Virus record (IMG/VR): IMGVR_UViG_3300042691_016826 | Span: 1-30,284 of that record | Strand: one strand, 5' to 3' | DNA from: a virus | DNA: 30,284 nt | In this document: positions 1 through 30,284 of the stretch, piece by piece | Position numbering within the stretch: position 1 is the stretch's first letter | Layout: every line of letters starts with the position of its first letter | Translations under genes and position numbers: made by a program | Notes under the pieces: generated by a model | The model's database searches: none | What the model was told of the DNA's origin: nothing | The model's input: the letters and a program-made list of their open reading frames with translations, nothing else

Positions 1-160
1 CCAAGTCGCCGATATCATGGTAATCATGTCCTTCGTCACAGGACTCCTCGAATAGAATCCTAGCCCGGCCCACGGCCCCCCAATCAAAGCCCTGTAGCTC
101 GTCCAGGATCGACTCTGTGCCTATCGGTGCCCTGGCCCTAGCCCTAATCAGTGATCGCAT
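1..160 (-). CDS. Hypothetical protein, 3' part cut by window edge
   Basis: An open frame starts at ATG 160-158 and stays open to the left edge, giving 53 residues beginning MRSLIRARARAPIGTE. An AAGGGGG ribosome binding site lies just upstream of the ATG, and the start follows the polymerase C-part stop (171-173) by 10 bases, as expected for the next gene of the leftward operon. The N-terminus is Arg-rich (five Arg in the first 10 residues) and then becomes acidic (EESCDEGHDYHD). I do not recognise the family. Spacing and ribosome binding site support a real gene; its function cannot be judged from this fragment. Confidence 0.6.
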   Translation of the reverse strand, partial: MRSLIRARARAPIGTESILDELQGFDWGAVGRARILFEESCDEGHDYHDIGDL

Positions 161-170
161 GGTATCCCCC

Positions 171-1040
171 TTATTTTGCCTCAAACCAATCCCGGCCTTC
201 AGCCCAGCCTACCCGTACCTGAACCGTCCAGCCGAGGTCCTCATTTAAAGACTTCTCGGCATCCTGCATTAAAACTTTAGCTTCTTTTAGGCGGTCGGTC
301 GGGCACTCGAACACAATCTCGTCATGGATAACCGTAATAAAGCGACACCATGGCGCTAATGCGAAAAACTTCTCACATAGTACGTGCATTATCCCCGAGA
401 CCGACGACTGAATAAAGTAGTTCAGGCACTTGTAGTCCGCGTCCGGGACTAGCCGATAACCGAATTGGTTGACGAGGTACCCCTGCCGCTTGAACAGGGC
501 TTGAAGCCGTTCCCCTAGTACCTTCACGTCCTTAAACAGGGTCCAGTAGGCGGTAAAGAATTCCTTGGCGGTCTTATAAGGTAGGGCGTGGCCAGAGTTG
601 CGGGCCTGCGCTACTAGCTTCTTAGGGCCCATGGAGTAGCTTAGGCCGAGGGCGAGTATCTTATGTAACTGGCGTTCCTTCTTAAGTAACTTCTTTGTGA
701 AAAACTCCTCGTCCTCAAGCCATTTCTCGGCAAACGTAAGCCCCCCATACCGCTCATTAAAGGCCTGCCGCATGGTATCCCGTCCGATGGGGGATACGGA
801 CATAGTGGTGAGATAGATATCACCGATCTTAAGTACCCCCTGAGGGGTATAGTACGGGGCCTTACCTACCATGCCGAACGTGGCATCATAGTAATTCTGG
901 TCTGTTGAGTAATGGGCGGTGCAGGTAGGTTCGCCTGACCCTAGGTCGGCAGAGACTACGGTCATACCGGGCTCGGGACCTATGCAACGCATAAGCCCCT
1001 CGTCACGCCTAGCAAGCCCCTGTACGTTAAGTCTCGCCAT
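171..1040 (-). CDS. Family A DNA polymerase, C-terminal half (palm/fingers) of a split enzyme
   Basis: This is the polymerising half of a Pol I-type DNA polymerase, 289 residues. Motif A is VVSADLGSGEP with catalytic Asp32 and Glu37. Motif B (O-helix) is RQLHKILALGLSYSMG with Arg123, Lys127 and Tyr135. Motif C is VIHDE with His239, Asp240 and Glu241. The exonuclease and thumb regions are absent; they are encoded separately at 3369-4622. The protein starts at MARLNVQGLAR, which corresponds to the LNLQN-type element that normally follows TGR(F/L)S in intact enzymes, so only two proteins together make a full polymerase. Leu131 stands at the place of E. coli Phe762. The ATG at 1040 is preceded by AGAGGTGGAGG and overlaps the end of the PAPS-reductase-like gene by 14 bases, which suggests coupled translation. 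Family assignment is firm; assembly of the two halves into one enzyme is inferred. Confidence 0.93.
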   Translation of the reverse strand: MARLNVQGLARRDEGLMRCIGPEPGMTVVSADLGSGEPTCTAHYSTDQNYYDATFGMVGKAPYYTPQGVLKIGDIYLTTMSVSPIGRDTMRQAFNERYGGLTFAEKWLEDEEFFTKKLLKKERQLHKILALGLSYSMGPKKLVAQARNSGHALPYKTAKEFFTAYWTLFKDVKVLGERLQALFKRQGYLVNQFGYRLVPDADYKCLNYFIQSSVSGIMHVLCEKFFALAPWCRFITVIHDEIVFECPTDRLKEAKVLMQDAEKSLNEDLGWTVQVRVGWAEGRDWFEAK

Positions 1041-2244
1041 CCTCCACCTCTTGCAGGCGCTTCTTTCTTTTCTTAATTTGCAGGTACTTGCCGTAGGCTT
1101 CGCTCTTAGGTTGAGACATGCCTAGACCCTTACACCAGTAGTCATTTCTAAGCAGCGTGCGACATATCCGCCGCCATGAGGGGGCAAAGTGAATGTTTTC
1201 TACGTCTCGATTTACCTCGTCGGGGATTGTAGAGTAGCCTCGTTTATTCCACCCTCCGATAAACCGCCTGATGCGCGCAGCGTAGTGCTCCGCCGTCTTA
1301 CGGGGCAGGCTCTTGAGCATTACCTTAGAATACTGCTCCCAAGTTAGGTGGTCCGGCTTGGTTATATACCCATCTCCATTAATGTTACCGTATTCCTGGG
1401 AGTATACCGCGAAGGAATTAGCCCCAATGACCCGCCCTATTAGCTTAGACCAGGTATCAGCCTCGAGGATACTGTAAAGCCATAGGCCTCGCCGCTGGGT
1501 GTCACCGTACGGCTGACAAAGGCGCTGATGTTTTACCGGTACCCCCGCCATCTGCATCTTATCATATACCTTGTTGTGCGGCTTGTCGGGATACACCGAG
1601 TGATACTTCCAAATATCGGAGGCCTTCCAGTCGTATATGGGGTAGGAGTTGTAATTGTCCCGGGACACCATAGTAGACCAGGACTTACCGTCTAGGGTGC
1701 CTGTCTTATTGAATACCGCAATGGTCTTATATCGGTTCAGAGACTCGTCGGCCCTAATACCCACAAACGCACAGGATCGCTCGCCTTTACCATACCACGC
1801 CCCGAATAGCGGTACGAACTCTTCAAACTCCATTCTAGGCTGATAAAAGTCATACTGGGTAAGGTCTGCCGCTCGCGTGGGTTTTGAGCGCACCCATTGC
1901 GCCTCTTTAGTTGCCTCCCAGCACACCCATTGAGGCTCAAATACAGACGTGGCGTTACGCAACATAAGCTCCGCGCATACCCAATGTAGCTCGATGTGAT
2001 CCGCATACATATCACACAAGACTTCCAGATTAGTAACCGTGTCGCGGTACTGTGCTTCCAGGTCGATAATGAGAACGCCGACCTTACGCCCCCGTTTAAT
2101 GGCCTCGTCCATTACAAGGTGCATCATTACCGTGCTGTCTTTACCGCCGGACAGCGACACGTAGGGGCGCGGCACTAGGTCGAACGTCTTAGAGATACGC
2201 TGTCTCGCGGCCTCTAGGACCGAGATAGGAAGGGTCTTAATCAT
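1027..2244 (-). CDS. PAPS reductase-like PP-loop protein (IbrA/DUF3440-like)
   Basis: A 405-residue protein of the adenine nucleotide alpha-hydrolase (PP-loop) superfamily. The ATP-pyrophosphatase loop LSGGKDS is at residues 31-37, and a second conserved stretch, FVGIRADESLNRY, is at about 160-172, followed by PIYDWKASDIWKYH. True PAPS reductases reduce activated sulfate. Phage and plasmid members of this longer type usually occur beside a ParB-like gene, as here (2254-3372), and their reaction is unknown. AAGGAG lies 6 bases before the ATG, directly behind the ParB-like stop codon. The gene sits between the two halves of the DNA polymerase and overlaps the second half by 14 bases. Superfamily is clear from the loop; substrate and role (DNA or nucleotide sulfur chemistry, host metabolism or regulation) are open. 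Confidence 0.88.
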   Translation of the reverse strand: MIKTLPISVLEAARQRISKTFDLVPRPYVSLSGGKDSTVMMHLVMDEAIKRGRKVGVLIIDLEAQYRDTVTNLEVLCDMYADHIELHWVCAELMLRNATSVFEPQWVCWEATKEAQWVRSKPTRAADLTQYDFYQPRMEFEEFVPLFGAWYGKGERSCAFVGIRADESLNRYKTIAVFNKTGTLDGKSWSTMVSRDNYNSYPIYDWKASDIWKYHSVYPDKPHNKVYDKMQMAGVPVKHQRLCQPYGDTQRRGLWLYSILEADTWSKLIGRVIGANSFAVYSQEYGNINGDGYITKPDHLTWEQYSKVMLKSLPRKTAEHYAARIRRFIGGWNKRGYSTIPDEVNRDVENIHFAPSWRRICRTLLRNDYWCKGLGMSQPKSEAYGKYLQIKKRKKRLQEVEDGET

Positions 2245-2253
2245 ATCGACTCC

Positions 2254-3372
2254 TTAAAATAGGTCGCCGTCTCGATGGCTACGCAAAGCCGCATCCATTG
2301 CTACATTAGGCATACCTCGCCCGGTCAGCCAGGAGTTTAGGTGATCCAATGCTACTTGGTTTGCGGCGGCCTGCTGCGCTTCGGTTAATGTCATGAACCC
2401 CCCTCGAAACGTGGAAGGTAGGCCTCGGGCAGCGCAGGCGGCAGCCTGGCCTATCCAGGCGATACGGTTTAGGGAGGCGTTAGTCAGGTTATGCTCACAG
2501 GAATTAGGCCATTCCTCAAACACCTTACGTATACCGGCAGCGAAGGCCTCTGAATCGCTAAGGAATACCGCGTACTCTTGTTCACACTCCGCCTTAGACT
2601 TACCTTTAACGGTGGTAGCAAAGAAGCCTGCGTTTACCGCCTCCCACTTGTCCACGGTATGAAATACTCGGTCTTTATCTCCTGTGTTCTGGGTAATGGC
2701 GTCGAAGTCTGCTGAGAAGTCTAGCTCCGAATCCGAGGACGTCGTATCGCTCTCCCACGCCTGGCTAAACTCGGTGTCGGAGAACAGACCCGACAAGCCG
2801 GTGATCTGGCAAAGGCGGAGCACTTCGTCCTCCTCCATACCTAGCTCTCGGCAGATACGGGGGGTTTTCCAGTTGCGGGCCTTTAGCTCGAGGACAATCT
2901 CGGACATCGCGTCCACTGAATGCTTACCTCGAGCGCGATTGTGTCGAATGGTGGAGGCCACGCGACTATCTTTGCCGGTCTTCTCAGTATTGATTAGCGT
3001 AAGCGGTAGGTATCCATGAATACGGGCCGATATGTCCTTGCACTCTTTACCTACTCTGTGGCGGTGAAACCCGTCCACAATCTCATACCCCCCGTCAACC
3101 GCCCACGCGACGATAGGCTGGGTATACCCGTCCTCCTCGATGGATACCTCGAGCAATTGCATCTCGGGCGGGGCGACGCTGTTGGGGTTATAGTCGTTAC
3201 CCTTTACAGATTCTTTCGGCACCCATACAACGCAATCGACCGGCTCTTTCTGAAAAGGCGAGTACTCATGTATCTTTTTGCGAAGGGCGTTAATCACCTC
3301 CACACGCTCTGCTACCGGTATCCCTACCAGCTTCTCGAATTCCTGTAGAACCCTAGATAGATTGAAGCTCAT
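2254..3372 (-). CDS. ParB/Srx-fold nuclease-like protein (IbrB-like)
   Basis: A 372-residue protein with a ParB N-terminal-type domain at about residues 55-115: VKGNDYNPN, then SIEEDGYTQPIVAW, then DGFHRHRVGKE, which matches the family's GERRxRA-like nucleotide-binding box. Residues 142-150 (IRHNRARGK) continue the pattern seen in IbrB-like proteins, and a helix-turn-helix-like stretch follows at about 153-195. The C-terminal 170 residues are not recognised. ParB-fold proteins bind or hydrolyse CTP or ATP, and some nick DNA; which applies here cannot be read from sequence. The ATG overlaps the polymerase N-part stop as ATGA and is preceded by AGGAGG. The pairing with the PAPS-reductase-like gene directly downstream is typical of IbrB/IbrA couples; the location inside a split polymerase is not. 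Confidence 0.85.
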   Translation of the reverse strand: MSFNLSRVLQEFEKLVGIPVAERVEVINALRKKIHEYSPFQKEPVDCVVWVPKESVKGNDYNPNSVAPPEMQLLEVSIEEDGYTQPIVAWAVDGGYEIVDGFHRHRVGKECKDISARIHGYLPLTLINTEKTGKDSRVASTIRHNRARGKHSVDAMSEIVLELKARNWKTPRICRELGMEEDEVLRLCQITGLSGLFSDTEFSQAWESDTTSSDSELDFSADFDAITQNTGDKDRVFHTVDKWEAVNAGFFATTVKGKSKAECEQEYAVFLSDSEAFAAGIRKVFEEWPNSCEHNLTNASLNRIAWIGQAAACAARGLPSTFRGGFMTLTEAQQAAANQVALDHLNSWLTGRGMPNVAMDAALRSHRDGDLF

Positions 3373-4622
3373 GCCCGTCCTCCTGCAAAGCGGCCCGTAG
3401 CGGTACCGCAGGCTTTAAGGTCCACATGCCATCTGCCGTCGTGCGCGCTAAGTCCCAGTAAAGAATCGGCCTGCTGTAATACTAGCAGCCGTTTGCGCCT
3501 CTCTACCAATATCTCACCCCCCTCCCCGTATCCCGGTAAGTGTGCGGACTTGAACGAGGGGCTAGGCTGAAACTCCTTAAGCTCGGGATTCTTCTCCCGC
3601 TTAGCTCGGCTGGTTTTACTTTCCTCGGTCCAAAATCGAGGCTGTATTCCTAGCGTATCGACAAATAGCGCCCGCAATTGCTTACCTGAGCCTATATTGA
3701 ACCGAGCTATATTCGGGTCATCGACCAACTGCTTGCGGCGCCCCTGCCTGCCCTTCTCCGTCTTAAGGGCGTCTACGAATGCGTCCGCCATCCTACCTTC
3801 TATATCGGCTAGCTCGGCAACAAACTTAAGCCGAAAGGCCGCCTCAATGTCCGCGATCTCTTGCGCTACCTTAGCTCGATACGCCTCTAGGCGGGTGCGG
3901 TCTACCTTAACCCCACGCCCCTTGGCTTCTGCGATACGCATAGCCGAGGCCCGGTAAAGTGTGTGGTCTAGCTCCCATTCATATCCTGCCGCGACAAACT
4001 CCCCCAGTAGGCGGTCCTTGAGAGCAAGCGTAACTATCGCGTCCGCTACGTTATATCGCTCCATGACGTCGGCAGGTAATCGGTGTAGGTTTACCCCCTC
4101 CTGCCCCGCCTTTACCCCTAGGGAGCGTAGGTAGGCGTAAGCCTCGTCCTTATGCCCCTGAAGCTCTGCAGGCAGCCAGCGGGAGGCGCAAGCGGTTAGA
4201 GATAGGCCGGTGCGGTACTCTAGGTCCTCGCCCGACTCAGCCGCGTCAAGCATGTCCTCGTAGGACACCGCCTCCCGAGCGTATCGCTGCGCCTCCTTAC
4301 CGCCGTTATCCGCTACCTGGGTTAAACGCATAGTATCGAATTGGATGCAGCCCTCAAGACCGGGGAACCGGTAGAGGGTGCATCCGTATTCAAAGGGGAG
4401 GTTATGAACTACGACCGGAACGCCGTCCTTGGCAATCCTGTCGAGAGTCTTTTTCAATGCCGCTTCGCCGACCACGTACCTTGTCTTTAGCGTCCCGTCC
4501 TCGCCCTTCCAGGCAAATGCTGCCGAGGTAACGCGAAAGTCCGGGCGATAGTACTCAAGGGAGGGCTCCCCCGATAGGAGGGCCGTCTCATAGTCCATGG
4601 CGATAACGGCGGGCTTAAACAT
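3369..4622 (-). CDS. Family A DNA polymerase, N-terminal half (3'-5' exonuclease and thumb) of a split enzyme
   Basis: A 417-residue protein. The proofreading domain comes first: ExoI is AMDYET (Asp10, Glu12), ExoII is VVHNLPFEYG (Asn74, with Glu78 where most enzymes have Asp), and ExoIII is YNVAD (Tyr190, Asp194). A thumb-like region leads to GTATGRFAGGRA, where the protein ends. TGRFAGG is the conserved element that in intact enzymes runs straight into the LNLQN segment, which here begins the separate gene at 171-1040. I place the start at ATG 4622, preceded by TGAGGGG and one base after the HAD gene's stop. An in-frame ATG at 4688 would add 22 residues lying entirely within that neighbour. 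The two halves sum to about 706 residues, a normal length for phage exonuclease-polymerases. Confidence 0.92.
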   Translation of the reverse strand: MFKPAVIAMDYETALLSGEPSLEYYRPDFRVTSAAFAWKGEDGTLKTRYVVGEAALKKTLDRIAKDGVPVVVHNLPFEYGCTLYRFPGLEGCIQFDTMRLTQVADNGGKEAQRYAREAVSYEDMLDAAESGEDLEYRTGLSLTACASRWLPAELQGHKDEAYAYLRSLGVKAGQEGVNLHRLPADVMERYNVADAIVTLALKDRLLGEFVAAGYEWELDHTLYRASAMRIAEAKGRGVKVDRTRLEAYRAKVAQEIADIEAAFRLKFVAELADIEGRMADAFVDALKTEKGRQGRRKQLVDDPNIARFNIGSGKQLRALFVDTLGIQPRFWTEESKTSRAKREKNPELKEFQPSPSFKSAHLPGYGEGGEILVERRKRLLVLQQADSLLGLSAHDGRWHVDLKACGTATGRFAGGRA

Positions 4623-4623
4623 A

Positions 4624-4992
4624 TTACCCCTCAGGCCAATTATGCTTAGCGTCAATCCAGCCGTCTTCGCGGGCGTCAATACCTGCATACGGCAGGTCGT
4701 CTAGGTACCACGTAGGCTTAGTAAGGAAGTGCTTGGACATGTGTGTTAGATATAGTGCCGCGCAGACCTGGTATGCCCAAGCCCCTCCTCCGGCAGACCA
4801 AAACACAATGTCCATACCGCAATTGGCGTTAAATCGCTCGACCAGGTAGATATTCTTGTCCAGCCTACGGAATTTACGGCCCCCGATCTCAACTGCATCC
4901 GAGCCCGTATAGGCTGCCTCCTCCTCCCGACTAGTGAAGGGGTAAATCAGGGTCTTATCGATGTCGACGTAAAGTGCCGTGCCGCTGCTCAT
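4624..4992 (-). CDS. HAD-superfamily phosphatase
   Basis: A compact 122-residue haloacid dehalogenase-type hydrolase. Motif I is YVDIDKTLI with nucleophile Asp10 and general acid Asp12; motif II is VFWSAGG with Ser66; a lysine near 92 can serve as motif III; motif IV is YLDDLPY with Asp98 and Asp99. The set needed for Mg-dependent phosphate-ester hydrolysis is complete, with little room for a cap domain. The start overlaps the stop of the Sak4-like gene as ATGA, behind AAGGAG. Among replication genes a role on nucleotides or DNA ends is plausible, but the substrate cannot be inferred. Confidence 0.8.
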   Translation of the reverse strand: MSSGTALYVDIDKTLIYPFTSREEEAAYTGSDAVEIGGRKFRRLDKNIYLVERFNANCGMDIVFWSAGGGAWAYQVCAALYLTHMSKHFLTKPTWYLDDLPYAGIDAREDGWIDAKHNWPEG

Positions 4993-5843
4993 GTGGGCTC
5001 CTTCGCCTTTTTAGTGCCTGCCTTAAATGCGGCCAGCTTGCCTAGGTCTGCCGGTACCGCTGCCGGGAGGTCGGTTAGCGCCTTGCCTGCGATACGGGGA
5101 TGGAAGTTAACCGTCTTCTTAATCTCGCCTGCCGCGTCCTTAGACGATTTAGTTACGCCCGCGAGAAACTGGAAGTAGTGTCCCGGCACCTCATTCTTAA
5201 GCATGCGGCCTACCACTACGATATCAGGGAATTGCGGCACGATACTGTCCGCAAGCTGGTACCCGGTTAGGCGTGGGGCAGATTCGAGGATGGCGCCATC
5301 AGCTCCAAGCTGGCGGACGTCCAGGATGCACGTCATCGCGTAGTGCACGTCCGCTGCCCGTTGCAATTCGCGCAGGGCGTCAAGGACGGCACGAAACATA
5401 GTGCCCGCCGCCGTGCCTTCGGCGAAATTGTTATGCTTGCCTTTGTCGGTAAGGCACAGCTGCTCCCAGCGTTTAGTTTGGCGGATCAGGGCCTCAAGCT
5501 CCGTGGCCCCGTCAACCATGACGGCCTTAAAGCCCGCTGCCGTAATGCTCTCAATGTCACGAAGGCAATCGAGCAGGCGCTTGTATGCCGCATCAGGGGC
5601 CAGCTTGACACCCTCGTCATCATAATCCCAAAGGACCGGGACCACGTTACCCCCGCCAGAGTGCCGGGCAGCCGTAGGGCCGTGGCTTTCGCCCGAACCG
5701 TATAGGTACAGCGTCTTGACGCCGAAGGTACCGGCTGCGAAGCTCTTACCTCCGCCCGACTGGCCGAGCAAGATAAGCCCTAGCTTGCGGCATTCAGTGT
5801 CCTTGAGGGCCTGTTTCTCTGCTGCTGCGAAATTGAAAGCCAT
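4989..5843 (-). CDS. Sak4-like RecA-fold ATPase (single-strand annealing/recombination)
   Basis: A P-loop ATPase of 284 residues. Walker A is LLGQSGGGKS (Lys33, Ser34) and a Walker B-like strand is KAVMVDG ending at Asp111. Single-domain RecA-like phage ATPases of this kind (AAA_24, often called Sak4) work with a phage single-strand-binding protein to promote annealing or recombination; a candidate partner is encoded at 9920-10585. I use ATG 5843, where TAATG overlaps the MazG-like stop and GGAGG lies 7 bases upstream. A longer frame reaching 5984 would add 47 basic residues that lie entirely inside the MazG-like gene. Confidence in the ATPase fold is high; the specific Sak4 assignment rests on size, motif layout and neighbours. 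Confidence 0.82.
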   Translation of the reverse strand: MAFNFAAAEKQALKDTECRKLGLILLGQSGGGKSFAAGTFGVKTLYLYGSGESHGPTAARHSGGGNVVPVLWDYDDEGVKLAPDAAYKRLLDCLRDIESITAAGFKAVMVDGATELEALIRQTKRWEQLCLTDKGKHNNFAEGTAAGTMFRAVLDALRELQRAADVHYAMTCILDVRQLGADGAILESAPRLTGYQLADSIVPQFPDIVVVGRMLKNEVPGHYFQFLAGVTKSSKDAAGEIKKTVNFHPRIAGKALTDLPAAVPADLGKLAAFKAGTKKAKEPT

Positions 5844-6217
5844 TAAATGTCCTCCGGTTTGCGGTTCTGAGATGCCTCGGGGCTGAAGCCATTCGGATAA
5901 CGCACTCTTAGTTTTCGGGCGTTTTCGATCATTACTTGAGCTAAACTTATATTGTGTAGGTCGGCTAAGGCGACCACGTACCACAGAACATCCCCTAACT
6001 CCTTGACCAGCTTGGTCTTGTCAAGGGTGTGGCCGTGGCCTACGTGCTTCTTAATCATGTCCGCTACCTCGCCTGCCTCACCCGCTACCCCCAGCGCAAA
6101 CATACACTGCATCATAGGGTAGGGCAGGTCGGCACTAGCGGTCCTCCGCACCTCGTCCTGATACTCGTCCGCCAGTAAGAGTAGCGGGGTGAGCTTGCCT
6201 TCAAGGTACATATCCAT
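5843..6217 (-). CDS. MazG-like nucleotide pyrophosphohydrolase
   Basis: A 124-residue all-alpha NTP pyrophosphatase. The Mg-binding ExxE half is GEAGEVADMIKK (Glu47, Glu50) and the ExxD half is KELGDVLWYV (Glu73, Asp76), the spacing used by MazG-type enzymes that cleave (d)NTPs to (d)NMPs and pyrophosphate. Phage copies are thought to cleanse the nucleotide pool or alter alarmone signalling. The start has GGGAGG 9 bases upstream and overlaps the phosphoesterase gene by 17 bases. It is one of two all-alpha pyrophosphohydrolase-like genes in this operon; the other is at 11516-11860. Confidence 0.88.
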   Translation of the reverse strand: MDMYLEGKLTPLLLLADEYQDEVRRTASADLPYPMMQCMFALGVAGEAGEVADMIKKHVGHGHTLDKTKLVKELGDVLWYVVALADLHNISLAQVMIENARKLRVRYPNGFSPEASQNRKPEDI

Positions 6218-6917
6218 TCCAGCGTCCTCCCTTCGTGAGTACCATGGGGGCCAACTTAGGCTGCCCGTCGATTACCAGGCCCGTCCCGATAATGGGGCGG
6301 TTAAGGTTAGTCCGATTGTATGCGAAGGCCATGGCCTCCTTGTCGATAAGGCAGCCTAGCGTCATACCCCATAAGAGGGCATGAGGGTTGCCCTGGTATC
6401 CTATACAAAAGTCCTCGTGGAAGTGCCCCTGCACGATACACACGCCACGGGCCGCTACGGCCTTCATAACGGCCTTACTTAAGCCGTGGTGTACGTACAT
6501 TTTATTGCCGTCCGGGAGGGTAAGCAGCAAGTCCAGGTGCCAACGCCAGCCTTTCGGGGCCTCCAATATCTCGGAATAATCCCTAAGATATTTGCGGGGT
6601 ATGCCGTGGTGCTTACCCTTGCGGTAATGCATGGACCCATGGTTACTGTCCACTAAGTCCATGTTTGGGAATAGCGTGTACAGCGGTTTTAGGTGTCGGA
6701 TGGCCAGCTTAAGCTCGTCTCCTGCGCTAGGCAGGTCGGGGTCGGAGTCATGGAAGCTCATGGCGTGGGCGTCGATCTCGTCCCCCACGCAGATAACCCG
6801 CGTAGGCGCGTATTTCTTCTTAAGTGCAGCCAGAAATTTGAGGGTATCCCGATGCCCATACGGCTTGTGCATGTCCGACAGAAACAAGATACGTTGGTTA
6901 CGGTTAACGTGAGTCAT
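6201..6917 (-). CDS. Calcineurin-like metallophosphoesterase
   Basis: A 238-residue protein with the complete metallophosphoesterase signature: DMH (Asp15, His17), GDEID (Asp46, Asp49), NHG (Asn92, His93), VHHG (His143, His144) and GHFH (His165, His167). These bind two metal ions and hydrolyse phosphomono- or diesters. Relatives in phage replication modules include SbcD/Mre11-like nucleases and small nucleotide phosphatases; no accessory domain here points to either. The start is ATG 6917, overlapping the helicase stop as TAATG, with GGGGAAG upstream; an in-frame ATG at 6947 lies inside the helicase gene and was not used. The 3' end overlaps the MazG-like gene by 17 bases. Confidence 0.86.
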   Translation of the reverse strand: MTHVNRNQRILFLSDMHKPYGHRDTLKFLAALKKKYAPTRVICVGDEIDAHAMSFHDSDPDLPSAGDELKLAIRHLKPLYTLFPNMDLVDSNHGSMHYRKGKHHGIPRKYLRDYSEILEAPKGWRWHLDLLLTLPDGNKMYVHHGLSKAVMKAVAARGVCIVQGHFHEDFCIGYQGNPHALLWGMTLGCLIDKEAMAFAYNRTNLNRPIIGTGLVIDGQPKLAPMVLTKGGRWNGYVP

Positions 6918-8407
6918 TACTTCCCCGCCTTTGTTGGTAGCTTCCACACGATAGCCTCACAGAAGCTTATCGGTAGCCTTGGTTTTTGCTTTAGGTAGTA
7001 TTCCGGGAATTGGGGGTCACATATATAAGTCACGGACTTGTCCGTCTCTCCCCGCGTAGATCGCCCCGTCTGCTGTATCACTGTCTTAAGTGCCGTTAGC
7101 TCATACTCCTCCCGCCCCCCAGGTAAGGCCAGCCTAAGCCGGACCTCGGGGCTGGACGGATTGCCCCGCTGTAAGGATAGGATAATGTTTACTCGGCACA
7201 GGTCTCCGGGAAGGTCTACCCCCTCCGAGCAGCCGGACGCTAGGAACACGCCCCCCTTAGCCTTGAACACATCAAGCTGTGACTCCTTAGTCTCTGCCGT
7301 ATGCGTTATCAGCCCCGGTATTCGCGCCGACAGTAGAGGGGCTAGCTTGGCTGCTAGCTCGTAGGTTGCATGTATTATCGCGTTCTCGCCCGGGTGCCTC
7401 GCCAGTAGCGCCAAGGCGTGCGTAGCAAGGGCCTCAGGAGGCGTCCGGTAGTTTACCCGCTGTCCTAGCGGGGCGTATACTAGTGGCCGTCTAGCCTTAT
7501 CGATGGGGCTCGGGGAATCGAGGCGTAGGTACTCCCGCCCGGCTGCTAGTAGCTTGACGTCCGTCTCAAGTAATGTGGCACTCATTAGGATTATCTTATG
7601 CGCCCCGAGCATTTGCCGCACTAGAACCGGGGGCGGGAATATCGGCCTGAGATACGTGCTCTCGCTATCCTTACCTCGGTACTTGTCCTGCTCCCGGGTG
7701 ATAACATAGTGCTCGGGGGCGGCGCGGTAGCTTTCAAGCACTAGCTCAATGCTATCTAGCTCCGACCTGTGGCGGATAAATGCCTTAATGTCGGTCTTAG
7801 CTGCCTTTGCCATCAGGTGCTTGACGACCATGGTCTGGCGCTCTAGCCATGCCTCGATATCGACCTGATCTAGGGAATCGGGCTTACCCCACTTATCTAC
7901 AGGGAATCGCTTGCTAGCCAGGGTCTTGAGCATGTCAACTAGCGAGTGCGCCTCGTCTACGATTAGGACCGTAGGCGGTACCGTGTTTGGGTCTCGGTCT
8001 AGGTAAAACATGCTCATAGGGTTAAATATCGTAGGTATTGCCTCTGCTGCTGCGCGTCGGGCCTCTCGATACGGGCATCCGGGACAAGGCTTCATACCTA
8101 AGGACTTGCGGTCGTCGCAGCTGCCAAGCCCCTCGTGACAAGCGTAATGCGTCCGCCCCTTGAGAAAATTAACCTCAGGATACGTGGCGATATATTGACC
8201 CATAAGCAGGTTAGACGGGACGACGATACGCCCCTTGGTTGCCCGCTGTATTACTCGCGCAAGGAATGACTTCCCCACGCCCGTAGGCAGCTGCAACGCG
8301 AGGACGGGGACTTTTGCCCAGTTAGCCGACAGCCAAGCCAGGGCCTCTAATTGCTTAGGCCGCGCCTGCCGCCCCGTCCCGTCTAACGTCTTAAGGTCAA
8401 ACTGCAT
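6917..8407 (-). CDS. XPD/DinG-family Fe-S DNA helicase
   Basis: A 496-residue superfamily 2 helicase. Walker A is LPTGVGKS (Lys46), the DEAH box is IVDEAH (151-154), motif III is ILMSATL, and motif VI is QQTGRSTRG near the C-terminus. Four cysteines between motifs I and II (Cys90, Cys97, Cys108, Cys111) match the 4Fe-4S cluster of XPD and DinG, 5'-3' helicases that act on forks and R-loops. No exonuclease domain is fused. It is the only helicase seen in the block, so it may be the replicative or origin-opening helicase (inference). The start has AAAGG 7 bases upstream and overlaps the HNH gene by 11 bases. Confidence 0.9.
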   Translation of the reverse strand: MQFDLKTLDGTGRQARPKQLEALAWLSANWAKVPVLALQLPTGVGKSFLARVIQRATKGRIVVPSNLLMGQYIATYPEVNFLKGRTHYACHEGLGSCDDRKSLGMKPCPGCPYREARRAAAEAIPTIFNPMSMFYLDRDPNTVPPTVLIVDEAHSLVDMLKTLASKRFPVDKWGKPDSLDQVDIEAWLERQTMVVKHLMAKAAKTDIKAFIRHRSELDSIELVLESYRAAPEHYVITREQDKYRGKDSESTYLRPIFPPPVLVRQMLGAHKIILMSATLLETDVKLLAAGREYLRLDSPSPIDKARRPLVYAPLGQRVNYRTPPEALATHALALLARHPGENAIIHATYELAAKLAPLLSARIPGLITHTAETKESQLDVFKAKGGVFLASGCSEGVDLPGDLCRVNIILSLQRGNPSSPEVRLRLALPGGREEYELTALKTVIQQTGRSTRGETDKSVTYICDPQFPEYYLKQKPRLPISFCEAIVWKLPTKAGK

Positions 8408-8759
8408 TATTTAGCCTTTTGATTGCTTCGCGACGTTCTCTCATGTCCTGCATAGTATGCTCCTTATGGCAGGGCTTACATACGATACGTAAATTCTCAG
8501 GGCCACAAAACATGCGGGCAATAAACATATCCCACGTAAGCTCAGGAGGGGCCAGTTGGCTTCCGGGCGTAGGGCCTACGGGCTCTACGTGGTCAATGTC
8601 AACCTCGTTTCTCTTATATTCCTTATCGCATATCGTACACTTAAACCATACGCGGGGCTTACTTGAGGTAGTGCCGTCCTTCTTAACGTAAGGACGCTCA
8701 AGGCGATCTCGCTTAAGGACTACCTGGAGGACCGGGTGCATGCGCCAAGCCTGTCGCAA
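8397..8759 (-). CDS. HNH endonuclease (probable TTG start)
   Basis: An HNH nuclease with two zinc-knuckle cysteine pairs. Counted from the TTG start, the core is CTIC (Cys41, Cys44), the DIDH element with catalytic His57, ENLR with Asn89, and CKPCHKEH (Cys94, Cys97, His98). HNH proteins in phage replication modules are resolvases, nicking enzymes or free-standing homing nucleases. I prefer TTG 8759, which lies 4 bases after AAGGAG and just behind the primase stop. The same 13 bases (ATAAGGAGCGCCT) serve the small gene at 9576-9785. An upstream ATG at 8864 with a weaker AAAGGA would add 35 basic residues but overlap the primase gene by 97 bases. The family call is firm; the start is uncertain. 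Confidence 0.82.
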   Translation of the reverse strand: MRQAWRMHPVLQVVLKRDRLERPYVKKDGTTSSKPRVWFKCTICDKEYKRNEVDIDHVEPVGPTPGSQLAPPELTWDMFIARMFCGPENLRIVCKPCHKEHTMQDMRERREAIKRLNNAV

Positions 8760-8767
8760 GGCGCTCC

Positions 8768-9601
8768 TTATTTTGGTCCGCTCATTGAAGGGGGGCTTGG
8801 GCTTTTTCGGTACGCCTGGCTCACTGCTAGCTCTACTTCGCTTGGGTTTTTGCTGTTTTGCCATTTCTCATTAATCCTTTGTAGTATTTCGCACGTCCAA
8901 GCGTAGCTTAGGCCCGCGTCCGCGAAGTGTTTGGCAGTAGTCCATAGGCGTGTGTGCCTATTCCCCGGTGCAGGCTCGTCGGCTAGCGAGTGCAGCAGCC
9001 TCCATATACCGGCCTCAAGGTCGTCAACCCCCTCAGCCCCAAACGCAAACATAGGGCCCGCTGGAGGAGTAAGGATAGGTAGCTCTAGCGAAATACCCGG
9101 CACGTCCTTAACGTGGGTCTTCTTACGCTTGGTCTTGGGGTGTACTCGGCCCGGCAGGCTGAGTATCCTGCCATGCTGGTATAGGCTTAGGTCTGCCGCA
9201 ACATCTAGCGCCTCTACCCATACCCGCTGGGAGTATGGTATCGACTGCCCGTAGAGCATTTCGTGGTGAGGTATGGTTACGTGATACCCCTTAGAGCCGG
9301 AGTCAAATACTGAGTAGGCTAGGCCCCGGTAGGATAGCGCGCTTTCTACTGCTTGCAGCTGGTCTGCCCCGTCGTCCAAGTCAAGGGTAAGACGGTCCAC
9401 GTACACGGGGAAGCGGGAGAAGCCAGAGGAGGATCGCGATTCGACTATCTCATGTGCGGCGTCCTCGTCAAACGCATACACGGAAGCGTATCCCGAGTCC
9501 GAGCCCTTGCATATAAGCGTTATCTGGCTCTCGGGCAGCATTACGCCCCTGCGCGACATGGGTGTCTTGCACCACTCACGGTAGAGGGTCACGGTCACCA
9601 C
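8768..9601 (-). CDS. Archaeo-eukaryotic-type (AEP) DNA primase
   Basis: A 277-residue primase-like protein. Motif I is LTLDLDDG (metal ligands Asp74, Asp76), motif II is SGSKGYHVTIP (101-111, His107), and motif III lies near HGRILSLPGRVHPKT (143-157), the layout of AEP or prim-pol proteins. The C-terminal part, with AKHFADAGLSYAWTC and NPSEVELAVSQAYRK, resembles the helical PriCT domain. It should lay down primers for the split family A polymerase. The start is ambiguous: GTG codons at 9601, 9598 and 9592 all overlap the gene upstream, and AGGTGG fits GTG 9592 best. The stop TAA merges into the AAGGAG of the HNH gene. Confidence 0.84.
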   Translation of the reverse strand: MVTVTLYREWCKTPMSRRGVMLPESQITLICKGSDSGYASVYAFDEDAAHEIVESRSSSGFSRFPVYVDRLTLDLDDGADQLQAVESALSYRGLAYSVFDSGSKGYHVTIPHHEMLYGQSIPYSQRVWVEALDVAADLSLYQHGRILSLPGRVHPKTKRKKTHVKDVPGISLELPILTPPAGPMFAFGAEGVDDLEAGIWRLLHSLADEPAPGNRHTRLWTTAKHFADAGLSYAWTCEILQRINEKWQNSKNPSEVELAVSQAYRKSPSPPSMSGPK

Positions 9602-9785
9602 CTACTAAATCAGAGGGGTCTAGCCCCAAGTAGTTCACGAGATCGAACGGCAGGACTTCCTGGAAGTCGGGGGGCCAGTCCTCCCACGGCAGGCGCAGCA
9701 TTATGTATAGAAATTCCTTGGAGTAGCCGTCCAACACGTCAAGGACACGTATGTGACGGGCCTGCCGGTCCTGAAACTTGCACAT
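9576..9785 (-). CDS. Hypothetical small protein
   Basis: A 69-residue acidic protein starting MCKFQDRQARHIRVLDVLDG, with a Pro/Trp-rich middle (RLPWEDWPPDFQEVLPF). No known family is recognised. AAGGAG lies 5 bases before the ATG and the 3' end overlaps the primase gene by 26 bases, both signs of a real gene coupled to primase translation. No signal peptide or membrane helix is visible. It could be a primase partner, but only position suggests that. Confidence 0.6.
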   Translation of the reverse strand: MCKFQDRQARHIRVLDVLDGYSKEFLYIMLRLPWEDWPPDFQEVLPFDLVNYLGLDPSDLVGGDRDPLP

Positions 9786-9919
9786 AGGCGCTCCTTATGT
9801 GGGCCGTTTAAAGACTTGCCCAGGTCTCGTTCGACGGGATCACTTACTTTCGCGTGTGCCAGTGCCCCGCAGTAAGTAGGGTCTCTCCATGAGAGTCTGG
9901 CTTCCCTCCGTCGGTTCTC
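9786..9919. promoter_or_regulatory. Gap in the leftward operon with two possible stem-loops
   Basis: At 134 bp this is the longest non-coding gap in the leftward block. It carries a perfect 7-bp inverted repeat, ACTTACT at 9842-9848 with AGTAAGT at 9871-9877 (22-base loop), and a short hairpin, CTCTC-CAT-GAGAG, at 9883-9895. Neither is followed by a T run on either strand, so a rho-independent terminator is unlikely. Read leftward, the structures lie between the single-strand-binding-like gene and the small gene before the primase, where an internal promoter, mRNA processing site or protein site could divide the operon. No convincing -35/-10 pair was found. Confidence 0.35.
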
Positions 9920-10585
9920 TTACCAGTCGTCACTTTCAGGCTTCGCGTCCGGTGCTGGTGCGACCTTAACCGGGGTAAACTTAATGATACCCGCAAATCC
10001 CGTCTTAATGCCCATGCCGTCAGCTGCCGCTTTAGCTGAGGCGGCGTCCGGGAACGTCATCGGTTCCCCGCCCTCGTCCAGCACCGGCTTGTCTCTTGCC
10101 TTAATGATGCGGTACTCGGTCTCGCCTACGCGATCTACGTAAGGGCCGTCGTATCCGATATCGGCATTGAGCTTAAGGCCTACAAGGGTATCCTTGGGGG
10201 CGCTAAAGAATTTAGGGACGACCTTGCCGAGGTTCGTCGCGACGACTGGACTGCCGATGGCGGCCATAAACTCGGCAAACTTCTTAAACACAAAGAACGT
10301 GTTTTTCTTACCGAACGTAACCTTGGACGTCGGGACTTGCAGCCAGTACTTAGTCTTGCGGTCATCGACGCCTTGAAGCTCCAGGGCCACGTTGAACCAC
10401 GTCTCGTCGCCTGTGCAGTAGATCGACTGCGTGTCCTTGTTGGCGTGGAAGTCCGCCGACACAATCTTGAGATCATAGTTACCGGGCTCAAAATACTTGC
10501 CGCCCTGCTTCTCCAATTCGCCTTGGAGTGCCTCGTCGGTCAGGCCGATACTCTTAGCGTTGAGATTAAACTTAGGTGCTTCCAT
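9920..10585 (-). CDS. Putative single-stranded DNA-binding protein (DUF669-like)
   Basis: A 221-residue protein that looks beta-rich in the middle (GNYDLKIVSADFHAN, WFNVALELQGVDD, KTKYWLQVPTSKV) and ends in an acidic tail with a terminal aromatic residue (KPESDDW). Such a tail is the hallmark of functional SSB analogues: bacterial SSB ends in acidic residues plus Phe, and T7 gp2.5 ends similarly. Proteins of this general type lie near Sak4-like ATPases in many phages. The start has GAGGACC upstream. No OB-fold motif can be proven by eye, so the role is inferred from the tail, the size and the replication context. Confidence 0.6.
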   Translation of the reverse strand: MEAPKFNLNAKSIGLTDEALQGELEKQGGKYFEPGNYDLKIVSADFHANKDTQSIYCTGDETWFNVALELQGVDDRKTKYWLQVPTSKVTFGKKNTFFVFKKFAEFMAAIGSPVVATNLGKVVPKFFSAPKDTLVGLKLNADIGYDGPYVDRVGETEYRIIKARDKPVLDEGGEPMTFPDAASAKAAADGMGIKTGFAGIIKFTPVKVAPAPDAKPESDDW

Positions 10586-10632
10586 TGCTCAGGTCCTCGC
10601 TTAGGGTTAAGATAAGGTCTACTAGCTGGCTC

Positions 10633-11523
10633 TTAGTCAACGTCCTTAACGTCCTGCGATTCAGAGGACGTGCGGGCTTTGTCGGGTCGTTTCGGTTTAC
10701 TAGCACTAGGCTTTTTCGGCTTGTAGACGTGGGCGGCGGGCTCGGGTCTACTTGGGGCGGTAAGGGTGGCGTATCGGGCGGCATCTAAAAACTCCTCCGT
10801 GCTTGGGGTATCGGCGTCGTACTTAGCGCACGCGTCCTTGAATACGCACATGCGGCAGGGGCCTCCGAAGGCCTGGTCCCATTTGTCCGGCCTGCTGCCG
10901 ACCGAGTTGGCTGCAAGTACTGCCGCTGCTGCCTGCCTGTGTGCCAGGGCGTCCTGGACCGCGTACCCCGAGGCAATCTTGTCAACCAAGATCATGCCGT
11001 GGTCGTCGATCTCGATTTTAAACTCCCGGCCTTCGCAGTGACGAAACGTGGCCTGCTCTAGGTCGTATTCGTAGTAGCCGACTACCAGCTTACCGCGTGG
11101 GATTTCTGTGGCAATCATGTACGATACAAGCTGCGCCAGTTGGTTTAGTTTTACCAGGCCCTTACGTATAACCGACAGGCGGGTATCCTTGCTGATAGTG
11201 CCCTTGGTCTCTACGATAACCGGACCAACCGCGTATTGCTCAAGCACGTCAATACGTCCGCTGTACGTAACTCCCGGCACTCCCGGAATCTCGCGCCTGA
11301 CCGGCACTTCCCGCTCATAGGATAGCAGGTGAGGATTGCCGCCCTGCTGCCCTTCATACCATGCCTCATGCGCCGCGCCTACGTCCGCATATACCTGCGG
11401 GAAGCTCTCGCGAATACCGTGGGCCGATATCAGGATTGCCCGTAGGCATCCCGAGGAGTACTGCGTAAGTACCGTTTCGCCCCACATGAAGGCAGCTTGC
11501 GACGGATAGATCGACTTACGCAT
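10633..11523 (-). CDS. PD-(D/E)XK nuclease, Cas4/RecB-like with Fe-S cluster
   Basis: A 296-residue nuclease. The catalytic core has GAAHE (His52), YSGRIDVLE (Asp92), VIVETKG (Glu105, Lys107) and NQLAQLVSYM (Gln128, Gln131, Tyr135), the RecB-family layout. Cys26 at the N-terminus and GPCRMCVFKDAC near the C-terminus (Cys223, Cys226, Cys232) match the four-cysteine 4Fe-4S staple of Cas4 and AddB. Relatives are DNA exonucleases that make single-stranded tails, which would feed the Sak4-like and SSB-like proteins of the same operon. The last 45 residues are a disordered Pro/Lys/Ser-rich tail. The start ATG overlaps the upstream gene by 8 bases, with AAGGCGG in front. No Cas genes or CRISPR array are nearby, so a CRISPR role is not indicated. 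Confidence 0.87.
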   Translation of the reverse strand: MRKSIYPSQAAFMWGETVLTQYSSGCLRAILISAHGIRESFPQVYADVGAAHEAWYEGQQGGNPHLLSYEREVPVRREIPGVPGVTYSGRIDVLEQYAVGPVIVETKGTISKDTRLSVIRKGLVKLNQLAQLVSYMIATEIPRGKLVVGYYEYDLEQATFRHCEGREFKIEIDDHGMILVDKIASGYAVQDALAHRQAAAAVLAANSVGSRPDKWDQAFGGPCRMCVFKDACAKYDADTPSTEEFLDAARYATLTAPSRPEPAAHVYKPKKPSASKPKRPDKARTSSESQDVKDVD

Positions 11524-11860
11524 TAGTGTCCGCCTTGTATCGGTCGTCTTCGCCTAATTCGCTTGAGATGTGCGCCATAAGAAACATAAGGCAGCAGATG
11601 GCATGTGCGATATGAGACAGGCCCGATTCAGGGTCCTTGTCCTCCCCTCCAAGCCAGGCATATACGTGGCGCAAACACGCCCCCGCCAATCTACGCCAAT
11701 GGAAGCCCTTGCGCCAGTTATCGGCAGCATACTTAACTCGGCCAAAATCCAAGACTTTTGCCACCTCTACCATGGCCTCGTGTGGGATAAGGTCCATAGG
11801 GGGCTTGTTGCTATCAAACTTGACCGCCTTGAACCTGATGTCTGCTTCGGTGTCTGCCAT
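11516..11860 (-). CDS. dATP/dGTP diphosphohydrolase-like protein (DUF5664)
   Basis: A 114-residue alpha-helical protein with the family pattern FDSNKPPMDLIPHEAM (15-30), then VLDFGRVKYAADNWRKG, then LRHVYAWLGGEDKDPESG and LSHIAHAICCLMFL. This pattern is known from phage proteins annotated as dATP/dGTP diphosphohydrolase N-terminal domain and is related to MazG-fold enzymes. The expected role is hydrolysis of purine dNTPs to shape the nucleotide pool. A strong GGAGGTGAG precedes the ATG, and the 3' end overlaps the nuclease gene by 8 bases. Family recognition is good; the true substrate is not established by sequence. Confidence 0.8.
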   Translation of the reverse strand: MADTEADIRFKAVKFDSNKPPMDLIPHEAMVEVAKVLDFGRVKYAADNWRKGFHWRRLAGACLRHVYAWLGGEDKDPESGLSHIAHAICCLMFLMAHISSELGEDDRYKADTNA

Positions 11861-11878
11861 TTCTCACCTCCGGTTTTC

Positions 11879-12571
11879 TTATCGGACTTCCATTTGAAAA
11901 CTTGACCTGGCTAGCGATGGTTTTCTACGTCGCAATCCCGCCAGCGGTATCCACGCCCAAGTGGTGCTTGCTCCTGGCCCGTCTTTGCCTCTACGTGCTG
12001 GGCGGTCTGCCTCGATCAGGTAATCCCCGGTCCACTGCCGGTACGCCCGCACTATCCCGGTACGGTCCTTGAGGTAGTGCGCGGGCAGGCAGATGACCAC
12101 CTTATGCCCTGGCATGAGGCCCTCGGGACTGGTCCCGTATGGCTCAAATTGGCTATCCTCAGCAGTACCGTCTAGAAGCCCCGCTAAGGCCTCTTCCGGG
12201 CTCGCTGGAGGTGCGGGCATATAATCTGCCGCCGAGTACTTAGGAGCGCGTATAGACGGCTTTACGGCAGGCCCTGAGGGTCCCACGGTTAGAGGCACCC
12301 CCTCGTCTTGTGCGACGACCGTTTCATAGGCAACCCGCTTAAGGTTGTGGGTTAGGTCGGTGCGTTCGGCGTAGGCAGCGGCATTGACGTCCGACTGCCA
12401 CGCCTTGGCTTTTGCGTGGTCGCCTGTTAACGCCGTCTGGGCCTCGAACAGGTTGCTGTACTCAGCGTCCAGGAACACCTCCATGTACTCCCGCTCCGCC
12501 TCGGGTAGGTCCCGTAGGTAGGGGGTATCCTTACGGGCATCCCGCCGTCTCTTTCTGCCGCCGATACTCAC
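11879..12571 (-). CDS. Conserved phage protein of unknown function with KOW/SH3-like C-terminus
   Basis: A 230-residue protein, first gene of the leftward operon, starting at GTG 12571 with GGGGTG 6 bases upstream. The N-terminus is strongly basic (RKRRRDARK), followed by an acidic helical stretch (DLPEAEREYMEVFLDAEY) of a kind found in several phage proteins of unknown role. A Pro/Ala-rich linker leads to a beta-rich C-terminal region at about 155-190 (GHKVVICLPAHYLKDRTGIV), which resembles a KOW or SH3-like fold, a type that often binds RNA or RNA polymerase. Being promoter-proximal to the A/T island, it could be an early regulator or an origin factor; that is inference from position. Confidence 0.65.
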   Translation of the reverse strand: MSIGGRKRRRDARKDTPYLRDLPEAEREYMEVFLDAEYSNLFEAQTALTGDHAKAKAWQSDVNAAAYAERTDLTHNLKRVAYETVVAQDEGVPLTVGPSGPAVKPSIRAPKYSAADYMPAPPASPEEALAGLLDGTAEDSQFEPYGTSPEGLMPGHKVVICLPAHYLKDRTGIVRAYRQWTGDYLIEADRPARRGKDGPGASTTWAWIPLAGLRRRKPSLARSSFQMEVR

Positions 12572-12665
12572 ATCGTCACCCCATCAGTTAGGCCCCGCTG
12601 GGGCGTTGAACAGCTTATCGGCACCTCGCGCAGAACCTTTACGTACGTCTCCTGATTCTACTTAG

Positions 12666-12687
12666 GTTAATATCTAAAGTATGAGAG
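12666..12687 (+). repeat. Direct repeat, left copy, flanking the A/T island
   Basis: The pattern is GTTAA, two bases, TCTA, one base, AGTATGAGAG. It matches the copy at 12834-12855 in 19 of 22 positions and in the same orientation, with start points 168 bp apart. It sits on the side of the leftward operon. It may be a binding site for a replication initiator or transcription factor. Confidence 0.7.
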
Positions 12688-12766
12688 GACAAAGGTTTTT
12701 ATAATATATAATATACTATATACTAAATATACTAATATTAGTACTGTATACTAATATACTAATAAT

Positions 12767-12796
12767 ATTATACTATATATTACTACTATAAGACAA
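12767..12796 (-). promoter_or_regulatory. Possible sigma70-type promoter for the leftward operon
   Basis: On the minus strand TTGTCT (12796-12791) is followed after 18 bases by TATAAT (12772-12767). The -10 box is perfect and the -35 box matches TTGACA in four of six positions. A TATAAT is easily found by chance in so A/T-rich a stretch, so the -35 element and the location ahead of the leftward genes carry most of the weight. Confidence 0.35.
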
Positions 12797-12833
12797 GTAT
12801 AATAATACTATATACTTATAAGATACTACTAGA

Positions 12834-12855
12834 GTTAACCTCTATAGTATGAGAG
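12834..12855 (+). repeat. Direct repeat, right copy, flanking the A/T island
   Basis: The pattern is GTTAA, CC, TCTA, T, AGTATGAGAG, the partner of the repeat at 12666-12687 with three mismatches. It starts with the palindrome GTTAAC and is followed by AGG. It lies between the A/T island and the rightward operon, about 75 bp before the first start codon. Confidence 0.7.
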
Positions 12856-12930
12856 AGGCTTATTTGCGCTCCTCCGGGGAACCGGCACCCCCGCAAAAAC
12901 CGGACCTAACGTTTAACCGAGGAGCCCGTT

Positions 12931-13188
12931 ATGCCGAATAACGTTGAGGCGTGGCTCTCGGAATACGTTAATTCCGTTAATTTCTCTAATAAGTTAGAGT
13001 GTGATATAGACTTACTAGATAAGCCCGCCGACCGCGTGCGCGTCCGGCTTGAATTACTTAGCTACATCGTCCCGAAGGTCAAAGGCATTGACCCAATACC
13101 TGCGGACACAGATCGCACTATTGAGGTTATTTTTCAAGAGGATAAAGGCAATGAGACACATAGTGAGTCTCCTGCCGTTCCAGTATGA
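12931..13188 (+). CDS. Putative terminase small subunit
   Basis: An 85-residue protein directly before, and overlapping by 38 bases, the large terminase gene. GAGGAG lies 7 bases upstream of the ATG. The stretch DKPADRVRVRLELLSYIVPK (residues 31-50) resembles the helical segment near the end of many phage small terminase subunits, which binds pac or cos DNA and stimulates the large subunit. The protein is short for a small subunit (commonly 120-200 residues) and no DNA-binding helix-turn-helix is evident, so it could be a reduced version. The call rests mainly on position plus that segment. Confidence 0.6.
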   Translation: MPNNVEAWLSEYVNSVNFSNKLECDIDLLDKPADRVRVRLELLSYIVPKVKGIDPIPADTDRTIEVIFQEDKGNETHSESPAVPV

Positions 13189-14356
13189 ATTTCTAACCAC
13201 GCCAGCCAAGTTTGCTTGGTTCTGCGGGGGCCTCGGGACGGGTAAGACTTTCGCGCTGGCGGAATACGCGATTAGCCGAATGCTAACCAACCCCGAGACG
13301 ACTGGCTTGCTGGCTGCTGCCACGTATAGCCAGCTTAGAGATACTACCCTAGCCGAGCTAACTGCGCAGTTAGACAAGCTTGGATTAAAGTACGGATATT
13401 CAACACTTACTAACTTTCTTACATTAGAGTGTAATGGGGCGCGGATTAAGACGTTCTCGCTTGAGAACTACGAAATGCTGCGCGGTATCGAGATAGGGTG
13501 GTTTGGCGTTGACGAGGCTTGCTTGATTAAGCCAGAGGCCAAGAAGGTCCTGATCGGACGGCTTCGCTGCAAGCACAGTCAACGGCTTGAAGGCCGGTAC
13601 GTGTCTACGCCTCGGGGCTACGACCACATGTACGATCAATTCGCTGGCGAGAACAAAACTAGCCAGCACAAGCTAATCCACGCCACAAGCTACGACAACC
13701 CGTACCTCCCCGAGGGCTACATCGAGTCGATGACGGCGGAGTATAGCCCCCGCGAGATCAAGCAAGAGATATACGCCGATTTCGTCGCGATGACCGAGGG
13801 CCGTGTCTATCACGCCTTCGACCGCACAGAACACGTTAGAGATACCTTTGCGCTCGATTTTGGGGCTATCTGGGTAGGCATGGACTTCAACGTCAACCCC
13901 ATGACGGCGGTCCTGGCTTACGTGGCCAACGGCTCGCTTCATGTATTTGACGAGGTGTACCTGCCTAACGCCAATACCTACGCCATGGTAGCCGCGATTA
14001 GACAGAAGTACCCCCACCGCAAGCTGATAATCGCCCCGGACGCCTCAGGTAGTGCACGCAAGTCCAGCTCAACCCAGTCGGACCACGCCATTCTGCGTGA
14101 AGCTGGCTTTGAGGTTAGGACGCGTAGCCGTAATCCCGCTGTCGAGGACAGATACAACACGGTCAACGGGCGCCTGCGCGAAGGTAGGCTTTACGTCGAT
14201 CCTAAGTGCGTCAAGCTTATTCGGGACCTTGAACGCGTGGAGCACGAGAAAAACCCGAGCTACCTAACGCACATCTCGGACGCCCTAGGCTACCTGGCTT
14301 GGGAAATATTCCCGCTCAAGCGCCAGCGCCGCACCGCAAGCACGATTAACCTATGA
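13151..14356 (+). CDS. terL: Terminase large subunit
   Basis: The DNA-packaging motor, 401 residues. The ATPase half has Walker A CGGLGTGKTF (about 25-34) and Walker B WFGVDEACL (Asp121, Glu122). The nuclease half has GMDFNVNP (Asp245), IAPDASG (Asp297) and HISDALGYL (Asp377), an RNase H-like acidic triad. The start is ATG 13151, giving MRHIVSLLPFQYEFL; GAGG and AAGG lie upstream. An in-frame ATG at 13049 would add 34 residues inside the upstream gene with no family-like content. It pairs with the small subunit gene before it and the portal gene after it. Confidence 0.95.
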   Translation: MRHIVSLLPFQYEFLTTPAKFAWFCGGLGTGKTFALAEYAISRMLTNPETTGLLAAATYSQLRDTTLAELTAQLDKLGLKYGYSTLTNFLTLECNGARIKTFSLENYEMLRGIEIGWFGVDEACLIKPEAKKVLIGRLRCKHSQRLEGRYVSTPRGYDHMYDQFAGENKTSQHKLIHATSYDNPYLPEGYIESMTAEYSPREIKQEIYADFVAMTEGRVYHAFDRTEHVRDTFALDFGAIWVGMDFNVNPMTAVLAYVANGSLHVFDEVYLPNANTYAMVAAIRQKYPHRKLIIAPDASGSARKSSSTQSDHAILREAGFEVRTRSRNPAVEDRYNTVNGRLREGRLYVDPKCVKLIRDLERVEHEKNPSYLTHISDALGYLAWEIFPLKRQRRTASTINL

Positions 14357-14367
14357 GGGCTTGACAC

Positions 14368-16032
14368 ATGGCTACCCGTAAGCCCCTTAGGGAGCTTCTG
14401 CCTGAGATCATGGTTCATATTCAGAACCATATCCCCTACATGGAATACAATAACCGCCTGTTCCTCGTGCACGAGGGGCAGCTGCGGAAAGAGATCGAGG
14501 ACAGTCTTCGTAAGGAGTTGAGCCCCAAGGCCTACGCCAAGGCTATCCAACGGGTACCCTCGATTAACCTGCTTATTCGCATTATCGACAAGCTAAGCCG
14601 GGTATACAGCGAGCCGGTTGAGCGGACGCCATCGAGTGATACCGACAAGCCGCTGATGCAGATGTATGAGCGGGAAGCCGGGGTTAATGAGACGATGGCT
14701 TCGGCTAACAAGATCCTTAACCTGCATAAGTGCGTGGCTCTAGAGCCCTTTATCCAAGACGGCATACCCCACATTCGAGTCCTGCCAGCGCATCAATTTC
14801 TACCGTTCTCGGATGACCCGGTTAACCCACTTAACCTGACGGTATTCATTAAGTTTATGGGGCAGGCGCGAGCGATTACGTACACCGATCGGGACGGGCG
14901 TATTCAGCAGCCTGACGAGGTTCGGCTTGTCCAGACCTACCACCTCTACTCTGACGACGAGATCCTGATTATCGATTCGGACGGTGCTGTGCGTGACGAC
15001 CTAATGCTCGCGCAGGAGGTTAGCGGCGTCAACCCCCTCGGACGCATTCCAGCCGTATACATCAATCGGTCGGACTTCCGGCTCGTGCCGCTGCCGGACA
15101 CCGATACGCTGGACAACACGGTTCTAATACCCAAGCTGCTGGCCGACCTGAACTATGCCGTTCAGTTTCAATCCCATAGCGTGTTCGTAGCCACGGACAT
15201 GGAGCTACCCGCCGACCTGGCGATTGCCCCCGACACGGTATGGAATCTCAAGAGCAGCGAAGAAACCCGCCAAGGCCGAGTGGATACAATCAAGCCTACG
15301 GTTGATATCGAGCAGGTGATACGCCTGATTGAAGTCACCCTATCTATGTGGCTTGAATCGCGAAACATTAAGGCCGGAGACTTGGGGCAGGTATCCCCCG
15401 GAGACGCCGCCTCAGGCGTAGCCAGGATAATCGACGAGTCGGACGCTACGCAGGACCGACAAGCCCAGTGTCTACGCTTCCAGGTAGCCGAGCGGGCCTT
15501 GTGGACGCTTATACGTGACATACACAATTATTGGGTAGACACCCAACAAGTTACCGTATCGCGATCCAAGTTTAGCGAGGACTTCGCGGTATCGGCCCGC
15601 TTCGGCGATCAGAAGCCGGTAGTCACCGACCGGGAGCGGATTGAGACCGTAGGGCTTAAGTTAGACCGAGGCTTGATGGGCGTCAAACAGGGGCTGCGCG
15701 AAGTGTACCCCTTCTGGTCTGATGACGAGGTAGAGCGCCATTTCGCAGAGATGAAGGCCGAGCAAGCCAGCGGAGGTACCCTACTGAACGGGGCGCAGGT
15801 GACGGCCTTAACCGAGATCCTATCGCAAGCCGGTCAAGGATTAATACCTAAAGCAGCAGCTAAGGCCGTAATCATGGTGGCATTTGGCCTAACGGACGAG
15901 GTAGCCGAGGGGATAACCAAGGCACTACCAGACGTCGCAGTACTGAGAAAGGAGCAGACAAATGGCGAGATCCCTGAAAGATCAGCTGAACGCCCTGCTG
16001 CTCCAGATGACGGGGAAGGCAGCCCTAACTGA
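14368..16032 (+). CDS. Portal protein
   Basis: A 554-residue protein directly after the terminase, the usual position and length of a portal (the dodecameric ring through which DNA enters). Family-like features are an N-terminal helical region with SINLLIRIIDKLSRVYSEPV, the alpha/beta wing with GIPHIRVLPAHQFLPFSDDP, and a stem region with EVTLSMWLESRNIKAGDLGQ leading to DAASGVARIIDESDATQDRQ. The C-terminus is a low-complexity acidic/Pro tail, the last 24 codons of which overlap the next gene by 71 bases. GAGGG lies 8 bases before the ATG. No single motif proves it, but context, length and pattern agree. Confidence 0.87.
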   Translation: MATRKPLRELLPEIMVHIQNHIPYMEYNNRLFLVHEGQLRKEIEDSLRKELSPKAYAKAIQRVPSINLLIRIIDKLSRVYSEPVERTPSSDTDKPLMQMYEREAGVNETMASANKILNLHKCVALEPFIQDGIPHIRVLPAHQFLPFSDDPVNPLNLTVFIKFMGQARAITYTDRDGRIQQPDEVRLVQTYHLYSDDEILIIDSDGAVRDDLMLAQEVSGVNPLGRIPAVYINRSDFRLVPLPDTDTLDNTVLIPKLLADLNYAVQFQSHSVFVATDMELPADLAIAPDTVWNLKSSEETRQGRVDTIKPTVDIEQVIRLIEVTLSMWLESRNIKAGDLGQVSPGDAASGVARIIDESDATQDRQAQCLRFQVAERALWTLIRDIHNYWVDTQQVTVSRSKFSEDFAVSARFGDQKPVVTDRERIETVGLKLDRGLMGVKQGLREVYPFWSDDEVERHFAEMKAEQASGGTLLNGAQVTALTEILSQAGQGLIPKAAAKAVIMVAFGLTDEVAEGITKALPDVAVLRKEQTNGEIPERSAERPAAPDDGEGSPN

Positions 16033-16408
16033 GGTTGGCGAGTTTGCCGTAGAAATGCTTCGCGAGCGCGTGCGCGGTAAAGGGCAGGGGGTTAAGAGCG
16101 AGGGGGTCAATGCCCGCCGTCTTAAGCCCCTATCCCCTAAGTGGATAGCACAGCGGGCCCGCTTCGCAGCACTGCACCCAGAGACAAGCCCCTCTAGATC
16201 TAACCTAACCTACACAGGCGAGATGCTAGACGGTCTGTACTACGTCATAAAGAAGGGCGAGGTAATCGTCTCAGTACGTAGAGGCGAGGCCATGAAAAAG
16301 GCGATATTCACTAACGAGATTCGCCCTTGGGCTAACTTGTCCAAGGGTGAGATTACTAAGATACGGCAGGCCGTTGAACGGCTTGTAAAGAGAAACCTTA
16401 GGGGGTAG
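15962..16408 (+). CDS. Virion morphogenesis or neck-type protein (Mu gpG/HK97 gp10-like)
   Basis: A 148-residue basic protein beginning inside the portal gene (71-base overlap) but with a good AAAGGAG 7 bases before its ATG. It carries LKPLSPKWIAQRARFAA and then NLTYTGEMLDGLYYVIKKGE, the 'threonine-Gly-Glu-Met-Leu' segment typical of Mu gpG-type morphogenesis proteins and HK97 gp10-type connectors. Such proteins join head to tail or assist assembly. The place between portal and scaffold is often taken by a MuF-like protein, which this one does not resemble in length. Fold class is likely; exact role is uncertain. Confidence 0.6.
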   Translation: MARSLKDQLNALLLQMTGKAALTEVGEFAVEMLRERVRGKGQGVKSEGVNARRLKPLSPKWIAQRARFAALHPETSPSRSNLTYTGEMLDGLYYVIKKGEVIVSVRRGEAMKKAIFTNEIRPWANLSKGEITKIRQAVERLVKRNLRG

Positions 16409-16431
16409 TGCCCTCGATAGGAGTGCCGGAC

Positions 16432-16995
16432 ATGACGACAGAGAATAACGAGCCTACGGTTAAAGAGAAAGAGCTTGTCGAGTATGAGACTTACAGGCGC
16501 GTGCTAGACCAGCGTAAGGCTGATCAGTCTAGGGCGCGAGAGCTTCAGGCTGAGTTGGATCGCATAAAGGCCGAACGCGAGGAGGCTGAGGCAGCCAAAC
16601 TTGCGGAGCAAAAGCGATTCGAGGAGCTTTACGCTTCCGAGCGTAAGAAGTCCGAGGACCTGACGGCCCGGATTAAGCAAGCCGAAACCCAGTCCGCACT
16701 TGACAGGAAGCGGGCAGCCATTAAGACCGCCCTTGGCGGTGTACGTAAGGACGAGTACCTATCTTTCGCCGATCTCGATTCTATCGTCATCCTAGAGAAC
16801 GGCCAGCTTGACCCGGACACGGTTAAAGCAGCGGCCAATAAGTTTCGCGAGGCTCACCCGGAGCTAGTCGCCTCTAAGGAGACTTCACGCCTCCCGAATG
16901 ATTCGGCTACGGGGTTTCAACCCCCCAAGGGTAAGCCCCTCCATGAGCATAGCATGGCAGAGCTTGGAGCTATGCTAGCTGCAAGTAAGAAGTAA
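16432..16995 (+). CDS. Capsid scaffolding protein
   Basis: A 187-residue, highly charged protein from ATG 16432 (AGGAG 8 bases upstream; a GTG at 16408 in the same frame lacks such a site). Residues about 20-95 form a long predicted coiled coil rich in Glu, Lys, Arg and Ala (ELQAELDRIKAEREEAEAAK). The C-terminal part is Pro/Gly-containing and ends in basic residues (MLAASKK), as expected for the capsid-binding end of scaffolds. It lies directly before the major capsid gene. The protein is made in quantity and removed or recycled during head maturation. No protease domain is seen. Confidence 0.85.
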   Translation: MTTENNEPTVKEKELVEYETYRRVLDQRKADQSRARELQAELDRIKAEREEAEAAKLAEQKRFEELYASERKKSEDLTARIKQAETQSALDRKRAAIKTALGGVRKDEYLSFADLDSIVILENGQLDPDTVKAAANKFREAHPELVASKETSRLPNDSATGFQPPKGKPLHEHSMAELGAMLAASKK

Positions 16996-17023
16996 ATTCA
17001 CTAACCATTGTTGAGAGGTATCT

Positions 17024-17878
17024 ATGTCAGATGCAGATATGGGCGTAACAGAAACAAGCGCCACAGGCCAGGCAATTGTTGCTGCCATGGTTCAGAAGCA
17101 GCTTATCGCCAAGGCGAAGCTGATGTTTACGGTCCAGGACGAGTCGGCCCGCGCAGGCAAGGGAGCCCTCTCGGTTGCCTTCCCCCGCACCGGAGCACTC
17201 GCCCCGGTTGCCAAGTCCGAGAACACGGCATCAGAATCGATCGCGCTCACGTATGCGGTTGACACCTTGACCCTTGACCAGCACTTCCACACGTTCGTCC
17301 GCCTCGAAGACAAGGCCGAGATCCAATCGGTCCTCAATATCGAGAGCGACATCCTTGAGCGCGCAGGCGCGGGTATGGCGAAGAAAATGGACAGCTTTAT
17401 CTACGACACGCTCGTAGCTGGCGCCTCGGCATCCAACCCTGACCATATCATTGATCAATTCGGCTCGTCCGGTACCTTGACTCTTGCTAAGATCCTCTCG
17501 GCTCGCAAGCTCCTTGACGACCAGGACGTTCCGGACGATGACCGCTTCCTGGTTATCAATCCTGAGCAAGAGTCCGAGCTTCTGGCCTTGTCGGCTTTCA
17601 TTGACGCCAGCCAGTACGGCGCACGCACCGCTCTCCTCAACGGCGAGATCGGTATGGTTTACGGCTTCAAGGTCATCAAGACCACGGTTTGCGCGGCCAA
17701 CGTGGCCTTGTACTACCACCGCACCTCCTGCGCGTTTGCTCGCCAGGTCGAGCCGAAGTGGGAGCAAGACCGCAACCTGAGCAAGCTGGCCAAGGAATAC
17801 AGCTTGAGCGCACTCTTCGGGGCGAAAATCCTGGACAGCGGCAAGCGTAACGTGACGGCCAACGCAACGGGTAGCTGA
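17024..17878 (+). CDS. Major capsid protein (HK97 fold)
   Basis: A 284-residue protein after the scaffold gene, with GAGAGG 6 bases before the ATG. An N-terminal arm is followed by LIAKAKLMFTVQDESARAGK, the E-loop-like FPRTGALAPVAKSEN, the spine-like helix LNIESDILERAGAGMAKKMD, and a P-domain core with DRFLVINPEQESELLALSAF and GMVYGFKVIKTTV. These features match HK97-like coat proteins of the longer-arm type. Codon use differs from the neighbours: leucine CTA codons, common around it, are absent, as expected for a very highly expressed gene. A strong terminator follows directly. No maturation protease is encoded nearby. Confidence 0.88.
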   Translation: MSDADMGVTETSATGQAIVAAMVQKQLIAKAKLMFTVQDESARAGKGALSVAFPRTGALAPVAKSENTASESIALTYAVDTLTLDQHFHTFVRLEDKAEIQSVLNIESDILERAGAGMAKKMDSFIYDTLVAGASASNPDHIIDQFGSSGTLTLAKILSARKLLDDQDVPDDDRFLVINPEQESELLALSAFIDASQYGARTALLNGEIGMVYGFKVIKTTVCAANVALYYHRTSCAFARQVEPKWEQDRNLSKLAKEYSLSALFGAKILDSGKRNVTANATGS

Positions 17879-17882
17879 TACT

Positions 17883-17923
17883 AAGGAGGGGGTGTAGGGT
17901 TTCGGCCTTACGCCCCCTTTTTT
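17883..17923 (+). terminator. Rho-independent terminator after the major capsid gene
   Basis: GGGGGTGTAGG (17888-17898) pairs with CCTTACGCCCCC (17906-17917) through 11-12 pairs including G-U, with a TTTCGG loop and a TTTTTT run at 17918-17923. It begins 4 bases after the capsid stop. It should end many transcripts after the capsid gene and lower expression of the downstream genes. Confidence 0.9.
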
Positions 17924-17937
17924 GTCGGGGGCTACGT

Positions 17938-18120
17938 ATGCAACTAGAGGACATTCATAAAGAAGTAGTTGCGCTGAAAGAGGCAGTGAACGCCCACATG
18001 ATCGCAAGCGCTAAGGTCGAAACCGATCTCGCCTGGGTTAAGCGGGCCGTCCTGGGGGCGTTCTCTGTCGTCTTCTCCGTGTTAGGCTACTTCATAACCA
18101 CGTTCCGCCATCACCCTTGA
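17938..18120 (+). CDS. Small membrane protein with N-terminal amphipathic helix (XhlA- or holin-like)
   Basis: A 60-residue protein: a charged heptad-like helix (MQLEDIHKEVVALKEAVNAH), a short linker, then one membrane helix at about 37-56 (AVLGAFSVVFSVLGYFITTF) and a basic end. The layout of amphipathic helix plus one C-terminal membrane segment recalls XhlA-type lysis-associated proteins and some small holins. It lies in an odd place, just after the capsid terminator and before the connector genes, away from any lysis cassette seen here. Start ATG 17938 has only GGGGG upstream, which is also part of the region behind the hairpin. The membrane helix is clear; the function is a guess. Confidence 0.55.
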   Translation: MQLEDIHKEVVALKEAVNAHMIASAKVETDLAWVKRAVLGAFSVVFSVLGYFITTFRHHP

Positions 18121-18133
18121 TTATGTAGGTCTT

Positions 18134-18973
18134 ATGCTTAATAAGTATATCTTTAGTGATAACGGTACACTGAGCGATAAGACCACTGTACTTGAGGACT
18201 ATTACACAGGTACCTCGGCACTATCAGTGGTAGCTGCCGAGGACTACCTGTTTATTGGCAGTAAGCTTCCGTTTACTCGTAAATATTTCAAGGTGTCCGT
18301 AGTTAACGCCACGGCCGCCATCCTTACCGCCCACTATTGGGATGGCTCGGAATGGCGGGCCGTGTCTACCCTTACCGACGATACCGCCTCGGGCGGGGCT
18401 ACCCTAGCAGCTAGCGGATACGTATCTTGGGAGGCAGACAAGCGGTACTCCTGGCGTCCCGACGATACGACCGTCAACGGGGCTACCAAGATAACCGGGC
18501 TAGGGGGCGTAACCCTCTATGACCTATACTGGGTGCGCTTCACCTTCTCAGGTGCCGCTACGCCTACCCTCGCGTGGGCCGGTGACCTGTTCGCCAGCGA
18601 TTCCGACCTAGGCGCGGAGTACCCCGACCTAAGCCGGTCGGCGGTTAAGACGGCCTACGAGTCAGGTAAGACCACCTGGGAAGACCAGCGTAGGGTAGCC
18701 TCCCGCCTCGTATCTCAGGACCTTAAGCGCCTCAGCGTAAGTGAGGGCTCTCAGCTAGTCCTTGCGCTGGACGCACTGGCCCTGGCTACCGTGTCCAAGA
18801 CTGCCGAGATTATCTTTAACGGTCTTAAGGGTTTCGACGAACAAGCTAAAGTTGCCAACGCGGAATACCGAAAGAGAATGGACCGCCAGATATTCGTAGT
18901 CGATACGAATCAGAATGGCCGGGCGGACGGGGCAGAGGCAACCACTGTTAAAGTGACGAGGCTTTACAGATGA
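18134..18973 (+). CDS. Connector/neck-region structural protein with EF-hand-like loop
   Basis: A 279-residue protein between capsid and tail genes. The N-terminal ~150 residues look beta-rich (AHYWDGSEWRAV, LYDLYWVRFTFSG). A helical region follows, DLGAEYPDLSRSAVKTAYES (about 157-176) and onward, of the kind seen in head-tail connector proteins. Near the C-terminus is DTNQNGRADGAE (257-268), which fits the calcium-binding EF-hand or dockerin loop at positions 1, 3, 5, 6, 9 and 12. AGGT lies 4 bases before the ATG. The stop overlaps the next start as ATGA. Head-tail joining is inferred from gene order. Confidence 0.55.
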   Translation: MLNKYIFSDNGTLSDKTTVLEDYYTGTSALSVVAAEDYLFIGSKLPFTRKYFKVSVVNATAAILTAHYWDGSEWRAVSTLTDDTASGGATLAASGYVSWEADKRYSWRPDDTTVNGATKITGLGGVTLYDLYWVRFTFSGAATPTLAWAGDLFASDSDLGAEYPDLSRSAVKTAYESGKTTWEDQRRVASRLVSQDLKRLSVSEGSQLVLALDALALATVSKTAEIIFNGLKGFDEQAKVANAEYRKRMDRQIFVVDTNQNGRADGAEATTVKVTRLYR

Positions 18974-19431
18974 CAGCTAAATTCGGCGCGATACTCACAG
19001 CCCTAAGGTCTACGGTGGGGGGCCTCACAGGCTTCACCACTAAGACTGAGATACCCAACCCTTACGTAATGTTAAGTAACCCCATCGGTATGCTTAAGGA
19101 CGGCTGGGGCTTGACGGTCGGCGCGAGTAGCCCAGGGGCAGCCGAATTTAATTCGACCGTGGACGTCATTACATTCAACTTTGAGCTAACGCGAGAGCTA
19201 CTTTCAACCGATAACAATGTAGAGCCCCTGATGGCTGCCATCACAGCCCTGAAGGAAGATGCTACTACCCTGATGACCAGACTAGAGCGGGGAGACGCCA
19301 TATCGGCGGACCTAGAAGGCTTCCAGTACGTGTCTACCTCCGCTGTAGAAGTGATTCAGGATGCGAGCAATAACCCCATAGTGACGATAAGCGTGTCCTT
19401 TCTAGGCGCGATACGCGAGACACTAACCTAA
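18970..19431 (+). CDS. Putative tail terminator/tail completion protein
   Basis: A 153-residue protein immediately before the tail tube gene, the usual place of the tail terminator that caps the tube and joins it to the head. Its alternating beta-strand and helix pattern (EFNSTVDVITFNFELTREL, then a long helix with PLMAAITALKEDATTLMTRL, then FQYVSTSAVEV and PIVTISVSFLGA) fits the small alpha/beta fold of lambda gpU-like proteins. No signature motif exists for this group, so gene order and predicted fold carry the call. Its ATG overlaps the upstream stop as ATGA. Confidence 0.6.
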   Translation: MTAKFGAILTALRSTVGGLTGFTTKTEIPNPYVMLSNPIGMLKDGWGLTVGASSPGAAEFNSTVDVITFNFELTRELLSTDNNVEPLMAAITALKEDATTLMTRLERGDAISADLEGFQYVSTSAVEVIQDASNNPIVTISVSFLGAIRETLT

Positions 19432-19441
19432 GGATAATACA

Positions 19442-20968
19442 ATGGCTAAGCAAGTCCGTAGTTCTGTCTTCGCAATTCGCGAAGAGTCCACCGAAGGCAC
19501 CTACATTGCTATCAGTAGCGCCTCACAGTTTACCGTCCTGCGTGACGGCTTCTCCTTCCAGTCGGGCGTCGAGACGGTCGATTCCGACGAGCTTGTCAAC
19601 GATATCGGCGCGTCCGAAGGCTTCGTGACACGCGAGAGCCCGACCGCCAGTATCCCCAAGTACTTCAAGCACAGCGGCGTTGAGGGCCAGGCCCCTGATT
19701 ACGCGCTCATGATTAAGTCCGCCTTCGGGGCACAGACCACTAACAGCACACAGTACAATACCGTGGCCTCGTCGACGGCTGGCTCGTCCTCGGCTGCTGC
19801 GATCCTTAAGGTTGATACGGGCGAAGGCGCTAACTTTGCCAAAGGCCAGGCCGTTCTAATTAAGGACGGGACCAACGGGTACGCAATCCGCAACGTCAAG
19901 ACTATCAGTACCGATGACCTAACTATCAACTACAATCTGGCAGGCGCTCCTGCTGTAGGCGTGGACCTGGGTAAGGCTATCCAATTCAGCCCCGCCGCTA
20001 CCGGACACCCGACCTACACGGCTCACCTCTATCAGGCCGCATCGTCCTCGGCCATGCATCAGGCCATCGCGGGCTGCCGCACGGTCGGTATGTCGATGGA
20101 ATTTCCGGTCAACGACCTGGCAACCATCGGCTTCGACGTTGAGGGGGTTAGCTTCTATCATAACCCCATTGTCATTACGTCGGGCTCGAATGACGACATT
20201 GACTTTAACATCGGCGGTTCAGAACTGACCGCCACCCTTACCGCCAAGGCATACAAGACCCCCCTTGACGTCGCACGCGAGATCGCGACCAAGATGTCCG
20301 CCATCTCAAGCGCGACTATCTCGTGCAGCTACTCTAGCTCAACGGGTAAGTTTACCATTTCTAAGGCGTCGGGTACCCTTCAGCTGATGTGGAATACGGG
20401 CACTAACACGGCAACCACGGCAGGCACTACGCTGGGTTTCTCGGTTGCCGCTAACGATACCGGGGCCCTGACCTACACCAGCGACAACGCCCAGACCTAC
20501 AGCCCGGCATATACCCCGAGCTACGACGATAACGGCCCGAACGTGGTCCGCTATAACGAGCTTCTAATCGGCGACTACACACGGTCCACGCACCGCAAGG
20601 CGTCCAACGTGTCCTTCTCGGTCAACACCCCGAAGACGGACGTTGAGGAGCTGGGCGCAGAGACGGGCGTGGATTCCTCCATCGTCCTTGAGCGTGAAGC
20701 AACTTTCTCGGCTACCCTGATCTTTACTGAACACGAAGCTGCGGACTTTGACGCCCTGCTCAACAATACGACCACGCAGCTGATGTTCAACCACGGCCCC
20801 AAGTCCAACGGTAACTGGGTAGCAGGGAAGTGCGTCAATATCTACATGCCTAACGCCAAGATCACCTCACACGTCCTGAGCGATAGCGATGGCCTGTATG
20901 TGGTAGAGCTTGAGGCTAAAGGCTTCGTATCTACGTCCCAGAAGGACGTCCACGTTAACTTTATCTAA
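19442..20968 (+). CDS. Major tail (tube) protein with inserted repeat module
   Basis: A 508-residue protein with AAGGA 7 bases before the ATG. The N-terminal half (VFAIREESTEGTYIAISSAS, then FQSGVETVDSDELVNDIGAS) and the end (NVVRYNELLIGDYTRS, then a beta-rich tail) look like a phage tail tube protein. It is long for the family, often 150-350 residues, because a module sits in the middle at about residues 245-355: a stretch with TPLDVAREIATKMSAIS, YSSSTGKFTI and NTGTNTATTAGTTLGF. A similar module occurs in the gene at 25869-26999. C-ending codons are favoured and CTA is rare, as in the capsid gene, suggesting high expression. The tube role fits its place before the chaperones and tape measure. 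Confidence 0.78.
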   Translation: MAKQVRSSVFAIREESTEGTYIAISSASQFTVLRDGFSFQSGVETVDSDELVNDIGASEGFVTRESPTASIPKYFKHSGVEGQAPDYALMIKSAFGAQTTNSTQYNTVASSTAGSSSAAAILKVDTGEGANFAKGQAVLIKDGTNGYAIRNVKTISTDDLTINYNLAGAPAVGVDLGKAIQFSPAATGHPTYTAHLYQAASSSAMHQAIAGCRTVGMSMEFPVNDLATIGFDVEGVSFYHNPIVITSGSNDDIDFNIGGSELTATLTAKAYKTPLDVAREIATKMSAISSATISCSYSSSTGKFTISKASGTLQLMWNTGTNTATTAGTTLGFSVAANDTGALTYTSDNAQTYSPAYTPSYDDNGPNVVRYNELLIGDYTRSTHRKASNVSFSVNTPKTDVEELGAETGVDSSIVLEREATFSATLIFTEHEAADFDALLNNTTTQLMFNHGPKSNGNWVAGKCVNIYMPNAKITSHVLSDSDGLYVVELEAKGFVSTSQKDVHVNFI

Positions 20969-20983
20969 TCGGAGGTATGGACT

Positions 20984-22417
20984 ATGCAAGATAAGAATCT
21001 ATACCTAGCGTCAACGCTTACGGCCACGGAGACGTCCATATCAATGGACTTGCAGGCCGCTAAGTCTCTCACGGTCCAGGCGACATGGGACGTCAACGCA
21101 CCGGCAAGTAAAACGTTCCCCCCTGGGACGTTGGAAGTCCAGACCCTCACCTTCCCAGCCCCTGCCTCAGCTGCCAACGGCGATTACGTGGTGGTCGAGG
21201 ACATTTCGGCAACTACGTGGGCTGTGGCCCTTACTAAAGGCGAATATGCGGTTCAAGAGCTTACCTTTCTGGCTAAAGCTTCCTGCGTGTCTCGTGACTT
21301 TGTGGTGCTGTACGATGCCTCGGGTAACGCCTGGGCAGCTGCCGTGGATCTTACTGGGTCGGACGCAGACCCAAGCGCACAGAAGTGGTCGGACGTTGCT
21401 TCGGCGCGTAAAGTAAAGGTCAATATCTCGGCGGCTACTACGGCAGCAAGCGTAGCAGCGGCCTTTGAGACCGCCCTTAACGCCCTCACAGGTTTTACGG
21501 CAGCCTTTACTACCGACGACACCGCAGCTGACGGCACTATGCTGGTTACGTGCGATGCCGTCGGAGCAGTCACGGCAGCTGAATACTGGAAGTCCACGGC
21601 AGGATCGAGCCTCGGGTCTAGCCCCCTGGCTACGTCCATCGTAGTAGCTGAGGACACGGCAGGGTACTCCCCGACCGAGCCTACGGGCGCTATCTGGACG
21701 GCGGTTGCAGCGGCCAATAAGGATTCCGTAGACGTGACGGGGTTGGCGGACGCAGCAGCGGTCGCAGCGGCGGTTGAACTAGCCCTCAACGCCCTGACCG
21801 GCTTCACTGACGTTATCACCACGGACGATACGGCAGCGGACGGTACGATGACACTGACCCAGGTTGAGCCAGGGGCGGTCACTAACCCGGTAGTCAAGAG
21901 CACGGCGGACGCAGGAGCGGGTAGTATTACCGGGGTACAGACAACGGGTGGTGTTGCCGGGGTTAACCTCGGTAGTAATACGGCCTACTCGGCAGCCCAC
22001 GGCATGTACACGGGTCTACTCGGCAGGCTGACCACTGGGACTACGCTACCGGCGGGCCTGTCTCTGGCCACGGATTATTATCTGATTAAGGTAAACGCGA
22101 ACGAGTATAAGTTTGCTACCACGCTGGAAAATGCTCTAGCAGGTACGGCGGTCAACATTACCAACCGAGGTACAGGTACGCACACCTTTACCCCGACGGC
22201 CCTCTCAGCTAGTACGAAGCTTCAGAAGTCTAACGACGGTACCAATTGGGTGGACGTTCATGACGATGAAGTCCTTGGCGGGGCCAATAGTCAAACAATA
22301 AGCGCCGATGGGGCCGTGTTCTGGATTATCCCAGATGCGGGCTGGAGGTATGTTCGCCAGTCAGTTACATTGGCGGCAGGACAACTGACCATGACCACGG
22401 CAGCAGTCGCCAAATAA
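20984..22417 (+). CDS. Modular repeat-rich virion protein
   Basis: A 477-residue Ala/Thr-rich protein with GGAGG before its ATG. It is built of repeats. A pair near residues 52-86 and 90-124 (VQTLTFPAPASAANGDYVV and VQELTFLAKASCVSRDFVV) is followed by a pair near 134-222 and 236-325 sharing ALNALTGFT and TTDDTAADGTM. A further module has GLSLATDYYLIKVNANEYKF and NRGTGTHTFTP, and the C-terminal beta domain includes KLQKSNDGTNWVDVHDDE. Similar modules are common in phage tail, neck and decoration proteins. Its place between tube and chaperones suggests a tail-surface decoration or minor tail protein. The 86-bp gap after it (22418-22503) holds only short hairpins. Confidence 0.55.
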   Translation: MQDKNLYLASTLTATETSISMDLQAAKSLTVQATWDVNAPASKTFPPGTLEVQTLTFPAPASAANGDYVVVEDISATTWAVALTKGEYAVQELTFLAKASCVSRDFVVLYDASGNAWAAAVDLTGSDADPSAQKWSDVASARKVKVNISAATTAASVAAAFETALNALTGFTAAFTTDDTAADGTMLVTCDAVGAVTAAEYWKSTAGSSLGSSPLATSIVVAEDTAGYSPTEPTGAIWTAVAAANKDSVDVTGLADAAAVAAAVELALNALTGFTDVITTDDTAADGTMTLTQVEPGAVTNPVVKSTADAGAGSITGVQTTGGVAGVNLGSNTAYSAAHGMYTGLLGRLTTGTTLPAGLSLATDYYLIKVNANEYKFATTLENALAGTAVNITNRGTGTHTFTPTALSASTKLQKSNDGTNWVDVHDDEVLGGANSQTISADGAVFWIIPDAGWRYVRQSVTLAAGQLTMTTAAVAK

Positions 22418-22503
22418 TGGCGCAGCGTAACCTGCTTAGTGGTTAGGTTGGCGAGCTATCGCCCCATCTCTCACGTTCAACCACATTTCACGAGGGCTAC
22501 ACT

Positions 22504-22830
22504 ATGAATAAGACTAAGACGTTCGGCTTAGGCACTATTGAGTACCGTATTCCTAACGTGGTTGAAAGCATGAGATGGCTGGGTAAGCTGGGCGTGTCGG
22601 CGGGGGGCGCTACTTCGGAGCGTTCTGAGTTTGAAGTTATGGCCGACCTTATCGAGCACCTTGCCCCCTTTGTCGTCTCTATTGACGCCTGCAAAGGCGA
22701 GACCCGTATCGATACCTGGGCGGACGCACTTTGCCATATTGAGTTTGTCGCGCCTCTGTCTGAGATCGCAGCCGAGCTTATGGGTCAATTCGGCGCAACC
22801 GACGCAGGTAAAAAGAGAAAAAAATCCTAA
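22504..22830 (+). CDS. Tail assembly chaperone, short form (gpG-like)
   Basis: A 108-residue protein just ahead of the tape measure gene region, with GAGG 8 bases before the ATG. Mostly helical (FEVMADLIEHLAPFVVSIDA) and ending in a Lys-rich tail GKKRKKS coded by an A-rich run. It matches lambda gpG-type chaperones in position, size and presence of a slippery sequence just before its stop. Such proteins coat the tape measure during tube assembly and are absent from the virion. A -1 shift at 22818-22824 extends it into the downstream frame. Confidence 0.85.
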   Translation: MNKTKTFGLGTIEYRIPNVVESMRWLGKLGVSAGGATSERSEFEVMADLIEHLAPFVVSIDACKGETRIDTWADALCHIEFVAPLSEIAAELMGQFGATDAGKKRKKS

Positions 22831-23066
22831 GGGTAGCTGCTAAGCTGTGGAGTGTGGGCGCCCCGCTAGAGACGGGACTAGACCCACACGAGACCGCAAT
22901 AGCCTACCCCTACATGTCGGCATACAGCGCCTTAGTGCGGTGTAAGAATCTGGGGCTAACCCTGGACGCAACCCAGTATGACCTAGACCTAATCGAATGC
23001 CTACATATCATACAAGAGACCGTAGAGGAGACCGCCTCTAAGAAGGGTAAGCGTAATGGCAAATGA
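22504..23066 (+). CDS. Tail assembly chaperone, frameshifted long form (gpGT-like)
   Basis: A ribosome slipping back one base on A AAA AAA (22818-22824) leaves the short frame four bases before its stop and continues ILRVAAKLWSVGAPLETGLD in the frame that ends at 23066, giving about 187 residues. The added part, with TAIAYPYMSAYSALVRCKN and a helical acidic end, is the T-like domain that recruits tape measure and tube proteins in lambda-type systems. A GTG at 22854 could in theory start this frame alone, but no ribosome binding site stands at proper spacing. The stop overlaps the tape measure start by 11 bases. Confidence 0.82.
22818..22824 (+). promoter_or_regulatory. Programmed -1 ribosomal frameshift site
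   Basis: Seven consecutive A bases are phased as A AAA AAA in the chaperone frame (codons aga aaa aaa), the X XXY YYZ form that permits both tRNAs to re-pair after a -1 slip. The zero-frame stop TAA follows at 22828-22830. Short inverted elements downstream (AGCT arms near 22834-22845, GGGCGCCC near 22856-22863) could give stimulatory structure; this part is weak. Confidence 0.85.
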
Positions 23067-25869
23067 TATCAAAATCGCCTTAAACTTAGACGGCACTAAC
23101 TTCAGCAAGGCCGCTAACGACGCACAGACCCGCGTAAAGGACCTGTCGGATGCACTTAAGAAGCTCAAAGGGCCTGTAGAGGACGGCTTAGGCGGGGCCT
23201 TCGGGTCACTTAAAGGCGCGGTAGGCGGTATAATCGATACCGTATTTAGTCTTAAGGGTGCGTTGGCGGGGGTAGCCTCCGCATTCGCTGCTGGTAAGAT
23301 TATCGAGGCAGCCATCGAGGCTGAGCAAGCCCTCAATGCCGTGGCTAACTCCTTGCGCCTGTCTGGCGAGCTATCAGCTGACGCACTTAAGGACGTCCAG
23401 GACTTCGCGGGAGCCCTTCAGGACGTAACCGGGCTTGGCGACGATACCACCCTAAGCATGTTGGCCTTGGCGCAATCCTTTGGCCTGTCTAAGGACGAGG
23501 CTAAGAAGGCTGTATCTGCCGCCGTGGACCTGTCCGCAGCTACGGGTAAGGACCTTAACACGTCCGTTGAAATGCTCTCTAAGAGCTACAACGGGAATGT
23601 TAAAGCCCTGGCCCTGCTTAACCCTGAGGTGAAGTCACTCACAAAAGAGCAGCTGGCGGCAGGCGCGGCAGTTGATAAGCTAAGCGAACAATACGCAGGC
23701 AGCGCTGCGCAACGCCTCAAGACCTTTGGCGGGGCGGTTGGCTCTCTCAAGACCCGGTTTGGCGATCTGCTTGAAGAAATTGGATTCCTGGTAACTAAGA
23801 ATCCTGCCGTTATCGCCTCGGTGCGCGAGGTTGAGGGGGTTATACGCCTACTCGGGACGGTCATAGCCGAGAACGCGGACTCCATTCGCCAATGGGTGAC
23901 GGGGGCCATTACCGACTTCCTTACCGGCCTTAACCTAAGCGTGCGCGCCCTTGGTCTGTTCGGGGAAGCCGTCGGGGAGACAAGCAGCCTAGAGCTGCCC
24001 AGTATATTTACTAAGGCCGGTATAGCCGTAGCATTCCTTTCGGACCAGTTTCTGGCTGCTAAAGAGACCTACGCCCGGCTTAAGTTTGAATTTGAGTCGG
24101 ATAATATCCAAGGGGCGATTACACAAGGCATGACGGTGCCCCCCGAAGCCTTTGAGAACCTACAGCGCCTTAAGGATAGCCTAGACGAGGTACGCAAGGC
24201 TCGCGAGGACCTATCTACTGCCGTAGCTAGAGCCGAGGGTACGGTTATCCTAGCCCCGGACACGTCCAAGTTTTCTAAGGCCGTGGACGATATTAAGGCG
24301 AAGCTCAACGGCCTGCCTTCTACCGTATCGATCGACGTTAACGCCAAAGGCGGTCGGGGAGTTGGGGGCGGTAAGGACGCGCGCGAAGGGGGCGGTAAGG
24401 ACGAGGAGGGTGAGACGGTTAAGGAGGGCTTAGAAGCCTTCCTAGCCCGCCTCGGATCCGAGCAAGGCGCCCTTGCCATGAAGGATCTAAAGAAGCAGCA
24501 GCAGAAGGACAGGGATGCCGACGAGAAACGGGCAGCCGATATTGAGGCATCTTGGACCGCCGGTATGTTGTCGTTTGCCGCAGCCTCAGCCAAAGCCCTA
24601 GCAGGCGGGGCCGAGGGAGCTAGATCGGCTCTATCAGGTCTCGGTGCCGCTGCTGCTGATGCGTTCTTTCCTGGAGCAGGGCAGGCCGTGGGGCCGCTTA
24701 TTGACGCCCTATCCCAAGGCCCTGAAGCCGTTAGGGGTATGGTCAACAGCTTCGCGGACGCGATACCGGGATTACTTGAGAATATCGCGGAAGCTATCCC
24801 GGTCCTAGTTGAGACACTGGCCGACCGGATGCCAGACATTATCGTAGCCCTCGTCAAGGCTACCCCTAAGATTACGGTGGCTCTGATAAAGGCGTTTAGC
24901 GATCCCCGGACTTATGCCGAGATCGCCAAAGGGCTAGCGCAAGCAGCCGTAGAGGGCGCGAGATTTCAGCAAGAGAAGTTCAAGGAGTCTACTCAGCAGT
25001 TTAAGGACGGGGTAGGCGAGGCAACCCGCAAGACTACCTCCGGGCTACAGCAGATAGGACCCTTCCTAGTACAGGCTATGCAGAAGGCCGGAGACACGTT
25101 TGCTCAGTTTATCTACACGCTGCCTGAGAAGCTGGGCGAGGCGTTCCAGTCCACGTTTGACTTCCTTAGTCAAGGGATTATGGATGTATGGACCACCTTC
25201 AGTACGGTCTTTACCGAAGGCATCCCTAGCCTGTTTACCGCTATGCTGGAAGGTATCGGGCCGTTTATTGAGGGGTTCGGTACCGCGCTTACCGAAGTAT
25301 TCAGCGCGGCCGTAACTGAAATCGGTCTACTGTTTTCTGAGACTGTCCCAGAGGCATTGGCTGCGCTAGGGGAGAAGTTTACAGCCGTATTCGGCGGGCT
25401 ACCCGAAGTCTTCGCTACCGTGTGGCAGACCCTTAGGGACGGCTTCGCGTCGGCATTCCAGGATATACCGCAAGCACTAATAGACGCGGTTAAGGGGGCA
25501 TTCGACGCGCTTATCCCAGGAGGCGGGGGCGGTAAGAAAGGGCCGGTTACAGGAATACCGGGCTCACCTCTCGCAACCGGCGGTATCGTCAAGGGTAAGG
25601 GTAATAGAGATTCCGTTCCTGCAATCCTAGCCCCGGGGGAGCTTGTCCTTGACAGAACTACAGGACCTAGGCTTAACGCCTTTATCGACCGAGCGGAACA
25701 AAATGCCCAGTCTCCGGACACTAGCGACGGCACCACTATGGCTTTGCTTGCTAAAATTGTTGGCCTTCTACAGCAGCCGATTACGGTTGAGACCGAGGCG
25801 ACGATAGACGGGCGTACCATGGCGGACATTATCCTTAAATTGAACCGTACTAATCAGAGGCTTGCATAA
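23056..25869 (+). CDS. Tape measure protein
   Basis: At 937 residues this is the longest gene in the window, directly after the chaperone pair. The N-terminus has the coiled, Lys/Asp-rich pattern of tape measures (ANDAQTRVKDLSDALKKL), then Ala/Gly-rich helices (ALAGVASAFAAGKIIEAAIE). A middle hydrophobic part (about 540-650, with AIPVLVETLADRMPDIIVAL) may help DNA pass the inner membrane. The C-terminus has the family's common motif, ATGGIVKGKGNRDSVPAILA followed by PGELVLDR. Length sets tail length, here near 140 nm by the 0.15 nm per residue rule. No peptidase or lysozyme motif was seen. Its stop overlaps the next start as TAATG. Confidence 0.93.
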   Translation: MANDIKIALNLDGTNFSKAANDAQTRVKDLSDALKKLKGPVEDGLGGAFGSLKGAVGGIIDTVFSLKGALAGVASAFAAGKIIEAAIEAEQALNAVANSLRLSGELSADALKDVQDFAGALQDVTGLGDDTTLSMLALAQSFGLSKDEAKKAVSAAVDLSAATGKDLNTSVEMLSKSYNGNVKALALLNPEVKSLTKEQLAAGAAVDKLSEQYAGSAAQRLKTFGGAVGSLKTRFGDLLEEIGFLVTKNPAVIASVREVEGVIRLLGTVIAENADSIRQWVTGAITDFLTGLNLSVRALGLFGEAVGETSSLELPSIFTKAGIAVAFLSDQFLAAKETYARLKFEFESDNIQGAITQGMTVPPEAFENLQRLKDSLDEVRKAREDLSTAVARAEGTVILAPDTSKFSKAVDDIKAKLNGLPSTVSIDVNAKGGRGVGGGKDAREGGGKDEEGETVKEGLEAFLARLGSEQGALAMKDLKKQQQKDRDADEKRAADIEASWTAGMLSFAAASAKALAGGAEGARSALSGLGAAAADAFFPGAGQAVGPLIDALSQGPEAVRGMVNSFADAIPGLLENIAEAIPVLVETLADRMPDIIVALVKATPKITVALIKAFSDPRTYAEIAKGLAQAAVEGARFQQEKFKESTQQFKDGVGEATRKTTSGLQQIGPFLVQAMQKAGDTFAQFIYTLPEKLGEAFQSTFDFLSQGIMDVWTTFSTVFTEGIPSLFTAMLEGIGPFIEGFGTALTEVFSAAVTEIGLLFSETVPEALAALGEKFTAVFGGLPEVFATVWQTLRDGFASAFQDIPQALIDAVKGAFDALIPGGGGGKKGPVTGIPGSPLATGGIVKGKGNRDSVPAILAPGELVLDRTTGPRLNAFIDRAEQNAQSPDTSDGTTMALLAKIVGLLQQPITVETEATIDGRTMADIILKLNRTNQRLA

Positions 25870-26999
25870 TGGCGACACGTAACCACCGCATCCGATTCAG
25901 CGATAACAATCTAGCCGCTGCTACAGGTGCGGCGGTTACCGTGTCCTCCGCCCTTTCGGGCTTCCCCGCGTCCAATTTGACCGATAGCTACCGCTTCAAG
26001 ACCTGGAAGACGGGCGGTAATTTTACTATCGGCTCAACCAATAATACCTTATATATCAACGATGGTACTAACCGGACTATCACGTTAACGTCCGCCTCGT
26101 ATACCTACACAACGCTGGCAGCCCACGTCCAGACCCAGCTTAACGCCTCGTCCTCGGCCTGGACTTGCACCTATAGCACCACTACCGGCAAGTTTACTAT
26201 AGGCCGGTCGGCAGGCACTAAGACCTTGCGCCTCACGCAGACTACTAACGCAGCTTGGGACACTTTAGGGATAAGCGGGGCCTCGGACGTTGACGCGGCA
26301 TCAGCTACCCTAGTACGTCGCAACCATACCAGCGAATACATTGACATCGATCTAGGCTCGGCAGCCCTGGCGCCTACCTTCTGCGCCCTCATAGGCCCGC
26401 TGGGGGAGACGTTCAGTGTATCAACTTCAGCCACTGTTACACTTAAGGCTAACACGTCCGCCAGCTTTACAAGCGCCCCCTACTCGGTGACGCTAACCCC
26501 CGATACCCATGGGATATACCAGTTTCTGGACACTGAAGCCGGGACTAGCACCACGTATCGCTATTGGCGGCTTGAGATTACCGACCGGGAGAATACGGTA
26601 GGCCCTACCGGATTTAAGATGGGACACCTATATCTAGGCGACTATACTACCATTGAGCGTAGGAACGTGGCTAGCGGGTTCTCTAAGACTCTGGTCGATT
26701 CGGCTGAGGCGTCAGAGAGCCAGGGCGGGGCGCTCTACTTCCAGTCGGGGCTTAAGTATACCACGTATGAGGGTGTAACCCTATCCTATCTGGACGCCTC
26801 GGACAGGCGGACACTGGAGCAGCTGTTCTATGATCTTGGGGTGTCCACGCCCTTCTACGTGTCCTTTGACCCGACCTTGCTCGTGTCCACTAGCGCATCG
26901 GAGTTTACCCGGTACGTGGTCTTCTCCCAGCCCCCGAACCTAACGCATATTAAGTCTGATATCTACACCGTTAGCCTTAGCTTCCGGGAGGTTATGTAA
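25869..26999 (+). CDS. Distal tail-like protein carrying the tube-protein repeat module
   Basis: A 376-residue protein after the tape measure, the place of a distal tail protein. It opens with a beta-rich region (SGFPASNLTDSYRFKTWKTG), then a module at about 52-145 with TLAAHVQTQLNASSSAWTC and YSTTTGKFTIGRSAGTKTL, which resembles the inserted module of the tube protein at 19442-20968. The second half (YWRLEITDRENTVGPTGFKM, RRTLEQLFYDLGVSTPFYVS, then IYTVSLSFREVM) reads like a beta-sandwich binding domain plus distal-tail ring. The next gene starts by TAATG overlap with GGGAGG in front. Position and layout support a tail-tip role; the exact subunit is uncertain. Confidence 0.65.
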   Translation: MATRNHRIRFSDNNLAAATGAAVTVSSALSGFPASNLTDSYRFKTWKTGGNFTIGSTNNTLYINDGTNRTITLTSASYTYTTLAAHVQTQLNASSSAWTCTYSTTTGKFTIGRSAGTKTLRLTQTTNAAWDTLGISGASDVDAASATLVRRNHTSEYIDIDLGSAALAPTFCALIGPLGETFSVSTSATVTLKANTSASFTSAPYSVTLTPDTHGIYQFLDTEAGTSTTYRYWRLEITDRENTVGPTGFKMGHLYLGDYTTIERRNVASGFSKTLVDSAEASESQGGALYFQSGLKYTTYEGVTLSYLDASDRRTLEQLFYDLGVSTPFYVSFDPTLLVSTSASEFTRYVVFSQPPNLTHIKSDIYTVSLSFREVM

Positions 27000-27460
27000 T
27001 GGGCTACCTGCTACCCGCTCGAGCCTACTTTAGAGCCCTCGAGACTAACGAGACTGTCAGTCTGGGTAGCGTATCCCTACCCTCGGCGATAGAGATTCAC
27101 GCCATACGTGTCCTGATATATAAGCAAGGCACGGCAGGCGGTACCGAGCGTTGGCGTATTAAGGCATACCGGGACGCAGCTAAGACCGACCTAGCCTATA
27201 CCAGCGCCTACACGAACCTAACCGACATAACGGACCTAGGTATCAATTGGTACGGCTGGGTTAGCGCTAGCTTTAGCCGGGAGAACGTGCCTGCGTCCAC
27301 TACGTTCTATCTCTCGCTTGAGCTTGAGAATTACACCCGGAATGCCGATACGTATTACCTAGCCTTGTCGTTAGACTGGCCTAACCCCCAGTATGCGACT
27401 ACGGCAGCCACACGCAAGGGGATAGCCCTTCAAATATACGGGTATGAGGTGATAACGTGA
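26999..27460 (+). CDS. Small tail-tip protein, beta-rich
   Basis: A 153-residue protein of predicted beta-sandwich type (IEIHAIRVLIYKQGTAGG, then FYLSLELENYTRNADTYYLA, then KGIALQIYGYEV). No known family is recognised. GGAGG lies 7 bases before the ATG, which overlaps the upstream stop, and its own stop overlaps the next GTG start as GTGA. Tight coupling on both sides to tail-tip genes implies a virion role, possibly a ligand-binding or structural accessory domain. Confidence 0.6.
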   Translation: MGYLLPARAYFRALETNETVSLGSVSLPSAIEIHAIRVLIYKQGTAGGTERWRIKAYRDAAKTDLAYTSAYTNLTDITDLGINWYGWVSASFSRENVPASTTFYLSLELENYTRNADTYYLALSLDWPNPQYATTAATRKGIALQIYGYEVIT

Positions 27461-29538
27461 GCATAAGTGCAGCTGCTACCGCCTTAAGGGCCTCTGACCG
27501 CTTCATGCTAGTCCGCCTAACCCCGGCTCGCTACGTCAGCACGGACTTGGCGTCCGAAGGCGGAGGCGTATACGGCATGACGTGGACCTACCCTATCGCG
27601 AAGGTTGAGCGGAACGGTACGGTATTGACCGAGACGTCCACTAACCCGCCCGGGACTAACGACTATTGGTACCATGACGAGAGCAGTGGTACGTTCAAGG
27701 TCAAGCTGGCCTCAGCCCCGTCCAGCACTAACGTAGTGGTCATCTACTACTACCTGTTTTACACTAATCAAAAAGCCCGCGAAGCCTACGAGACGCCTAC
27801 TGATAGCGCAACTACGCTACGGGATTGGGAGCCTCGGCTCGCGTACCTGCCTACCATTACCCAGTCTATCCGCAACGTGACTAGCGGGGTATTCTCCCTA
27901 TCTGCCAGCGGACTTGAGTTAATCAATTCGGACTACGCCTTTCAATCGTTCCTTACCTCCAAGGACTCTTTTAGCGGTAAGGACGTGGACATATGGCTAT
28001 GCGTTAACGACACGTCCGAGATTCAGAAGGTATTTAAGGGTGCGGTCGATTCTATTCGCCTTAGTGAAGGTACGGTATCGGTTAGCTTCTTAGACCTATT
28101 CTCTAAGCTAGACAAGCCCTGCTATATGGGGGATACGGCTGCTGAGGCGATATACAGCCGGGATACGTTCACTAGCCTAGATACGGCTTATGAGGGGGTA
28201 CCGTGCAAATACGTGGCGGGGGCGGGTAACCGTATCACGTTCAAGTACGTACAAAGCACGGGAGGGGGCGCGGACGTGGATGGGCGACCGGTAGACGGGG
28301 AGCAGGCGGCTTGCACCTCGTTTACTTATGTATCTACGTCCACTAACCGGACTTGGGGGCTATGCCGTGTGCCTACGGGTATAGCCAACCAATCTTTCGG
28401 TAGCATTGTCCGCAAGCTAGACGGGCTCGGCAGTAGCATTACCTTGGCCTACGTCAACAGCCACACCTACGCTGTAGGCGAGACCATTAAGTGGGTAGAG
28501 GCAGCCGTAACATATTACGGTATCGTAATACGCGCAGACGCCTTCACGTACTCGGGCACCGCATACAATCTGGCAATAAGCACGGCGGACGGGACCTTTA
28601 CCACGTCCTCCACCATTAATGCGCTACCTAAGATTGCCATAGGGATACGAGGCGGCAGCCTGCAATACGGCATATGGGTTAAGTACAGCGATTTTACTAC
28701 CAACTCGTCTACTACCTCCGGGGCTAATAAGTACATAAGCGTAACCTTCGCCGATAACTTTGAGAGCACCTACTTGAGTGCGGCGGACGTGACGACGCTT
28801 GACCCCGGGGTGTATCAGGTCCTGTTTCGCGTAGTGCCCTCCGCCGACGCTGGACATGAGACTGTGCTTAAGGCTATTATAGATTCGGCTGGGGTAACGT
28901 CTAACGCCGCGTCCTTCACGGCAGCCGGTAGCGCCCTAGCCATGGACTGCCGCTTTACCATACCTTATTTTGACGAGACCGATTACAAGACCCACACGGA
29001 ATACGCAGAGGACCTGCTAGCATGTACGCTCGGGGCGGTATACCAGAACAGTAGTCAGGAGGCGGCATACGAGCTACTGGACAGTGAGGCGGGGGCGCAG
29101 ACTATAGATCGGAATGTATACCTAAAGGGCTCGCTTAGCGCCTCGGTAGACTATAACGATGTGGTCACTCAGATAGTGGCCTACAACCCACATGCCATTG
29201 AGTTGGACTCGCTAGACTCGGCAGACCCCTCCTCAGTAACCTCCGAATCCCTGATAGCTAAGTACCTTCACGGTGCCAAGACTACACGCTTTAGACACCT
29301 TATGGTATCGCTGGCTAACCGCATTGCCGCTGTCCTTGCGGTACGTTCTAGCCCCCGTATCCTATACCGCTTTGAAACTGCTACGGCTAGCTTAAGCTCC
29401 TTGCTAAATGATCCGATAACACTAGAGGCGAGCGCAGTGTTAGGCGGTAGCGGTACTAAGGACCTGTCCATTGTAACCATCGATAACTCGGGTAGTTCTA
29501 CGGTAGTAGAGGCCCTTGACTTGGAGTCACTAGCATGA
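27457..29538 (+). CDS. Large tail-tip/minor tail protein
   Basis: A 693-residue protein from GTG 27457, with GAGGTG 6 bases upstream. The region at about 145-230 (VFSLSASGLELINSDYAFQS, DVDIWLCVNDTSEIQKVFKG, DSIRLSEGTVSVSFLDLFSK) is of a type seen in hub or tail-tip proteins of siphoviruses. The middle is rich in beta-strands with Ser/Thr/Gly repeats, and the end (YAEDLLACTLGAVYQNSSQE and onward) is mixed alpha/beta. Length and gene order fit a baseplate hub or central tail-tip component, which may contact the host envelope. No enzymatic motif was seen. The stop overlaps the next start as ATGA. Confidence 0.65.
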   Translation: MSISAAATALRASDRFMLVRLTPARYVSTDLASEGGGVYGMTWTYPIAKVERNGTVLTETSTNPPGTNDYWYHDESSGTFKVKLASAPSSTNVVVIYYYLFYTNQKAREAYETPTDSATTLRDWEPRLAYLPTITQSIRNVTSGVFSLSASGLELINSDYAFQSFLTSKDSFSGKDVDIWLCVNDTSEIQKVFKGAVDSIRLSEGTVSVSFLDLFSKLDKPCYMGDTAAEAIYSRDTFTSLDTAYEGVPCKYVAGAGNRITFKYVQSTGGGADVDGRPVDGEQAACTSFTYVSTSTNRTWGLCRVPTGIANQSFGSIVRKLDGLGSSITLAYVNSHTYAVGETIKWVEAAVTYYGIVIRADAFTYSGTAYNLAISTADGTFTTSSTINALPKIAIGIRGGSLQYGIWVKYSDFTTNSSTTSGANKYISVTFADNFESTYLSAADVTTLDPGVYQVLFRVVPSADAGHETVLKAIIDSAGVTSNAASFTAAGSALAMDCRFTIPYFDETDYKTHTEYAEDLLACTLGAVYQNSSQEAAYELLDSEAGAQTIDRNVYLKGSLSASVDYNDVVTQIVAYNPHAIELDSLDSADPSSVTSESLIAKYLHGAKTTRFRHLMVSLANRIAAVLAVRSSPRILYRFETATASLSSLLNDPITLEASAVLGGSGTKDLSIVTIDNSGSSTVVEALDLESLA

Positions 29539-30284
29539 GCACAGGTAGGATTAAGCAGCTAGCGTTCTCTGAAGGGGTTACGGTAGCCAACCCGGACGAC
29601 TTGGCGGTAAACGCTGCCTCGTTTGTCCAGTACGCGACTGAGGCTGCGTTCGTGTCTGCTGAAGGTACGGCTGCCGTAGGGGATGCCTTCTACGATACGA
29701 CCTTGAACGTGATCAAGTATTACGATGGGGCGTGGAAGACGTTGGCGGGGACCGCCAGCCCTACCCTTGTTACCCCAATCATTGATGACTACCTGGAGTT
29801 GAACGAGGAATCGGCCCCCTCAACCCCGTCTAGCGGTAAGGGTAGGCTGTATGTTAGTACGGCGGGGGCCCTTAAATTTGTTAATGATGCAGGTATCACC
29901 GCCGAGCTAGGTAGCTCCTCGGGTAGCGGCGAAAAGAACTACGTCACTAACCCCAGCGGTATCCCAGACGCCGCCGCCGCAGTCCCAACGGGCTGGTCTA
30001 ACGTCGGTGACTTGGACATCGTCGTCACTAAAACGGCCGCCGATCTCCCGCGCGAGTACACGACCGCCGCCGGCCTCAAGATCACGGCGGATAGCAATAC
30101 TCAGTCCGTCGCCGACTACGTCTACTACGACTTCACGCTCGACGATGTGGATCTCAACAAGAAGCTCAAGATCTCGTGGTCGCAGAAGACTACCGGCACT
30201 TATGTGGCTGGTGATCTCGCTGTGGTTATCACGACACAGGCCGATCGCACGACGGCCCTCCACACCCCTATCACCACGGCCATC
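29535..30284 (+). CDS. Tail fibre/receptor-binding protein, 5' part, cut by window edge
   Basis: The frame opens at ATG 29535 (ATGA overlap) and runs 250 codons to the right edge. The N-terminal ~130 residues (MSTGRIKQLAFSEGVTVANP and AFYDTTLNVIKYYDGAWKTL, a segment often used for attachment to the tail) lead to a linker LGSSSGSGEKNY. A beta-sandwich-type region follows, with LPREYTTAAGLKITADS, YYDFTLDDVDLNKKLKISW and SQKTTGTYVAGDLAVVITT, resembling carbohydrate-binding-like modules repeatedly found in phage structural proteins. Codon use changes sharply after the linker. Receptor binding is inferred from location and module type. Confidence 0.8.
   Translation, partial: MSTGRIKQLAFSEGVTVANPDDLAVNAASFVQYATEAAFVSAEGTAAVGDAFYDTTLNVIKYYDGAWKTLAGTASPTLVTPIIDDYLELNEESAPSTPSSGKGRLYVSTAGALKFVNDAGITAELGSSSGSGEKNYVTNPSGIPDAAAAVPTGWSNVGDLDIVVTKTAADLPREYTTAAGLKITADSNTQSVADYVYYDFTLDDVDLNKKLKISWSQKTTGTYVAGDLAVVITTQADRTTALHTPITTAI

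Follow-up and report, generated by a model that had tools for sequence, protein, structure and literature searches.

Can a phage divide its family A DNA polymerase between two genes, with unrelated genes in between, and still make a functional enzyme of it? The question is raised by a 30,284-base IMG/VR virus contig, classed as linear and analyzed here over its whole length (the window). On its minus strand, polN, a ParB-like gene, a PAPS-reductase-like gene, and polC lie head to tail (Table 1), preceded by a gene for an ATPase-like protein and by a small ORF. The window polymerase is probably a two-subunit ("genes-in-pieces") family A enzyme, whose gene was broken once in the ancestor of its clade and whose junction later tolerated insertions.

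The two polymerase genes and their junction

In profile searches, polN matched columns 671-977 of the DNA polymerase family phrog_17 (5.7e-34) and polC matched columns 998-1232 (4.2e-27). PF00476 was found on polC at 200-380 (2.9e-15) and on polN at 28-121, the latter weakly and under the curated cut-off. In a MAFFT alignment with intact polymerases, the break fell within motif 2, after TGRxxGG and before LNxQ, and the two halves were complementary: every polymerase segment was present, and none occurred twice. The proposal of the first-pass annotation, a single break point in one ancestral gene with nothing lost, was thereby borne out, and polN and polC represent one ancestral coding region as two complementary ORFs, the arrangement known as genes in pieces. 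Klenow Arg668 and Asn675 touch the primer-template, and the break falls between the positions that we take to be their equivalents.

Table 1. Features of the split polymerase locus in the window
Feature	Position	Strand	Description
polN	3369..4622	-	3'-5' exonuclease, thumb, and first palm segment of family A DNA polymerase; ends ...TATGRFAGGRA-stop inside motif 2
AGGAGG Shine-Dalgarno	3379..3384	-	Spelled by the motif 2 Gly-Gly codons; 6 nt before the ParB ATG; read directly
ParB-like gene	2254..3372	-	First cassette gene in the gap
PAPS-reductase/DUF3440 (IbrA-like) gene	1027..2244	-	Second cassette gene in the gap
AAGAGG Shine-Dalgarno	1047..1052	-	Supplied by the PAPS gene at its 3' end; lies 6 nt ahead of the ATG of polC; read directly
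polC	171..1040	-	Rest of family A polymerase (palm/fingers: end of motif 2, motifs A, B, and C); starts MARLNVQG

Among 11 divergent polymerases, the invariant residues of polN included Asp10, Glu12, Tyr190, Asp194, and Arg411, and those of polC included Asp32, Glu37, Arg123, Lys127, Asn207, Gln211, His239, Asp240, and Glu241; polC Tyr135 was kept within the four-member clade described below. Motif A was assigned to Asp32, motif B to Arg123/Lys127/Leu131/Tyr135, and motif C to His239-Asp240-Glu241, so that polN and polC together carry the family A residues of motifs A, B, and C and of motif 2. The claim that all key residues had been kept was correct for every residue on its list (Asp10/Glu12/Asp194, Asp32, Arg123, Lys127, Tyr135, Asp240, and Glu241) but not for the ExoII aspartate, which it had not listed. 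At this residue (Asp424 in Klenow), the window has Glu78, two relatives (G001 and G002) have Glu, and the third (G003) has Asp. The exonuclease set of the window is therefore not fully canonical, and the exonuclease may be altered. The equivalent of Klenow position 762 is Leu131 in all four clade members; Leu762-type polymerases are described as slower, more accurate, and found mostly in temperate phages (PMC6302109). Motifs A and B of the window polC are also separated by an insertion of about 50 residues relative to most of the intact polymerases aligned.

A plausible Shine-Dalgarno sequence, read from the sequence, precedes each of the four window genes. The polN and ParB-like genes overlap in ATGA, the two cassette genes are spaced by 9 nt, and the PAPS gene overlaps polC by 14 nt; an alternative in-frame ATG for polN is located at 4688. 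In the relative G003, the equivalent motif 2 Gly-Gly codons (GGAGGG) sit ahead of the polC start. Since these codons spell a Shine-Dalgarno sequence, the break is placed where conserved sequence already supplies a ribosome-binding site, and they probably serve in ribosome binding at the break.

Relatives with the same break and the content of the gap

Three other IMG/VR contigs (G001, G002, and G003) share the polymerase break at exactly the point seen in the window. The junctions read GGRA-stop/MARLN in the window, GGN-stop/MAKLN in G002, GGRD-stop/MVKLN in G003, and GGAGERG-stop/(GTG)QEKEAKIN in G001. Initial scans of IMG/VR with polN and primase profiles returned the L003 contig (G003) alone, and a profile scan built on the four members again gave only these three relatives. 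Among cultured phages, polN had no useful match and polC had distant intact relatives only, mainly mycobacteriophage Pol I at ~26-30%, while polC and primase profiles yielded nothing useful in GTDB genomes. In the tree, the window and its relatives formed one clade (100/100), in which the window grouped with G002 (98/97) and G003 with G001 (99/99). G002 (L032/L035) is the nearest relative, with identities to the window of 60% for polC and 45% for polN.

The gap differs among the four. In G002, it holds a gene for a 162-aa HNH_3/AP2 homing-type endonuclease (PF13392 8.6e-6, phrog_99 1.2e-28; L032:2357-2845), the stop codon of which overlaps the polC start; this gene is AT-rich relative to its own contig, which suggests a more recent arrival. 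The gaps of G003 and G001 are without a gene: in G003 (L003), the polN stop codon is followed by a single c and the ATG of polC, and in G001 (L031/L034), the polC ORF begins at a GTG within the end of polN. In both, polC is offset to the +1 frame and the Gly-Gly codons are followed by a 13-nt spacer (L003:6985-7003, L034:2357-2386); these features may be the scar of an excision or act as a conserved signal for coupling.

ParB and PAPS genes were absent from all three relatives checked. The first-pass annotation had implied that the ParB/PAPS pair created the split; the cassette was set aside in this role, because G001 and G003 are split without an insert and G002 has the HNH gene instead. Given a break shared by the four-member clade and a cassette present in the window only, the split is most simply regarded as common to the clade and older than the cassette, and the ParB/PAPS pair most likely entered the gap later or replaced an earlier occupant. 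An ancestral split followed by changes in gap content is the simplest reading of these comparisons. The annotation had also recommended a search of relatives for unsplit versions and for other genes in the gap. The latter were found in the HNH gene of G002, but an unsplit close relative was not found among IMG/VR contigs and cultured phages, and the direction of change is for this reason only inferred.

The cassette itself has many relatives. The ParB-like protein (phrog_2159 8.6e-65; PF02195 E 1.7e-4, under the gathering cut-off) consists of an IbrB-like N-terminal part (~1-216), with 46% identity to IbrB of PhiR5_2, and a C-terminal domain (~230-363). The two parts are encoded separately in some phages, e.g., in Microcystis phage Mwe-JY13 (L020:6888-7971), and joined in one gene in the window. 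The PAPS protein (PF11922 2.8e-29, PF01507 5.3e-13) is 41% identical to IbrA, 60% to the protein of Mwe-JY13, and 76% to that of L041. As in IbrA/IbrB of Escherichia coli prophages (41% and 46% identity, respectively), the PAPS-reductase/DUF3440 and ParB genes of the window are adjacent; unlike in those prophages, ParB comes first, has an extra C-terminal domain, and lies with its partner inside a polymerase. PAPS relatives are encoded in 491 IMG/VR stretches, with ParB directly upstream in nearly all of the best 80. Judged from these matches, the window pair is a common phage gene pair and kin of IbrB/IbrA.

The cassette might be more than a passenger and be functionally tied to the polymerase, e.g., through DNA modification at the fork or control of subunit dosage. 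The closest cassette (L041:2639-7123) immediately precedes, and overlaps the start of, an intact family A polymerase of 716 aa that belongs to another branch. The overlaps in the window are those of coupled genes, and the GC3 of the cassette (0.61-0.62) matches that of the operon (0.63-0.64 in the polymerase halves). However, a polymerase was nearby in only 1 of the best 80 cassettes from the 491 stretches, within flanks of at most ~5 kb, and the cassette is missing from G001 to G003, so that such a tie appears unlikely.

Alternatives to a two-subunit enzyme

The +1 position of polC and its 13-nt spacer in G003 and G001 would also suit programmed frameshifting, by which the gap-free relatives would join their two ORFs; the ancestral gene would then have relied on a frameshift, with a true split arising only in the branch of the window and G002. 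The G003 junction (GGAGGG-AGA-GAC-TGA-C) is similar in layout to the frameshift site of prfB. Against this, the codons before the stop (GAC and GGC) re-pair poorly in the +1 frame, and the in-frame starts (ATG in G003, GTG in G001) follow an SD-like sequence. The mechanism is inapplicable to G002 and to the window, where joining by a frameshift is impossible. We consider frameshifting in the gap-free relatives improbable, if a little less so than the alternatives that follow.

The position of the break inside motif 2 and the replacement of the ExoII aspartate by glutamate could alternatively indicate a polymerase inactivated by insertion, with the halves as decaying pseudogenes in a phage that uses the host polymerase, and phages that depend on a host polymerase do exist. 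Such decay is very unlikely in view of a split common to lineages of ~45-60% protein identity with invariant catalytic residues and of intact ORFs with ribosome-binding sequences. Between the window and G002, pN was well under pS in both halves (0.41 versus 0.69 for polN, 0.29 versus 0.87 for polC, with synonymous sites near or at saturation), and these values indicate that purifying selection acts on both. Together with the break common to three other contigs, this selection excludes chance as the source of the split. Good folds were predicted for both halves. The AlphaFold2 model of polC (pLDDT 85.6, pTM 0.82) was of low confidence in residues 1-10 and that of polN (pLDDT 83.8) mainly in residues 107-136 and 402-417; in these single-chain models, polN 402-417 and polC 1-10 are the motif 2 ends left by the break. 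In Foldseek searches, both models matched Pol I structures: polC retrieved the Taq, Klenow, and Bst polymerases, and polN, with PDB matches to Pol I of both phages and bacteria, retrieved the polymerases of phages G20c, phiVC8, and T7. An intact second polymerase elsewhere in the genome, named by the first-pass annotation as grounds against its own reading, did not turn up: no further family A, B, or C polymerase was found in the four contigs, although one could lie outside the window, since the contigs are classed as linear, possibly incomplete, and without a completeness estimate.

Least credible is a single chain produced by splicing out the insert, for although phage DNA polymerase genes commonly carry introns, and one was suggested by the authors for the split of phage MEP401 (PMC10580990), intron and intein were both rejected, in line with the first-pass annotation: Rfam at gathering gave zero matches in the four source contigs and chance-level matches only in the gaps, intein families were absent from the window polN and polC ORFs (P0001, P0002), the gap ORFs overlap both polN and polC and leave no obvious space for a ribozyme, and the two genes in the 2.3-kb gap have many relatives elsewhere. 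The results support the earlier claim that a functional enzyme would require two chains.

Known split enzymes and a proposed order of events

Split phage enzymes have been reported previously, e.g., for gp43 of Aeromonas phages 25 and 44RR, which is encoded as 43A and 43B (Petrov 2010, as summarized in the review PMC2988022); by the account given there, gp43A/43B of phage 25 co-purify and show polymerase activity. As in the window and its relatives, a phage replicative polymerase is encoded by two genes, and the occupant of the break (homing endonuclease or other sequence) differs between phages. In contrast to the window, gp43 belongs to family B, and its breaks are described as holding a seg endonuclease or untranslated sequence and no accessory gene pair. 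In phage Aeh1, NrdA is split by mobE, and its two chains are still active according to the same review (Friedrich 2007, in PMC2988022). This case resembles G002 in having an HNH endonuclease gene within an essential enzyme gene; it differs from the window in that the enzyme is a ribonucleotide reductase and its activity was shown experimentally. A mobile endonuclease at the break is typical of such systems but not required, as 44RR is without one; it is absent in the window and present in the sister G002.

A split PolA has also been described in the OM43 phages MEP401 and MEP402 (PMC10580990). Like the window polymerase, it is a family A enzyme divided between two ORFs, one for the exonuclease and N-terminal part and one for the C-terminal part; a small ORF separates them, and most of the group is split. 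Both phages lie outside the clade of the window, their gap ORF encodes a small unknown protein, and the MEP401 break is located ~20 residues further downstream, just before motif A (SRYGE-stop/MILNAD; L025:6111-8221). With it, two distinct break points are known from this region of the enzyme.

For the two-subunit reading, the following order of events is proposed. A single break inside motif 2, separating TGRxxGG from LNxQ, would have divided the polymerase gene in the ancestor of the phage clade, and both pieces would have acquired a start and a stop of their own. As products of one translationally coupled operon, polN and polC would associate and rebuild motif 2 across the subunit interface; from the sequences and models, we infer that the two chains assemble and are active. 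The junction would then have become a tolerated insertion point, taken by the HNH gene in G002, by ParB/PAPS in the window, and by nothing in G001 and G003. With less confidence, the original break may be ascribed to a homing endonuclease, which G001 and G003 may either never have had or have lost; the same uncertainty over endonuclease and break is stated for phages 25 and 44RR (PMC2988022). A more specific and tentative version holds that a homing endonuclease split the polymerase and that repair at this site later let ParB/PAPS replace it, which would have turned an essential gene into a stable slot for accessory genes.

Split phage polymerases and the insertion of homing endonucleases are already known, as is a split family A polymerase elsewhere (MEP401, PMC10580990). 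New are the location of the break inside motif 2, the variety of cargo that this one site holds in different phages, and the presence of an accessory cassette among it. If the chains assemble, they would form a family A polymerase of two subunits, naturally divided within motif 2, and a ready-made split polymerase for structural work and split-enzyme tools. With four relatives in three gap states, it can be asked how a broken essential gene stabilizes and then serves as an insertion site. Genes in pieces are a rare arrangement that was known before, and the locus adds a new setting for it in a group of uncultured phages.
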